Assembly: GCF_023910625.1 (NCBI RefSeq) | Contig: NZ_JAAVVW010000003.1 | Location: 682,001 to 746,000 of the forward strand | Reading direction: 5' to 3' | DNA length: 64,000 bases | Origin: Limnohabitans sp. | Lineage (GTDB): Bacteria > Pseudomonadota > Gammaproteobacteria > Burkholderiales > Burkholderiaceae_C | In this document: positions 1 through 64,000 of the stretch, piece by piece | How positions within the stretch are numbered: position 1 is the first letter of the stretch | Layout: every line of letters starts with the position of its first letter | Program-made: the position numbers and the translations under genes | The notes under the pieces: generated by a model | Databases searched by the model: none | Seen by the model: the letters and a program-made list of their open reading frames with translations, nothing else | What the model was told of the DNA's origin: nothing

Positions 1-693
1 CCCGGCAACCCCACGGGCGCGGTCATGCCCCTGCCGGAATGGCAAAAGCTGTTTGCCCTGTCGGACCAGCACGGTTTCGTCATTGCGTCGGACGAGTGCT
101 ACAGCGAGATTTATTTCCGCGAAGAAGCACCTTTGGGGGGTCTTGAAGCCGCCCACCAGTTGGGCCGCACCGATTTCAAACGCCTGATCGCCTTCACCAG
201 CTTGAGCAAGCGCAGCAACGTGCCGGGCCTGCGCAGCGGTTTTGTGGCGGGCGACGCGGCCATCATCCAACAGTTTTTGCTCTACCGCACTTACCACGGC
301 AGCGCCATGAGCCCGGTGGTACAAGCGGCCAGCGTGGCCGCCTGGGGCGACGAGGCCCATGTGGTGGACAACCGCAACCAGTACCGCACCAAGTTCGCCC
401 AAATCACGCCGGAATTGGCCAAAGTGCTGGACGTGAAACTGCCCGACGCCAGCTTTTACCTGTGGGCCGGTGTGCCTGCGGGTTGGCAAGGCGACGACGC
501 CGCGTTTGCCAGGGCGCTTTACCAGGCCGAGAGCGTCACGGTGCTGCCCGGCAGCTACCTGGCGCGTGACTTCAAAGGCAGCAATCCGGGCCAGGGCCGC
601 ATCCGCATGGCGTTGGTGGCCGAGACGGCCGAATGCCTGGAAGCAGCCGAGCGCATCGCGCGCTTCGTGCGCGCCCACCCCAAAAAGGCTTGA
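1..693 (+). CDS. dapC: Succinyldiaminopimelate aminotransferase, C-terminal part
   Basis: The gene enters from the left edge, so its N-terminal part is missing. The visible 230 residues are the C-terminal half of a fold-type I PLP aminotransferase: the PGNPTG motif is at the very start, the conserved D-E-C-Y segment follows, and [14 protein letters not shown] carries the PLP-binding lysine and a phosphate-binding arginine. The family transfers an amino group from glutamate to N-succinyl-2-amino-6-ketopimelate in lysine and peptidoglycan precursor synthesis. The DapC assignment rests on the motif style and on dapE starting two bases after the stop codon, which suggests one transcript. A general class I aminotransferase is the only realistic alternative. 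Confidence 0.88.
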
Positions 694-695
694 AC

Positions 696-1859
696 ATGAC
701 CACCTGTCACGACACCCTGCGCTTGGCCGAACAGCTGATTTCCAAGCCCTCGGTCACCCCGGATGACGCCGGTTGCCTGGACCTGATCGCCGACGCCCTG
801 AAGCCGCTGGGCTTTGTCTGCGAATTCATGGACTCCGGCCCCGACACCTTCCGAGTGCGCAACCTGTGGGCCAAGCGGGCGGGCAGCTCGGGCCAGACCC
901 TGGCCTTTGCGGGCCACACCGACGTGGTGCCCACTGGGCCACTCACGCACTGGAACAGCGACCCCTTCACCCCCACGCACCGCGACGGCAAGCTGTTTGG
1001 CCGAGGGGCAAGCGACATGAAAACTTCGCTGGCGGCCATGGTGGTGGCGGTGCAGGAGTTCCTGGCAAGCAATCCCGAGCCGAAGCTTGGCCTCGCCTTT
1101 TTGCTGACCAGCGACGAAGAAGGTCCGGCGCTGGACGGCACCGTGGTGGTCTGCAAAGCCTTGGTGGCAAGGGATGATGCGCCACAGTTTTGCATCGTGG
1201 GCGAACCCACCTCAGTGCAGCAAACAGGCGACATGATCAAAAACGGCCGACGCGGCACCTTAAGCGGCAAACTCACCGTCAAAGGAGTGCAAGGCCATAT
1301 CGCCTACCCGCACCTGGCCGACAACCCGATCCACCGCTTGGCCCCGGCACTGGCCGAGTTGGTGACCATTCGGTGGGACGAAGGCAATGCCTTCTTCCAA
1401 CCCACCAGTTGGCAGGTCAGCAACATCCATGCGGGCACGGGCGCGAGCAATGTGATCCCCGGCGACTGCGTGGTGGACTTCAACTTCCGTTTTTGCACCG
1501 AATCCACACCCGAGAGCCTGCAGCAGCGCTTGACGGCCGTGCTGGACCAACACGGCTTGCAGTACCAACTGAAATGGACCCTCGGCGGCCTGCCGTTTTT
1601 GACCACACCGGGCAGCTTGGTCAAAGCCATTCAACAAGCCATCACCGACGAAACCGGCCTGACCACCGAGCTGTCCACCACAGGCGGCACCAGCGACGGC
1701 CGCTTCATCGCGCAGATTTGCCCACAAGTCATCGAGTTCGGTCCGCCCAACGCGACCATCCACAAGGTCAACGAGCATGTAGCGCTGACAGACATCGCGC
1801 CGCTCAAAGCCATCTACCGCCGCACGCTGGAACACCTCGACGCGGGCCTGTCCGCATGA
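696..1859 (+). CDS. dapE: Succinyl-diaminopimelate desuccinylase
   Basis: 387-residue M20-family metallohydrolase that removes succinate from N-succinyl-LL-diaminopimelate, giving LL-diaminopimelate for lysine and the cell wall. Visible features are the metal-site segment [11 protein letters not shown] (about residue 67), the GRGASDMK segment (about 100), TSDEEGPA with the catalytic glutamate pair (about 132), and a C-terminal [11 protein letters not shown] segment. The ATG at 696 is chosen because it follows the dapC stop by two bases and gives the usual N-terminus; upstream in-frame sequence would overlap dapC. The stop overlaps the next start as ATGA, which indicates translational coupling to prmB. 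Confidence 0.95.
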
Positions 1860-2734
1860 GCGCCTTGACCCTGTCGGGGTTGATCGCGGCATCTTCCGAG
1901 CGGCTCGCACACGCGGGAGTGGCTTTTGGCCACGGCACCCAGAGCGCCTTTGACGAAGCGGTCTGGCTGGTGCTTTGGCGTCTGGGCCTGCCGCTGGACA
2001 TCGATCTGGACGAAGTGAAAGAACAGGCCGTGACGCCCGAACAGCAGGCGGCTTGCGCTGCGCTGATCGAAGAACGCGTTGTCACCCGCAAACCCGCCGC
2101 CTACCTCACACAAGAAGCCTGGTTGCAGGGCGTGTCGTTTTACATCGACGAGCGCGCCATCGTGCCGCGCAGCCTGATCGCCGAGGTGCTGGCCGATGGC
2201 ACGATCGACGCCTGGCTGAGCGAGCAAACCACCCGCGTGCTGGACCTGTGCACCGGTAACGGCAGCCTGGCCGTGCTGGCGGCACTGGCTTGGCCCGAGG
2301 TGCAAGTCACCGGGGCGGACATTTCCGATGATGCGCTGGCCGTGGCCGCCATCAATGTGGCGCGTCACGACTTGCAAGCGCGCGTCCAACTGATCCACAG
2401 CGACGGTCTGAGTGCATTGCCGGGCCCGTTTGACCTCATCTTGTGCAACCCACCCTATGTGTGCCAAGCCAGCATGGACGCCCTGCCCGCCGAATACCGC
2501 GCTGAGCCCGAACTGGCGTTGGCTGGCGGCACCGACGGCATGGACTTTGTGCGGCAACTGTTCAAGGATGCGCCATCACGTATGAGCGAGCAAGCCTTGT
2601 TGGTGCTGGAAATCGGAAACGAAGTCGACCATTTCATCGCAGCATTTCCCGAACTCGAAGTCGCCTGGCTGGACACCAGCGCGGGCGACGATCAGGTGCT
2701 GTTGATCTCCCGCGAAGCCTTGCTCAGCTTTTGA
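1856..2734 (+). CDS. prmB: 50S ribosomal protein L3 glutamine methyltransferase
   Basis: 292-residue class I SAM-dependent methyltransferase of the PrmB/HemK group, which methylates the side-chain nitrogen of a glutamine in ribosomal protein L3. An N-terminal helical domain precedes the SAM-binding motif [13 protein letters not shown] (about residue 129), and the diagnostic catalytic motif ILCNPPYV follows at about residue 196. The long N-terminal domain and the [12 protein letters not shown] segment favour PrmB over the release-factor enzyme PrmC. The start overlaps the dapE stop by four bases. Another reading frame stays open far upstream through dapE, but that stretch is only a shadow of dapE. 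Confidence 0.92.
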
Positions 2735-2890
2735 ATGCCCGGCCTGCAGGCCTGGGAAACGACCTAATTTTCAACACGCCATCTCACCGACACACACATC
2801 GGCGAAAATGGCGGGTTGTGCTTTTAGAGGTCAGTCCCTCCAGACTGACCCTGCTCCCCATACCGGCATCTGTTCCGGACACTGCTTTTC

Positions 2891-4900
2891 ATGATCAATC
2901 TTAAAAACGTCACCCTCCGCCGAGGCACCAAGGTGCTGCTGGACAAAGCTTCTGTCACCCTCAACCCCGGCGAAAAAGTCGGTCTGGTGGGGCGCAACGG
3001 GGCGGGCAAATCCACCTTGTTTGCGTTGTTCAACGGCAGCTTGACCGAGGACGGCGGCGACTTTGAAATGCCGCGCCAGTGGCGCATGGGTCAAGTTGCA
3101 CAAAACATGCCCGAGACCGACCAAGCCGCCGCTGACTTTGTGCTGGAAGGAGACACCCGATTGGCCGAATTGCGCCAACGTTTGGTGGTGGCCGAAGCCA
3201 GTGGCGACGGCATGGAAATGGCCCACGTTTACACCGACTTGGCCGATGCCGGGGACCACGACGCCATGCCGCGCGCAGAAGCCCTGATTTTGGGCCTGGG
3301 CTTTCGGGTGGACGAGCTCAACAACCCGGTCAACAGCTTTTCGGGCGGCTGGCGCATGCGCTTGCAGCTGGCCCGCGCACTGATGTGCCCGTCAGACATC
3401 CTGATATTGGACGAGCCCACCAACCACTTGGACTTGGATGCGCTGGTCTGGCTGGAAGCTTGGTTGCAGCGCTACGCGGGCACGATGATCGTGATCAGCC
3501 ATGACCGCGAGTTTCTGGATGCCGTGACCGATGTCACCTTGCACATCGACCACGCCAAACTCACCCGTTACGGCAGCAACTACAGTGGCTTTGAAATCCT
3601 GCGTGCCCAACAGATGGAGCTGCAACAAGCTTCGTTCTCCAAGCAGCAAGACAAGATCGCCCACCTGCAAAAGTTCATCACCCGCTTCAAAGCCCAGGCC
3701 AGCAAAGCCAAGCAGGCTCAAAGCCGGGTCAAGGCACTCGAGCGCATGGAGAAAGTGGCCCCGCTGCTGGCCGATGCCGAGTTCACCTTCGGCTTCAAGG
3801 AACCCAACAACCTGCCCAACCCGATGCTGGCCATCAGCGACGCGAGTTTTGGCTATGTGGTGGACGACGAGCCCAAAGCCATCTTGCAAGGCGTGAGCAA
3901 ATCGGTGTTGGCGGGCCAGCGCATTGGTATTTTGGGGGCCAACGGTCAAGGCAAATCGACCCTGGTCAAAACGATTGCCCGCACCATGCCACTACTGGCC
4001 GGCACGCTGACCGAGGGCAAGGGCCTGAACATCGGCTACTTTGCGCAGCAAGAACTCGATGTGCTGCACCCGAATGACAATCCGCTGGAGCACATGATTC
4101 GCCTGTCCAAAGAGCTGGGCAGCAACGAGCCCAGCCGCGAACAGGACCTGCGCAACTACCTGGGCACCTTCAACTTCAGTGGCGACATGGTCAAGCAGTC
4201 CGTGGGCTCCATGAGCGGCGGCGAAAAAGCCCGACTGGTGCTGGCCATGATCGTGTGGCAACGGCCCAACCTGCTGCTGCTGGACGAGCCCACCAACCAC
4301 CTTGACTTGGCGACCCGAGAGGCCCTGTCGATGGCGCTCAACGAGTTCGAAGGCACCGTCATGCTGGTCAGCCACGACCGCGCCTTGCTGCGCGCCGTGT
4401 GCGACGAGTTCTGGATGGTGGGCCGGGGCAAGGTCGAGCCCTTTGACGGCGATCTGGACGATTACCAGAAATACCTGTTGGAAGAGTCCAAACGCCTGCG
4501 CGAGGAAGCTCAAAAACTCGCCTGCAATGCCAACCTGTCGGTATCGCCCACCGCAGTTCAGGCGCCAGTGCCTGTTGCCTCATCAGTGGCCGCGCCCTTG
4601 GCCAGCGTTAGCGCACCCGTCATCAGCGGCGCCGAACAGCGCAAACTCGATGCCCAAAAGCGACAGCAACTGGCCGAGAAAACTCGTCCCTTGAAGCGCG
4701 AACTGGAGCAAAATGAGCAACGCCTCGCGAGCATCGAGGTTGAGAAAGCATTGCTTGAACAGCAAATGACTTCCATTTTTCCCCCAGCAAAGATCGCCGA
4801 AACCGGCCGTCGTCTCAAAGCCCTGACTGAGGAAGCGAGCGACCTGGAAGAGCGTTGGCTCGAGCTGACGTCATTGCTGGAAGAAGTCACTTCGATTTGA
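2891..4900 (+). CDS. ABC-F family ATPase, YheS-like
   Basis: 669-residue soluble protein with two ABC ATPase cassettes and no membrane segments, so an ABC-F protein acting on the ribosome rather than a transporter. Cassette 1 has Walker A GRNGAGKST (about residue 35), signature FSGGWRMRL and Walker B LILDEPTNHLD. A charged linker follows. Cassette 2 has Walker A GANGQGKST (about 349), signature MSGGEKARL (about 441) and LLLDEPTNHLD. A Lys/Glu/Gln-rich C-terminal coiled coil (about 580-665) closes the protein. Order and length resemble YheS (also written Uup-like in some annotations). Its substrate event on the ribosome cannot be read from sequence. Confidence 0.9.
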   Translation: MINLKNVTLRRGTKVLLDKASVTLNPGEKVGLVGRNGAGKSTLFALFNGSLTEDGGDFEMPRQWRMGQVAQNMPETDQAAADFVLEGDTRLAELRQRLVVAEASGDGMEMAHVYTDLADAGDHDAMPRAEALILGLGFRVDELNNPVNSFSGGWRMRLQLARALMCPSDILILDEPTNHLDLDALVWLEAWLQRYAGTMIVISHDREFLDAVTDVTLHIDHAKLTRYGSNYSGFEILRAQQMELQQASFSKQQDKIAHLQKFITRFKAQASKAKQAQSRVKALERMEKVAPLLADAEFTFGFKEPNNLPNPMLAISDASFGYVVDDEPKAILQGVSKSVLAGQRIGILGANGQGKSTLVKTIARTMPLLAGTLTEGKGLNIGYFAQQELDVLHPNDNPLEHMIRLSKELGSNEPSREQDLRNYLGTFNFSGDMVKQSVGSMSGGEKARLVLAMIVWQRPNLLLLDEPTNHLDLATREALSMALNEFEGTVMLVSHDRALLRAVCDEFWMVGRGKVEPFDGDLDDYQKYLLEESKRLREEAQKLACNANLSVSPTAVQAPVPVASSVAAPLASVSAPVISGAEQRKLDAQKRQQLAEKTRPLKRELEQNEQRLASIEVEKALLEQQMTSIFPPAKIAETGRRLKALTEEASDLEERWLELTSLLEEVTSI

Positions 4901-5019
4901 AACACCGAGTTCCATCTCATGCGGTGACTCTTTGAGAGTGCATTGCCCAAACGGCAATCCCCAAGCTAAGAACCCCGGCAAGCTGGGGAGGTGTGGACCC
5001 GACAGTGACTTAACCAATG

Positions 5020-5052
5020 AAAAAGCACTTTGAACTGCCGTACAAAGTGCCT
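5020..5052 (-). terminator. Intrinsic terminator of tRNA-Lys
   Basis: GCACTTTG (5025-5032) pairs perfectly with CAAAGTGC (5043-5050) around a 10-base loop. Read on the minus strand, the stem is followed by TTTTT. It lies 8 bases beyond the CCA end of the tRNA-Lys gene, as expected for that transcript. Confidence 0.8.
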
Positions 5053-5059
5053 TCGAATT

Positions 5060-5135
5060 TGGTGGGACCAGCGGGGGTCGAACCCACGACAAACGGATTA
5101 AAAGTCCGCTGCTCTACCAACTGAGCTATGGTCCC
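5060..5135 (-). tRNA. tRNA-Lys (UUU)
   Basis: On the minus strand a 76-base cloverleaf begins GGGACCA and ends TGGTCCC-A-CCA, giving a seven-pair acceptor stem with an encoded CCA. The D-loop AGCTCAGTTGGTAGAGC, the anticodon loop CTTTTAA with anticodon TTT, and the T-arm GTGGGTTCGAACCCC are all standard. It reads AAA/AAG lysine codons. A terminator follows immediately. Confidence 0.97.
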
Positions 5136-5179
5136 TGTGCTGCGATGCGTTGCACTGCGGCAAGACTCAAATTATAGCC

Positions 5180-5989
5180 TTAATTTAAGATCTCATCAGG
5201 AGGCTTAGCCAAAAAATTCAAAATTTCGGAGGCCGCACACATGCCAAAGGTAGCAGTGACGCTGACGACCGAACCATAGCCGTGACAATTGAGTGAACCA
5301 TCACCATCGACAGCGCAAGAGGCATCGGGAGGAGCTACCGGCTCACGGCTGAACACCCCGGAAACACCCATTCGCTGATTACCACGAGCAGCATGGTGAT
5401 GTTTGCGAAGTCGATACCGCAGCTGAGCCAACAAAGGGTCGTTTGTGATGCGGGACAAATCTTCGACATCCACTTTGTGTGCCAGACGTTTGCCGCCCGC
5501 AGCGCCCACCGTGATGAACCCCACTTTCGAAATCATGGCCCAATGCGCCATGGCCACCTTGGCCTTGACTTGGTCACAGGCATCAATCAAGGCATCCGGG
5601 ATTTGCAACATCAACCCAGGCCAATTTTCTGGGCTGACAAACTCATCCACCATATCGACTTGGCAATCCGGGTTGATCAAAGCGATGCGTTGCTGCATCG
5701 CCAGCACTTTCGACTGCCCGGTGGTCACATCAAGGGCATGAATTTGCCGATTGATATTGGATTCGGCAATGTGGTCCATGTCGATCAAGGTCAGGCGACG
5801 CACCCCGGAGCGCGCCAGAGCTTCAGCAGACCAGGATCCCACCCCCCCTAAACCGACCACCGCCACATGGGCCTGTCGAATACGTTGGGCTCCCGGAACA
5901 CCATAAAGACGCTGCAGCGCGCCAAAACGGCGTTCGCTCGAAGCCTCAGGACTGAGTGATTGTGGTGAGGATGTTTCAGGCATGGCCAT
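5180..5989 (-). CDS. tcdA: tRNA threonylcarbamoyladenosine dehydratase
   Basis: 269-residue E1-like (ThiF/MoeB superfamily) enzyme. TcdA (CsdL) uses ATP to cyclise t6A37 to ct6A in tRNAs that read ANN codons. The nucleotide-binding motif VVGLGGVGSWSAEAL is at about residue 44, followed by LIDMDHIAESNINRQ, which carries the conserved Asp and the N-x-x-R-Q motif. The GVSGVFSREPV segment and the C-terminal GSVVSVTATFGM are typical of the TcdA subgroup. Two in-frame ATGs at 5989 and 5983 are both possible and neither has a clear ribosome site. The gene lies 42 bases after the sulfur transporter gene on the same strand. Confidence 0.92.
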   Translation of the reverse strand: MAMPETSSPQSLSPEASSERRFGALQRLYGVPGAQRIRQAHVAVVGLGGVGSWSAEALARSGVRRLTLIDMDHIAESNINRQIHALDVTTGQSKVLAMQQRIALINPDCQVDMVDEFVSPENWPGLMLQIPDALIDACDQVKAKVAMAHWAMISKVGFITVGAAGGKRLAHKVDVEDLSRITNDPLLAQLRYRLRKHHHAARGNQRMGVSGVFSREPVAPPDASCAVDGDGSLNCHGYGSVVSVTATFGMCAASEILNFLAKPPDEILN

Positions 5990-6031
5990 GGTGAGATGCT
6001 GGAAACGGATGGTTCATGTAATACACTTGCC

Positions 6032-7144
6032 TCAATCTTGCCGCAGTTGCCAAAGCAATGCAGTGCAGGCCCCAAAGAAAATGCCCATGACAGACAAGAG
6101 GCTGCCCAAACTGAGGGTAGACAAACCCGTCAAACCTTGACCAAAAGTGCAGCCCATGGCCAATACCCCGCCCACGCCCATCAAAATACCACCTACCAAG
6201 TGACGCACAAAATCTGCACGGTCTGTGAAGCTTTCCCAGCGGAAAGAGCCCTGCAACAGGGCACTGACGCAAGACCCACTGAGTACCCCGAGGACCGTGA
6301 CCATGCCCAAGGTCAAGCGCTTGCTTCCATCGCTGTAATAAAGCAAGGCATCCAGCCAATAGGCCACGGGCGCAGTGAAGCTGAGCGCCTCCATCCGTCC
6401 ACTGTGTGTGGTTAGGAAAACCGGCTCCAGGGTCTGCGGGTGTTCTGGAACAAAGCCCCATACACCGCTGAGCCACCAAAACGACACGACCAGAAGCCCC
6501 ACACCTGCCCCCGTCGCCCAATTGCTCAGGGTATTGAAACTGCGATCATGAACCACCCAAATCAAAAGAATCAGAGTCGCCACGGCGGCCGACAAGCCAA
6601 GGGCATCAGGCAAGGCAAGCCCGCTGTATGAAGACACCCACTGCCCCACAAAAGGGCCATCAGGCCAAATGACTGCTACGGGGTCGATGTAACGAACGCG
6701 CCAAACTGCGGTTAAACCCCGCATCGTAGCCAAGCCGGCAACGGCCATTGCCAGTAATACGACCAAGGACTTCAAATTGCCCGCCCCCAATCGAACCAGC
6801 GATTTGCTACTGCAACCGGAGGCCAAGACCATACCTATACCGAACAAGGTGCCACCAGAAAGCCCGGACAACCAGCTCAGTTGATGGTTGGCATAGATCG
6901 TGTTCAGTGGGCTGATCCACCCCGCCCCAGCCATAGCTCCAAAACCCGAAATGGCCACAGCCAGAGCCAGGGCCCACTGGCGAAGGCGAGTGGCATCGCG
7001 CATCACCACCCAGTCACTGATGGCTCCCATGGTGCAAAAATGACCACGGTGCACCCAAACGCCCGTTAAAAAGGACAAAGCAAAACTGAAGATCCAAATC
7101 TGGACCCTCAAGTTCTGAAGTTCATCGACTGAAATGACAGCCAT
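6032..7144 (-). CDS. YeeE/YedE family sulfur-compound transporter
   Basis: 370-residue polytopic membrane protein with roughly nine or ten hydrophobic helices, matching two fused YeeE/YedE (DUF395) repeats. Conserved small-residue/cysteine motifs occur in each half: HFCTMGAISD (about residue 35), LASGCSSKSLVRLG (about 107) and LAMGCTFGQGLTG (about 330). In the studied family member TsuA such cysteines pass thiosulfate through the membrane. The substrate here is inferred, not shown. It starts seven bases after the cpoB stop, so it may be read from the tolB-pal-cpoB transcript, and tcdA follows it. Confidence 0.85.
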   Translation of the reverse strand: MAVISVDELQNLRVQIWIFSFALSFLTGVWVHRGHFCTMGAISDWVVMRDATRLRQWALALAVAISGFGAMAGAGWISPLNTIYANHQLSWLSGLSGGTLFGIGMVLASGCSSKSLVRLGAGNLKSLVVLLAMAVAGLATMRGLTAVWRVRYIDPVAVIWPDGPFVGQWVSSYSGLALPDALGLSAAVATLILLIWVVHDRSFNTLSNWATGAGVGLLVVSFWWLSGVWGFVPEHPQTLEPVFLTTHSGRMEALSFTAPVAYWLDALLYYSDGSKRLTLGMVTVLGVLSGSCVSALLQGSFRWESFTDRADFVRHLVGGILMGVGGVLAMGCTFGQGLTGLSTLSLGSLLSVMGIFFGACTALLWQLRQD

Positions 7145-7150
7145 GCGGCT

Positions 7151-7954
7151 TCAGCGCAAACGGCTCAATCGCTCGCGAGCCGTGGCTGCTGCTTCAGAAG
7201 CGGGGTGTGTTTTGATCAGGTGCTCCAATGTTTTTCGGGCACCTTTGAGGTCTTTGAGTTCAAGCTGCACATTGGAAATGGCAAGCATCGCTTCCGACGC
7301 GCGCGGATGCGAAGGGGAGTCGGTCAACAAACGCTGAAAGTTCAACATCGCCTCTCGGTAAGCCTTGTTGGCATACTGGGCATTGCCCAACCAAAAAAGA
7401 GCAGAGGGAAAAAAAGCACTTTGGGGGTAACGGACCATGAAAGCCCCCAAGGCCGATTGCGCTGCAGCAAAGTCGGCTTGACGAAAGAACGCCAAGGCTT
7501 TGTCGAAATCAGCCTTTTCAGACGGATCCACCATGGCCTCGCGACCGTCAATGCTGACACGCACAGGCTCAAAACGTCGCAAGCGATCATCAACGCTGGA
7601 GAAGGCATCTTTTTGCCGAAGCTGCAGTTCCGACAAATCCCGAGCAAGGCGCTCCTGTGCCCCCAAACTTTGAGCCAGATCCGAGCGCAGTTTGTCAATT
7701 TGAGCTTGCAAATCGAGCAAGGCTGAGCGCAACGAAGTCACGCGCTCGTCAATCAGTTGGTTTTGCTTTCGCGCAGCTTGTTCAACCAGGGCTTGATTGG
7801 CAATTTGAGCTTGTTCAAGGCGTTGGCGCAGGTCCAGAATGGCCCGGCGCGCTTCATCGTCACCAAAAAGAGCCGCCTGCGCACTTCCGCCCAGCGCACC
7901 CAAGGCCACCAACAGGGCCAGGCCGGACTTTTTCCACTCACACGCTCGAAGCAT
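7151..7954 (-). CDS. cpoB: Cell division coordinator CpoB (YbgF)
   Basis: 267-residue periplasmic Tol-Pal accessory protein that links peptidoglycan synthesis with outer-membrane constriction. A Sec signal peptide (LALLVALGALGGSAQA) is followed by a coiled-coil trimerisation region (about residues 30-110, heptad-rich RQRLEQAQIANQ and LDLQAQIDKL) and a C-terminal TPR domain (about 145-267) with repeats such as ALFWLGNAQYANKAYREAM. The ATG at 7954 is preferred over an in-frame TTG at 7966 because it has AGG upstream and does not overlap the pal stop at 7963. Confidence 0.93.
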   Translation of the reverse strand: MLRACEWKKSGLALLVALGALGGSAQAALFGDDEARRAILDLRQRLEQAQIANQALVEQAARKQNQLIDERVTSLRSALLDLQAQIDKLRSDLAQSLGAQERLARDLSELQLRQKDAFSSVDDRLRRFEPVRVSIDGREAMVDPSEKADFDKALAFFRQADFAAAQSALGAFMVRYPQSAFFPSALFWLGNAQYANKAYREAMLNFQRLLTDSPSHPRASEAMLAISNVQLELKDLKGARKTLEHLIKTHPASEAAATARERLSRLR

Positions 7955-7962
7955 ATTGAACC

Positions 7963-8511
7963 TCAATAACGAATTTCGACGCGGCGATTTTTTGCTTGCT
8001 CCAGATCGGAGCCACCTTCTGATAGCAGCTTTTCCTTACCGAAACTCACCGCCTCGAGTTGAGACTCGGGCACACCCAGCAAACTCAAGGCCTGACGAAC
8101 TGCATCGGCTCGTTTTTGCCCCAGTGCCAGGTTGTATTCACGGCCCCCACGGTCATCGGTATGGCCTTCCAGGCTGGCTTTTCGTTGTTTGTTGGCTTGC
8201 AAAAACTGGGCGTGCGAAGCAATAACAGGACGCGCCTCAGAACGAATGACATAGCTGTCATAGTCGAAAAAGACCACGTGCACCACGCCCGCTGGGCCTT
8301 GGCCTGGGGCCTTCGCCTCCACAGAAACAGTCGGTATGCCTGTTTGGGCACCGCCTTGAGCGGCACCCAAGCCCTGCACCGCTACCCTCGAGCCCGGACC
8401 GGTCGAAGTGGCCGCCTTGTCCTCAACCGGGACATCATCGAGCTTGACGCCCGAGCCACAGCCCACCAACAAGGCACCGAGCAAAAAAACCGTCACGACT
8501 TGCTTTTTCAT
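7963..8511 (-). CDS. pal: Peptidoglycan-associated lipoprotein Pal
   Basis: 182-residue outer-membrane lipoprotein that anchors the membrane to peptidoglycan as part of Tol-Pal. The signal peptide ends in the lipobox LLVGC, so Cys18 becomes the lipidated N-terminus. The OmpA-like domain is C-terminal: FDYDSYVIR, then the diaminopimelate-binding region with LEGHTDDRGGREYNLALGQ, then RRVEIRY at the end. The start at 8511 is chosen over upstream ATG codons because it follows TGAGG at suitable spacing and gives a standard lipoprotein signal. It sits between tolB and cpoB in the usual order. Confidence 0.97.
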   Translation of the reverse strand: MKKQVVTVFLLGALLVGCGSGVKLDDVPVEDKAATSTGPGSRVAVQGLGAAQGGAQTGIPTVSVEAKAPGQGPAGVVHVVFFDYDSYVIRSEARPVIASHAQFLQANKQRKASLEGHTDDRGGREYNLALGQKRADAVRQALSLLGVPESQLEAVSFGKEKLLSEGGSDLEQAKNRRVEIRY

Positions 8512-8546
8512 AATCAACCTCATGGATAAAAACCTAAAAAATTGTC

Positions 8547-9834
8547 TCAAGGCCTGGAGGGCCCCCAATGGGGCTCCCGGAGATCGCCAACTTGTCCAGC
8601 CAGACGGGCTTTGACCCGACCATCGAGTGTAGTGGTCATGAGCGCCTCTGTGCCTTGCTGGGTGGCATAGACCAACAAGCGGCTATTGGGCGCAAAGCTG
8701 GGTCGTTCATCGGCGTTTGAATCGGTTAATGCGCTGGTTTGTCCGGAGACCAGGTCCATCAAGTGCAGTTTGAATGCGCCTCCAATGCGAGAAACATAGG
8801 CCATCCATCTGCCGTCCGGGCTCAGGGCGGGGGAAATGTTGTACGAGCCAGTGAAGGTGATACGCTCGGCCGCGCCACCAGATGCTGGCATTTTATAAAT
8901 TTGCGGATTGCCGCCTCGGTCACTGACAAAGTAAAGAGTCTGTCCGTCTGGCGAAAAGGCAGGCTCTGTGTTGATGCTACCGCTGGTCAAACGTTGGGGC
9001 TCACCACCTTGCAAAGCCACCCGCCAAAGTTGGGAGCCGCCATCCCGGCTCAAAGTGGCGACGATGGAACGTCCGTCAGGCGCCCAAACCGGGGCGCTGT
9101 TGGACCCTTTGAAGTTGGCCACCTCCCGCCGTTGACCACTTGCCAATTCATGAACGTAAACCACAGGTTTACGATTTTCAAATGAGACATAGGCCAAGTG
9201 AGTACCGTTCGGTGACCAAGATGGCGAGATGATGGGCTCCGGGCTAATGATGGCTGAACGCGCACCTTCTCCATCGGAGTCTGCCACCCACAAGGTGTAG
9301 CGGCCAACCGTACTTGGTCACATAAGTGATGCGCGAGGTGAATACACCCGGAGAACCCGTCAGTTGCTGGTAAACCCAGTCGGAGATTCGGTGTGCAGAC
9401 AAGCGCAAGTCTGCCGCAGCAACGGTATCCCTGAAGTCGGATTTTTCTTGACCTTTGACCACATCCCAAAGGCGGGCGCGCACATCGAAACGACCATCCG
9501 CCAAACGGGTCACAGAGCCGACAAGCAGGGCCTCTGCTGACGTGGCGCGCAAAGTCGACCAATCAGGACGACTCATTTCATCGAGAACCAAATTGCCTGC
9601 GGGCAAAGGCCTGAACTGACCTGTACGCGATAGATTGGCTTGGACTATGGAAGATAGTTTCTGAGGTGACTGACCCTCCGCCTTGAAAGTGGTGACCAGA
9701 ACTGGCAACTGGGTCAAGCCCACGCCGGTAACTTCCACCCTGAATTGGGCCCAGACGGATGAGCTCAAAACTGACAAGAAGGCAAAACTCAACAGCAAAC
9801 CCTGGCAACGCGCAGGAAAATTAAACAGGTTCAT
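8547..9834 (-). pseudogene. tolB: Tol-Pal beta-propeller protein TolB, frameshifted
   Basis: The gene is complete but split between two reading frames. The first part (9834 to about 9307) holds a Sec signal peptide ending SSVWA and the TolB N-terminal domain to RITYVTK. The second part (about 9305 to 8547) resumes at RYTLWVADSDGEGA and runs through the WD40-like propeller blades (repeated SPDG and APDGRS motifs) to the end. Removing one base in the run at 9302-9309 restores one protein of 428 residues, the normal TolB length. Both halves look fully conserved, so this is either a very recent lesion or a sequence error; TolB is periplasmic and needed for envelope integrity. In-frame ATGs at 9840 and 9834 are both possible. 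Confidence 0.93.
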
Positions 9835-10029
9835 GTGCATCCATGATCAGAGGGACCGTTGAAATCAGTGATCGTACATCCTCAGATGGTCAATTCTAAC
9901 GGTGCCACTGTCGCCCTCCTGTGAAGCATCGCACCTGCCTGAGGCCTCCTCCCAGGCACCCGCAAGACGAGCCCTTTTAACCATTGGCAAGGACTGCCTG
10001 ATCGCCCTCTGCTTACAATCCTATCCGTC

Positions 10030-11835
10030 ATGCCGCCACACACCCCTCCTAGTTCTGAGCATTCTGCCCAACCGAGCATTCGTCTGCGCCTGCTGCGATT
10101 GAGGCCTTACTTCCTGCGGCAGAAATGGGTCTGGATTCTGGCGTTGGGGGCTACCTTGGTAGCAGCGCTAACGGAGCCATTGATCCCAGCCTTGTTTCAG
10201 CCTTTGCTGGACAACGGCTTTGCCGGCAATCAGTTGCCGCTGTGGGCGATTCCGCTGGCAGTCATTGGCCTGTTCACTTTAAGAGGTATGGCACATTTCG
10301 TGGCGCAATACGCTTTGGCAAGAGTGACCAACAATGGCATGGAACAACTTCGTAGCGACCTGTTTGCTAAGCTGGTCAAAGCCGATTTGTCCTTGTTCCA
10401 ACGTCAATCGGCCAGCACCTTGTCCAATACCGTGGTGTACGAGGTGCAAGTCGGCGCCACACAGCTGGTCTCAGCCCTGATTGGTCTGACCCGCGATGGA
10501 TTGACCCTGTTGGCCTTGGTGGGCTATCTGATGTGGCTCAACTGGCAACTCACCTTGGTGGTCTTCACGGTTGCCCCGGGGCTGAGCTGGATCATGAAAG
10601 TTCTGTCGCGGCGCCTGTATGGCTTGACCAAAGAAAGCCAAAAGGCCACAGACGATTTGGCGTATGTTGTGGAGGAAAATGTGCTGGCCCATCGCATGGT
10701 TCGGTTGCATGGCGCCCATGAGCAACAAATTGGTCGGTTCAATGGGCTGGGGCAACGGTTGCGACGTTTGGCCCTGAAGTCCACCACCGCGTCAGCGGCC
10801 ATCACGCCACTGACTCAGATCATGGCGGCCATTGCCCTGTCCTTGGTGTTGGTGATTGCCCTGATTCAAAGCCGAGAACCGGGATCCGGGGCCACAGTAG
10901 GAAGTTTTGTGGCTTTTATCACGGCCATGCTGATGCTGATCGCGCCCATCAAACGGCTGGCAGACGTGGCCAACCCCATCACGCGCGGTCTGGCAGCGCT
11001 TGAGCGCGGTCTTGCTTTGTTGCACGACGCCCCCGAGGAAAGCCAGGGCCAGCACCAGGTCGAACGTGCCCGCGGTGCCATTGCATGGCACGACGTGAGT
11101 GTGCAATTCAACCCCGGGGAACCCCCTGCCCTGTCACACATTGACCTGACCGTGCTGCCAGGGGAGACGGTGGCACTGGTCGGAACATCCGGAGCCGGAA
11201 AAACCACTTTGGTCCAGCTCTTGCCCCGGTTTTTAAACCCAACAAACGGTGTGGTCATGCTCGATGGCATCCCACTTGGGCAATGGCATTTGGGTAGCCT
11301 GCGCAGCCAATTGGCCATGGTCAGTCAGGATGTGGTGATGCTCAACGACAGTCTGGCGGCCAACGTGAGCTTGGGTCAGCAGCCAGACCGGGGCAAAGTT
11401 CAGCATTGCCTCGAAGCGGCAAATTTGTGGCGCCATGTGCAGACCCTGCCCCAAGGCTTGGACACCGATCTGGGACACAACGCCAACCAGTTTTCAGGTG
11501 GCCAGCGCCAACGACTGGCCATCGCTAGGGCCTTGTACAAAGATGCACCCATTCTGATTTTGGACGAGGCCACTTCTGCTCTCGACAATGAGTCTGAGCG
11601 GCTGGTGCAGGAAGCCTTGCAAGGGCTGATGAAAGGTCGCACCACCCTGATCGTGGCGCACCGCTTGTCCACCATTGAACACGCCGATCGGGTGATCGTG
11701 ATGGAACATGGCCGCATTGTTGAGCAAGGTGCGCCAGCACAGTTGCTGGCAAGCGGCGGTGCTTATGCGCGACTGCAACACCGTGGGGAGTGGGCCGGTG
11801 ATGTAGCCGGCCCAGACTCTGTTCACCGGTCTTGA
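10030..11835 (+). CDS. msbA: Lipid A export ATP-binding/permease MsbA
   Basis: 601-residue ABC half-transporter. An N-terminal six-helix ABC type I membrane domain (about residues 30-330) is fused to a nucleotide-binding domain with Walker A GTSGAGKTTL (about 384), signature FSGGQRQRLAIARAL (about 488), Walker B ILILDEATSALD (about 509) and the switch histidine in VAHRLSTIEHADRV. The family flips lipid A-core across the inner membrane as a homodimer. It is divergent from tolB, with 195 bases between, so both promoters probably lie in that gap. The stop is six bases from the convergent rng stop. A general multidrug exporter is a less likely alternative. Confidence 0.9.
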   Translation: MPPHTPPSSEHSAQPSIRLRLLRLRPYFLRQKWVWILALGATLVAALTEPLIPALFQPLLDNGFAGNQLPLWAIPLAVIGLFTLRGMAHFVAQYALARVTNNGMEQLRSDLFAKLVKADLSLFQRQSASTLSNTVVYEVQVGATQLVSALIGLTRDGLTLLALVGYLMWLNWQLTLVVFTVAPGLSWIMKVLSRRLYGLTKESQKATDDLAYVVEENVLAHRMVRLHGAHEQQIGRFNGLGQRLRRLALKSTTASAAITPLTQIMAAIALSLVLVIALIQSREPGSGATVGSFVAFITAMLMLIAPIKRLADVANPITRGLAALERGLALLHDAPEESQGQHQVERARGAIAWHDVSVQFNPGEPPALSHIDLTVLPGETVALVGTSGAGKTTLVQLLPRFLNPTNGVVMLDGIPLGQWHLGSLRSQLAMVSQDVVMLNDSLAANVSLGQQPDRGKVQHCLEAANLWRHVQTLPQGLDTDLGHNANQFSGGQRQRLAIARALYKDAPILILDEATSALDNESERLVQEALQGLMKGRTTLIVAHRLSTIEHADRVIVMEHGRIVEQGAPAQLLASGGAYARLQHRGEWAGDVAGPDSVHRS

Positions 11836-11841
11836 TGCAAT

Positions 11842-13323
11842 TCAGATCAGGACAATGTCGTACTGTTCGGGTCCCATGCCAGATTCCACCTGCAGCGAAA
11901 TCGGCTTGGCAATGAAGCCTGACAGCCCTGCCAAATGCTGGCTTTCCTCGTCTTGCAGCATGTCAATCACTGACGGGCCTGCCACCACCCTGAACTCTCG
12001 CGGATTGAATTGACGTGCTTCCCGCAAAATTTCACGCAGGATGTCATAGGCTACCGAGCGCGGTGTTTTGACAATGCCCTTGCCCTGACAGCTTGGGCAC
12101 GGTTCGCACAACATGTGGGCTAAAGAATCACGGGTACGTTTACGTGTCATCTCCAGCAGGCCCAAGGGCGAAAAACCACCCGAGGATGTTTTGACGCGGT
12201 CCCGCGCCAATTGCTTGCGTAACTCGAACAACACCGCCTCCTGGTGGTCGCCCCGGGCCATGTCGATGAAGTCGGCAATGATGATGCCTCCCAGATTGCG
12301 CAATCGAAGCTGCCGCGCAATGGCCTGGGCCGCCTCCAGATTGGTCTTGAAAATCGTGTCTTCAAAATTGCGTGCGCCGACATAACCGCCCGTGTTCACG
12401 TCCACCGTGGTCAGCGCCTCGGTCTGATCGATGATCAGGTAACCGCCCGATTTCAAGTCCACCCGGCGACCTAACGCCTTGGCAATTTCCTCGTCGATGG
12501 CATACAGGTCAAAGATGGGCCTCTCGCCCTTGTAAAACTGCAAACGCTCAGCGGCTTTGGGCATGAACTCGCGCCCAAAAGCCTCCAGCCTGGCAAATTG
12601 CTCTTGCGAGTCGATGCGAATGCTTTGAGTGGCCTCGCCCACCAAGTCGCGCAGCACACGCTGCAGCAGCGTCAGGTCCTGGTGCAGCAAGGAGGCCGGC
12701 GGCAAGCGCATCGAAACATCCTTGATGCGCGCCCAGATCTTGCGTAAGTAGGCGATGTCGTCTTGCAACTCTTCGTCGCTGGAGTCTTCCGCGTTGGTGC
12801 GCAAAATGAAGCCCCCCCCGGATGGCCCCGCCAAAGCCTGCAGCCTTTGGCGCAACGCATCGCGCTGATCAGACGGAATTTTTTGCGACACACCAATGTG
12901 CTCGTCTTGCGGCAAGAAAACCAGATGCCGTCCCGCGATGCTGATTTGCGTGGACAAGCGGGCACCCTTGGTACCCATGGGGTCCTTGATGACCTGCACC
13001 ATGATGGCGCGACCTTCGAACACCTGTTTTTCAATCGGCACCAGCGGCTGACCTGTGCGCGCTGAAGCCGTCTCGCCTTCAACGTGTTTTTGCCAGAGAT
13101 CGGCCACGTGCAAAAAAGCCGCCTTATCCAGCCCGATGTCGATGAAGGCCGATTGCATGCCAGGCAAAACACGGGCCACTTTTCCCAAGTACACATTGCC
13201 CACGAGACCGCGCTCAAGGGTACGCTCCAAGTGCAGTTCTTGCACGGCGCCCAACTCGACCACAGCGACCCGTGTTTCCTGGGGCGACCAATTGACCAAA
13301 ATATCTTGTTGCATGGCAGTCAT
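11842..13323 (-). CDS. rng: Ribonuclease G
   Basis: 493-residue RNase E/G family endonuclease that processes 16S rRNA 5' ends and turns over mRNA. It has an S1 RNA-binding segment near the N-terminus (about residues 40-125, GNVYLGKVARVLPGMQSAF), the catalytic metal-binding aspartates in TVDVNTGGYVGARNFEDT and IIIADFIDM, and the CEPCPSCQG zinc-link motif. Its length lacks the long C-terminal scaffold of RNase E, so RNase G fits. ATGs at 13323 and 13314 are both plausible starts. It is the last gene of the array running from yebC through nadD, rsfS, rlmH and maf. Confidence 0.94.
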   Translation of the reverse strand: MTAMQQDILVNWSPQETRVAVVELGAVQELHLERTLERGLVGNVYLGKVARVLPGMQSAFIDIGLDKAAFLHVADLWQKHVEGETASARTGQPLVPIEKQVFEGRAIMVQVIKDPMGTKGARLSTQISIAGRHLVFLPQDEHIGVSQKIPSDQRDALRQRLQALAGPSGGGFILRTNAEDSSDEELQDDIAYLRKIWARIKDVSMRLPPASLLHQDLTLLQRVLRDLVGEATQSIRIDSQEQFARLEAFGREFMPKAAERLQFYKGERPIFDLYAIDEEIAKALGRRVDLKSGGYLIIDQTEALTTVDVNTGGYVGARNFEDTIFKTNLEAAQAIARQLRLRNLGGIIIADFIDMARGDHQEAVLFELRKQLARDRVKTSSGGFSPLGLLEMTRKRTRDSLAHMLCEPCPSCQGKGIVKTPRSVAYDILREILREARQFNPREFRVVAGPSVIDMLQDEESQHLAGLSGFIAKPISLQVESGMGPEQYDIVLI

Positions 13324-13411
13324 TCAATGAAAAGAAAGTTGGATACGCCAAATCGAGCCGATATCGTCATGGGACTGTCGCGCACCTCCAAGCAGGCCCT
13401 GGCACATGCAT

Positions 13412-14014
13412 TCAACAGCGAACACCCAACGAGCGCAGCAAAGCGGCAGTCTCGAACAGCGGCAAACCCATGATGCCTGAATAACTGCCCCGGATCTGTT
13501 CAATATGGGCAGCCGCCCTGCCCTGTACCCCGTAAGCACCGGCTTTGCCCATGGGCTCGCCTGTGGCCACGTAGGCCTTGATCTGAGCGGGTGTCATGGG
13601 CGCAAAGCGCACCCACGATTGAGACACCGTCGCCACCCGTTTGTGCCCTTTTTGTGCGGCAACGGCTGTCAATACGCGGTGGGTTTGGCCAGACAGCCGT
13701 TTCACAATGCGCACGGCATCGGCCTCATCAGTCGGTTTACCCAAAATATCCCGGCCCAGGCACACGGTGGTGTCAGCGCACAGCACGGGCGCGGCAGGCA
13801 GGCCCTGAAGATTCAACCGTTGCATCGCCGCATCGAGTTTCAAAGCTGTAACCCGCGCCACATAGCGTGCAGGCGCTTCCGCACCCCGCACATCTTCCAA
13901 AGACTCGGCGTCCTCTTCAGGCGAGGCCAGCAGCAGCCTGTGGGCCACGCCCATCTGGTCAAGGAGCTGGCTGCGCCGAGGGCTTTGAGAGGCAAGGTAA
14001 ATGAAGTCGCTCAT
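13412..14014 (-). CDS. maf: Maf-like nucleotide pyrophosphatase
   Basis: 200-residue Maf/HAM1-fold house-cleaning enzyme that hydrolyses non-canonical or modified nucleoside triphosphates. The N-terminal [18 protein letters not shown] is the conserved substrate-binding signature, the catalytic aspartate lies in [11 protein letters not shown] (about residue 81), and the [13 protein letters not shown] segment follows. The S-P-R-R pattern resembles the dTTP/UTP pyrophosphatase (YhdE) type more than the m7GTP (YceF) type. The start overlaps the rlmH stop in ATGA, so the two are translationally coupled. The adjacent rng gene completes a common maf-rng pair. Confidence 0.92.
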
Positions 14015-14478
14015 TCCCGGTGGTAGGGGTGGTTGGCGTTGATGGACCAGGCGCGGTAGAGCTGCTCGATCAACAGCACGCGGGCCATGGCGTGGGGCAA
14101 GGTCAGATCGGACAAGCGGATGCGCTCGTGCGCTGCCTGGCGAAACTCGGGCTCCAGCCCGTCGGGGCCACCAATGACCAAGGCCAAGTCGTCTCCCCCC
14201 AACTGCCAGCTGGTTAGGCGGATGGCCAGGGCCTGCGTGGTCAGGTGGGTGCCGCGCTCGTCGAGCGCCACGATGCGGGCGCCACGGGGAATGGCCGCTT
14301 CGATGCGCTGGCGCTCGGCCGCGTACAGGTTGGGCAAGGTTTTAGAGCCCCGAGGCTCGGTTTTCACGACTTTTAGCTCGACCTTGAGCTCAGGCGGAAA
14401 GCGTTTGGCGTAGTCGTCCCAAGCGGTCTGCGCCCAATCCGGCACACGCAGGCCGACCGCAACGATCAGCAGCTTCAT
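14011..14478 (-). CDS. rlmH: 23S rRNA pseudouridine-1915 N3-methyltransferase
   Basis: 155-residue SPOUT-class methyltransferase that methylates pseudouridine 1915 in helix 69 of 23S rRNA on assembled 70S ribosomes. Length is exactly that of the family. The trefoil-knot SAM site is seen as [12 protein letters not shown] (about residue 70), [14 protein letters not shown] (about 101) and the C-terminal [24 protein letters not shown] in two conserved parts. The last 89 bases of the upstream rsfS reading frame overlap its beginning in another frame, and the gene overlaps maf by four bases. Confidence 0.97.
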
Positions 14479-15220
14479 TCAGGATCAATCGGCTTTTCGG
14501 CGGGTGGCCGCTTGCACAGGGCTTGCGGGCTGGGGGTTTTTTGGCTGCCGGTTGGGCAGCTGATTTGGCCGTGGGCTTGCCCACTGTCTTCAACGGGTGC
14601 TTGCTGGTGGGGCTGTTGGCTTTCGGAGTCGAATTGGCTGCTGTTCCAGTAGCGGGTTTAGCGGTGGTTTTAGCGGGTGCCTTGCCCGCTGGCTTGGCCG
14701 ATTTGGCCGGTGCTTTCAATGCGGGTTTGGCTGCCGACTTCTTGGCTGCGGGTGGTTTGGCCTCGGCAGATTTGGCGGCAGCTTTGCCCGTGGCTTTTTT
14801 CGCCACCGAGTTCTTGATGTGGCCCTTGACCTCTGCTGTTACGGCAGGCTTGGGCGCACCAAACTTCAGGCGCACGGGCGTGCCGCCCCAGATTTCTTCC
14901 AGGTTGTAATAGGAACGAATAGTGGGCTGCATGATGTGTACCACAGCTGAGCCGCAGTCGACAATGATCCACTCACCATTGTCTTCGCCCTCGATGCGCG
15001 GCTTGCCAAAGCCTGCCAAGCGAACTTTGTCGCGCACGCTGGCGGACAAAGCCTTTGTCTGACGGTTCGAGCTGCCTGAGGCAATGATGACCCTTTCAAA
15101 CAGGGAGGACAGATGTTCGGTGTCAAACACCTGGATCTCTTGGGCCTTGACGTCTTCAAGTGCGTCCACAACAGCACGCTGGAGTTTTTGAATGTCTTTT
15201 TTGGCGGCGTTTTCGGTCAT
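14390..15220 (-). CDS. rsfS: Ribosomal silencing factor RsfS with long basic tail
   Basis: 276 residues. The first about 115 form the RsfS/Iojap domain, which binds ribosomal protein L14 and blocks subunit joining when nutrients are poor ([43 protein letters not shown]). An Ala/Lys/Pro-rich tail of about 110 residues follows. The frame then runs 89 bases into rlmH, with a final part that looks like out-of-frame rlmH. The other two frames stop at the rlmH start (one gives an ATGA overlap), so a one- or two-base slip in the A6C5 run at 14532-14542 may have changed the true C-terminus. The ATG at 15220 overlaps the nadD stop in TGATG. Confidence 0.88.
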
Positions 15221-15885
15221 CAATGTGGCCTGTAAAGGTGGTGATCGTGAATATAGCGCTCTACAGCGGGGGATACCAGACCTTTCAGGGTCTGTTCTGT
15301 GGCCGATATCGCACGGATGTCCGTGGCATTGTGAGGCATCAGCGGCATGTCCAAAGTGCGAATGCGCGCTTGCAGCTTGTCAGGAATGGTCGAGCTGGTC
15401 TGTGCAGCGACGGATACTTCGTTCCATGCACTCACGGACTTATCACGGCTTGCGGCGCAGATTATAGCGATGCGATCAATTTCTTCGATTTGATGCCAAG
15501 CGGTCAAGGAACGGCGCTGGTCATCGCCGAGCAACAAATACAGCTGCGCGGCAGGAAATTCGGACTGCAATTCGTGCAGCGTGTCCACTGTGTAGCTCGG
15601 GCCATCACGACACGTTTCACGCGGGTCCACCACCACCTCTGGCAGGTGCCGGAAAGCAAGCTGGCTCATGGTCAAACGGTGAATGGCTTCACTCAATAGT
15701 CGAGGCTTGTGCCAAGCCTGGCCGGTAGGCACGATGCGCACCTGGTCCAGAGACAGCTGAGCTATGGCTGCCTCCACCAAGGCCACATGCGCCAGGTGCG
15801 GAGGATCGAAAGCACCGCCAAAAACCCCCAAGCGCAACACACCGGGCGCAGCGGCGACGGCGGGCTTGTTTAGTGGCTGGCTCAA
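15220..15885 (-). CDS. nadD: Nicotinate-nucleotide adenylyltransferase
   Basis: 222-residue nucleotidyltransferase that makes deamido-NAD from nicotinate mononucleotide and ATP. The [12 protein letters not shown] motif near residue 21 contains the H-x-G-H-class (HxxH) ATP site. [11 protein letters not shown] and the C-terminal region fit NadD; the usual ISATEQT-type C-terminal segment replaces ISSTxIR. No ATG lies in a sensible place. A TTG at 15885 is favoured because AAGGA precedes it by six bases and it overlaps the hemF stop (TTGA). A GTG at 15840 is the alternative. The stop overlaps the rsfS start, so hemF, nadD and rsfS appear translationally linked. Confidence 0.92.
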
Positions 15886-16802
15886 ACCCAGTCCTTGGGC
15901 ACCAGGAAGTGGCTCAGCAGACGGGCCTCTGGCGTATCCGGCGGATCCTGTCGCTGATATGTCCAGCGCACCTCGGGCGGCATGGACAACAAGATCGACT
16001 CGGTGCGTCCCCCAGATTGCAAGCCAAAGTGCGTTCCCCGGTCCCAAACCAGGTTGAATTCAACATAACGGCCCCGGCGGTAGAGCTGAAAGTCGCGCTC
16101 GCGCTCGCCGTAGGGTGTGTCTTTGCGGCGCTGCACGATCGGCATATATGCGGGCAACAGGGCATCCCCCACACTTTGCAGCATGGCGAAGCTCTGATCC
16201 ATGCCCAACTCGGAAAAGTCGTCAAAGAAGATACCGCCCACACCGCGCTGCTCATGGCGGTGTTTGTTGCAGAAATAGTCGTCGCACCATGACTTGAAAC
16301 GGGGATGCAGGCCCTCGCCAAACGGGGCCAAGGTCTCTTTGCAGGTTTGGTGAAAATGCACAGCATCCTCGTCAAAGCCGTAGTAAGGTGTCAGGTCCAT
16401 CCCACCGCCAAACCAGGCTATGGGGTCATTGCCTGCGGGCTTTGCGGCGATCATGCGCACGTTCATGTGTACCGTGGGCACATAGGGATTGCGCGGGTGA
16501 AAGACCAACGAAACGCCCATGGCCTCAAAGGCCGAACCGGCCAGCTCCGGGCGATGCTGCGTGGCTGACGGCGGTAACTGAGGCCCCGTTACATGTGAAA
16601 AACCGCAACCGGCCCGCTCGAACACCGGGCCCCCCTCCAGTATCTGTGTGATGCCATTGCCCTGGAGTTTTTCACCTGGGTCCTTTTGCCACGCATCGGT
16701 CAGAAAAGGGGTGCCGTCAATATCAGTCAAGGCCCCGGTGATGCGGGCTTGCAAGCCCAGCAGATGTGTTTTGACGACGCTGAGTTCGAAGCTGTTGCTC
16801 AT
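15882..16802 (-). CDS. hemF: Coproporphyrinogen III oxidase, aerobic
   Basis: 306-residue oxygen-dependent enzyme that decarboxylates coproporphyrinogen III to protoporphyrinogen IX in haem synthesis. Conserved blocks are [10 protein letters not shown] (about residue 121), [18 protein letters not shown] (about 140), [10 protein letters not shown] (about 200) and [16 protein letters not shown] (about 252). The start is the ATG of MSNSFEL; further upstream in-frame sequence is Pro-rich and unlike the family. No clear ribosome site precedes it. The gene is followed by nadD with a four-base overlap. The oxygen requirement suggests an aerobic or facultative lifestyle (inference). Confidence 0.96.
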
Positions 16803-17122
16803 GGGTGGAAAGGAAGGTGGAGAGGTTTCAAAAGCAGGTGGCGCTTGGGGTCGCTGTTGCAAGAGCCGACTGCGCTGGACCCCAGAGGATCATGGGGTGC
16901 ATCTGGTACACATGCAAACCCTGAACGTCTGCATGGACCAGGAGCCGATGGAGGAAATCCCGTTGGTCCGGTCAGGACGCAAAGCCAACCCGGTGTGCGG
17001 CTGCGCGTACCCTCAGGCACGAGGCCCAGACAGAGCAAATTCAAAAAAAATTGGTCTAGACAGGGGTCGATGACCGTCTCGCAATGACTGCTTAAGGTGA
17101 GCATGTAGGCTATAAGGGATTT
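16803..17122. other. 320-bp gap between hemF and purD
   Basis: No convincing gene. On the plus strand GGACGCAAAGCC (16976-16987) equals the most conserved piece of c-di-GMP-I (GEMM) riboswitches. A GCAAACC lies upstream (about 16916), and GGTAC (about 16909) can pair with GTACC (about 17007). The usual short P1b hairpin is replaced by a longer one (GGACCA with TGGTCC). No plus-strand gene lies downstream, so this may be a relic or coincidence. The gap should also contain the hemF promoter on the minus strand, which I could not pin down. Confidence 0.3.
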
Positions 17123-18403
17123 TCAGTTTTTGATGGCGCGATAACCAATGTCTTGGCGCATCTGCATGCCTTCAAAGGCAATTGGGATCGCCTCCTGGTA
17201 AGCCTTTTGCTGCGCTTGCTTGACCGAGTCAGCCAGCACCGTGACGCACAGCACACGCCCCCCAGAGGTCAGGATTTGACCGTCTTTTTCGGTGGTGCCC
17301 GCATGGAACACCATGGCATCGTTCAAGTCTTTGGGCAGACCTGTCACGGCATCGCCCTTGCGTGGGTCCAGCGGATAACCCGCGGCGGCCATGACCACCC
17401 CCAGCGCCACGCGCCGGTCCCATTCCATCTCCAATTGATTCAGGCCCTCGCCGGTCGCCGCCATCAGCACTTCAAACAGATCGGACTTCAGGCGCATCAA
17501 GATGGGCTGGGTCTCGGGGTCGCCCATGCGGCAGTTGAATTCCAGGGTCTTGATGCGGCCTTGCGGGTCGATCATCAAGCCTGCATACAAGAAGCCGGTG
17601 TAGGGGATGCCGTCTTTTTCCATGCCCCGAATGGTGGGCAAGATGACCTCACGCATGGCGCGGGCGTGCACCTCGGCCGTGACCACGGGGGCAGGAGAAT
17701 AAGCCCCCATACCGCCCGTGTTGGGGCCTTCGTCGCCGTCCAGCAAGCGTTTATGGTCCTGGCTGGTGGCCAGGGCCGCCACGTTTTTGCCGTCACACAG
17801 CACCATGAAACTGGCTTCTTCGCCTTGCAAGAACTCTTCGATCACCACGCGTGCACCGCCTGCGTTGTGCGCCACACCGAGCGTGTTATCGAGCAACATG
17901 AAATCAATCGCCTCATGCGCCTGGGACAACGTCATGGCCACCACCACCCCTTTGCCTGCGGCCAAGCCGTCAGCCTTGACCACAATGGGTGCGCCTTGGC
18001 GGTCCACGTAGGCGTGGGCCAGAGCCGGGTCAGTGAAGGTCTCAAATTCGGCGGTGGGGATGCCATGGCGCTGCATGAAGGCCTTGGAAAAAGCCTTGGA
18101 GCTTTCCATCTGAGCGGCGGCCTGGGTGGGGCCGAATATCCGCAAGCCATGGGCGCGAAAATCGTCCACAATGCCCGCCGCCAAGGGAGCTTCGGGGCCC
18201 ACCAAGGTCAGACCGATGCCGTTATCCAAAGCCCACTGGCGCAGCAGCGCCAAGTCAGTAATCGGCACATTGACCAGGTTTTTGTCTTTGGCCGTGCCGC
18301 CATTACCGGGTGCCACATAAACCAGCTGCACTTTGGGCGACTGCGCGAGTTTCCAAGCCATGGCGTGCTCACGGCCACCGCTGCCAACGACCAATACTTT
18401 CAT
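17123..18403 (-). CDS. purD: Phosphoribosylamine-glycine ligase
   Basis: 426-residue ATP-grasp enzyme that joins glycine to 5-phosphoribosylamine, the second step of purine synthesis. The N-terminal VLVVGSGGREHAMAWKL is the family signature. The ATP-grasp domain contains PIVVKADGLAAGKGVVVA (about residue 138) and VVIEEFLQGEEAS (about 188), and the PurD signature RMGDPETQP is at about 290. Length is normal. It starts ten bases after the yebC stop, so both are probably co-transcribed. Confidence 0.97.
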   Translation of the reverse strand: MKVLVVGSGGREHAMAWKLAQSPKVQLVYVAPGNGGTAKDKNLVNVPITDLALLRQWALDNGIGLTLVGPEAPLAAGIVDDFRAHGLRIFGPTQAAAQMESSKAFSKAFMQRHGIPTAEFETFTDPALAHAYVDRQGAPIVVKADGLAAGKGVVVAMTLSQAHEAIDFMLLDNTLGVAHNAGGARVVIEEFLQGEEASFMVLCDGKNVAALATSQDHKRLLDGDEGPNTGGMGAYSPAPVVTAEVHARAMREVILPTIRGMEKDGIPYTGFLYAGLMIDPQGRIKTLEFNCRMGDPETQPILMRLKSDLFEVLMAATGEGLNQLEMEWDRRVALGVVMAAAGYPLDPRKGDAVTGLPKDLNDAMVFHAGTTEKDGQILTSGGRVLCVTVLADSVKQAQQKAYQEAIPIAFEGMQMRQDIGYRAIKN

Positions 18404-18412
18404 CCAACTTCC

Positions 18413-19138
18413 TTAATCTTCAAATTCGGCGTTGTGGAAAACGTTTTGCACATCGTCCAAGTCTTCCAATATATCCAATAATTTTTGCATTTTGGCCGCT
18501 TCATCACCGGACAAAGACACAGAATTTTCGGCTCGCCAGGTGACTTCGGCCATCTCGGCCACCAGTCCGGCCGCCTCCAGCGCGTTTTTCACGGCCTCAA
18601 AATCAGCGGGTGTGGTCAAGACCTCGATCGCGCCCTCCTCGTCGGTGAGGACGTCTTCGGCACCGGCTTCAAGAGCCACCTCCATGACCCGGTCCTCCGA
18701 CGTGCCAGGAGCAAAAATCAGTTGACCACAGTGCTTGAACTGAAACGCTACCGAGCCCTCGGTGCCCAGGTTACCGCCGTGCTTGCTCAGGGCGTGGCGC
18801 ATTTCGGCCACGGTGCGCACCCGGTTGTCGGTCATGGTGTCCACAATGATGGCTGCGCCACCGATGCCGTAACCCTCATAACGAATTTCTTCGTAGCTCA
18901 CGCCCTCCAGATTGCCAGTGGCCTTGTCCACGTTGCGTTTGATGGTGTCGGCCGGCATGTTGGCCGCTTTGGCCTTTTCAATGGCCAGGCGCAAACGTGG
19001 GTTGGCGCTGGCATCACCACCTCCGGTGCGGGCAGCCACCATGATTTCGCGCACCACGCGGGTCCAGATCCGTTGGCGCTTTTCGTCTTGCCGCCCCTTG
19101 CGGTGCTGAATATTTGCCCATTTACTGTGGCCAGCCAT
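18413..19138 (-). CDS. YebC/PmpR family regulatory protein
   Basis: 241-residue member of the YebC/PmpR (TACO1-like) family. The N-terminus [18 protein letters not shown] and the [18 protein letters not shown] segment (about residue 92) are diagnostic, and the acidic C-terminal domain is typical. Members were described as DNA-binding regulators, and recent work also links YebC to translation of proline stretches; which role applies here cannot be read from the sequence. Full length and well conserved. It heads the yebC-purD-hemF-nadD-rsfS-rlmH-maf-rng array and is divergent from the HerA-like ATPase gene. Confidence 0.94.
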
Positions 19139-19209
19139 CGGAAATTCCTTGAATGTTGATTTAACCTAGAGGCAGGATTTTACTTTTCACGCCGAGGAGG
19201 AGATTTTCG

Positions 19210-20739
19210 ATGGCTGATCCGATGTTGATTGCTCAAAATACCCTGGCGCAGTGTCACCTGCTGCCGGGTCTGGCCAACCGCCACGGCCTGATCACCGGGG
19301 CCACCGGCACCGGCAAAACCGTGACTCTGCAAACCCTGGCCGAAAACTTTTCGCGCCTGGGCGTGCCTGTCTTTATGGCCGACGTCAAAGGCGATCTGAC
19401 CGGGGTCAGTCAAGAGGGCAAGATCGGGGACAAACTGGCCACCGTGCTGCAAAGCAGAGGACTGGCTTTGCCCGAGCCCCTGGCCTGTCCCACCACTTTG
19501 TGGGACGTGTTTGGCGAGCAAGGCCATCCGGTGCGCGCCACCATCTCGGACATGGGGCCCTTGCTGCTGACGCGCATGCTGGGCCTGAACGACACCCAAG
19601 CGGGCGTGCTGAACCTGGTGTTCAAGATCGCCGACGACAACGGCTTGCTGCTGCTGGACATGAAAGACCTGCGGGCCATGCTGCAGTACGTGGGCGACAA
19701 CGCCAAGCAGTTCACCACCGAGTACGGCAACATCAGCGCCGCCAGCATCGGGGCCATCCAACGCGGCTTGGTGCAAATCGAGACCCAGGGCGGTGACCAG
19801 TTCTTTGGCGAGCCCATGCTCAACATCGAAGACTTCATGCAGACCGACGCACAAGGCCAGGGGGTGGTGAACATCCTGGCGGCCGACAAGCTGATGAATT
19901 CACCCCGCCTGTACGCCACCTTCTTGCTGTGGATGCTGTCGGAGTTGTTCGAGGTGCTGCCCGAGATCGGCGACCCGGAAAAACCCAAGCTGATTTTCTT
20001 TTTTGACGAGGCGCACTTGCTCTTCAAGGACGCGCCAGAGGTCCTGGTCGAGCGGATCGAGCTGGTGGTGCGCCTGGTGCGCTCCAAGGGCGTAGGAGTG
20101 TACTTCGTCACGCAAAACCCGCTGGACATCCCCGACAGCGTGCTGGGCCAGCTGGGCAACCGGGTGCAGCACGCCCTGCGCGCCTACACACCTCGCGACC
20201 AAAAAGCCGTGAAATCCACCGCGCAAACCATGCGCCCCAAGGCAGGACTGGACATTGAGGCGGCCATCACCGAGCTGGCCGTGGGCGAGGCGTTGGTGAG
20301 CTTTCTGGACGCCAAGGGCCGTCCCTGCGAGACCGAACGCGTGTTTGTCTTGCCACCGGGCAGCCAACTCGGCCCCATCACACCTGACCAGCGCCAGTCG
20401 CTGATTCAAGGCTCTTTGGTGGCCGGGGTGTACGAACCAGCCCAGGACCGGGAGTCGGCTTACGAAAAAATCAAGGGTCAGGCCACTGCATCCGGCCAAG
20501 CCAACACCATCCGTCCCTTGCCTGGGCAAACCGCAACTGCGGCCGAGCCGGCCGGCGGTGGCCTGATGGGTGGGCTGTCAGACCTGCTGTTTGGCCGCTC
20601 AGGCCCGCGGGGTGGGCAACGCGACGGGGTGGCCCAGTTGGTGGTCAAAAGTGCCGTGCGCACGGTGGGCTCGGCCATTGGCAGGGAAATCGTGCGCGGC
20701 GTACTGGGCAACTTACTGGGAAGCGGCCGCCGCAGGTAA
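19210..20739 (+). CDS. HerA-like ATPase (DUF853, YjgR family)
   Basis: 509-residue P-loop ATPase of the HerA/FtsK superfamily. Walker [16 protein letters not shown] lies at about residue 29, the [14 protein letters not shown] segment at about 57, Walker [13 protein letters not shown] at about 261, and an arginine-finger region further on ([18 protein letters not shown]). A Gly-rich linker (about 440-470) leads to a basic amphipathic C-terminal end. The E. coli relative YjgR has no established function, so none is assigned. The start is well supported: GAGGAGGAG lies seven bases upstream of the ATG. Confidence 0.9.
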
Positions 20740-20779
20740 GGACAAGCCAACAGCCGACAAGCAACTGCTTTTGACCTGC

Positions 20780-20803
20780 AAAAAAGGCCCCGAAGCGCCT
20801 TTG
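20780..20803 (-). terminator. Probable clpA terminator
   Basis: On the minus strand AAAGGC and GCCTTT flank a short loop containing TTCG and are followed by further T residues. It lies about 50 bases beyond the clpA stop. The stem is short, so support is moderate. Confidence 0.5.
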
Positions 20804-20849
20804 TGGTGAACCCGCCCCCGAAAAAGGGGCCAGGACGCTGACACGGATC

Positions 20850-23183
20850 TTAATCCGCGGTCGCTTCTTCTGGCTCGGTAGGCTCCGACCGCGACGCGCG
20901 ACTTTCCTTTTTCGGATTGGGCGTGATGTCCAGCAAGACCTCGTCCTTGTCGTCGATGTCCACCGTCAGGCGACCCCCCTCGGTCAGGCGCCCGAACAAC
21001 AATTCGTCGGCCAAGGCCTTGCGAATCGTGTCCTGGATCAGGCGCTGCATCGGACGCGCACCCATGAGCGGGTCAAAGCCCTTTTTGCCCAAGAACTTGC
21101 GCAAGGCGTCGGTGAAGGTGACTTCCACCTTTTTCTCGCCCAACTGCGTTTCCAGTTGCAGCAAGAATTTATCCACGACGCGCAGGATGATCTGTGAGTC
21201 TAGGGGCTTGAAGCTGACCATCGCATCCAAGCGGTTGCGGAACTCGGGGGTGAACAAGCGTTTGATATCGCCCATTTCGTCCCCGGCTGCACGCGGGTTG
21301 GTGAAACCGATGGTGGCCTTGTTCATGGTCTCGGCCCCCGCGTTGGTGGTCATGATGATGATCACGTTGCGGAAGTCGGCCTTGCGCCCGTTGTTGTCGG
21401 TCAAGGTGCCGTGGTCCATGACCTGCAGCAGCACGTTGAAGATGTCCGGGTGGGCCTTCTCGATTTCGTCGAGCAAGAGCACGCAATGCGGCTTCTTGGT
21501 CACGGCTTCGGTCAGCAGGCCACCTTGGTCAAAACCCACATAGCCCGGAGGCGCGCCGATCAGGCGGCTCACCGCATGGCGCTCCATGTACTCGGACATG
21601 TCAAAGCGAATGAGCTCAATGCCCATGATGTAAGCCAGTTGCTTGGCCGCCTCGGTCTTGCCCACGCCGGTGGGGCCCGAGAACAGGAAGGAGCCAATCG
21701 GCTTGTCGGTCTTGCCCAGGCCCGAGCGGGCCATCTTGACGGCCGAGGCCAACACTTCAAGGGCCTTGTCCTGACCAAACACCACCGATTTGAGGTCACG
21801 CTCGATGGTCTGCAACTTGCTGCGGTCGTCGTTGGACACGTTAGCGGGCGGTATGCGGGCGATCTTGGCCACGATGTCCTCGATCTCGGCTTTGCCAATC
21901 GTCTTTTTGCGTTTGGATGCGACCTGGATGCGTTGGGCAGCACCGGCTTCGTCGATCACGTCAATCGCCTTGTCGGGCAGCTGGCGGTCGTTGATGAACT
22001 TGGCCGACAACTCGGCGGCAGCCTGCAAGGCGGCAATGGTGTACTTGACGCTGTGGTGGTCTTCAAAACGACTTTTCAGGCCCTTGAGGATGTCCACCGT
22101 CTCCGACACCGTGGGCTCAACCACGTCCACTTTCTGAAAGCGACGCGACAAAGCAGCGTCCTTTTCAAAGATGCCTCGGTATTCGGTGAAAGTGGTCGCG
22201 CCGATGCACTTGAGCTGACCACTGGACAGGGCCGGCTTGAGCAAGTTGGAGGCGTCCAAGGTGCCGCCCGAGGCCGCACCCGCACCGATCAGGGTGTGGA
22301 TTTCGTCGATGAAAAGGATACCGTTGGGTTTTTCCTTGAGCGACTTGAGCACCCCTTTTAGGCGCTGTTCAAAGTCACCGCGGTACTTGGTACCTGCCAG
22401 CAGTGCGCCCATGTCGAGCGAATACACCGTGGCTTCCGCCAGGATGTCGGGCACAGTGCCCTGCGTGATGCGCCAAGCCAGACCTTCAGCAATCGCTGTT
22501 TTACCCACACCGGCTTCGCCCACCAGCAGCGGGTTGTTCTTGCGACGGCGGCACAGGATCTGGATCGTACGCTCGACTTCGTATTCACGGCCAATCAGCG
22601 GATCGATCTTGCCGTCTTTGGCAGCTTGGTTCAGGTTGTTGGTGTATTGCTCCAGGGGTGAGGCTTTTTCGTTGCGCTCACCACCGCTGGCCTCTTCGGT
22701 TTCGGAGCTCGCGGGCGCGTCGGATTTGGTCGCCTCGGGCGGATCGGTCTTGCGGATGCCGTGGGCAATGAAATTGACCACATCCAAACGCGTGATGCCC
22801 TGCTGGTGCAGGTAATACACGGCGTGTGAGTCTTTTTCACCAAAAATAGCCACCAGCACGTTGGCGCCCGTGACCTCTTTTTTGCCGTTACCAGTGGACT
22901 GCACATGCATGATGGCGCGCTGGATCACGCGCTGAAACCCCAGCGTGGGCTGGGTGTCCACCTCTTCGGTGCCGGCCACTTGGGGCGTGTTGTCCTTGAT
23001 GAAATTGCTCAAGGCCTTGCGCAGATCGTCGATGTTGGCGGCGCACGCACGCAGCACTTCGGCAGCGCTGGGGTTGTCCAGCAGGGCCAGCAACAAGTGC
23101 TCGACGGTGATGAATTCATGGCGCTGCTGACGGGCTTCAACAAAGGCCATGTGCAAGCTGACTTCCAATTCTTGGGCAATCAT
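20850..23183 (-). CDS. clpA: Clp protease ATP-binding subunit ClpA
   Basis: 777-residue AAA+ unfoldase that feeds proteins into ClpP. It has an N-terminal Clp repeat domain (about residues 1-145), an acidic Ser/Glu linker, first AAA+ domain with GEAGVGKTAIAEG, and second with [12 protein letters not shown]. There is no ClpB-type coiled-coil middle domain, which separates it from the clpB product in this window. The C-terminal end is more charged than in E. coli ClpA. The clpS adaptor gene lies 60 bases upstream on the same strand, the classical pair for N-end-rule degradation. clpP is not in this window. Confidence 0.96.
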   Translation of the reverse strand: MIAQELEVSLHMAFVEARQQRHEFITVEHLLLALLDNPSAAEVLRACAANIDDLRKALSNFIKDNTPQVAGTEEVDTQPTLGFQRVIQRAIMHVQSTGNGKKEVTGANVLVAIFGEKDSHAVYYLHQQGITRLDVVNFIAHGIRKTDPPEATKSDAPASSETEEASGGERNEKASPLEQYTNNLNQAAKDGKIDPLIGREYEVERTIQILCRRRKNNPLLVGEAGVGKTAIAEGLAWRITQGTVPDILAEATVYSLDMGALLAGTKYRGDFEQRLKGVLKSLKEKPNGILFIDEIHTLIGAGAASGGTLDASNLLKPALSSGQLKCIGATTFTEYRGIFEKDAALSRRFQKVDVVEPTVSETVDILKGLKSRFEDHHSVKYTIAALQAAAELSAKFINDRQLPDKAIDVIDEAGAAQRIQVASKRKKTIGKAEIEDIVAKIARIPPANVSNDDRSKLQTIERDLKSVVFGQDKALEVLASAVKMARSGLGKTDKPIGSFLFSGPTGVGKTEAAKQLAYIMGIELIRFDMSEYMERHAVSRLIGAPPGYVGFDQGGLLTEAVTKKPHCVLLLDEIEKAHPDIFNVLLQVMDHGTLTDNNGRKADFRNVIIIMTTNAGAETMNKATIGFTNPRAAGDEMGDIKRLFTPEFRNRLDAMVSFKPLDSQIILRVVDKFLLQLETQLGEKKVEVTFTDALRKFLGKKGFDPLMGARPMQRLIQDTIRKALADELLFGRLTEGGRLTVDIDDKDEVLLDITPNPKKESRASRSEPTEPEEATAD

Positions 23184-23243
23184 GTGATTTCCTTATGCCT
23201 TGCTGAGTAAAAGAGACGAATATGAAGTGGGGGGCATACCGAC

Positions 23244-23603
23244 TTATTCAATGGGTTCACTGACACATTGCAGCGGGTGACCCGCTTGTTTGGCTGCATC
23301 CAGCACCTGATCGACCTTGGTGGCGGCCACGTCGCGTGAGTAAACACCACACACGCCTTTGCCGTCCAAGTGGATTTTGAGCATGATTTGGGTGGCCGCT
23401 TCGCGGTCTTTGCTGAAAAACTCCTGGATCACCATCACCACGAATTCCATCGGGGTGAAGTCGTCATTGAGCATCGCCACCTGGTACATCAGGGGCGGTT
23501 CTATTTTCTGAGCACGTCTTTCGAGGACCACCGAATCGCCGCCATCGGGCGCACGGGGGGTCACGGTCGGCAGCGTGGGATTGGAAGGTTTTTTCGTTGC
23601 CAT
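23244..23603 (-). CDS. clpS: ClpS adaptor protein
   Basis: 119-residue adaptor that delivers N-degron substrates to ClpAP. The variable N-terminal arm (about 1-35) is followed by the core: [20 protein letters not shown] contains the N-degron pocket residues (N-D-D and the M-E-F-V helix), and [18 protein letters not shown] completes the fold. It precedes clpA on the same strand, consistent with co-expression. Confidence 0.96.
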
Positions 23604-23700
23604 GATTTCATTCTATCGATGCTTTCAAGCCCTTTGAGCCCGGGGTCTGAAAAGTCTTAATGGTCTGGTGGCCAAAATCTCACCCCGGGAAAACCTCACA

Positions 23701-23730
23701 TTGACAAATTCGCCATGAATTACTCAAACT
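23701..23730 (+). promoter_or_regulatory. Possible promoter of the cold-shock gene
   Basis: A perfect -35-like TTGACA (23701-23706) lies 54 bases before the csp start codon. No good -10 box follows at the right distance (TCAAAC or CAAACT are the best available), so this is only a candidate. GGAG ahead of the ATG serves as ribosome site. Confidence 0.35.
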
Positions 23731-23760
23731 GAGCCATCTAAAAAAATACGGAGACATCGT

Positions 23761-24012
23761 ATGCCCAGTGGTACGGTCAAATGGTTCAACGATGCCAAAG
23801 GTTTTGGTTTCATTCAACCCGACGGCGGCGGCGCGGACGCCTTTGCCCATTTTTCGGCCATCCAGATGGAGGGCTTCAAAACCTTGAAAGAGGGTCAGCG
23901 GGTTCAATTTGAACTCACTCAAGGTGCCAAAGGCTTATTGGCTCAGAACATTCAAGCTCTTGACACTGCAACTGATGCAATCCCCGCCAGCAAGCAGGCT
24001 CCGCCAAACTGA
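23761..24012 (+). CDS. Cold-shock domain protein
   Basis: 83-residue CspA-family RNA chaperone with one five-strand OB fold. RNP1 (KGFGFIQP, about residue 14) and RNP2 (AFAHFSAI, about residue 28) are both present, preceded by GTVKWFNDA. It binds single-stranded nucleic acid and prevents RNA secondary structure. A short tail (about 65-83) rich in Ala, Pro and Gln extends past the domain. Which csp paralogue it is cannot be decided. The ribosome site is GGAGAC ahead of the ATG. Confidence 0.95.
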
Positions 24013-24092
24013 CCAAGCACAGCTGATTATTCCAAGAAAAATTCTCTGCCACTCACAATAGACGCTGCGAACAGATCATTTATGATCAAAAA

Positions 24093-24626
24093 ATGAGTAT
24101 GCGTATTGTTCTCTCCACCTTCATGAAACTTCAATGTCTTGAGAGGGCCTTTTTTGGGGGTCATCGGCGCTTCCGCCAGTATGGAGTGCTCCTTTGCAGC
24201 GCCCTGCTTATTTGGGGTCAAGCCCGTGCTGAAGGTGGCCCTCAGCTGAATTTGGAGCGAACAGTCTTGACGGCAGGCATGAACCGTTTGGATGTTCAGC
24301 TGGCCCAAACACCACCACAACACCAAATTGGCCTGATGTGGCGCAAGGACATGCCCCAGAATGAGGGTATGTTGTTCGTCTTTGCACATGCGTCAACCCA
24401 GTGTTTCTGGATGCGCAACACCTTGATTCCTTTGACCGCTGCTTTTTTGGAAGATGACGGCACGATCGTCAACATGGCCGACATGAAACCCCAAAGCGAT
24501 GATTCTCACTGTTCAACAAAACCCGTGCGCTACGTTCTGGAGATGAACCAAGGCTGGTTTGCCAAACGTCAAATCAGGCCAGGGTTCAAGCTGGGTGGGG
24601 CCTTTTTCAGCAAACGCCCAAGATGA
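24093..24626 (+). CDS. DUF192 family secreted protein
   Basis: 177-residue protein with an N-terminal hydrophobic segment (about residues 31-46, YGVLLCSALLIWGQARA) that looks like a signal peptide, followed by a DUF192 domain. Recognisable motifs are HQIGLMWRKDMPQNEGMLFVF in two parts, QCFWMRNTLIPL and YVLEMNQGWF. The family is widespread and periplasmic or lipid-linked in many bacteria, but no biochemical function is established. The start is uncertain: ATGs at 24093, 24099 and 24123 are all in frame. It follows the cold-shock gene by 80 bases. Confidence 0.85.
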   Translation: MSMRIVLSTFMKLQCLERAFFGGHRRFRQYGVLLCSALLIWGQARAEGGPQLNLERTVLTAGMNRLDVQLAQTPPQHQIGLMWRKDMPQNEGMLFVFAHASTQCFWMRNTLIPLTAAFLEDDGTIVNMADMKPQSDDSHCSTKPVRYVLEMNQGWFAKRQIRPGFKLGGAFFSKRPR

Positions 24627-24656
24627 CTGACGGCTTCAAGACCCGTTGCTCGGCGT

Positions 24657-25004
24657 CTACACGCCCCACACCACATCACAAATCTCTGACTGACAGCGCT
24701 TGAGCAGCTTCAGCATGGGCGCTGCGCGTTGCGACAAACGCACCGAATCCAGGGTCTCAGCATCATCCTCTTGCCCATCTGGTGACATGGCTTGCATCGA
24801 CTGGGCGCGATCCGAGCGCTGCTGCCGGGCCAACTCATCTTGGACCACCGCTCTTTCGAGCCGGGCGATCACAGCAGACAATTGAGCCACCTCGATGATG
24901 CCACGTTCGGGTTCATCGCCAACCATGATATTCAAAAGTCTGCGCGCATCGGGCGCCATCATGATGAGGTCGGGTGCGGCCTGGGATTTGAATTTGAACA
25001 ACAT
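24657..25004 (-). CDS. DUF1840 domain protein
   Basis: 115-residue protein matching the small betaproteobacterial DUF1840 family: N-terminal MLFKFKSQAAPDLIMMAPDA, then an Ala/Glu/Arg-rich helical part and a C-terminal MLKLLKRCQ segment. No function is known. It sits 23 bases after ihfA on the same strand, and converges on the DUF192 gene with 30 bases between stops. Confidence 0.85.
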   Translation of the reverse strand: MLFKFKSQAAPDLIMMAPDARRLLNIMVGDEPERGIIEVAQLSAVIARLERAVVQDELARQQRSDRAQSMQAMSPDGQEDDAETLDSVRLSQRAAPMLKLLKRCQSEICDVVWGV

Positions 25005-25027
25005 GCTGAACTCCTGTAGTGGGTGAT

Positions 25028-25378
25028 TCAGCGTCCAACCAACTCCACGCCATCGTCTTCGAAGGGATCGCCCTGAATCAAGGCCTTGAGTTTATGGCTG
25101 GCATGGAAGGTCGCGACACGACGTGCATCAATCGGGATCAATTCTCCGGTGCGCGGGTTGCGCCCGGGACGTGCTGCCTTGGTTCGGATCTGGAAATTGC
25201 CGAAGCCGGAAATCTTCACATCGTCACCCGCAATCAGGCTGTCCACCATCAGGTCAAAGAACGCATCGACCATGTCCTTGGACTCGCGCTTGTTCAAGCC
25301 GATCTGCTCAAACAGCAAATCGGCCAGGTGCGCCTTGGTCAGGGCCGGGGTTTCCAGGGATTCAAAACTGATTTGCAT
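25028..25378 (-). CDS. ihfA: Integration host factor subunit alpha
   Basis: 116-residue HU/IHF-family DNA-bending subunit. The conserved arm [17 protein letters not shown] carries the proline that intercalates in the DNA minor groove, and [20 protein letters not shown] is the N-terminal helical dimerisation part. The position directly after pheT (nine bases) is the classical ihfA location and distinguishes it from HU. It is slightly longer than E. coli IhfA because of a C-terminal extension (about residues 100-116). Confidence 0.96.
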
Positions 25379-25387
25379 GGCACGCTC

Positions 25388-27817
25388 TCAGGTACGCAAA
25401 CGCGCAAAAATTCGCTCAGACAGGCTGGCCATGACAGCACCCATTGCGGCTTCGATCTGGGCATCGGTCAAGGTGGCTTCATCGCTGTGCAAGCTCAAAC
25501 GCACCGCCAGACTCTTCTCACCCACAGCCAAGCCGCCAGCGGCATCCATCTTGGGGCGATAGACATCGAACAGCACCGCATGGCGCAGCAAACCGCGGGT
25601 CGGGGCGCTGTGGATGGCCTGCATCAACTGGGCATGGGTGACCTGCTCGCGCACGATCACGGCAATGTCGCGCTCCACCGCTTGCAACTTGGCCACGGAC
25701 TGGGCCACGGGCACGCTGCGCTGAGTGACCGCATCCAGATCCAACTCGAACACGACAGGCGCATGCGGCAAGTCCCAGGCCTGACGCCAGCGCGGGTGCA
25801 ATTCACCCACATGTCCGATCACAACACCATTCAGCAGCACTTGGGCCGAACGGCCAGGGTGCAAAGCGGGGTGCTCGGCGGCCACGAATTGGGCTTTGGC
25901 CGGGGCCAGCAGGCGTTCGACATCGGCTTTGACGTCGAAAAAATCCACCAGCCGCGACTTGCCGGTCCAGTTCAGCGGCTCCAGCGGACCCCAGGCCATG
26001 CCTGAAACTTTCATGGGCTGGTCGAAGCCTTCCACTGTGGTGTCGTTGCTTTGAACCGCGGCATTGCGCAAAAACACCCGCCCCAACTCGAATACGCGAA
26101 CGCGATCGGCCTTGCGGTCGGCATTGAACTTCACGACTTGCAGCAGCGAGCCGATCAGGCTAGATCGCATCACGCTCATCTGGCTGGCGATCGGGTTGAG
26201 CAGGCGGATCGGGTTGGCATTGCCTGCCAGATCGCGCTCCCAGTTGTCTTCGACAAAGCTGTAATTGATGGTTTCCTGGTAACCCAAAGCGGCAATGGCG
26301 CGGCGCACGGCGGACGGGCTGCGCTCGGTTTCTGGGCGCACCTTGGCGGTAATAGGGGCCACAGGCGGGTTGGTCGGCAGGTTGTTGTAGCCCACCATGC
26401 GAGCCACTTCTTCGATCAGGTCTTCTTCAATTTGCAGGTCAAAGCGGAAGCTGGGCGGCGTCACGGTGACGGTGCCCTGCCCTTCAGTCACTTGCAAGCC
26501 TAGGCCGCGCAGCGCATCGGCGCACTGCTGCTGTGTGAGCGGCATGCCAATCACCTTGACAGCACGGGCCACGCGCAGCGTGACGGGCGTGATCGCTGGC
26601 AGGTTCAGAATCTGGTCATCGACAGGGCCGACTTGGGTCTCGGGCGTGCCGCAGATGTCCAGCACCAACTGGGTGATGCGCTCGATGTGTTCCACCGTCA
26701 GTTGCGGATCCACGCCACGCTCGAAACGGTGACCGGCATCGGTTGAGAAGTTGTAGCGGCGCGAACGGCCGGCAATCGAAGTGGGCCACCAGAAAGCCGC
26801 TTCGATGTAGATGTTTTGGGTGATGTCGGACACGGCGGTGGCGTTGCCACCCATGATGCCCGCGAGGGATTCGACCTGGCTGTCATCGGCGATCACGCCA
26901 ACTTGTCCATCTACGGTCACGGTGTTGCCGTTGAGCAGTTTGAGCGTTTCGCCGGGCTGGCCCCAACGCACGTGCAAGCCACCGTGAATTTTGTCGAGGT
27001 CAAAAATGTGCGAAGGACGGCCGAACTCAAACATCACATAGTTGGAGATGTCCACCAGCGGGCTCACGCTGCGCTGGCCGCAACGCGCCAGGCGCTCGAC
27101 CATCCACTGCGGGGTTTGGGCTTGGGTGTTCACACCCTTGACCACGCGGCCACTGAAACGGCCGCACAACTCATTTGCGTGCACTTCCACAGCCAGCTTG
27201 TCGCTGACCTGTGTGGCCACCGCAGGGAAAGTTGGGGCCTTCAAAGGCGCGCCGGTCAGGGCTGACACTTCGCGGGCGATGCCATAAACACTCAAACAGT
27301 GCGCCAGATTGGGCGTGAGCTTGAGCGTCATCAGTGTGTCGTCCAAGTTCAAGTACTGGCGAATGTCTTGACCCACAGGGGCGTCAGCGGGCAACTCCAG
27401 CAGTCCGTCATGGTCGTCTGCAACTTGCAATTCTTTGGCGGAGCACAGCATGCCCTGGCTTTCGACGCCGCGCAGTTTGCCGACTTTGATCAGGAAAGGT
27501 TTGCCATCGGCTCCGGGCGGCAACTCGGCACCGACCATGGCACACGGCACACGGATGCCCACGCGGGCATTGGGCGCGCCACAAACGATGTTCAGCAGGT
27601 TGCCCTGCCCCACGTCCACCTGACACACCCGCAGACGGTCGGCATTGGGGTGTTGCACGGCCTCCTTGATTTCACCGACCACGATGTGGGTGAACGGCGG
27701 GGCCACAGGCTCAATCTCTTCCACTTCAAGACCGGCCATGGTCAGGGTTTCGGCCAGTTGCTGGGTCGTCAGGGGCGGGTTGCAGAACTCGCGCAACCAG
27801 GATTCGGGAAATTGCAT
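25388..27817 (-). CDS. pheT: Phenylalanine-tRNA ligase beta subunit
   Basis: 809-residue beta chain of the (alpha-beta)2 synthetase. In order: tRNA-binding EMAP-like domain (about residues 40-150, VVGEIKEAVQHPNADRLRVC), B3/B4 editing domain (about 215-390), B5 domain (about 400-475), and the C-terminal ferredoxin-fold anticodon-binding domain (about 710-805, ERDIAVIVREQVTHAQLMQ). Length is normal. It lies 34 bases after pheS and nine before ihfA. Confidence 0.97.
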   Translation of the reverse strand: MQFPESWLREFCNPPLTTQQLAETLTMAGLEVEEIEPVAPPFTHIVVGEIKEAVQHPNADRLRVCQVDVGQGNLLNIVCGAPNARVGIRVPCAMVGAELPPGADGKPFLIKVGKLRGVESQGMLCSAKELQVADDHDGLLELPADAPVGQDIRQYLNLDDTLMTLKLTPNLAHCLSVYGIAREVSALTGAPLKAPTFPAVATQVSDKLAVEVHANELCGRFSGRVVKGVNTQAQTPQWMVERLARCGQRSVSPLVDISNYVMFEFGRPSHIFDLDKIHGGLHVRWGQPGETLKLLNGNTVTVDGQVGVIADDSQVESLAGIMGGNATAVSDITQNIYIEAAFWWPTSIAGRSRRYNFSTDAGHRFERGVDPQLTVEHIERITQLVLDICGTPETQVGPVDDQILNLPAITPVTLRVARAVKVIGMPLTQQQCADALRGLGLQVTEGQGTVTVTPPSFRFDLQIEEDLIEEVARMVGYNNLPTNPPVAPITAKVRPETERSPSAVRRAIAALGYQETINYSFVEDNWERDLAGNANPIRLLNPIASQMSVMRSSLIGSLLQVVKFNADRKADRVRVFELGRVFLRNAAVQSNDTTVEGFDQPMKVSGMAWGPLEPLNWTGKSRLVDFFDVKADVERLLAPAKAQFVAAEHPALHPGRSAQVLLNGVVIGHVGELHPRWRQAWDLPHAPVVFELDLDAVTQRSVPVAQSVAKLQAVERDIAVIVREQVTHAQLMQAIHSAPTRGLLRHAVLFDVYRPKMDAAGGLAVGEKSLAVRLSLHSDEATLTDAQIEAAMGAVMASLSERIFARLRT

Positions 27818-27851
27818 GGCTCGTGTCTCGTGTGTCGGACTTGGGAGGGAA

Positions 27852-28889
27852 TTACTGGAACTGGCTCAGGAAGCGCACATCGCCGTCAAAAAACAGGCGC
27901 AAGTCGTTCACGCCGTAGCGCAACATGGTGAAGCGGTCCATGCCCATGCCGAAGGCAAAACCAATGAACTGCTCGGGGTCCAAACCCATGTTGCGCACCA
28001 CGTTTGGATGCACTTGGCCAGAGCCGCCCACTTCGAGCCAGCGACCGGCCAGAGGGCCTGCTTGGAACTGAATGTCAATCTCGGCACTGGGTTCGGTGAA
28101 GGGGAAAAAGCTGGGACGAAAGCGCAGCACCAGATCGTCGCTTTCGAAAAAGGTACGGCAGAAATCGGTGACCACGACCTTCAGGTCCTTGAAGCTCACG
28201 TTCTCTCCGATCCACAGGCCTTCGCACTGGTGGAACATGGGCGAATGGGTGGCATCACTGTCCACACGGTAGGTGCGGCCTGGCGCGATGACGCGGACTT
28301 CGGGCATCCCTTGGCCAGCGTCGAGTTGGTTCTTGTAGCGTTTGACGTGCTGCACCGCATGGCGGATTTGCATCGGGCTCGTGTGCGTGCGCAACAGATG
28401 GCCGCCTTCGACATAGAAGGTGTCATGCATGGAGCGGGCTGGATGGTCTTCGGGCGTGTTGAGCGCGGTGAAGTTGAACCAGTCGGTTTCGATCTCGGGG
28501 CCCTGAGCGACTTCAAAGCCCATCGAGCCAAAAATGTTTTCGACCCGCTCGAGCGTGAGCGAGACCGGGTGAAGACCACCCACATTGCTGCTGCGCCCTG
28601 GTAACGTCACATCCAGTGCTTCGGCCTTGAGCTGGGCTTGCAACTCGGCATCGACCAGCGCCTGACGTCGGTCGTTCAAAGCCGCCTCGATCGCCTGCTT
28701 GGCGAGGTTGATGGCTGCACCACGGGTTTTTTTGTCATCCACGCTCAGCGCAGCCATGCCCTTCATCAACTCAGTGATGCGACCGGTTTTGCCCAGAAAC
28801 TGGGCTTTGGCATTTTCGAGGTCAGCAGGTGTCAGTGCCTGCGCAAAACTCTGACGGGCGGATTCAACCAGGGCGTCCAACTCGTTCAT
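27852..28889 (-). CDS. pheS: Phenylalanine-tRNA ligase alpha subunit
   Basis: 345-residue class II synthetase catalytic chain. The N-terminal helical tRNA-binding domain (about 1-90) is followed by the catalytic core: [29 protein letters not shown] (motif 2 region) and the motif 3 region [14 protein letters not shown] near the C-terminus. The residues that decide phenylalanine binding lie in the intact C-terminal half. A terminator-like hairpin in the 111-base gap to rplT may reduce read-through from the ribosomal protein genes. Confidence 0.97.
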
Positions 28890-28910
28890 GATGGGAATTT
28901 CGTAGATGAC

Positions 28911-28954
28911 AAAATAAAAAAGGGATTGAAGCTTTTGTGAGCCTCAATCCCTTT
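28911..28954 (-). terminator. Terminator or attenuator between rplT and pheS
   Basis: On the minus strand AAAGGGATTGA (28944-28954) pairs perfectly with TCAATCCCTTT (28919-28929) over 11 bases and is followed by TTTTATTTT. No leader peptide with clustered Phe codons was found before the stem, so E. coli-style pheM attenuation is not supported. A plain or partial terminator is more likely. Confidence 0.8.
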
Positions 28955-29000
28955 GATCGAGTGCGCGGCATGAACCCGAAGGCCCACGCCACTCATGGAC

Positions 29001-29363
29001 TCAAGCTGCAGCCAGTTTGGCTTTGACTTGGTTCACGATGCCAGCAAAAGCGGCCTTGTCGTGCACGGCGATGTCCGCCAGCATTTTACGGTCGATTTCG
29101 ATGGCAGCCTTCTTCAGGCCGTTGGCGAACTGGCTGTAGGTCAGACCGCATTCGCGCGCAGCGGCGTTGATACGGGCAATCCACAACTGACGGAACACAC
29201 GCTTTTTGGTGCGGCGGTCACGGTAGGCGTATTGGCCAGCCTTCATCACCGCCTGTTTGGCGATGCGGAAGACATTGCCGCGGCGACCGCGGAAACCTTT
29301 TGCAAGGGCCAAAACTTTCTTGTGACGGGCGCGTGCCGTTACACCACGTTTAACGCGAGGCAT
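29001..29363 (-). CDS. rplT: 50S ribosomal protein L20
   Basis: 120-residue basic protein that binds 23S rRNA early in large-subunit assembly. The sequence is typical throughout: [18 protein letters not shown], then [20 protein letters not shown] and [13 protein letters not shown]. It follows rpmI by 25 bases in the infC-rpmI-rplT order. L20 autoregulates this operon in E. coli; no operator structure was recognised here. Confidence 0.98.
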
Positions 29364-29388
29364 AGTTATTCTCCTTGTTCGTCAGTGA

Positions 29389-29592
29389 TTACAGGCCAGC
29401 CATGGGCAGCATCTGAGCGATGTGACCCATATTGGTCTCATGCACAGCCACTGCACCGCGAAGGTGGCGCTTGTTTTTGGTGGTCTTCTTGGTCAGGATG
29501 TGACGTTTGAAGGCTTGGCCGCGTTTAACGGTTCCACCGGGACGAACACGGAAGCGCTTTTTGGCGCTGCTTTTGGTCTTCATCTTGGGCAT
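29389..29592 (-). CDS. rpmI: 50S ribosomal protein L35
   Basis: 67-residue basic protein. The start ATG at 29592 gives the standard N-terminus [14 protein letters not shown]; in-frame sequence further upstream is not part of the family. [20 protein letters not shown] and the C-terminal MLPMA are conserved. GGAG precedes the start at normal distance. It lies between infC and rplT. Confidence 0.97.
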
Positions 29593-29663
29593 ATTCATGC
29601 TCCTTTGATTGTGCTCGTGAGGCGTCTGCAAAAAATTTGCAGCCTTGTTGGCCCCGAGCCACT

Positions 29664-29693
29664 TTTAACAAAAGCCGCCCTAAGGCGGCTCTT
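29664..29693 (-). terminator. Terminator-like hairpin between infC and rpmI
   Basis: AGCCGCC (29673-29679) pairs with GGCGGCT (29684-29690) around a four-base loop; on the minus strand it is followed by TTTTGTT. It lies between the infC stop (29728) and the rpmI start (29592), so it may attenuate expression of the two ribosomal protein genes. Confidence 0.65.
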
Positions 29694-29727
29694 GATTCAA
29701 CCAGCCCGAAAGCCGGTCAAATTCTTT

Positions 29728-30327
29728 TCAAGCCGATTCTGCAGGTGCAGAAACATCTGCAGTCTTACCACCCACAGCAGGCTTTTTACGGCCAGGCGCG
29801 ATCATCATGATCATCTGGCGGCCTTCCAGTTTAGGAAACTGCTCCACAATGATCGAATCGGCCAAATCGTCGCGAATTCGGTTGAGCAGCGCCAAACCCA
29901 ACTCTTGGTGGGTGATTTCACGACCACGAAAGCGCAAAGTGATTTTGCACTTGTCACCATCGGTCAAAAACCGGCGAATGTTGCGCATCTTGATGTTGTA
30001 GTCACCGTCGTCCGTACCCGGGCGGAACTTGACTTCCTTGATGTCAATGACCGTTTGCTTGGCTTTGGCTTCTGCCGCACGCTTTTGCTCTTGGTACTTG
30101 AACTTGCCGTAGTCCATCAGACGGCACACAGGCGGGCTGGCGGTGGCGGCAATTTCAACCAAGTCCACATCCATTTCACCAGCAAGACGCAAGGCCTCTG
30201 CAAGTGACAGGATGCCCATGGGTTCATTTTCAGGGCCGGAAACACGGACTTCTGGGGCCATGATTTCACGGTTCAAACGGTGTTTACGTTCTTCGCGTTG
30301 GCGACGATCACGAAATTCGGTAGCGAT
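29728..30327 (-). CDS. infC: Translation initiation factor IF-3 (AUC start)
   Basis: 199-residue IF-3, which dissociates 70S ribosomes and proofreads initiator tRNA. The N-domain ([19 protein letters not shown]), the linker ([14 protein letters not shown]) and the C-domain ([13 protein letters not shown]) are intact, with a short Ala/Pro-rich tail. No ATG or GTG gives a normal N-terminus: the first ATG falls inside the conserved REIMAPEV. An ATC at 30325-30327 has AAGGA seven bases upstream and yields [20 protein letters not shown], a typical betaproteobacterial N-terminus. infC genes are known to use rare start codons such as AUU, which lets IF-3 limit its own synthesis. Confidence 0.93.
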
Positions 30328-30412
30328 GACTCAATCCTTTACGGAAAAAACTGCAAAAAGCAGCCCAACCGTCTTTGTGCCCACGGGCCAAAGCTTGTGG
30401 CGAAACTCACCT

Positions 30413-32332
30413 TCAGGCTTTAGAAGCGATGTCGGCAGCAATGAGTTCAATGAACGCATCGATCGACATCACACCGAGGTCTTGGTTACCCCGGGCGCGC
30501 ACAGCGACGGTACCTGCTGCCTTTTCCTTGTCGCCAGCGACAAGAATATAAGGCAGCTTTTGCAACGAATGCTCTCGTATTTTATACGTGATTTTTTCGT
30601 TTCGCAGGTCCACTTGAACCCTAAGGCCTTGATTTGACACCGATTTTTGCAGTTTTGCAGCGATTTCACGACAGTAATCGGACTGTGCATCGGTGATGTT
30701 GAGCACAGAAACTTGGAGGGGGGCCAGCCAAGTGGGCAAAGCCCCGGCGTGCTGCTCGACCAAAATACCAATAAAACGCTCCATGCTGCCCACGATGGCG
30801 CGGTGAAGAATCACCGGCCTCTGGCGCGTGCCATCTTCGGCCACGTACTCTGCATCAAGGCGTTCAGACAAGTTGAAATCCACCTGGATGGTGCCGCACT
30901 GCCACTCACGGCCAATTGCGTCTTTCAGGGTGTATTCAATCTTCGGCCCGTAAAAAGCACCGTCACCTTCGGAGATCACGAACTCGCATTCCGAGTGACG
31001 CAAACTGTCCATCAAAGCTTTTTCGGCTTTGTCCCACAACTCATCCGAGCCAATTCGCGCAGCCGGTCGTGTAGAAACTTTGTACAAGATGTTGTTGAAA
31101 CCGAAATCGGCATAAACTCTTTTGAGCACTTTGGTGAAGTCGTCGCACTCGGGCAAGATTTGGTTTTCGGTGCAAAAAATGTGACCGTCGTCTTGGGTGA
31201 AACCGCGCACGCGCATGATGCCGTGCAAACCGCCAGAAGGCTCGTTGCGGTGGCACTGGCCAAATTCGCCATACCGCAATGGCAAGTCACGGTAGCTCTT
31301 CATGCCTTGCTTGAAGATCAGGATGTGCCCCGGACAGTTCATCGGCTTCAGCGCGTAATCGCGCTTTTCCGACTCGGTGGTGAACATGTTGTCACGGTAC
31401 TTGTCCCAGTGACCGGTTTTTTCCCAGAGCGTTTTGTCCAACAGCTGGGGACCTTTGACCTCTTGGTAGCCACTGTCGCGGTAGACCTGCCGCATGTACT
31501 GCTCAACGGTTTGCCAAACGGTCCAGCCTTTGGGATGCCAAAACACCAAGCCTGGCGCGTGTTCATCGATGTGGAATAAGTCCAGCTCTCGGCCCAATTT
31601 GCGATGGTCTCGCTTTTCGGCTTCTTCAAGACGAGTCAAATACAGTTGCAAATCTTCTTTGCTGGCCCAAGCCGTACCATAAACACGCTGCAGCATCTCG
31701 TTTTTGCTGTCACCGCGCCAATAAGCACCGGCCACCTTCATCAGCTTGAAGTGTTTGAGCTTGCCCGTGCTGGGCACATGAGGCCCACGGCACAAGTCTT
31801 CGAATTCACCCTCACGGTAGAGACTGACCTGCTCACCCGCCGGAATGGCATCAATGATCTCCGCTTTGTAATGTTCGCCAAGACCCTTGAAATAGGCCAC
31901 AGCTTCGTCACGCGGCAAAACACGGCGCACCAAAGGTTCATCTTTGGCGGCCAAGTCCGCCATTTTCTTTTCAATGGCGACCAAATCTTCCGGGGTGAAG
32001 GGTCGCGAGTAAGAAAAATCGTAATAAAAGCCGTTGTCAATCACAGGTCCGATCGTGACCTGAGCATCCGGAAACAGGCTTTTGACCGCATAAGCCAACA
32101 AGTGCGCTGAAGAGTGGCGAATCAACTCCAAACCTTCAGGATCTTTTGCCGTGATGATGGAAAGCTTGGCGTTGTCAGACATGGAAAAACTGGAATCAAC
32201 CAGCTGGCCATCGACTTTGCCACCCAAAGCTGCCTTGGCCAAACCTGCTCCGATGGAGGCCGCAACCTCAGCAACCGTGACCGGACCTGGAAACTCTCGC
32301 AATGAGCCATCGGGAAGCGTAATTTGAACCAT
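30413..32332 (-). CDS. thrS: Threonine-tRNA ligase
   Basis: 639-residue class II synthetase. Domains in order: TGS (about residues 1-62, [14 protein letters not shown]), editing domain (about 65-225, with [12 protein letters not shown] and C-R-G-P-H), catalytic core (about 245-535, with zinc ligand in [10 protein letters not shown] and motif 2 [15 protein letters not shown]), and C-terminal anticodon-binding domain (about 540-639). The ATG at 32332 is chosen because it begins the TGS domain. It is followed by infC on the same strand after 85 bases, the classical thrS-infC order, and is divergent from icd. Confidence 0.97.
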
Positions 32333-32555
32333 GGGTATAAAACAAAAGCGCGGCCAATGGCAACGCAAAATGAAATGAACAACATCCTTCAATTTTCACA
32401 CATTTAGAAGCCAGATCAAAAGAACAGACTTGCGCACAATTGCTGATCAAAATACTCAGGCTCAAGACCTGAAATCGGTGATGTCGTCAGCCGATTGTCG
32501 GGATGCTTGGTTTAAGATAGTGGTCTTCTTTTTCATCTTGTAAAAAAGCACCACG

Positions 32556-34794
32556 ATGACTACGCCTACCGCACGACCCAAAATCATTTACACACTGACC
32601 GACGAAGCGCCATTGCTGGCTACGGCGGCTTTTCTTCCTGTCATTCGATCTTTCACCAAGCCTGCTGGCATTGATGTCCAAACCAGCGACATCTCTGTGG
32701 CTGCGCGAATCCTTGGGGAGTTTTCAGACATGCTGCCTACAGAGCAGCGTGCACCCAACAACTTGGCAGAATTGGGCAAGCTGACACTCAAGCCAGATGC
32801 CAACATCATCAAACTGCCCAACATCAGTGCTTCTGTGGGCCAGTTGACCGCGGCCATCAAAGAGTTGCAAGACAAGGGATACGCCCTGCCTAACTACCCA
32901 GATGCGCCTAAAACCGACGAAGAAAAAACCATCAAAGCACGTTACTCCAAGTGCATTGGTTCCGCCGTCAACCCCGTTTTGCGCGAAGGTAACTCGGACC
33001 GCCGCGCGCCCAAAGCCGTCAAAGAATTCGCACGAAAAAACCCCCACAGCATGGCCGAGTGGAGCCAAGCCTCTCGATCACACGTCTCGCACATGCACGC
33101 GGGCGACTTTTACCATGGCGAAAAGTCCATGACCTTGGACCGCCCCCGCGATGTGAAGATGGAACTCATCACCAAGAGTGGCAAGACCATCGTGCTCAAA
33201 CCCAAGGTGGCTTTGCTCGACCGCGAAGTCATAGACAGCATGTTCATGAGCAAGAAAGCCTTGCTCGAGTTCTATGAAAAAGAAATCGAAGACGCCCATA
33301 ACACCGGTGTGATGTTCTCACTGCACGTGAAGGCCACCATGATGAAGGTCTCGCACCCCATCGTGTTCGGTCACTGCGTCAAGATTTTTTACAAAGATGC
33401 GTTCGCCAAACACGGCGCTTTGTTTAAAGAGTTGGGCGTCAACGTCAACAACGGCATGGCCGATCTTTACGCCAAGATCGCCACCCTGCCCCAGTCCAAG
33501 CAAGATGAAATCAAGCGCGACTTGCACGCTTGCCACGAAGGCCGCCCCGAGCTGGCCATGGTGGATTCGGCCAAGGGCATCACCAACTTCCACTCGCCCA
33601 ACGACGTGATCGTGGACGCCTCCATGCCCGCCATGATCCGCAACGGCGGCAAGATGTGGGGTGCTGACGGCCGCTTGAAAGACGTCAAGGCCGTGATGCC
33701 CGAATCGACCTTCGCCCGCATCTACCAGGAGATGATCAACTTCTGCAAATGGCACGGTGCGTTCGATCCCAAGACCATGGGCACCGTGCCCAACGTCGGC
33801 CTGATGGCCCAGCAAGCCGAAGAATACGGCTCGCACGACAAGACCTTTGAAATCCAAGAAGATGGCGTGGCCAACATCACCGACATCAACACGGGCGAAG
33901 TGCTCCTGTCTGAAAACGTGGAAGAAGGCGACATCTGGCGGATGTGCCAGACCAAAGACGCGGCGATCCGTGACTGGGTCAAGTTGGCCGTCACGCGTGC
34001 ACGCAATTCCGGCATGCCCGTGGTGTTCTGGCTCGACCAGTACCGCCCACACGAAGCCCAGCTGATCACCAAGGTCAAGATGTACCTGCACGAGCACAAC
34101 ACGGCTGGTTTGGAAATCCAGATCATGAGCCAGGTGCGCGCCATGCGTTACACACTGGAGCGTGTGGTGCGCGGCTTCGACACCATCAGTGCCACCGGCA
34201 ACATCTTGCGCGACTACCTGACCGACCTGTTCCCGATCATGGAGTTGGGCACCTCGGCCAAGATGCTCTCCATCGTTCCCTTGATGGCCGGTGGCGGCAT
34301 GTACGAAACCGGCGCGGGCGGCTCGGCGCCCAAGCACGTGCAGCAACTGGTTGAAGAAAACCATCTGCGCTGGGATTCGCTGGGCGAGTTTTTGGCGCTG
34401 GCCGTGTCGCTGGAAGACTTGGGCCTGAAGACCGGCAACAAAAAGGCTGGCATTTTGGCAAAAACCTTGGATGCAGCCACAGGCAAGCTCTTGGACAACA
34501 ACAAGAACCCCTCGCCCAAAACGGGTCAGCTCGACAACCGCGGCAGTCAGTTTTATTTGGCCTATGTACTGGGCCCAAGAACTCGCCGCGCAAACCGAAG
34601 ACGCCGAATTGGCCAAGCAGTTTGAGCCTCTGGCCAAGACCCTCACCGCACAAGAAAAAGCCATCGTGGCCGAATTCGCTGCGGTGCAAGGCAAGCCAGT
34701 GGACATCGGTGGTTACTACTTCCCCTCACCCGAGAAGTTGCAAGCCATCATGTGCCCGAGCAAAACCTTCAACGAAGCCCTCAAGGCCATTTGA
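32556..34794 (+). pseudogene. icd: Monomeric NADP isocitrate dehydrogenase, frameshifted
   Basis: The monomeric type of isocitrate dehydrogenase (about 745 residues), which makes 2-oxoglutarate in the TCA cycle. The first frame runs from [19 protein letters not shown] to GSQFYLA (about residue 669) and then goes out of register. The next frame carries the rest, [19 protein letters not shown] to FNEALKAI. One extra base at about 34561-34563 explains it; without it the protein is full length. Both parts look under normal selection, so sequence error or a very recent mutation is likely. If real, the last about 75 residues would be replaced by about 20 unrelated ones. aceA converges from the other side. 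Confidence 0.93.
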
Positions 34795-34804
34795 CGTCAC
34801 GCAA

Positions 34805-34861
34805 GGCGCTCAAGTTCGCTTGAGCGCCAGACGCAAAAAGCCACCGCAAGGTGGCTTTTTT
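34805..34861 (+). terminator. Tandem hairpins and terminator of icd
   Basis: A perfect 10-bp stem GGCGCTCAAG/CTTGAGCGCC (34805-34828) is capped by a TTCG tetraloop. It is followed by a second hairpin GCCACC-GCAA-GGTGGC (34839-34854) with A residues before and TTTTTT after. The second is a strong intrinsic terminator for icd. The IS30 element begins seven bases later. Confidence 0.88.
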
Positions 34862-34867
34862 GTGGGG

Positions 34868-34891
34868 CGGATTCAAGTACGAACTGCAACA
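34868..34891 (+). repeat. IS30 element left inverted repeat
   Basis: Begins CGGATTCAAGTACGA and continues ACTGCAACA. It is the inverse of the repeat at 35900-35923 except for two central bases (AC here, GG there). The transposase stop codon lies inside it. Confidence 0.9.
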
Positions 34892-35823
34892 CGGTTTAAC
34901 GTGGCGTGAAACACCTCGTGGGGTGTCTTGAATCCGAGCCGCTTTCTGGGCCGGTGATTCAATCTGTTTTCGATCATAGTCAACTCCTCATCAGTGACAG
35001 TCTCCATGCGCCGCTTCTTGGGAATGTATTGCCGCAGCAAACCATTGAAGTTCTCGTTGCTGCCGCGCTGCCAGCTGCAATACGGATCGGCAAAGTAGGT
35101 CTGGATGCCAAGGGTCTGATCGATGGCCTGGTGATCCGCAAACTCTTTGCCGTTGTCCACCGTCAAAGTTTTCACCCGTGAGTTCCAAGGCTTGAGTTTG
35201 GCTTCAATGGCCCGGCCCACCAAATCAGCTGACTTGTTGGGCACTTTGGCCAACAATGCAAAGCCGCTTTCGCGCTCGACCAGTGTCACGATGGCTTGTT
35301 TGTGAGCCGCGCCAATGACAGTGTCACCCTCCCAGTGGCCCACTTGCTTGCGATCTTCAATGTGACTTGGTCTCTCGCTGATCGGGCGGCGGTTCGGGAT
35401 TTGCCCGCGCCTGTCACGCCCGCACAGGTGGCGCTTGCGCCGAGGCTTTTGACTCCGCAGGTGGGCGTGTAAACCACCGCCAGCGGCTTTGTTCGCATAC
35501 ACATGCAAGTAAACGCTCTCGTGGCTGACCGCCACCTTGCCTGCAATCTGCTCGGGGCTCCATTGAATGCCAAGGTAGAAGTCCACATCGGCCCAGACCT
35601 TGGGATCTAAACGGCGGGCATTACGGCTGCACTGGGCCCTCTCAGACGCCTTGGCGCAAGCTTGCTCGGCGCGATAGCCACGCTGACCACGGCCACGGCT
35701 GAGTTCGCGGCTGATGGTGCTGCGGCTCCTGCCCAGTGATCGGGCGATCTGGCTGATGGTCTGTTTGGCTTTCAAGAGGCTGTGAATTTGGTATCGTTCT
35801 TCTCGGCTGAGGTGCTTGTACAT
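34873..35823 (-). CDS. IS30-family transposase
   Basis: 316-residue DDE transposase. The N-terminal helix-turn-helix (about residues 5-45, SREERYQIHSLL and SQIARSLGRSRSTISREL) binds the element ends. The rve/DDE catalytic core has its first Asp in GHWEGDTVIG, second in LTVDNGKEFADH and Glu in QRGSNENFNGLLRQ, all at IS30-type spacing. The C-terminal NRLNHRPRKRLGFKTPHEVF motif is also IS30-typical. The ATG at 35823 is preferred to an in-frame upstream start (35880) because it gives the standard MYKHLSREERYQI start. It is apparently functional. Confidence 0.94.
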   Translation of the reverse strand: MYKHLSREERYQIHSLLKAKQTISQIARSLGRSRSTISRELSRGRGQRGYRAEQACAKASERAQCSRNARRLDPKVWADVDFYLGIQWSPEQIAGKVAVSHESVYLHVYANKAAGGGLHAHLRSQKPRRKRHLCGRDRRGQIPNRRPISERPSHIEDRKQVGHWEGDTVIGAAHKQAIVTLVERESGFALLAKVPNKSADLVGRAIEAKLKPWNSRVKTLTVDNGKEFADHQAIDQTLGIQTYFADPYCSWQRGSNENFNGLLRQYIPKKRRMETVTDEELTMIENRLNHRPRKRLGFKTPHEVFHATLNRVAVRT

Positions 35824-35899
35824 CTGGCAACTTGGACTTGGTGGTTTGAGTGGCCATGATGCCTTGACATCCTCAGCCACCCGTTACCGGGTTTATCTT

Positions 35900-35923
35900 T
35901 GTTGCACCTCGTACTTGAATCCG
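35900..35923 (-). repeat. IS30 element right inverted repeat
   Basis: Read on the minus strand it begins CGGATTCAAGTACGA and continues GGTGCAACA, matching the left repeat at 22 of 24 positions. The aceA terminator starts seven bases beyond it. Confidence 0.9.
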
Positions 35924-35929
35924 CCTGGG

Positions 35930-35953
35930 TAAAAAACCTGCCCGAAGGCAGGC
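35930..35953 (-). terminator. Intrinsic terminator of aceA
   Basis: On the minus strand CCTGCC-TTCG-GGCAGG forms a perfect 6-bp stem with a TTCG tetraloop and is followed directly by TTTTTT. It begins about ten bases after the aceA stop codon. Confidence 0.92.
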
Positions 35954-35963
35954 CATCAGCAGA

Positions 35964-37295
35964 TCAGTGGAACTGCTCTTCTTCGGTAGAACCGGTCAAA
36001 GCCTTCACCGAGGACGAGCCGCCTTGGATCACGGTGGTCACGTCGTCGAAGTAGCCTGCGCCGACTTCTTGCTGGTGCGACACGAAGGTGTAACCCTTGT
36101 CGCGTGCTGCAAATTCTGGCTCTTGAACCATGTTGACGTAGTGCTTCATGCCTTCGCCGTTGGCGTATGCATTGGCGAACTGGAAAGTGTTGTACCAGTT
36201 GATGTGGATACCCGCCAATGTGATGAACTGGTACTTGTAACCCAGCGCCGACAGGTCTTCTTGAAAAGAAGCGATCTGGCTGTCGTTGAGGTTTTTCTTC
36301 CAGTTGAATGATGGCGAGCAGTTGTACGACAGCAGCTTGCCGGGGCAGGCTGCGTGCACGGCTTGCGCGAATTCGCGGGCGAAGCCGATGTCTGGCACAC
36401 CCGTTTCGCACCACACCAAATCAGCGTAAGGAGCATACGCAACGCCACGACTGATGGCTTGCTCCAAACCGTTTTTGACACGGTAAAAACCCTCTTGGGT
36501 GCGCTCCCCAGTCAAAAATGGCTTGTCGTTGGCGTCGTGGTCAGAAGTGATCAAGTTTGCAGCTTCAGCGTCGGTACGGGCCAACACGATGGTCGATACG
36601 CCCATGACGTCGGCAGCAAAACGGGCAGAGATCAATTTTTCGCAGGCTTCTTGGGTCGGCACCAAGACTTTACCGCCCATGTGACCGCATTTTTTCACAG
36701 CAGCCAACTGGTCTTCAAAGTGTACGCCGGCAGCGCCTGATGCAATCATGTTCTTCATCAATTCGAACGCATTCAACACACCACCGAAACCAGCTTCAGC
36801 ATCGGCCACGATGGGCAGGAAGTAGTCGATGAAGTCTTTGGAACCTGGCTCGATGCCACGGCCCCATTGGATTTCATCAGCGCGCTTGAAGGTGTTGTTG
36901 ATGCGGCGAACCATGGTGGGCACCGAGTCGTATGCGTACAGCGACTGGTCAGGGTACATGGTTTCGGAGGTGTTGCCGTCGGCGGCCACTTGCCATCCCG
37001 ACAGGTAAACAGCTTCCAGACCGGCTTTGGCTTGCTGCATGGCTTGACCAGCACTGATGGCGCCGAAGGCATTGACATACCCTTTTTTGGCCCCACCGTT
37101 GACTTTCTCCCAGAGCTTTTCTGCACCACGCTTGGCCAAGGTGTGCTCGATGGGCATGCTGCCGCGCAGACGCACAACGTCAGCGGCGGTGTAACCGCGC
37201 TTGACACCCCTCCAACGGGGGTTGGTCGCCCAATCTTTTTCAAGTGCTGCAATTTGTTGTTCGCGGCTCATTTGTTGAGTGATATCTGCTGGCAT
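35964..37295 (-). CDS. aceA: Isocitrate lyase
   Basis: 443-residue cytoplasmic enzyme that cleaves isocitrate to glyoxylate and succinate, the first step of the glyoxylate shunt used for growth on acetate and fatty acids. The catalytic-loop signature KKCGHMGGKV (about residue 201) with its active cysteine is intact. LSYNCSPSFNWKK and EDQLAAVKK are further conserved blocks. Start: ATG at 37295 preceded by AAGGAG at good spacing. It converges with icd, which competes for the same substrate. No isocitrate dehydrogenase kinase gene is seen nearby, and malate synthase is not in the window. Twin palindromes upstream suggest repressor control. Confidence 0.97.
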   Translation of the reverse strand: MPADITQQMSREQQIAALEKDWATNPRWRGVKRGYTAADVVRLRGSMPIEHTLAKRGAEKLWEKVNGGAKKGYVNAFGAISAGQAMQQAKAGLEAVYLSGWQVAADGNTSETMYPDQSLYAYDSVPTMVRRINNTFKRADEIQWGRGIEPGSKDFIDYFLPIVADAEAGFGGVLNAFELMKNMIASGAAGVHFEDQLAAVKKCGHMGGKVLVPTQEACEKLISARFAADVMGVSTIVLARTDAEAANLITSDHDANDKPFLTGERTQEGFYRVKNGLEQAISRGVAYAPYADLVWCETGVPDIGFAREFAQAVHAACPGKLLSYNCSPSFNWKKNLNDSQIASFQEDLSALGYKYQFITLAGIHINWYNTFQFANAYANGEGMKHYVNMVQEPEFAARDKGYTFVSHQQEVGAGYFDDVTTVIQGGSSSVKALTGSTEEEQFH

Positions 37296-37829
37296 GGAGA
37301 ACTCCTTTGGTCGAGTGGATATTTGGCGACATGACTTCAATACCTGATGTCGTTGAGTCGATCTTAACTCTTATATAAGACAATAAACACATCCTATGTC
37401 TTATACAAGACATAAATTTTATTCATTGAAATCAAAGAGTTGCACAACATTTTTTGCATTAATGAATATTTTTTCATAATAATGAATAAAAGTTCAATAC
37501 AGAGTCCTCTATATTTCACATTGGAAAAAGAAAAAGCGGGGCATGAAACATTCAGGAGGGAGCAGAACACTCAGAGCGTGCACACCACGACAAGAGGTCA
37601 CCCAGGTAAGGCCCCAAGAGAACTCGACATCCACGAGGAAACATTGAGCCGCATAAAGACAAGATGAAAAGCAGGGAAAAAACACAAAAAGACGGGTAAA
37701 TCAGCAACAACACCTAGATAAAAATGACTTTTTTACTTGAGAACAGAGCCTTTCTCAATTAGCATCACAGAGGCTGTAAACACATCGTTTCTCAGCGGCG
37801 AACCCACTTCCGAACTAAGGAATTTCATC
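37296..37829. other. AT-rich 534-bp gap between aceA and the SWIB gene
   Basis: Divergent intergenic region, clearly more AT-rich than its neighbours around 37360-37540. Besides the twin palindromes at 37369-37413 it holds no convincing gene. An in-frame stretch from 37482 to 37667 on the plus strand (about 61 codons) lacks a ribosome site and resembles no family known to me. Promoters for aceA (minus) and the SWIB gene (plus) must lie here. Confidence 0.6.
37369..37413. promoter_or_regulatory. Twin palindromic operator candidates upstream of aceA
   Basis: Perfect palindrome TCTTATATAAGA (37369-37380) and near-perfect ATGTCTTATACAAGACAT (37396-37413) share the core TCTTATAyAAGA. Their centres are 30 bp apart, about three helical turns, so dimers could bind the same DNA face. 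They lie about 75-120 bp upstream of the aceA start. Such AT-rich two-fold sites suit a GntR-like regulator (inference). Confidence 0.6.
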
Positions 37830-38222
37830 ATGGCAACTGCGAAAAAATCCCCGGCCAAAAAAGCTGCTGCTCCAGCTAAAAAAGCAGCTTCGGCTTCCAA
37901 GGCTGCTCCAGCCAAAAAAGCTGCTGCTCCAGCTAAAAAGGTGGCTGCCAAAAAAGCTGCCCCTGCGAAAAAACGTACCCCTAATCCTGCCTTCATGAAG
38001 GCTCTGACCCCCAGCTCCGCATTGGCCGCAGTGGTCGGTGCCACCCCGCTGCCACGCACCGAGGTGGTCAGCAAGATGTGGGTTTACATCAAAAAGCACA
38101 AGTTGCAAGACGCAACCAACCGTCGTGCGATCAACGCCGACGACAAACTCAAGGCTGTGTTCGGCAAGGCCCAGGTCACCATGTTCGAAATGGCCGGCCT
38201 GATCGGCAAGCATTTGAAGTGA
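37830..38222 (+). CDS. SWIB/MDM2-domain protein with histone H1-like tail
   Basis: 130 residues. The first about 52 are almost only Ala, Lys and Pro in repeats of the type PAKKAAA, like bacterial histone H1-like DNA-compacting tails. From about residue 55 a SWIB/MDM2 domain follows (LPRTEVVSKMWVYIKKHKLQ, then RRAINADDKLKAVFG and MFEMAGLIGKHL). The protein is probably nucleoid-associated; its precise role is unknown. The ATG at 37830 is preceded by AAGGA; upstream in-frame sequence (to 37737) has no such site. The gene ends 12 bases before the decayed intron. Confidence 0.88.
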   Translation: MATAKKSPAKKAAAPAKKAASASKAAPAKKAAAPAKKVAAKKAAPAKKRTPNPAFMKALTPSSALAAVVGATPLPRTEVVSKMWVYIKKHKLQDATNRRAINADDKLKAVFGKAQVTMFEMAGLIGKHLK

Positions 38223-38234
38223 TTCGGATGCTGG

Positions 38235-38886
38235 ATCGGCATAGGGGGGGCTGCGATTTTCGCAGTCGCCCCTGACACACCACCCGGCATGCGGGTCCGC
38301 ACCGGGCGGTTCGAGAGCTTGAGGTCATGACAGCCTTGGCACTCCCAACCCATCAAAGTACGCAATCGTCAGCACCGTCTTGAGCATTCGGTCACTGTTT
38401 CGCCACCAGCGACGGCTGTTCACAGCCACTTGCCGCGCCACGTTTTCCTTTGCCCCCAGCGCCTTCAGTTCTCGGTAGATCGCCAGGGCCTCTTCCTATG
38501 CTTGAGCTGGATCGACCTCAACCGATGAGGCTGCCACTCGTCTAGCTCTCGTTGTTTGTCAACAAAGTTGTCCGCTTTTCTAAACGGCTACCGCCACGCT
38601 TTCTGGCGACCTCAGATGCTCCCGCGGCGGGTTGAGCCACGGGGGTGTACAGAGTTTTGTGTAAACGGGGCTGCGATCAGTCCTTGGGCATCCTGCCTGC
38701 AAACCGGTGGACAGTGCCAAGAAGCTCTCGCCGGAGTCAATGACCGTGACGCCGACCAAAGTAATTGTCGTCAAACATATCGTCAAACAGCTCGGTCACC
38801 CTCACGCAGTTGCCCTTCTCTTTGCTCACTGTGACCAGCTCGCAGCAGGACTTGCACCCGCAGGTATGCGCCCATGCTGGGCTCAC
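38235..38886 (-). mobile_element. Decayed group II intron remnant
   Basis: The outer parts match the intron at 54876-56528. 38235-38556 corresponds to its 3' end, including domain V (about 38277-38312, with an identical core), domain VI and the last codons of the maturase. 38794-38886 corresponds to its 5' end, including the G-T-G start (GTGAG instead of GTGCG). Nearly all of the maturase gene is gone, and about 237 bp of unrelated sequence sits in the middle, with GTGTACAGAGTTTTGTG that recalls IS256-type ends (weak). The 5' end lies four bases after the U-tract of a terminator on the same strand. Confidence 0.85.
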
Positions 38887-38889
38887 CAT

Positions 38890-38921
38890 GAAAAAAAGCC
38901 ACCGCAAGGTGGTTTTTTTTC
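38890..38921 (-). terminator. Terminator of the ThDP enzyme gene
   Basis: CCACC-TTGC-GGTGG on the minus strand with A residues before and TTTTTTT after; because both flanks are A/T runs it can work in either direction. It lies about 40 bases past the stop at 38963 and immediately precedes the 5' end of the intron remnant. Its stem is almost identical to that of the icd terminator at 34839-34854. Confidence 0.88.
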
Positions 38922-38962
38922 ATGGCTCTAGTGGGCGATGCGCCTGACATCGTTTGAACAGC

Positions 38963-40663
38963 TCATGCGGTACCCAAACGATTCAAGGCCGATTGTGTAA
39001 TGTCGCTCAAAGTGCCCCGGGTGGTGATAACCTCCGGATCAAGCATGATTTCAATCAGGCTGCCATGAGGCTTGGCCAACGCTGTCAGCAAGGCGGGTTC
39101 GAATTCAATGGTTCGAGTAATACGTACACCAGCATAACCGTAAGCCCGGGCCAAAGCTACGAAGTTAGGGTTTTTCAATTGCGAACCTGTCACATGATGT
39201 GGGTATTCGCGCTCTTGGTGCATGCGGATGGTGCCATACATGCCATTGTTGAGCAGCACGATAATGCTCTTGCCGCCGTGCTGAACCGCTGTGGCCAACT
39301 CCTGACCGTTCATCATGAAATCACCGTCACCGGCGATGGTGAAGACCACTCGACCCGTCAGCAAATTGGCCGCAATGCCCGCTGGCACGCCATATCCCAT
39401 GGCGCCCACAGTGGGAGCTAGCTGAGTTTTGTATCCCTTAACCAAGCCATGGTGCCGGTAAAAGCGGTGCATCCAACTGGCAAAGTTGCCCGCACCATTA
39501 GTCAGCACGGCGTCTTTGGGCAAATGTTTTTGCAAGACGGCCACGATGGCGGGCATGTCCACTGTGCCGGGCAGGGTTTGCGGCTGGAGGTTGGCAATGT
39601 AATCGGCATGCACTGCCTGACTCCAGGCGATCCAAGGCAGCTCGTTGGGCGCAGTCAGCACCTCCAGACTGCGCGCAGCGGCATTCATGGTGGCTTGAAT
39701 AGCCAGATCGGCTTGATAGACGCGGTTGAGCTCTTCAGCGCTGGCATGGATATGCACCAGCTTTTGGCGAGTTTTAGGAGCTTGGAGCAAGGTGTAGCCG
39801 CCTGTGGTCATTTCCCCAAGACGAGGTCCGATGGCCAGGATCAGATCGGCGTCGCGCACGCGAGCAGCCAAAGCAGGACCAATGCCGATGCCGACATCCC
39901 CTGCGTACAAGGGATGGTGGTTGTCAAAGGTGTCCTGAAACCGGAAAGCATTGGTTACCGGCAGTTGCCAATTTTCGGCAAAACGTTGCAAGGCCTGTGC
40001 GGACTGGGTTGTCCAGCCACCACCCCCAGCGATCACCAAGGGTTGCCTAGACACCAAAAGCATGTCGCGCAAAATGCGCAACGCACCCGGGTCGCTCCAG
40101 GCCTGCACCGGCTCTACGCGCCCCAGGGCCTGGGCCTTGACGGGGCGGGTCAGCATGTCTTCCGGCAGCACCAAGACCACCGGTCCGGGGCGTCCGTTCA
40201 TGGCGGTGGCAAAGGCACGTGCCACATACTCCGGCAATCGCTCGGGGTCGTCGACCCGTTCTACGCGCTTGGCCATGCCTTTGGTGGAGGGGCCAAAAAA
40301 ATGGGTGTAATCCATTTCTTGGAAGGCCTCGCGGTCGCGGGCGTCGCTGGCCACATCACCGATAAACAAAATCATCGGCGTGGAGTCTTGAAATGCGGTG
40401 TGCACCCCAATTGAGGCGTTCGTAGCCCCAGGACCGCGCGTGACGAAACAGATGCCAGGACGGCCACTCAGCTTGCCTTGAGCCTCGGCCATGAAGGCCG
40501 CCCCACCCTCCTGTCGGCAAGTGACAAAAGTGAGTTGATTGCGGTACAGGTGAAAGCCATCGAGCACACTCAGATAACTCTCCCCCGGTACTCCAAACGC
40601 ATGGGTGACGCCTTGAGCCAGAAGGCATTCAACAAGCAAATGGCCAGCAATTTTTTCAGTCAT
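38963..40663 (-). CDS. Thiamine diphosphate enzyme, acetolactate synthase-like
   Basis: 566-residue three-domain ThDP enzyme. The N-terminal pyrimidine-binding domain holds the catalytic glutamate in CRQEGGAAFMAEA (about residue 52). A central Rossmann-like domain (about 195-330) and a C-terminal pyrophosphate domain follow; the ThDP motif runs from AGDGDFMMNG to VLLNN. It resembles the large subunit of acetolactate synthase, but no small regulatory subunit or other branched-chain gene is nearby. The substrate could be another 2-keto acid, so no symbol is given. The ATG at 40663 begins the conserved domain. Confidence 0.85.
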   Translation of the reverse strand: MTEKIAGHLLVECLLAQGVTHAFGVPGESYLSVLDGFHLYRNQLTFVTCRQEGGAAFMAEAQGKLSGRPGICFVTRGPGATNASIGVHTAFQDSTPMILFIGDVASDARDREAFQEMDYTHFFGPSTKGMAKRVERVDDPERLPEYVARAFATAMNGRPGPVVLVLPEDMLTRPVKAQALGRVEPVQAWSDPGALRILRDMLLVSRQPLVIAGGGGWTTQSAQALQRFAENWQLPVTNAFRFQDTFDNHHPLYAGDVGIGIGPALAARVRDADLILAIGPRLGEMTTGGYTLLQAPKTRQKLVHIHASAEELNRVYQADLAIQATMNAAARSLEVLTAPNELPWIAWSQAVHADYIANLQPQTLPGTVDMPAIVAVLQKHLPKDAVLTNGAGNFASWMHRFYRHHGLVKGYKTQLAPTVGAMGYGVPAGIAANLLTGRVVFTIAGDGDFMMNGQELATAVQHGGKSIIVLLNNGMYGTIRMHQEREYPHHVTGSQLKNPNFVALARAYGYAGVRITRTIEFEPALLTALAKPHGSLIEIMLDPEVITTRGTLSDITQSALNRLGTA

Positions 40664-40812
40664 GGCTGCATTGTGCCCAAGCCACTTCCCCACCTGTGTC
40701 ACCACCGTACAGATCGCGGCTCAAGCAGCAGTGACCCGCTCGGCGCTGGCACTCAAGCCTGTTATTGATACGGCCCATTGAAGTCGTTAACCCTGTTCAT
40801 GGAACAGCTTAT

Positions 40813-40846
40813 TTTGCAGGAGCCCACCCCTGTAGGCTCCTGCAAA
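40813..40846. repeat. Perfect 12-bp inverted repeat after clpB
   Basis: TTTGCAGGAGCC and GGCTCCTGCAAA are perfect inverted copies around a ten-base loop. It lies 60 bases beyond the clpB stop. No T-run follows on either strand beyond the stem, so it is not a classical intrinsic terminator. It may be an mRNA 3'-end stabiliser. The rest of the 242-bp gap to the ThDP enzyme gene shows nothing notable. Confidence 0.7.
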
Positions 40847-40905
40847 GACAAAGATACCCGCATGGCCAACAACAACATGGGCCATCCAAACTTCATCGGG
40901 CCTGA

Positions 40906-43503
40906 TCAATAGCTTACCTGGAAATCGAACACACCGGGCCGTTGCACCGGGTCCACGCTGACCTGCACCGTGCTCTTGTGCGGGAAACGACCTTCCAGCA
41001 AGAGCTTGGACAATGGGTTTTCCAAGCGCTGCTGAATGGCGCGCTTAAGCGGGCGTGCGCCAAACACCGGGTCAAACCCCACCTTAGCCAACTCTGATAA
41101 AGCTGCCGGGCTGACTTCCAGCGTCAGATCCATGCGAGCCAAGCGGGCTTGCAACACCTGCAACTGGATTTGCGCGATGGACGCTATTTGCTGGGCATCC
41201 AGGCCATGGAAGACCACTGTCTCGTCGATTCGGTTCAAGAACTCGGGTCGGAAATGGGTCTTGAGTTCATCCCACACCGCATCCTTGATGTCTTCAGAGG
41301 GTTGGCCCACCATGGACTGGATGAGGTGAGAGCCCAAATTGGATGTCATCACAATCACGGTATTCTTGAAGTCCACGGTACGGCCCTGACCATCGGTCAG
41401 GCGTCCGTCATCCAGCACCTGCAGCAAGATATTGAACACATCGGGGTGGGCTTTTTCCACCTCATCGAGCAGCAAGACGCTGTAGGGTTTTCGCCGTACG
41501 GCCTCCGTCAGGTAGCCACCCTCCTCGTAACCCACATAACCAGGAGGCGCGCCGACCATGCGAGCTACCGAGTGCTTTTCCATGAACTCGCTCATGTCCA
41601 AGCGGATCAGGTGATCCTCGCTGTCAAACAAAAAACCTGCCAGCGCCTTGCACAGCTCGGTTTTGCCCACGCCTGTGGGGCCCAAAAAGAGGAACGAGCC
41701 CGTTGGTCGGTTCGGGTCGGACAGACCCGATCGCGAGCGGCGAATGGCGTTGGCCACGGCCGCAATGGCCTCGTCCTGGCCAACCACGCGTTGGTGCAGT
41801 TTGTCTTCCATTTGTAGTAATTTTTCGCGCTCACCTTGCATCATTTTTGATACCGGGATGCCTGTGGCGCGAGACACGACCTCGGCAATCTCTTCGGCAC
41901 CCACCTGCGTGCGCAACAGACGATGCACCGGTTTTTCGCCGGGCGCTGCTTCCTTGGCCTGGACCTCCTTGAGGGTTTTTTCCAGCGCAGGCAGCTTGCC
42001 GTACTGCAACTCGGCTACCTTGTTGAAATCTCCCTTGCGGGTCAGCTCCTCGATTTGTTGCTTGAGCTGGTCGATTTGCTCGCGCACCTGCTGACCGCCT
42101 TGGGCTTGCGATTTTTCGGCCCGCCAGATTTCCTCCAGATCGGCCGCTTCTTTTTTCAGTTTTTCGATCTCTTCTTCGATCAAGGCAAAGCGTTTTTGTG
42201 AAGCCTCATCGCTCTCTTTACGCACCGCTTCGCGCTCAATTTGCAGCTGGATCAGACGGCGGTCGAGCTTGTCCATGACTTCGGGCTTGGAGTCGATCTC
42301 AATCTTGATCTTGGCTGCGGCCTCGTCGATCAAGTCAATGGCTTTGTCTGGCAGAAAACGGTCGGTGATGTAGCGGTGGCTCAGCTCGGCTGCTGCCACG
42401 ATGGCCGGATCGGTGATGTCGACACCGTGGTGGATTTCGTACTTCTCTTGCAAACCACGCAAGATGGCAATGGTAGCTTCCACCGTAGGTTCGTTGACGA
42501 GAATTTTCTGGAACCGTCGCTCCAAGGCCGCGTCTTTTTCGATGTGTTTCCGGTACTCATCCAAAGTGGTCGCGCCCACACAATGCAACTCACCCCTGGC
42601 CAGAGCGGGCTTGAGCATATTACCCGCGTCCATGGCCCCTTCGGCCTTGCCTGCGCCCACCATGGTGTGCAATTCGTCGATGAAAACAATGGTCTGACCT
42701 TCGTCCTTGGCCAGCTCACTGAGTACGGTTTTCAGGCGCTCTTCGAACTCGCCTCGAAACTTGGCTCCAGCCAGTAATGCAGCCATGTCCAAGGACAAAA
42801 CGCGCTTGCCTTTGAGCGAGTCGGGCACCTCACCGGCCACAATCCTCTGCGCCAAACCTTCAACAATCGCGGTCTTACCCACACCCGGCTCGCCTATCAA
42901 CACAGGATTGTTTTTTGTACGCCGCTGTAAGACCTGGATAGCACGGCGGATCTCGTCATCGCGCCCAATCACCGGGTCGAGTTTGCCGATTCGGGCGCGT
43001 TCTGTCAGGTCAATGCAGTATTTACTAAGCGCTTCACGTTGGCCCTCGGCGTCTGCCCTGTCCACGTTTTGTCCGCCACGCACGCCGTCGATGGCACTTT
43101 CCAGACTTTTGCGATCCAAGCCATGTTCTTTGGCCAAGCGTCCAGTTTCGCTTTTGCTCTCAGTCAAAGCCAACAAGAACAACTCTGCGGCGATGAAAGC
43201 GTCACCGCGTTTGATGGACTCTTTTTCGGCTGCCTGCATGAGTTTGACGAGGTCCGGGCCGACTTGCACCTGCTCTTGCCCCGACACTTGAGGCAAGCGC
43301 GATACAGCCCCTTCGACCGCCTGCAACAAGGCGGACACATGGACACCTGCGCGCTGCAAGAGGGCTTTGGGGCCATCGTCTTGTTTGAGCATGGTGACCA
43401 GCACATGCGCCGGCTCAATGTAGGCATGGTCGCGACCCAGCGCCAAGGACTGGGCATCGGCCAGGGCTTGCTGAAATTTGGTGGTGAGTTTGTCAATTCG
43501 CAT
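40906..43503 (-). CDS. clpB: Disaggregase chaperone ClpB
   Basis: 865-residue AAA+ disaggregase that works with DnaK to recover aggregated proteins. It has the N-terminal Clp domain (about 1-145), AAA-1 with [13 protein letters not shown] (about 206), the long coiled-coil M-domain (about 410-530, [19 protein letters not shown]), and AAA-2 with [14 protein letters not shown] (about 607). The M-domain separates it from ClpA. No ClpP-binding loop is expected. A heat-shock-type -35 element CTTGAAA precedes it. Confidence 0.97.
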
Positions 43504-43526
43504 CTAAGGATCTCCAATGACCTTCA

Positions 43527-43553
43527 ATTTGTGCTGAAAGCATCATTTTCAAG
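43527..43553 (-). promoter_or_regulatory. Candidate sigma-32 promoter of clpB
   Basis: On the minus strand the perfect heat-shock -35 element CTTGAAA (43547-43553) lies 12 bases before GCACAAAT, a weak match to the -10 consensus CCCCATnT. Location, about 25-50 bp before the clpB start, and the known sigma-32 control of clpB support it. Confidence 0.5.
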
Positions 43554-43590
43554 ATCCGCAAAGGACGACTGTTTGCCTAGAATCAAAAGG

Positions 43591-44142
43591 ATGAATATCC
43601 ACCAACTTTCTGTTCATCACGATGAGAGGCAAGACCGCTTGATGCTTCGCCTGAACACCCGGGACAGTCAGGAATACAGGTTTTGGCTAACCCGTCGGAT
43701 GGCGCAACGCTTTTTGCCTGCCCTGACGCAATCGGCCGAACGACTTGAGGCGGCGCAACCGGGTGTGGCCGCCACCGACCCGGTCAGTCGACAAATCCTG
43801 AATGATCTGCGGCGCGATGATTTTCTGGAAAAGGCCGACTTTTCCACCCCTTTTGAAAACCGAGCGACCCAGCTAACTCTGGGCCCAGTACCTATGCTGG
43901 TGACAGATGCCCATATGGATTTACAAGCTCAGGGCGGTCTGGACCTGACCCTTGAAGACAAGACTGATCCGATAAAATCCAAAGCTTGTGTGATGCACTT
44001 GCAGATCAGCTTGGTGCACGGGTTGATTCACCTGATGGCGCTAGCTGCTGAAAAAGCGCAATGGTTCTTGAGCGCATCACCCGACCCTTCTCAAGAAAAT
44101 CCGGAATCCCCAGCTAGCGAGCCTCCGCGCTATACCCACTAA
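43591..44142 (+). CDS. Conserved-looking protein of unknown function
   Basis: 183-residue soluble protein that I do not recognise as a named family. The N-terminal part (MNIHQLSVHHDERQDRLML) is hydrophilic; there is an Arg-rich helix (WLTRRMAQRFLPALTQ), an LTLGP-V-P strand region and a Pro/Glu/Ser-rich tail. No signal peptide or membrane segment is seen. The ATG at 43591 is used because upstream in-frame sequence overlaps clpB on the other strand; AAAAGG lies directly before the ATG, rather close for a ribosome site. It is divergent from clpB, and codon pattern is like its neighbours. Confidence 0.7.
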   Translation: MNIHQLSVHHDERQDRLMLRLNTRDSQEYRFWLTRRMAQRFLPALTQSAERLEAAQPGVAATDPVSRQILNDLRRDDFLEKADFSTPFENRATQLTLGPVPMLVTDAHMDLQAQGGLDLTLEDKTDPIKSKACVMHLQISLVHGLIHLMALAAEKAQWFLSASPDPSQENPESPASEPPRYTH

Positions 44143-44187
44143 ATGGGGGCATCTCAAGCCAGGGTAGGAACTGGGAATGCCGGAATT

Positions 44188-44676
44188 TCAGATGTTGCGC
44201 GCCTCTATACCCCAACGCGCCAAGGCGACATCGTCCGCAACCCTCGCATCCACCCAGTTCGCACCTGCGGGTGTTTGCTCTTTTTTCCAGAATGGGGCCT
44301 GCGTTTTGAGGTAGTCCATCAGGAACTCGCAGGCCTTAAAACTCTCACCTCGATGCGCCGAGGTCACGGCCACCAGGACAATCTGATCGGCTGGTAACAA
44401 GCGGCCAACCCGGTGAACCACCCGAGCGTCATAAAAGTCAAAGCGGCGATGCGCCTCCTCGATCATGGCCTCGATCGATTTTTCGGTCATTCCGGGGTAA
44501 TGTTCCAACTCCATGACCTGCACTTGGTCACGCGCCTGCCCGGTCAGCGTCTGGGTGTCGCGCACGGTGCCCACAAAACTGCAAACAGCTCCCACCCGAA
44601 GGTCCTGTGCACGCAAAGTGGCCAGCTCGTGGCTAACATTGAAGTCCTCGGTCTGAATGCTGACGCGCTGATGCAT
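44188..44676 (-). CDS. moaE: Molybdopterin synthase catalytic subunit
   Basis: 162-residue large subunit of molybdopterin synthase, which uses the MoaD thiocarboxylate to put two sulfurs into precursor Z (cPMP). Conserved blocks are GAVCSFVGTVRD (about residue 29), LEHYPGMTEKSIEAMIEEA, VHRVGRLLPADQIVLVAVTSAHR and the catalytic-lysine region YLKTQAPFWKKE. The start is four bases after the moaD stop. It is the last gene of the moeA-moaD-moaE run. Confidence 0.96.
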   Translation of the reverse strand: MHQRVSIQTEDFNVSHELATLRAQDLRVGAVCSFVGTVRDTQTLTGQARDQVQVMELEHYPGMTEKSIEAMIEEAHRRFDFYDARVVHRVGRLLPADQIVLVAVTSAHRGESFKACEFLMDYLKTQAPFWKKEQTPAGANWVDARVADDVALARWGIEARNI

Positions 44677-44680
44677 AGCC

Positions 44681-44932
44681 TTAACCTCCCGTTACTGGTG
44701 GGAAAAAGCCGACTTCGCAACCCTCGGATAATGCTGCGTTGTCATGAACCATGACCTGGTTCAAGGCCATGCGTACCGGCCGGTCCAGCGCCAGGGCTTG
44801 CTGGTAAACCGAACCACGAGACAACAACTCGAGACGCAAGCCAGTCAGGTCAGACGCCCGCGTGTCCCAGCTTTCCTGGGACTGACCCAAGAGCTCACGC
44901 AGCGAGGCGAAATAACGCAATTGGACTTTCAT
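44681..44932 (-). CDS. moaD: Molybdopterin synthase sulfur carrier subunit
   Basis: 83-residue ubiquitin-like sulfur carrier. It ends in the essential Gly-Gly (FFPPVTGG), whose C-terminus is adenylated and turned into a thiocarboxylate. The N-terminal MKVQLRYFASLRELLG is family-typical, which fixes the start at 44932. That start overlaps the moeA stop in ATGA, so it is coupled to moeA, and moaE follows after four bases. Confidence 0.95.
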   Translation of the reverse strand: MKVQLRYFASLRELLGQSQESWDTRASDLTGLRLELLSRGSVYQQALALDRPVRMALNQVMVHDNAALSEGCEVGFFPPVTGG

Positions 44933-46218
44933 GCCAACCATTCCGAAAAAGGCCAAAAATCAACCATTTGCCCCTGTGAAATGGTTTGGCCTGCGGGTTT
45001 ATCCACCACGCCATCGGCCCAAACCACAGAGGTCAAAACACCCGAACCCTGGTTCCCAAAAAGATCGAGCCCACCTCGTTCATTGCGTTTAACGCGCAGA
45101 AATTCACGACGCTTGTCTGCTTGGGGCCAATCAAAATGTGCCGCGACTCGCAGACAGGGCGGATCGCTCTTTACCACGCCTTGAAGTTTCAGAAGCATCG
45201 GCCTGACCAGCAATAAAAAAGTCATGTAACTGGACACCGGGTTGCCCGGCAGACCGATAAAGTGCGTCACCCCCGCTTCGGTTTGACGATGCACTTGGCC
45301 ATACGCGAAGGGTTTTCCTGGCTTCATGGCGATTTGCCACAGTTGCAACTGCCCAAGCGATTGCACCGCCGGTTTGATATGGTCCTCCTCGCCCACTGAC
45401 ACTCCGCCACTGGTCAAAATCAGGTCGTGATGATCGGCGGCGGTTTTAAGGGCTGCCACGGTGGCTTCACGCCGGTCGGGCACGATACCCAGATCACTTA
45501 CCTCACAGCCAAATCGGTGCAACAAACTGCGCAGAAAAAACCGGTTCGAGTTGTAGATTGCACCCGGCGACATGTCTTGCGGTGCCACATCGCCTGGCAT
45601 GACCAACTCGTCACCCGTAGAAAACAGCGCCACTTTGGGCCTGCGCATCACCGAAACATGGGCCAAACCCAAGCTGGCGGCCAATCCCAGCTCGGCCGGC
45701 CCCAGTTTTTGACCCCGTTGCAAAGCAATGTCGCCCCGGTGAATATCTTCGCCGCTGCGGCGAATCCATTGCCCGGGTTCGGGCGTGGTCAAAAAGCGGA
45801 CGTGCGGGACCGGGCTGTCAGGCGTTCCAGTACCAAACGCACTGACCTCCGTCAAATTTTCGGTTTGCTCTTGCATGACAATCGCATCAGATCCCAGCGG
45901 CACGGGCGCTCCAGTGAAAATGCGAGCGGCCTGCCCCGCCTGCAGAGCATGACCAGTCTGACCCGCCGCAATGCGCTGGGTCACAGCCAGCACTTTACCT
46001 GGCTCGCACAAGTCGGCGCAGCGTACCGCGTAACCGTCCATCGACGAGTTGTCAAAGGCAGGCACTTGCAGCGCCGAAACCAGATCTTCGGCCAGTACCC
46101 GGCCATCGGCGTCGAAGGTGGCCACCGACTCGGAGCCATCAAGAGGTTCGATCTGCGTCAATAAATTGTGCAACGCATCGGCCAAGGGCATCAGAGGAGT
46201 ATGGGGAGTGACCGTCAT
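44929..46218 (-). CDS. moeA: Molybdopterin molybdenumtransferase
   Basis: 429-residue enzyme that inserts molybdate into adenylylated molybdopterin. N-terminal domains I-II contain DNSSMDGYAVR (about residue 56) and the IFTGAPVPLGSDAIVMQE segment. The central MoCF-binding domain has ALFSTGDELV and ILTSGGVSVGEEDH. The C-terminal domain has FIGLPGNPVSSYMTF and the beta-barrel end. It lies six bases downstream of thrC on the same strand, so cofactor and threonine genes may share a transcript. Confidence 0.95.
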   Translation of the reverse strand: MTVTPHTPLMPLADALHNLLTQIEPLDGSESVATFDADGRVLAEDLVSALQVPAFDNSSMDGYAVRCADLCEPGKVLAVTQRIAAGQTGHALQAGQAARIFTGAPVPLGSDAIVMQEQTENLTEVSAFGTGTPDSPVPHVRFLTTPEPGQWIRRSGEDIHRGDIALQRGQKLGPAELGLAASLGLAHVSVMRRPKVALFSTGDELVMPGDVAPQDMSPGAIYNSNRFFLRSLLHRFGCEVSDLGIVPDRREATVAALKTAADHHDLILTSGGVSVGEEDHIKPAVQSLGQLQLWQIAMKPGKPFAYGQVHRQTEAGVTHFIGLPGNPVSSYMTFLLLVRPMLLKLQGVVKSDPPCLRVAAHFDWPQADKRREFLRVKRNERGGLDLFGNQGSGVLTSVVWADGVVDKPAGQTISQGQMVDFWPFSEWLA

Positions 46219-46224
46219 GACAAA

Positions 46225-47670
46225 TCATTCGCAATGCTGGCGGATATAGGCCTTGATCATCGCCACATCTGCGGCCATCAGTTGCACCCTTTTGGGCAAC
46301 AACTCGATGCCTTCAAACTGCACAGGGCGCTCGGGTTCTCGACCCAAGGCCTCCACAATCGTGGCAGCAAACTTGATGGGCAAGGCAGTCTCCAGAACGA
46401 TCATGGGCACATTCCGATCCAGATGCTCTTGAGCCACTTTCACGCCGTCAGCAGTGTGGGTATCGATCACCACACCGTAGCGGGCATACACCTGCTGGAT
46501 GGTCTTGATGCGGTCGGCGTGGGTACTTCGACCGCTCTCAAAGCCGAACACCGTTGCCGCCTTGACAAAACGTGCATCACCCGACAAATCAAAAAATCCT
46601 TGACGGCTGAGACCTTCGCCGAAGATTGCTTTGGTACGAACGTCATCGCGCTCGAGCAGGTCGAATACAAAGCGCTCGAAGTTACTGGCCTTGGAGATGT
46701 CCATCGACGGGCTGGAGGTCTCATGGGTATCGGTCGTACCGCGCACACGGTAGATTCCAGTGCGGAAAAACTCGTCGAGCACATCGTTTTCGTTGGTCGC
46801 CACCACCAAGCGGTCAATCGGCAGACCCATCATTCGGGCCACATGACCAGCGCACACATTGCCAAAATTGCCGCTGGGTACCGTGAAGCTGACCTTTTGA
46901 TCATTGCTGGTTGCAGCCTGAAAGTAACCCGCGAAATAGTACACCACCTGGGCCAGCAAACGTGCCCAATTGATGGAGTTGACGGTGCCGATCTTGTATC
47001 GACGCTTGAAATCCAGATCATTGGACACCGCCTTGACCATGTCCTGGCAATCGTCAAACACACCCTTCACAGCAATGTTATGAATATTCTCGTCCAGCAG
47101 GCTGAACATCTGGGCCTGCTGGAAAGGGCTCATCCGACCATGAGGGCTGGTCATGAACACACGTACACCTTTTTTTCCACGCATGGCATATTCGGCTGCG
47201 CTTCCGGTATCACCTGAAGTGGCACCCAAAATATTGAGCGTCTCGCCACGCCGAGTCAATTCATACTCGAACAAATTACCCAATAATTGCATGGCCATGT
47301 CCTTGAACGCTAGGGTCGGACCGTTGGACAAGGCTTCCAGGTAAAGATCGGGCTTGCCCACGCCAGCACTCTGCAGTGGCTTGAGCGGCACGATTTGCTG
47401 CGTGCCAAACACTTGTTCGGTGTAGGTTCTGGCGCACAGGACCTGCAAATCTGCTGCGGGGATGTCGTCGATGTACAGGGACAAGACCTCAAAAGCCAAA
47501 GCCGCATAACCCGCGTTTTGCCAGATATTACGCAAACGCGCCAAGGCCACACTGTCAAGTTGTGGGTAGCTTTCGGGCAGATACAAGCCGCCATCGGGGG
47601 CCAGTCCTTCGAGTAGGATTTCACAAAACTGTTTGCGGTCAGTATGACCACGGGTGGAGCGGTAGCGCAT
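46225..47670 (-). CDS. thrC: Threonine synthase
   Basis: 481-residue PLP enzyme that turns O-phosphohomoserine into threonine. The start MRYRSTRG is typical for the long proteobacterial class. The PLP lysine lies in LAFKDMAMQLLG (about residue 109), followed by LGATSGDTGSAAEYA and the phosphate-binding loop; VPSGNFGNVCAG is a further conserved block. The start overlaps the hom stop in TGATG, a strong sign of coupled translation of hom and thrC. Confidence 0.97.
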   Translation of the reverse strand: MRYRSTRGHTDRKQFCEILLEGLAPDGGLYLPESYPQLDSVALARLRNIWQNAGYAALAFEVLSLYIDDIPAADLQVLCARTYTEQVFGTQQIVPLKPLQSAGVGKPDLYLEALSNGPTLAFKDMAMQLLGNLFEYELTRRGETLNILGATSGDTGSAAEYAMRGKKGVRVFMTSPHGRMSPFQQAQMFSLLDENIHNIAVKGVFDDCQDMVKAVSNDLDFKRRYKIGTVNSINWARLLAQVVYYFAGYFQAATSNDQKVSFTVPSGNFGNVCAGHVARMMGLPIDRLVVATNENDVLDEFFRTGIYRVRGTTDTHETSSPSMDISKASNFERFVFDLLERDDVRTKAIFGEGLSRQGFFDLSGDARFVKAATVFGFESGRSTHADRIKTIQQVYARYGVVIDTHTADGVKVAQEHLDRNVPMIVLETALPIKFAATIVEALGREPERPVQFEGIELLPKRVQLMAADVAMIKAYIRQHCE

Positions 47671-48992
47671 CAGTTCAACTCTTCCTTGCGAATGCGCACG
47701 ATGGGCGCCATCACGGTGGACAGGGCCTGCATCCGAGCCAACACCTCGTTCAAGGTGCCTTCGCGGGTGTCGTGGGTCAGGATGATCACGTCTGTCTGGT
47801 TTTCATCGGCCTGGCTGACCTGGTCGGCTTCGCGCTGCAACACGGCATCTATACTGATATCCGCCTCGGCCAGCAAACCGGTCAGCTTGGCCAACACACC
47901 TGTCTGATCGGCCACGCGCAACCGAAGGTAATAACTGGTGGACACCTCGGACATGGGCAAGACTTGCAGTTGGCTCAAGGCGCCAGGCTGGAAGGCCAGA
48001 TGCGGCACTCGGTTAAGCGGATCGGCCGTGTGCAAACGGGTGATGTCCACCAGATCGGCGATCACCGCACTGGCGGTGGGTTCGGATCCCGCGCCTTTGC
48101 CGTAATACAGAGTGGTGCCCACGGCGTCACCTTGCACCATCACAGCATTCATGGCACCTTCCACATTGGCAATCAACCGCTGAGTGGGCACTAGGCTGGG
48201 GTGAACACGAAGCTCAATCCCCTGCGGGGTTCGCTTGGTAATCCCCAAAAGCTTGATGCGGTAACCCAGTTGCTCAGCATATTTGATATCGGCCGCACCG
48301 AGTTTTGTGATGCCCTCGACGTAAGCCTTGTCAAACTGCACCGGAATGCCGAAAGCGATCGCACTCATTAACGAGACCTTATGCGCAGCATCCACTCCTT
48401 CAATATCGAAAGTCGGATCGGCTTCGGCATAGCCTAGACGCTGGGCCTCCTTGAGCACCACGTCAAAGTCCAGGCCCTTGTCACGCATCTCTGACAGGAT
48501 GAAGTTAGTCGTGCCATTGATGATGCCCGCCACCCATTGAATGCTGTTGGCCGTCAGGCCTTCGCGCAAGGCCTTGATGATCGGGATGCCACCGGCCACA
48601 GCAGCCTCAAAGGCCACCATCACGCCTTTGGCCTGTGCAGCTGCAAATATTTCGGTACCATGCACAGCCAGTAAGGCCTTGTTGGCTGTCACTACATGTT
48701 TGCCTGCGGCAATGGCTTCAAGAACCAAAGCCTTAGCAATGCCATAGCCACCGATCAATTCAATGACAATATCGATCTCGGGGTTGGCGATCACCGCGCG
48801 GGCATCGGCCACAACCTGTACACCCTCCCCCACCAAGCGCTGGGCCCGAGCCACATCCAGATCGGCCACCATGGAGATTTCAATACCGCGACCGGCCCGG
48901 CGCTGAATTTCTTCCTGGTTGCGGCGCAACACATTAAAAGTGCCGCCCCCCACAGTGCCAATGCCCAACAGCCCTACTTTGATCGGTTTCAT
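47670..48992 (-). CDS. hom: Homoserine dehydrogenase
   Basis: 440-residue monofunctional enzyme that reduces aspartate semialdehyde to homoserine. The N-terminal nucleotide motif is GLLGIGTVGGGT. The catalytic region has GIINGTTNFILSEM and the lysine/aspartate segment ADPTFDIEGVDAAHK. A C-terminal ACT domain (about residues 355-435, YYLRLRVADQTGVLAKL) probably gives threonine feedback control. It is not fused to aspartokinase. The start at 48992 gives MKPIKVGLLG; in-frame sequence before it belongs to the short gap after alaA. Confidence 0.97.
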   Translation of the reverse strand: MKPIKVGLLGIGTVGGGTFNVLRRNQEEIQRRAGRGIEISMVADLDVARAQRLVGEGVQVVADARAVIANPEIDIVIELIGGYGIAKALVLEAIAAGKHVVTANKALLAVHGTEIFAAAQAKGVMVAFEAAVAGGIPIIKALREGLTANSIQWVAGIINGTTNFILSEMRDKGLDFDVVLKEAQRLGYAEADPTFDIEGVDAAHKVSLMSAIAFGIPVQFDKAYVEGITKLGAADIKYAEQLGYRIKLLGITKRTPQGIELRVHPSLVPTQRLIANVEGAMNAVMVQGDAVGTTLYYGKGAGSEPTASAVIADLVDITRLHTADPLNRVPHLAFQPGALSQLQVLPMSEVSTSYYLRLRVADQTGVLAKLTGLLAEADISIDAVLQREADQVSQADENQTDVIILTHDTREGTLNEVLARMQALSTVMAPIVRIRKEELN

Positions 48993-49043
48993 TTCTTGCT
49001 CACTCAGATTGCGCCCGCCATGTGCAGGCAATTCTTGAAAAAA

Positions 49044-50285
49044 TCAGGCCACCAGTTTGTCGGTACCAAATCGCTTGCGCGCTCCTTCCAAAAAACGGGC
49101 AACGCGTGCAATCGCTTCGCGCAAATCGTCTTCATGGGGCAAAAACACGATGCGAAAATGGTCCGGTTCTGGCCAATTGAAGCCTGTACCTTGAACCAGC
49201 ATAACTTTGGTTTCTTCGAGCAATTGCAGGAAAAAAACCTGATCGTCCTTGACCGGGTAAATCTTGGGATCAAGACGAGGAAACATGTACAAAGCCGCAC
49301 GCGGCTTGACGCAACTGACCCCGGGAATGGTGCTGATCAGGGCTTGGGCCAGGTCGCGCTGCTTACGCAAACGCCCGCCCTCGCCCACCAGCTCATTGAT
49401 GCTCTGGTGTCCACCCAGGGCCGTCTGTATGGCCCACTGACCGGGCACATTTGCGCACAAGCGCATGTTGGAAAGCATGTTCAGGCCTTCGATGTAGTCA
49501 CGGGCCGTTTTCTTATCCCCCGAAATCACCATCCAGCCCGCTCGATATCCACAAGAGCGGTAGCTTTTGGACAGCGAATTGAAAGTTAAGGTCAAGACGT
49601 CTTGGGACAAGGAGGCCAAAGGCGTGTGCTTGACACCGTCATACAAAACTTTGTCGTACACCTCATCGGCAAAAATCACCAGGCCATGCTCGCGCGCGAT
49701 GTCCACGATACCGCTTAGCAACTCATCCGAATAAAGAGCGCCTGTAGGGTTGTTGGGATTGATGACCACAATACCTTTGGTGCGGAGCGTAACCTTGGCA
49801 CGTATGTCTGCCAGGTCTGGCATCCAGCCGTTGGCCTCGTCGCAGCGGTAGTGGACCGGAGTGCCGCCCGACAAACTGGCTGCAGCGGTCCACAGAGGGT
49901 AATCAGGGGATGGCAGCAACAACTCATCTCCATCGTCGAGCAAGCCATTGGTGGCCATCACGATCAATTCACTGGCTCCATTGCCCAAGTAGATATCATC
50001 CAGAGTCACCCCAAAAATGCCTTGTTTCTGGGTTTCATGCATGACGGCCTTGCGTGCAGCAAATATGCCTTTGCTGTCGGAGTAACCAGCCGAATTGGGC
50101 AAGTTGCGGATCATGTCCTGCTGGATTTCCTCGGGAGCATCAAAACCGAAAACAGCCAAATTTCCAATGTTCAGCTTGATGATCTTTTGGCCGTCCTCTT
50201 CCATCTGGCGCGCCCGGTCCATGATGGGGCCTCGAATGTCATAACAAACGTTGGCAAGCTTGGCAGATTTCCGAATGGTTTTCAA
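49044..50285 (-). CDS. alaA: Alanine-synthesising aminotransferase, AlaA type
   Basis: 413-residue class I PLP aminotransferase, close to E. coli AlaA (YfbQ), which makes alanine from pyruvate with glutamate. Evidence includes KLANVCYDIRGPIMDRA near the N-terminus, VVINPNNPTGALYS, the PLP lysine in FNSLSKSYRSCGYRAGW, and SCVKPRAALYMFPRL. No ATG fits the family start: a TTG at 50285 preceded by GGAGG gives the expected LKTIRKSAKLA N-terminus, while in-frame ATGs lie 75 bases or more upstream. It is upstream of hom on the same strand, with 51 bases between. Confidence 0.9.
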   Translation of the reverse strand: MKTIRKSAKLANVCYDIRGPIMDRARQMEEDGQKIIKLNIGNLAVFGFDAPEEIQQDMIRNLPNSAGYSDSKGIFAARKAVMHETQKQGIFGVTLDDIYLGNGASELIVMATNGLLDDGDELLLPSPDYPLWTAAASLSGGTPVHYRCDEANGWMPDLADIRAKVTLRTKGIVVINPNNPTGALYSDELLSGIVDIAREHGLVIFADEVYDKVLYDGVKHTPLASLSQDVLTLTFNSLSKSYRSCGYRAGWMVISGDKKTARDYIEGLNMLSNMRLCANVPGQWAIQTALGGHQSINELVGEGGRLRKQRDLAQALISTIPGVSCVKPRAALYMFPRLDPKIYPVKDDQVFFLQLLEETKVMLVQGTGFNWPEPDHFRIVFLPHEDDLREAIARVARFLEGARKRFGTDKLVA

Positions 50286-50409
50286 ATTGCCTCCAAAGGC
50301 GGTTTCAATATGGAAAAACCTATAATTTGACCACAATTCATGCTTCGATTTGCCCACCATATCAACACATTGCCGCAGATGTTGAATTTGAGACACCAGC
50401 GCCCACTCC

Positions 50410-50787
50410 ATGAAACTACAACCCGACAAATCAAGCTCTACCATCATCAACGCTCACGGCCTCGGCTGGATTCAGATCAATGGCACTCGTTTTCAGTCAT
50501 CGTTGGTCGTCAGCAGCATACCGGGCAGCCCCCCCTCCCCATGGGGCCCATGTCTATTTGAGAACCTGAAAGCCAGTGACTTTGACGCTTTGGTAGGCCT
50601 TGGTGCCGAATTGATCATCTTTGGCAGTGGCCATCAACTTCGTTTTGCAAAGCCACAATGGATACAAACCTTGATAGGGCATGGCATTGGGGTTGAAACC
50701 ATGGACTCGGCTGCTGCATGCCGCACTTACAATATTTTGGCAAGTGAAGGACGGAAAGTGATTGCCGCTATTTTGATCGAATCCTAA
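50410..50787 (+). CDS. Mth938-like domain protein
   Basis: 125-residue protein of the Mth938-like (DUF498/DUF598) family, the fold also found in the mitochondrial assembly factor NDUFAF3. Typical segments are IINAHGLGWIQINGTRF, ELIIFGSGHQLRF and the C-terminal GVETMDSAAACRTYNILASEGRKV in shorter parts. No enzymatic function is established. It is divergent from alaA with 124 bases between. Confidence 0.85.
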   Translation: MKLQPDKSSSTIINAHGLGWIQINGTRFQSSLVVSSIPGSPPSPWGPCLFENLKASDFDALVGLGAELIIFGSGHQLRFAKPQWIQTLIGHGIGVETMDSAAACRTYNILASEGRKVIAAILIES

Positions 50788-50960
50788 AGACTGCACTTTT
50801 ACCCGAGCCACACCCACTTTGCCAACTCGACGATTTTGAAGCCCCCACAGGCGACCCTCGTTCCGAGTAAAATAGCGGGTTGCTAAGGCTCATGGCCTTC
50901 AGTGCTGTCTTGTTCTTTGAATCAGGCTGCGCTCAACCAGTCAAGCGAGATCAAAGTTTT

Positions 50961-51443
50961 ATGGCGATCGTTCTGAACAAACCCCTCCCTGAATTTGAAG
51001 CCAACGCCACCAGCGGTCTTAAAGTTTCGAACCACTCTCACATCGGTCAAACCGTTGTTTTGTTTTTTTATCCCAAAGACAACACACCAGGGTGCACCAC
51101 CGAGGCTATGCAGTTTCGTGACAAATACAAAGACTTCGTCAAAGCTGGAGCCCTGGTGCTGGGCGTCTCCCGCGACAATATGAAGTCGCACGACGACTTC
51201 AAGGCAAAACTTGAACTGCCTTTTGAATTGATTGCTGATACCGAAGAAAAAATGTGCCACATGTTCGGTGTGGTCAAAAACAAGATCATGTATGGCAAAA
51301 AAGTCAAAGGGATTGAGCGGAGCACCTTCCTGATTGGACCCGATGGCACCTTGAAACAAGAATGGCGGGGCCTTAAGGTGCCAGGACACGTTGAAGATGT
51401 CCTGCAGGCTGTCAAACAACTGAAAAAAGCGATACCTGCCTGA
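50961..51443 (+). CDS. bcp: Peroxiredoxin, Bcp/PrxQ type
   Basis: 160-residue thiol peroxidase that reduces hydrogen and alkyl peroxides. The peroxidatic cysteine is Cys45 in KDNTPGCTTEAM. The usual nearby resolving cysteine five residues later is Met50 here; another cysteine is Cys99 (EEKMCHMF). GVSRDNMKSHDDF and RSTFLIGPDG are conserved. The ATG at 50961 starts the domain; upstream in-frame sequence (from 50880) with a hydrophobic stretch and Cys is possibly non-coding or, less likely, a lipoprotein signal. A terminator follows at 51523. Confidence 0.92.
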   Translation: MAIVLNKPLPEFEANATSGLKVSNHSHIGQTVVLFFYPKDNTPGCTTEAMQFRDKYKDFVKAGALVLGVSRDNMKSHDDFKAKLELPFELIADTEEKMCHMFGVVKNKIMYGKKVKGIERSTFLIGPDGTLKQEWRGLKVPGHVEDVLQAVKQLKKAIPA

Positions 51444-51522
51444 AGTGCATCGGCGCTATGCCGTGTCATAGGGATCATGCATAATGTTTTCATGCTGTTG
51501 GACTCCAGTTCACCTCTTTGCT

Positions 51523-51562
51523 AAAAAAGCCACCTCGGCCTCCAGGTGGCTTTTTCTTTTTT
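51523..51562 (+). terminator. Intrinsic terminator of bcp
   Basis: GCCACCT (51529-51535) pairs with AGGTGGC (51544-51550); AAAAAA precedes and TTTTTCTTTTTT follows. It lies 80 bases after the bcp stop and before phoH. Confidence 0.92.
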
Positions 51563-51604
51563 GGCTTCCGCCAACACGATCATTAAATTAAATGAGACCC
51601 TTTC

Positions 51605-53311
51605 ATGCCATTGCCCCCCGCACCCACTCAACGCGCCAGCCGCCTGACACACAAAGCTTACGAATCCAGCATCGACGGCAGCGAAGCACCACCTGAGCGT
51701 GAGGCAGTCCGCCTTGCAACGAAGGTTAGCGCCGCACGATCCGAACTGACCTCCTCCCCAATCCAGACCGCCCAGCGACAGCTACGGCCGCCCCGCGCGA
51801 GCAAGTCCGACCCTCCAAAGACAAAGGCCATCCACGATGCATCGTCGGTCGAGCCACCCAAAGCACAAACCCCGGGCCGCCGAGCATCTTCCCTCAAACA
51901 AAGAACTCGTCGCACCAACGGACCCAGCAAACTCTTCGTGCTGGACACCAATGTGCTGATGCATGACCCGATGAGCCTCTTTCGCTTTGAGGAGCACGAT
52001 GTTTTTTTGCCCATGATCGTGCTGGAAGAACTTGACAGCCACAAAAAAGGCATGAGTGAAGTGGCCCGCAACGCCCGGCAAGCCAGTCGCTCACTCGATG
52101 CACTCGCCTCAGCTCAAGCCGATGACCTGGGCAAGGGATCGCCCCTGAACGCAACAGGTTATTCAGATGCTTTGGGCCAATTGTTTTTCCAGACCCAGCC
52201 ACTCGATCTGAGCCTGCCTCTGGCCTTGCCACAAGGCAAAGCAGACAACCAGATCCTTGGCGTGGTCAAGGCTCTGGGGATCCAATACAGTCCACGAGAA
52301 GTGGTTTTGGTGTCGAAAGATATCAATATGCGAGTCAAAGCACGTGCGCTGGGCTTGCAGGCCGAGGACTACCAAAACGACAAGACTCTGGAGGATGGCG
52401 ATCTGCTGTATCCAGGCTCACTGGCTTTGCCCTCCAATTTTTGGATCCAGAACGGCAAAAGTGTGGAGAGTTGGCAGCAAGGTACGCATACGTTTTATCG
52501 TATCAGTGGACCCATTGTGCCCAGCCTGTTCTTGAACCAGTTTGTCTATTTCGAAGCTCCGGGCGAGCCCAGTTTGTACGCCCGCGTGACCGAAATCCGG
52601 GGTAAAACTGCTGTGCTTCGCACGCTGAAGGACTTCACGCACCACAAAAATGAAGTTTGGGGTGTAAACACACGTAACCGTGAGCAGAACTTCGCCATGA
52701 ACCTGCTGACCGACCCGGATATCGATTTTGTGACCCTGACGGGTACCGCTGGCACTGGTAAAACCCTTCTGGCCTTGGCCGCAGGCTTGACGCAAGTGCT
52801 GGATGACCGTCGCTTTACCGAAATCATCATGACCCGGGCCACCGTGAGCGTGGGTGAAGACATTGGCTTTTTGCCTGGCACTGAAGAAGAAAAAATGGGT
52901 CCATGGATGGGCGCACTTGACGACAACCTGGAATTCCTTGCAAAAGGAGACGGTGGCAACGCTGGTGAATGGGGGCGCGCGGCCACCAACGAACTTATCA
53001 AGAGCAGGATCAAGATCAAAAGCATGAACTTCATGCGAGGTCGCACTTTCATGAACAAATACGTGATCATTGACGAAGCCCAGAATTTGACTCCCAAGCA
53101 AATGAAAACACTCATCACACGGGCAGGTCCGGGCACCAAGATGATCTGCATGGGCAACCTCGCCCAGATCGACACGCCCTACCTGACCGAAGGCTCATCA
53201 GGGCTGACTTACGCCGTCGACCGTTTCAAAGGTTGGGCGCACGGTGGTCACATCACACTGGCACGCGGTGAGCGCTCCCGACTGGCGGACTTTGCCAGCG
53301 AAGCACTGTAA
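51605..53311 (+). CDS. PhoH-family protein with PIN domain
   Basis: 568 residues. A low-complexity Ser/Thr/Pro/Arg-rich arm (about 1-105) precedes a PIN nuclease domain (about 110-245; acidic residues in LFVLDTNVLMHDP and MIVLEELDSHKK). The C-terminal PhoH ATPase (about 340-565) has Walker A TGTAGTGKTLLALAA, Walker B YVIIDEAQNLTP and sensor MGNLAQIDTPYL. Such PIN-PhoH proteins may couple RNA unwinding with cleavage, as shown for PhoH2 in mycobacteria; it is not shown for this protein. It converges with dnaB, 21 bases between stops. Confidence 0.92.
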   Translation: MPLPPAPTQRASRLTHKAYESSIDGSEAPPEREAVRLATKVSAARSELTSSPIQTAQRQLRPPRASKSDPPKTKAIHDASSVEPPKAQTPGRRASSLKQRTRRTNGPSKLFVLDTNVLMHDPMSLFRFEEHDVFLPMIVLEELDSHKKGMSEVARNARQASRSLDALASAQADDLGKGSPLNATGYSDALGQLFFQTQPLDLSLPLALPQGKADNQILGVVKALGIQYSPREVVLVSKDINMRVKARALGLQAEDYQNDKTLEDGDLLYPGSLALPSNFWIQNGKSVESWQQGTHTFYRISGPIVPSLFLNQFVYFEAPGEPSLYARVTEIRGKTAVLRTLKDFTHHKNEVWGVNTRNREQNFAMNLLTDPDIDFVTLTGTAGTGKTLLALAAGLTQVLDDRRFTEIIMTRATVSVGEDIGFLPGTEEEKMGPWMGALDDNLEFLAKGDGGNAGEWGRAATNELIKSRIKIKSMNFMRGRTFMNKYVIIDEAQNLTPKQMKTLITRAGPGTKMICMGNLAQIDTPYLTEGSSGLTYAVDRFKGWAHGGHITLARGERSRLADFASEAL

Positions 53312-53332
53312 CGATCAAGCTGCCGTCGGGTT

Positions 53333-54751
53333 TCAATAATCATCGCTCAGACCCGACGCGAGGCTCTCAAAACGAGTCAGGTTCTTCAGGAAAGTGAGGC
53401 GGACCGTGCCAGTCGGACCATTACGCTGCTTGCCGATGATGATTTCAGCCACCCCGGGATCTTTGGAATCCTTGTTGTAGTAGTCGTCGCGGTAAATGAA
53501 CATGATGATGTCAGCGTCCTGCTCGATGGCACCAGACTCACGCAAGTCGCTCATCATGGGGCGTTTGTCTGTCCGTTGCTCGACACTGCGGTTCAATTGC
53601 GACAAGGCAATCACCGGGCACTGCAGCTCTTTGGCCAGCATTTTCAGACCCCGCGAAATCTCACCCAATTCGGTCGCGCGGTTGTCACCGACCGAGTTCC
53701 CAGAGCCACTCATGAGCTGCAAATAATCCACCACAATCAAACCCAGCTTGCCACACTGGCGAGCCAGTCGCCTGGCATTTGCGCGCAACTCGGACGGTGT
53801 TAGTCCAGGTGTTTCGTCGATGTGCAAAGACACCGTACGCAGTTTTTCAATGGCTTCGGTCAACCGTGGCCACTCGTCATCGCTGAGTTTGCCTGTACGC
53901 AAATGACCCTGGTCGATGCGGCCAATCGAGCCGACCACACGCACGGCCAACTGGGATGCGCCCATTTCCATGGAAAAAACCGCCACCGGCAGTCCTTCGT
54001 TTAAGGCCACATGCTCGGCAATGTTGATCGCAAAAGCCGTTTTCCCCATCGAAGGACGTGCAGCCAAAACGACCATGTCTCCCGGCTGGAGACCGGAAGT
54101 CATCCGATCCAGGTCATAAAAGCCGGTGGGCACACCCGTGATGTCATTGGGGTTGTCAGCCATCTCCTGCACGCGGTCAAGCAGCTCGACCACCAGCGTG
54201 TCCATCGACTGAAAGCCCTGCTTCATGCGCGAGCCCTCTTCACCAATGTTGAAGATTTTTTGCTCGGCTTCATCCAGGATGCGGTCAATGGCCTTGCCCT
54301 GAGGGTTGAACGCGTTGGTAGCAATTTCGTCGCTGGCCGAGACCAGCTTGCGCAAGATAGCGCGCTCCCGAACAATCTCGGCATAGCGGCGTATGTTGCT
54401 GGCGCTGGGCACGTATTGGGCCAAAGAATTCAGATACGCTAACCCCCCCATTTGCTCCGCCTTGCCCTGGTTTTGCAATTGCTCGCTGACAGTGATCACG
54501 TCAGCAGGTTTTGAGGCATTCACCAGCGCACCGATTGCCGCGTAAATCAACTGGTGTTCATGACGGTAAAAGTCTGTGTAGACCAGCAAATCCCCCACCC
54601 TGTCCCATGCCCCGTTGTCCAACAACAACCCTCCTAGAACGCTGGATTCGGCCTCAATGGAATGTGGTGGCACGCGCAGATTGGCCACTTGGCTGTCGCG
54701 AGACAGATCAGCAGAAAAAGGAATCAAAGCAGAATCAATTGCAGCGGACAT
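53333..54751 (-). CDS. dnaB: Replicative DNA helicase DnaB
   Basis: 472-residue hexameric helicase that opens the replication fork. The N-terminal domain (about 25-130, VPPHSIEAESSVLGGLLLDN) binds primase. The RecA-like C-terminal domain has Walker A ARPSMGKTAFAINIA (about 222), Walker B LIVVDYLQLM (about 335) and the ALSQLNRSVEQRTDKRP region. No intein is present. The ATG at 54751 is chosen over an in-frame TTG two codons earlier. It follows rplI on the same strand, with the group II intron between them. Confidence 0.96.
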   Translation of the reverse strand: MSAAIDSALIPFSADLSRDSQVANLRVPPHSIEAESSVLGGLLLDNGAWDRVGDLLVYTDFYRHEHQLIYAAIGALVNASKPADVITVSEQLQNQGKAEQMGGLAYLNSLAQYVPSASNIRRYAEIVRERAILRKLVSASDEIATNAFNPQGKAIDRILDEAEQKIFNIGEEGSRMKQGFQSMDTLVVELLDRVQEMADNPNDITGVPTGFYDLDRMTSGLQPGDMVVLAARPSMGKTAFAINIAEHVALNEGLPVAVFSMEMGASQLAVRVVGSIGRIDQGHLRTGKLSDDEWPRLTEAIEKLRTVSLHIDETPGLTPSELRANARRLARQCGKLGLIVVDYLQLMSGSGNSVGDNRATELGEISRGLKMLAKELQCPVIALSQLNRSVEQRTDKRPMMSDLRESGAIEQDADIIMFIYRDDYYNKDSKDPGVAEIIIGKQRNGPTGTVRLTFLKNLTRFESLASGLSDDY

Positions 54752-54882
54752 GGGCAAACCAACTTAAAAGGCAATGTTAGTCGCGAAAGGTCGGTCGTTG
54801 CTGGACAAACCTGTGGATAAGCTTTGTAAATCCGGTGAGAAACACGTTACAACTGGACCATTGGCTTAACTGACCATCGGCA

Positions 54883-54952
54883 TAGGGGGCCTCCATTGTA
54901 GGAGGCACCCCTGCCACACCACCCGGCATGCGGGTCCGCACCGGGCGGTTCG
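54883..54952 (-). ncRNA. Group II intron domains V and VI
   Basis: Domain V (about 54918-54952): on the minus strand ACCGCCCGG pairs with CCGGGTGGT around an inner stem and loop; its sequence is identical over about 50 bases in the copy at 38 kb. Domain VI (about 54883-54911): GGGGTGCCTCC pairs with GGAGGCCCCC, leaving unpaired A residues near the 3' strand as branch-point candidates. Domain V is the catalytic heart of the ribozyme, and both elements look intact here. Confidence 0.85.
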
Positions 54953-54963
54953 AGAGCTTGAGG

Positions 54964-56130
54964 TCAGGACAGCCCTGGCACCCCCAGCCGGTCAAAGTAC
55001 GCAATGGTCAGTACGCGCTTAATGGCTCCGTCACTGTTGCGCCACCACCGATGGCAGTTACCCGCCACTTGGTTGGCCACATCTTTCGATGCCCCCAGCG
55101 CCTTGAGTTCCCGGTAGATCGCCTTCGGCCTCTTCCAATGCTTGAGCTGAATGGCCCTCAGCCGATGGCGCAGCCACTCGTCCAGCTCTCGCCAGACCCT
55201 GGGCGTTTGCGCCATCCCGAAGTACGCCTTCCAGCCCAGCAGGTAGGGCCGCAGTTTCTCCACCACCTGCGCCATGCTGCACCCGCCCGAGCGGCACGTG
55301 AGTTGCCGGATGCGAGCCTTGAAGTTGTCCAGTGCCTTGTAGGCCACCGCACATTTGACTTCTTTGCCCTTGGCCATCCACAACGCATACCCCAGGAACT
55401 TGCGCCCAAGGGCGCTGGCCACTGCACTCTTGGCTTCGTTGATCTGAAGCTTCAAGCCCGTGTACAGCTTCCTGAGGTAGCCCATCACCCTCTCGCCCGC
55501 CTGCTTGCTGCCCACGTAGACGTTGCAATCGTCGGCGTAGCGCGCGAAGCAGTAGCTGCGCGCCTCCAACGCCTTGCCCACTTCGTCTAGCAGCACGTTG
55601 GCCAACAGCGGACTGAGCGGTCCGCCTTGCGGCGTGCCCAGATGGCGATCGACCACCACCCCGCCATCCATGATCCCGGCGTTCAAGTAAGCCCGAATCA
55701 GCCGGATGACTCCAGCGTCGTCGATGCGCCTTTTGAGCCTGTCGATCAGGATGTCGTGGTTGACCCGGTCAAAGAACTTGGCCAGGTCCACGTCCACCAC
55801 CACGCGTTTGCCCGATTGGACGTACGCCCGTGCGGCCTTGACCGCATCGTGTGCACGCCTGCCCGGTCGAAACCCGTGGCTGTGGTCGCTGAAGGTGGGG
55901 TCGATCAGCGGTTGCAGCACCTGTAAAAGGGCCTGCAGGTTCTGTCTCGTCAGCGCCGCCTCCAGCAGACCACCTGTGCCTGCCAGCTGCTTTGCCGACC
56001 CTGTATCCGGGTGTTCATGCAACGTACCTCGGGTTTCGTCGCTGGCAGTGTCTGGCCCGGCTTCACCGTGCCGCCTTCCTGCCCGCCCGGATCGCTCCGG
56101 CATCTGACGCATGACCTTGTGGCTTTGCAT
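54964..56130 (-). CDS. Group II intron maturase, internally deleted
   Basis: 388-residue intron-encoded reverse transcriptase/maturase. Visible are RT motifs from VLQPLIDPTFSDHSHGFRPG (about residue 71), VVDVDLAKFFDRVNHD, GTPQGGPLSPLLANVLLD and the catalytic YADD (198-201), then the maturase X-domain and a C-terminal HRWWRNSDGA region; no HNH endonuclease is present. The segment between LLEAALTRQNLQ and LLQVLQPL normally holds about 80 residues (RT-0, RT-1 and the IPKPDGG region); here it is joined directly (about 55925-55940), an in-frame deletion. The protein is therefore probably unable to reverse transcribe. Splicing help might remain (inference). Confidence 0.9.
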   Translation of the reverse strand: MQSHKVMRQMPERSGRAGRRHGEAGPDTASDETRGTLHEHPDTGSAKQLAGTGGLLEAALTRQNLQALLQVLQPLIDPTFSDHSHGFRPGRRAHDAVKAARAYVQSGKRVVVDVDLAKFFDRVNHDILIDRLKRRIDDAGVIRLIRAYLNAGIMDGGVVVDRHLGTPQGGPLSPLLANVLLDEVGKALEARSYCFARYADDCNVYVGSKQAGERVMGYLRKLYTGLKLQINEAKSAVASALGRKFLGYALWMAKGKEVKCAVAYKALDNFKARIRQLTCRSGGCSMAQVVEKLRPYLLGWKAYFGMAQTPRVWRELDEWLRHRLRAIQLKHWKRPKAIYRELKALGASKDVANQVAGNCHRWWRNSDGAIKRVLTIAYFDRLGVPGLS

Positions 56131-56531
56131 GTCCTCGGTTACTCACTCTCGTTCGGTCCTTCGCTCTTGCCTTGTGGCCTCAGCGGCCCCGGCTCCAACT
56201 ACTACGACCTCTGCTGACTTCTCGCTCCGGCAGTGCCGTCTTCCTTTCGGAAACAAGGCGAGATCTCCCCGGGTAAGAACGCACTCCTTCGCTGCACAAC
56301 CGCTGCATCTACGCCACTTCGCCTTGATCACGAGAGCTTCGCGGTAAACGGTCCGCTCGCCCTGCTTGGCAGCGCCTTCTATGCAGTTCTTGTTCATCGG
56401 CTCGCAGTTTCGCTCCACGCTTCCTTCCCACACTCGGTCACCCTCATGCAGTTGCGCTTCGCTTCGTTCGCTGTGATCAACTTACGGGAGGACTTGCACC
56501 TCCAGGAGTGCGCCCGTGCCGGGCGCACCAT

Positions 56532-56566
56532 AAAAAAGCCGCCAGGCTCAACGCCGGGCGGCTTTT
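56532..56566 (-). terminator. Intrinsic terminator of rplI, intron target
   Basis: On the minus strand GCCGCC-C-GGC pairs with GCC-T-GGCGGC around a TTGA-containing loop and is followed by TTTTTT-ATG; the intron begins directly after. It ends the rpsF-priB-rpsR-rplI operon. Confidence 0.92.
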
Positions 56567-56588
56567 CAGTGGGACGGCAGGATAATGA

Positions 56589-57041
56589 TCAGGCAGACTC
56601 ACCGTAAACAGACACGGTCACGTCAACCACCACATCGGTATGCAAGGCGACTGAGACAGTTGAATCGCTAACAACCTTGATCGGACCATTGGGCATGCGA
56701 ATCTGAGATTTAAGGAGCTTGAAGCCTTGCTTGTTCAACTCTTCAGAGATGTCGTGGTTGGTCACCGAGCCGAACAAACGACCATCGACCCCGGCTTTTT
56801 GCGACAACTTGACAACCAGACCATTGAGCTTCTCGCCCTGAGCTTGCGCATCGGCCAACTTTGCTGCAGCGACCTTTTCGAGTTCAACGCGGCGAGCTTC
56901 GAATTCAGCCTTGTTAGCTTCAGTAGCGCGACGTGCACGACCTTGAGGGATCAGGAAATTGCGCGCATAACCGTCTTTGACTTTGACGATATCGCCCAGA
57001 TTACCCAGGTTCACAACCTTTTCGAGCAGAATGATTTGCAT
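56589..57041 (-). CDS. rplI: 50S ribosomal protein L9
   Basis: 150-residue two-domain protein of the large subunit. [28 protein letters not shown] (in two parts) is the N-terminal rRNA-binding domain. A long central helix (about 40-75, rich in Ala, Glu, Lys) leads to the C-terminal domain with [13 protein letters not shown]. Last gene of the rpsF operon; the terminator at 56532-56566 follows. Confidence 0.98.
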
Positions 57042-57052
57042 GGTTGGACTCC

Positions 57053-57334
57053 TTAGACTTTGTGCTGGTCGGTGTAGGGCAACATGGCCAAGAAGCGCGC
57101 GCGCTTGATGGCGGTGTTGAGCTGGCGCTGGAAAATGGCACGGGTGCCAGTCAGGCGCGCAGGGATGATTTTGCCGTTTTCGGCGATGAAGTCACGCAAG
57201 GTGTCCACATCTTTGTAGTCGATTTCTTCGACGCCAGTGACCGTGAAGCGGCAAAAACGCTTGCGCTTGAACAGCAGTGACTGGGTGTTGCGCTTAGGGC
57301 GCTTGTCTTTGTTGAATTTTTTGAACGTGGCCAT
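57053..57334 (-). CDS. rpsR: 30S ribosomal protein S18
   Basis: 93-residue small-subunit protein that pairs with S6 on the platform. Typical parts are [19 protein letters not shown] and the C-terminal [20 protein letters not shown]. It is slightly longer at its N-terminus ([20 protein letters not shown]) than E. coli S18. It lies between priB and rplI. Confidence 0.98.
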
Positions 57335-57348
57335 GGGGCCTCCTGAAA

Positions 57349-57636
57349 TTAATCTTGCTGAAACTCTTGAATGTGCAACACGACACTTTTTCCTTGTCGA
57401 GGGGTGGCCAAAAAGCCCTGAAACGTCCAGACACTGCCTACCGCTTGCAGGGCCAATCTTTCGGCCAATGACCCAATGGCCAAGGCACGAAGTTTCAACT
57501 GGACTTTGCGCATTTGCCCGGCCTCTTGTACTTCAGAGGCGTGCTCCAGAATCAAATCAAGAGCAGGCAAACCAGCGGGGGTGTATCGCAAAGCGGCGTG
57601 CTCGGCAATACAGGCTTTCAGTTCGGTACGGTTCAC
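57349..57636 (-). CDS. priB: Primosomal replication protein N
   Basis: 95-residue single-stranded-DNA-binding OB-fold protein that helps restart stalled forks together with PriA. Recognition rests on length, the OB-fold pattern ([20 protein letters not shown], then [20 protein letters not shown]) and its place between rpsF and rpsR, which is characteristic. The start is a GTG (57634-57636) preceded by GGAG; no in-frame ATG gives a full protein. Confidence 0.9.
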
Positions 57637-57653
57637 TCCTCAACAGTTCAGTA

Positions 57654-58019
57654 TCAAGCGGCGAATTCGGCTTGTTGTGACTTGCGGGCTTCTTCGCGCT
57701 CGACCGTCTTCATCATGGAAGAAGGACCGGCGTCGGCTTTTTTCTTCAGCACCGTCAGGTGGCGCAGCACGGCATCATTGAACTTGAAGGCGTGCTCGAG
57801 TTCGGCCATCACGGCTTGGTCGGCTTCAATGTTCACGCACAGATAGTGCGCTTTGCCCAGTTTATTGATCTGATAGGCCAACTGACGGCGGCCCCAGTCT
57901 TCCACACGGTGAATGCTGCCGCCGCCGGCAGTGATCATGCCTTTGTAGCGCTCCAGCATGGCCGGCACTTGTTCGGACTGATCGGGATGGATCAGCAAAA
58001 TGATTTCGTAATGACGCAT
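57654..58019 (-). CDS. rpsF: 30S ribosomal protein S6
   Basis: 121-residue ferredoxin-fold protein. [41 protein letters not shown] and the [20 protein letters not shown] segment are typical. The C-terminal tail (about residues 100-121) is charged and Ala-rich. First gene of rpsF-priB-rpsR-rplI; GGAG precedes the ATG. In E. coli a leader RNA binds S6-S18; no such structure was identified here. Confidence 0.98.
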
Positions 58020-58114
58020 TGAGACTCCTTGAGGTTAACCCAAATGGTTGGAATAGCTGCCCCCAGCGTCTGTCGGGGTGCAGCAAGGCGAAGCCCATTA
58101 TTATAGCCTGAACA

Positions 58115-60217
58115 TCACAGTCCCGGATAGTTGTTGGGCGGCTCGGCTTGGGGAGCCTGTGAACGCAGGTTTGGGCTTATCAGGCTCTGCGGGATCAGCC
58201 AGGTGGCCAGCACCATGACCACAAAACCAACTGGGACCCCAAAAACGCCTGCGGATAAGGGCTGAATGCCCCACCACAAGCCGCCATGAGAGTCCAACTC
58301 CCAAAAATGGCGGAAACCAGGGGCATTGACCACCATGTAAAAAATCGTCACCCCCAAACCCGACAGCATACCCAGTACCACCGCCGCACGATGCACCCGT
58401 TGCCAGGCCATCCCCAACACCATGCCTGGAAAAAAGGCAGATGCAGCTAGCGAAAAAGAGGCGGATACCAAAGCCAAGATCTCAGCAGGCTTGAATGCAG
58501 CTACGACCGCAGCCACCATGGCCACTGCCAACAAAGCGAACTTGGAAAGGATGACTCGCCCCTCTGAGGATTTGGGGGCTTTGGCACCGCTGGGTCGCAT
58601 ATCGCGCACCAAGGCATTGCTGATGGTCAAAAGCAGGCCATCGGCAGTAGACAACGCCGCCGCCAAACCACCTGCAGCTACCAGACCAGAGACCACAAAT
58701 GGCATACCGCCCAACTCGGGTGTGGCCAACATGATCATGTCCGCACCCAACTTGAGTTCGCCCAGTTGCAAAAAACCATCGCCATTGACATCCGAAAAAG
58801 ACAACAAATTGGAATCCAATCTGGCCCATTGCGCCATCCAGCTGGGAAGCGCATCAAACCGGGTGCCCACCAAATTGCTGAGCACCTCAAATTTCACCAG
58901 AACAGCCAGGGCGGGCACGCTCAAATAAATCAACCCAATAAAAAACAAGGTCCAAGCGACAGAACTGCGTGTCTCAGCTACAGTCGGAACGGTGTAGAAC
59001 CTTGTCAACAAATGAGGCAATCCTGCGGTACCGATCATGAGACAAAAAACCAGGGCCAAGAAATTCAATCTGGACTCATTGAAAAGCCGGGCCTGAACAG
59101 CACCTCCAGCGGGATCTCCAGTAAAGGACTGCGTGTGTGCCGGCATACCGCCCAAAGGCTTGGATCGCTCTAGGTTTTCAATCTTGGCACGTGTCCATTC
59201 TTCTCGCGCTTTTGCGGGATCTTGGGGTACAGCCAAGAGTTCACGGCGGACCTGAGCAATGGTCGAAAAATCAGCTCCTTGGGCTTTCAGCAACTGAATT
59301 TTGCTCTCTAGCTGTTGACGCAGTTCAACGATTGAGTTTTCCACATTCTGGAGTCGTGAAGCATACAGTTGGGCGCGTTGGGCAAATTCACGGCGCACTT
59401 CCAGTTCGCCAGGATCTTCCATCAGTCGTCTTTCAATCTCTGAAATAGCTAACAACTGAGAACCATAAACAAGAGGTGCCAAAGGATTCCCCAATTGTTT
59501 GTAGGCCAGCCAGGATACGGGAATCATGAAGGCCAGCAATAGCATGATGTACTGGGCAACTTGTGTCCATGTGATAGCCCTCATGCCACCTAAAAAGGAA
59601 CACAATAAAACGCCGCCCAACCCGAGCAAAATGCCTATCTCAAATTGGACACCGGTCAATCGGGAGGCAATCAGTCCAATGCCATAGATCTGAGCCACAA
59701 TGTAGGTGAACGAGCACAAAACCGAGGCCACGGCTGCAATAACTCGGGGCCAACGCCCTCCATAGCGATGTTCAAAAAAATCAGGCAAGGTGTACAAGCG
59801 CATTGCACGCAACTGCGGAGCAATCAGCAAAGCCACCAAACAAAATCCCCCCGTCCACCCCAACACATAAGCCAGACCGCCCGGTTCATCGCCATTGCCA
59901 GAGAAGCCCTGAAGGTAAAGTGCACCAGCCAAGCTGATGAATGAAGCCGCGCTCATCCAGTCTGCAGCAGTGGCCATGCCGTTGTACACGGCAGGAATAC
60001 GCCGACCCGCAACGTAGTACTCGTCTTCATCTGTGGTTCTGCCAGCAATACCAATCAAGGCATAAATCATCACTGTGCTGAACAGAAAAATGGGGCCAAT
60101 CAAATTTCTTGACAAACCCATTCTTTCGGCCCAGGCCATGACGCCGATCAAAGCCAGCAAGACGAAAATATAGATCAGCACATTTCGATGCAGTCGCCAC
60201 CGATAAACAGAGGACAT
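58115..60217 (-). CDS. Sodium/solute symporter, VC_2705-like subfamily
   Basis: 700-residue SSS-family transporter with about 13 hydrophobic helices. ADWMSAASFISLAGALY (about residue 85) and GLVAAGGLAAALSTADGLLL carry the sodium-site serines of the fold. Two large loops are unusual: a charged coiled-coil insert (about 255-380, with NSIVELRQQLESKIQLLKAQ) and an EF-hand-like loop DVNGDGFLQLGE (476-487). The pattern matches the VC_2705 subfamily; relatives carry acetate or other carboxylates, but the substrate is not known. The ATG at 60217 has AGGGG seven bases upstream; in-frame ATGs at 60241 and 60247 are alternatives. It follows ppsA by 43 bases. Confidence 0.87.
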   Translation of the reverse strand: MSSVYRWRLHRNVLIYIFVLLALIGVMAWAERMGLSRNLIGPIFLFSTVMIYALIGIAGRTTDEDEYYVAGRRIPAVYNGMATAADWMSAASFISLAGALYLQGFSGNGDEPGGLAYVLGWTGGFCLVALLIAPQLRAMRLYTLPDFFEHRYGGRWPRVIAAVASVLCSFTYIVAQIYGIGLIASRLTGVQFEIGILLGLGGVLLCSFLGGMRAITWTQVAQYIMLLLAFMIPVSWLAYKQLGNPLAPLVYGSQLLAISEIERRLMEDPGELEVRREFAQRAQLYASRLQNVENSIVELRQQLESKIQLLKAQGADFSTIAQVRRELLAVPQDPAKAREEWTRAKIENLERSKPLGGMPAHTQSFTGDPAGGAVQARLFNESRLNFLALVFCLMIGTAGLPHLLTRFYTVPTVAETRSSVAWTLFFIGLIYLSVPALAVLVKFEVLSNLVGTRFDALPSWMAQWARLDSNLLSFSDVNGDGFLQLGELKLGADMIMLATPELGGMPFVVSGLVAAGGLAAALSTADGLLLTISNALVRDMRPSGAKAPKSSEGRVILSKFALLAVAMVAAVVAAFKPAEILALVSASFSLAASAFFPGMVLGMAWQRVHRAAVVLGMLSGLGVTIFYMVVNAPGFRHFWELDSHGGLWWGIQPLSAGVFGVPVGFVVMVLATWLIPQSLISPNLRSQAPQAEPPNNYPGL

Positions 60218-60260
60218 GGCAAGACCCCTAGAAGCGTTCATCGCCATGCTCTGTTGCGCG

Positions 60261-62651
<2,391 letters not shown>

Positions 62652-62794
62652 ACAAACTCCAAAGTTAAAACCGGGTGCCATGAAATGGGTCTGGGGCAGT
62701 GTTGTTCTTAATGTGCAAGCGCCGACCGGGGCCATGGATAATCAAACCATTTTAGGGGGCTTGGTGTTCCCGATCTTTGAAATTTTTTGCAAGC

Positions 62795-63616
62795 ATGTCC
62801 AAACGCACTGTTTTTTTCGTATCTGACGGCACCGGCATCACAGCCGAAACTTTCGGCAACGCCATCCTGGCGCAGTTCGACATGAAAACCCGGCATGTTC
62901 GACTGCCATTTACCGACACCATCGACAAGGCGCACCAGGCGGTTCGGCAGATCAACCACACGGCCGACACCGAGGGCACCAAACCGATTGTGTTTACCAC
63001 TTTGGTGAACATGGATGTACTCAAGGTATTGCAAGAGCACTGCCAAGGCATGCTGCTGGACATGTTTGGAACCTTTGTAAACCCACTCGAAAACGAACTG
63101 GGCATCAAGTCGCACCACAGAATCGGGCGCTTTTCAGACGTCAGCAAAAGCAAGGAATACCATGACCGCATTGAGGCGATTAATTTTTCATTGGCTCATG
63201 ACGATGGACAATCGAACCGCGACTTAGATTCGTCCGATGTCATTTTGGTAGGCGTCAGTCGCAGCGGCAAAACCCCCACCAGCCTCTACCTAGCCATGCA
63301 GCATGGCCTGAAGGCAGCCAACTACCCCCTGATTCCTGAAGACTTTGAGCGCAAGCAGTTGCCGCCCGCTTTGACGCCTCATCGACAAAAAATCTTCGGC
63401 CTGAGCATACAGCCCGAGCGTCTGTCTGAAATCCGATCTGAACGCCGCCCCAACTCCCGCTATGCCAGTTTGGACAACTGTCGCATGGAAGTGTCCGAAG
63501 CCGAAGCCATGATGCGCCGCTCAGGCATCCGCTGGCTGTCGACCACCACCAAGTCCATCGAAGAAATTGCCACAACGATCTTGCAAGAGATCAAGCCGGA
63601 CAGGCTGATTTACTGA
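62795..63616 (+). CDS. ppsR: PEP synthetase regulatory kinase/pyrophosphorylase
   Basis: 273-residue DUF299 protein that inactivates PEP synthase by ADP-dependent phosphorylation and reactivates it by phosphate-dependent dephosphorylation. VFFVSDGTGITAETFG is the N-terminal signature; the P-loop-like GVSRSGKTPTSLYLA is at about residue 152. The C-terminal RRSGIRWLSTTTKSIEEIA is conserved. The ATG at 62795 gives the standard N-terminus. It is divergent from ppsA, sharing a 143-base promoter gap, which is the usual arrangement and supports the substrate assignment. Confidence 0.95.
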   Translation: MSKRTVFFVSDGTGITAETFGNAILAQFDMKTRHVRLPFTDTIDKAHQAVRQINHTADTEGTKPIVFTTLVNMDVLKVLQEHCQGMLLDMFGTFVNPLENELGIKSHHRIGRFSDVSKSKEYHDRIEAINFSLAHDDGQSNRDLDSSDVILVGVSRSGKTPTSLYLAMQHGLKAANYPLIPEDFERKQLPPALTPHRQKIFGLSIQPERLSEIRSERRPNSRYASLDNCRMEVSEAEAMMRRSGIRWLSTTTKSIEEIATTILQEIKPDRLIY

Positions 63617-63703
63617 GTTATACAATGGCCTGTCACCCGTGCAAGCAGGCCATACCGGATTGTCATCGTCGATGCTCGCTGATGACGGGAACAGCCCGGA
63701 GCA

Positions 63704-64000
63704 TCACGTCAAGCTGGCAGCAATCCGTTCAGCCCACCGATGTGCTTGCACGGCCTCACGTGCTTCCACCATGACGCGAATCAAGGGTTCGGTGCCGCTG
63801 GCCCTGATCAAGACACGTCCGGCCTCACCCAACTCGACCTCGGCCGCCCGGGTGGCCGCCCACAAAGGAGCATGGCCTTGCCAGTCAAAACCAGGCTTCA
63901 GACGCACATTGATCAAGGTTTGCGGGAACAGGCTTAAGCCTTGCAGAAGTTGCGCCATGGTTTGACCACTGCCCACACAGGCTTGCAGCACCTGCAAAGC
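63704..64000 (-). CDS. glmM: Phosphoglucosamine mutase, C-terminal end
   Basis: Only the last 98 residues are in the window; the gene continues beyond the right edge. They form domain 4 of a phosphohexomutase, with the phosphate-binding loop [20 protein letters not shown]. The family isomerises glucosamine-6-phosphate to glucosamine-1-phosphate for UDP-GlcNAc. The sequence [11 protein letters not shown] favours GlmM over phosphoglucomutase/phosphomannomutase. It converges with ppsR with an 87-base gap that shows no strong terminator. Confidence 0.9.

Follow-up and report, generated by a model that had tools for sequence, protein, structure and literature searches.

The stretch of DNA analysed here (the window: 64,000 nt of a Limnohabitans sp. 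genome, assembly GCF_023910625.1, contig NZ_JAAVVW010000003.1, positions 682,001 to 746,000) contains a group II intron between rplI and dnaB. The reverse transcriptase (RT) encoded by this intron lacks RT0/RT1, and three further copies with the same deletion are present in the genome.

Location and boundaries of the intron

A preliminary description of this DNA had placed a group II intron immediately after the rplI terminator, and this was confirmed by ribozyme domains in Rfam, by the intron boundaries, and by the flanking hairpin. On the minus strand, rplI is followed by the terminator hairpin (56567-56533), by TTTTTTATG, and then by the intron start GTGCGCCC at 56528, such that the hairpin and the intron are 4 nt apart. 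The terminator hairpin folds, in a segment of 52 nt, at -30.6 kcal/mol (z -5.3), and none of 200 shuffled sequences reached so low an energy. When the flanks of related copies were compared, 31 distinct 5′ flanks stopped at the aligned first base of the intron, and 25 of 26 distinct 3′ flanks ended with TATGCCGAT (the remaining one with TATGTCGAT), with divergence thereafter. This comparison sets the intron at 54876-56528, a length of 1653 nt. The span originally proposed, 54876-56566, was therefore correct at 54876, whereas its other end took in the terminator. The coordinates of all features are collected in Table 1.

Table 1. Features of the rplI-dnaB locus, intron copies carrying the deletion, and copies of the ORF-less form. 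Positions refer to the window unless prefixed by one of our labels for contigs (C), loci (L), or genomes (G).
Feature	Position	Strand	Basis
rplI (ribosomal protein L9)	56589..57041	-	TIGR00158
rplI intrinsic terminator hairpin, insertion target of the intron	56533..56567	-	fold; hairpin and T-run behind rplI in the relatives examined
Group II intron, assigned to class C, 1653 nt, GTGCG...TATGCCGAT	54876..56528	-	flanks of related copies, Rfam, empty site
Ribozyme match RF02001 (group-II-D1D4-3)	56277..56447	-	Rfam, 107.1 bits, E 6e-21
Ribozyme match RF01998 (group-II-D1D4-1)	56156..56259	-	Rfam, 44.7 bits
Intron-encoded protein, 388 aa from ATG; RT without RT0/RT1, plus domain X	54964..56130	-	TIGR04416, RVT_1, GIIM
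Deletion junction: single GCAGG left of a direct repeat	55932..55936	-	alignment with full-length copies
YADD catalytic motif, kept	55528..55539	-	protein alignment
Domain X / thumb (GIIM), kept	55105..55329	-	PF08388, residues 268-342
Domain V hairpin with 2-nt bulge	54918..54949	-	fold
Domain VI hairpin	54885..54911	-	fold
TTATCCACA box, presumably DnaA-box-like	54812..54820	-	conserved before dnaB in relatives
dnaB (replicative helicase)	53333..54751	-	TIGR00665
Deletion copy (window)	C3:736876-738528		profile 80-353
Deletion copy	C3:210510-212164		profile 80-353
Deletion copy	C2:499893-501548		profile 80-353
Deletion copy	C3:508440-510114		profile 80-353
ORF-less form	L077:605-1277; L032; L078; L076; G012:C42:298459-298654

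The ribozyme was represented by the matches to RF02001 and RF01998 and by the hairpins of domains V and VI (54949-54885). The Rfam domain V model, RF00029, gave no match in the window and none at the gathering score in the four deletion copies. Among 68 distinct 3′ ends of related loci, the lower stem of domain V was completely paired in 60, and one of its pairs varied as C-G, G-C, and U-A, which supports the helix. In the fold of the window copy, this lower stem carries CGC with a G-U pair, which may be the catalytic triad of class C.

The site was then compared among relatives. Sixty genomes were searched with rplI as the query, 50 matched (49 and the source genome), and loci were taken from 29 relatives, none of which had an intron behind rplI. 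dnaB was placed downstream of rplI in 21 of these loci and was not found within the locus in the other 8. In the 21, rplI and dnaB were 170-196 nt apart, compared with 184 nt in the window with the intron removed. An empty rplI-dnaB site in related genomes had been anticipated in the preliminary description, and this was borne out; occupied sites in relatives, which it had named as evidence against its account, were looked for in the same 29 loci and none was seen. These comparisons indicate that the Limnohabitans lineage studied gained a class C group II intron at the site behind the rplI terminator.

Assignment to class C

Both the assignment to class C and the absence of an endonuclease domain, as put forward earlier, stood up to analysis, the former through RT similarity, the RNA domains, and the terminator site. 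In Pfam searches (E up to 0.001), the intron protein matched RVT_1 and GIIM alone, and no endonuclease domain was found. Its best match among solved structures was GsI-IIC RT (304 bits), followed by the group II intron RT 7uim_D (228 bits), 6me0_C (88 bits), and LtrA (83 bits); of these, we take 7uim_D to be IIC, 6me0_C IIB, and LtrA IIA. Foldseek likewise returned GsI-IIC RT as the top matches. The assignment to class C, for which the RT was judged by similarity to solved structures, is thus supported by the RT, the RNA, and the site together.

Class C introns insert at or after intrinsic terminator motifs, as one section of PMC4424553 states with reference to Robart et al. 2007. By one fixed rule devised for this analysis, a hairpin with a T-run was scored in 27 of the 31 distinct 5′ flanks, compared with 148 of 5000 random window positions (3%). 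The P value for this enrichment is 1.5e-36 when flanks are taken as independent, although a few of the 31 are not; L081 and L082, for instance, seem to represent a single site present in two genomes. Of the four flanks failing the rule, two have the same hairpin in front, which lacks a T-run, a third adjoins another intron piece, and the fourth follows a hairpin that likewise lacks a T-run. Both the intron and the site it occupies are ordinary for class C.

The encoded RT has lost RT0/RT1 through a 225-bp deletion

The preliminary description implied an ordinary, self-sufficient element, and this was contradicted by the encoded protein. The match of the window ORF to TIGR04416 covers positions 80-353 of 353 and reaches 274.8 bits (cut-off, 300), such that the ORF has no counterpart to positions 1-79 of the RT/maturase profile; RVT_1 matches residues 23-204. 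Alignment with full-length copies revealed that these hold 225 bp between two GCAGG repeats, which the window copy lacks with its frame kept. The 75 missing residues start behind TRQNL and run up to the first Q of LIQQ; when 19 full-length relatives were aligned with the window protein, 40 columns of this segment were conserved at ≥90%.

Structure models of modest quality were obtained both for a full-length relative (mean pLDDT 72.5, pTM 0.66) and for the window protein (mean pLDDT 67.4, pTM 0.55). In the former, the deleted residues (70-144) take up most of the first N-terminal helix (66-78), the second helix (90-110), two strands (119-124 and 130-135), and the beginning of the helix that follows, a part that we read from the model as the NTE with the RT0 loop plus the RT1 fingers strands before RT2. 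The latter retains the remaining strands and helices, and the palm, YADD, and domain X are still present in the truncated RT. In GsI-IIC RT, according to part of PMC12337344, the RT0 loop is a lid over the active site, RT1 to RT7 form the fingers and palm, and primer extension does not need the RT0 loop. Loss of RT activity is very likely in the window protein, more on account of the missing RT1 with its fingers strands than of the missing RT0; judged from its sequence, the RT of the window intron is almost certainly dead, and the retained YADD and domain X leave room for residual function.

A complete RT, from RT0 to RT7, is the mark of an autonomous group II retroelement. Given that 75 residues with RT0/RT1 are missing here, the window copy is probably not autonomous. 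It also falls outside the class of ORF-less introns, which have no frame for an intron-encoded protein (IEP), since a 388-aa frame remains. The simplest alternative, that both the class C intron and its RT are ordinary, fits everything seen of the site and RNA, but it would require the 75-residue loss to be an assembly error repeated at four sites, and we consider it extremely improbable.

Copies in the source genome

The source genome (3.17 Mb, 3 contigs) gave seven matches to the RT profile, four with the deletion and three without. All four deletion copies have an open frame of 392 aa from stop to stop and exact intron ends behind hairpins, and each end-to-end complete copy of the intron in the genome carries the deletion (n=4). 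One follows rplI, one lies behind dksA and ahead of mraZ, one is beside argG, and one is behind a hairpin next to an IS91-like frame (site gene names other than rplI and dnaB come from reading of the frames). The dksA-mraZ site was occupied in none of 29 relatives' loci, which were taken from 80 other genomes matched; the distance between the dksA and mraZ hits was 291-539 nt in these relatives, compared with 294 nt in the source genome without the intron.

Each of the three matches without the deletion departs from a complete intron in another way. At C3:2307k, the RT profile is complete, but the last residues are exchanged for others and the ribozyme lacks its 3′ end, and at C3:1369k the RT C-terminus and domain V are lost. 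C3:2316k (L030:10187-13389) is a more distant intron, with 66% DNA identity over a 425-nt part of the RT, and is probably also of class C. Its RT frame is intact, and an element that reads as IS256-like lies between the RT stop and domain V; the RT of this copy is a possible helper.

Two further observations concern the targets of these copies. An anti-hemB small RNA (sRNA) family, RF02837, was matched at L030:10098-10185 (64.4 bits) and ends one base before the C3:2316k intron, so that the sRNA terminator may be the target. The copies at C3:508k (L029), which adjoins the IS91-like frame by our reading, and C3:2307k (L030) are situated behind nearly the same hairpin of ~36 nt without a T-run, perhaps the end of another element serving as a target.

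The deletion in other genomes

Outside the source genome, the deletion junction did not turn up in the genus (89 genomes searched, many of them incomplete, with at most 9 candidates considered per genome). The segment was present at full length in 10 copies from 8 of these 89 genomes, where copy counts of relatives are lower bounds with three candidates scored per genome. A 120-base junction query was contiguous in the source genome alone among 399 genomes of the family (two candidates scored per genome). Moreover, the junction pattern had no match in genome_contigs or viral_contigs, collections from which records near the source genome may be absent; as a control, the same pattern gave 1 match in the window and matched 15 of 245 loci, all from the source genome.

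Candidates for similar deletions elsewhere were also inspected. In another genus (G427), one match spanned the junction but was rejected, as the RT there was of full length. Among at least 585 loci of RT relatives in named genomes, 80 were examined, of which 63 were clean and of full length and 17 were flagged. From the flagged loci, L195 and L202 were rejected when their translations were read (N-terminus diverged but present), as were L212 (fused behind another frame) and L213 (ribozyme lost too); the frames of L201 and L207 start at a contig edge, and the other 11 had a single stop, a gap of 10-15 residues, or a 5′ segment present twice. In one genome of the genus (G056, L075), pieces of the intron's 5′ end lie to either side of a full-length copy, as if this copy had inserted at that hairpin of another one.

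A shorter, ORF-less form of the intron with a single deletion junction was detected in five genomes, namely G021, G073, G012, G003, and the source genome (C3:1917k); the copies of G003 and of the source genome are cut on the 3′ side. The 5′ flanks could be seen in G021, G003, G073, and the source genome, and the form lies behind a different hairpin in each of these four. Horizontal spread of this form together with host DNA is a less likely explanation. The most natural reading would be its mobilisation by RTs of other copies, and its occurrence in five genomes suggests trans use within the intron family.

Mosaic structure of the copies

Positions 593-1290 of the intron are 98.3-99.7% identical among six copies of the source genome. 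Around this core, two types (82-84% alike) can be told apart at positions 1-230 and again two (83-86% alike) at positions 1291-1653, and at positions 331-560 the window copy is 69-70% identical to the other five. In its 5′ part, the window copy shares 97-99% identity with introns from other species (G016, G015), whereas in its core the identity is 98.9-99.7% to the siblings and 92.7% to the best relative. The alignment contained no single-base allele that set the four deletion copies as a group apart from the full-length ones. Given this mosaic, and given that no private allele is shared, the deletion most likely moved between backbones by recombination. Gene conversion of ~700 bp between group II introns is on record, in the part of PMC3522654 that deals with it, and template switching in reverse transcription would leave the same pattern. 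In the C2 copy (L028), domain V has a C-C mismatch at its seventh pair, where the siblings have C-G or G-C; the C3:508k copy has the compensated G-C form. This mismatch looks like a recombination breakpoint inside domain V, and because of it the ribozyme of the C2 copy may be weakened.

One alternative is mobilisation in trans alone, by which the deletion intron would have moved as a non-autonomous element with the RT of an intact sibling. This would agree with four copies having exact ends behind hairpins, with rplI and dksA-mraZ sites that are empty in all relatives' loci taken, and with an ORF-less form in five genomes and behind different hairpins in four of them. Copies with RT0/RT1 and a damaged ribozyme are possible helpers, and Thermosynechococcus elongatus provides a precedent, as described in part of PMC2882425. 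However, the four copies share a core but combine it with 5′, middle, and 3′ parts of differing type, for which recombination is needed as well, and trans mobilisation taken alone seems to us somewhat improbable. A further idea, also somewhat improbable, is that a non-autonomous class C lineage, having lost the RT fingers and RT0 but not the palm, YADD, or domain X, was multiplied via the RTs of ribozyme-broken copies; if true, RT and ribozyme would be naturally split between different copies of one genome.

Selection on the truncated protein

Another alternative is that the truncated protein is a selected, RT-dead maturase resembling MatK and retained for its help in splicing, for which MatK and O.i.I2 serve as precedents in the part of PMC4424553 that treats them. 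All four frames are open, and the palm, YADD, and domain X are present, but changes private to one deletion copy speak against this reading, with 6 nonsynonymous against 0 synonymous (among the former a serine-to-leucine change, as seen in the copy alignment). In five open-frame relatives, 30 nonsynonymous and 62 synonymous private changes were counted (one-sided Fisher P 0.002 versus the deletion copies), and it should be considered that these five were picked for their open frames, with G008b (12:8), G008c (7:5), G012 (11:17), and G015 (0:6) left out and G056 outside the private-change alignment and so outside the test. Among own copies without the deletion, nonsynonymous to synonymous changes were 3:1 at C3:2307k and 0:0 at C3:1369k; given the former ratio, youth may explain part of the nonsynonymous excess. 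A neutral expectation of ~0.75 gives six nonsynonymous changes out of six with a probability of 0.18, and with such small counts the data are evidence against constraint as strong as that of the relatives, and nothing beyond. Raw pN/pS between deletion copies was 0.07-0.22 (three of six pairs computed), and is low because most of the differences predate the deletion. The absence of the NTE/RT0, which is part of the RNA-binding surface, is a further point against a retained maturase. As the deletion event looks too young, the open frames carry little meaning, and we regard selection for a maturase as unlikely.

A proposed course of events

We infer a single origin, a route of spread, and a helper from the deletion, the four copies, and the mosaic seen among them. 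Our main reading, to which we assign a probability of roughly 0.75, is that of a class C intron with a dead RT whose deletion arose once and was spread by recombination, probably along with trans mobilisation. One slippage event between the GCAGG repeats would have removed 225 bp in frame, and the deletion, having arisen once, would then have reached all four end-to-end complete copies. This spread would be recent and would have proceeded via recombination, either as gene conversion tracts of ~0.7 kb or through template switching during reverse transcription. The RT of a sibling copy would probably mobilise the deletion introns in trans, and their splicing, if any, would rest on the ribozyme, on an RT/maturase supplied as a helper by copies that lack the deletion, or on whatever maturase function the truncated protein retains. 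As far as can be judged from the copies themselves, gene conversion, with or without trans mobilisation, is the most likely means by which the deletion spread, and each deletion copy is probably either dependent on neighbouring copies or was overwritten by them.

Comparison with known introns

With class C introns in general, the window intron shares the terminator target, the lack of an endonuclease domain, and an RT closest to GsI-IIC RT; it differs from them in having an RT without RT0/RT1. According to section 9 of a 2015 review (PMC4424553), O.i.I2 of Oceanobacillus iheyensis is the sole known bacterial intron with a degenerate IEP, and as portrayed there it resembles the window intron in having an open IEP frame from which RT motifs have been lost. 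However, O.i.I2 is of class ML, has no YADD, and is inserted in radC, whereas the window intron is of class C, retains YADD but not RT0/RT1, is intergenic, and occurs in four copies. The ORF-less introns of T. elongatus likewise carry one deletion in several copies beside RT-bearing relatives, in the account given in part of PMC2882425; most of their ORF is gone and their trans mobility has been demonstrated by experiment, whereas the window intron has a 388-aa frame and its trans mobility is putative. In Hamiltonella defensa, a conversion tract of like length between intron copies (c-Ha.de.I1, ~700 bp) is described in part of PMC3522654; the tract in Limnohabitans would differ in carrying an RT-disabling deletion. 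MatK and other organellar maturases have lost RT motifs and kept domain X, as has the window protein (PMC4424553, in the section concerned). MatK, however, binds multiple chloroplast introns, whereas the Limnohabitans deletion looks recent and has no sign of selection.

An RT0/RT1 deletion shared by four class C copies appears to be new. In a search of titles and abstract openings, in which few subscription papers were covered, no class C intron family with a deletion of this kind came up, and the same search yielded no literature on group II introns in Limnohabitans. A single genome holds four deletion copies together with RT0/RT1-bearing siblings whose ribozymes are damaged, and the genus adds full-length relatives and an ORF-less cousin. 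This provides a compact natural setting for testing how a group II intron decays from an autonomous to a dependent state, and whether gene conversion spreads a disabling allele through a family of copies.

The region upstream of dnaB and a second intron remnant

The preliminary description also considered that the insertion may affect dnaB expression, a suggestion that found no support, as the conserved stretch before dnaB is intact 3′ of the intron. The gap between the 3′ end of the intron and the dnaB ATG (54751) is 124 nt. The TTATCCACA box, which we take to be DnaA-box-like, precedes dnaB in 19 of the 21 relatives with dnaB downstream, and is intact between the intron and dnaB in the window; its conservation could reflect DnaA control of dnaB in Limnohabitans. 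Because the insertion lies 5′ of this conserved stretch and behind a terminator, an effect on dnaB was not adopted. A simple scan of 54700-56650 gave no sigma-70-like promoter. Terminator-like sites in the same interval numbered 2, compared with a shuffle mean of 1.8, in a scan that caught the rplI hairpin only in part.

Elsewhere in the window, a remnant of a second class C intron was noted at 38235-38886 on the minus strand, behind a terminator-like hairpin 3′ of an acetolactate-synthase-like gene. In this remnant, ~100 nt of the 5′ part and ~320 nt of the 3′ part are left around unrelated DNA.
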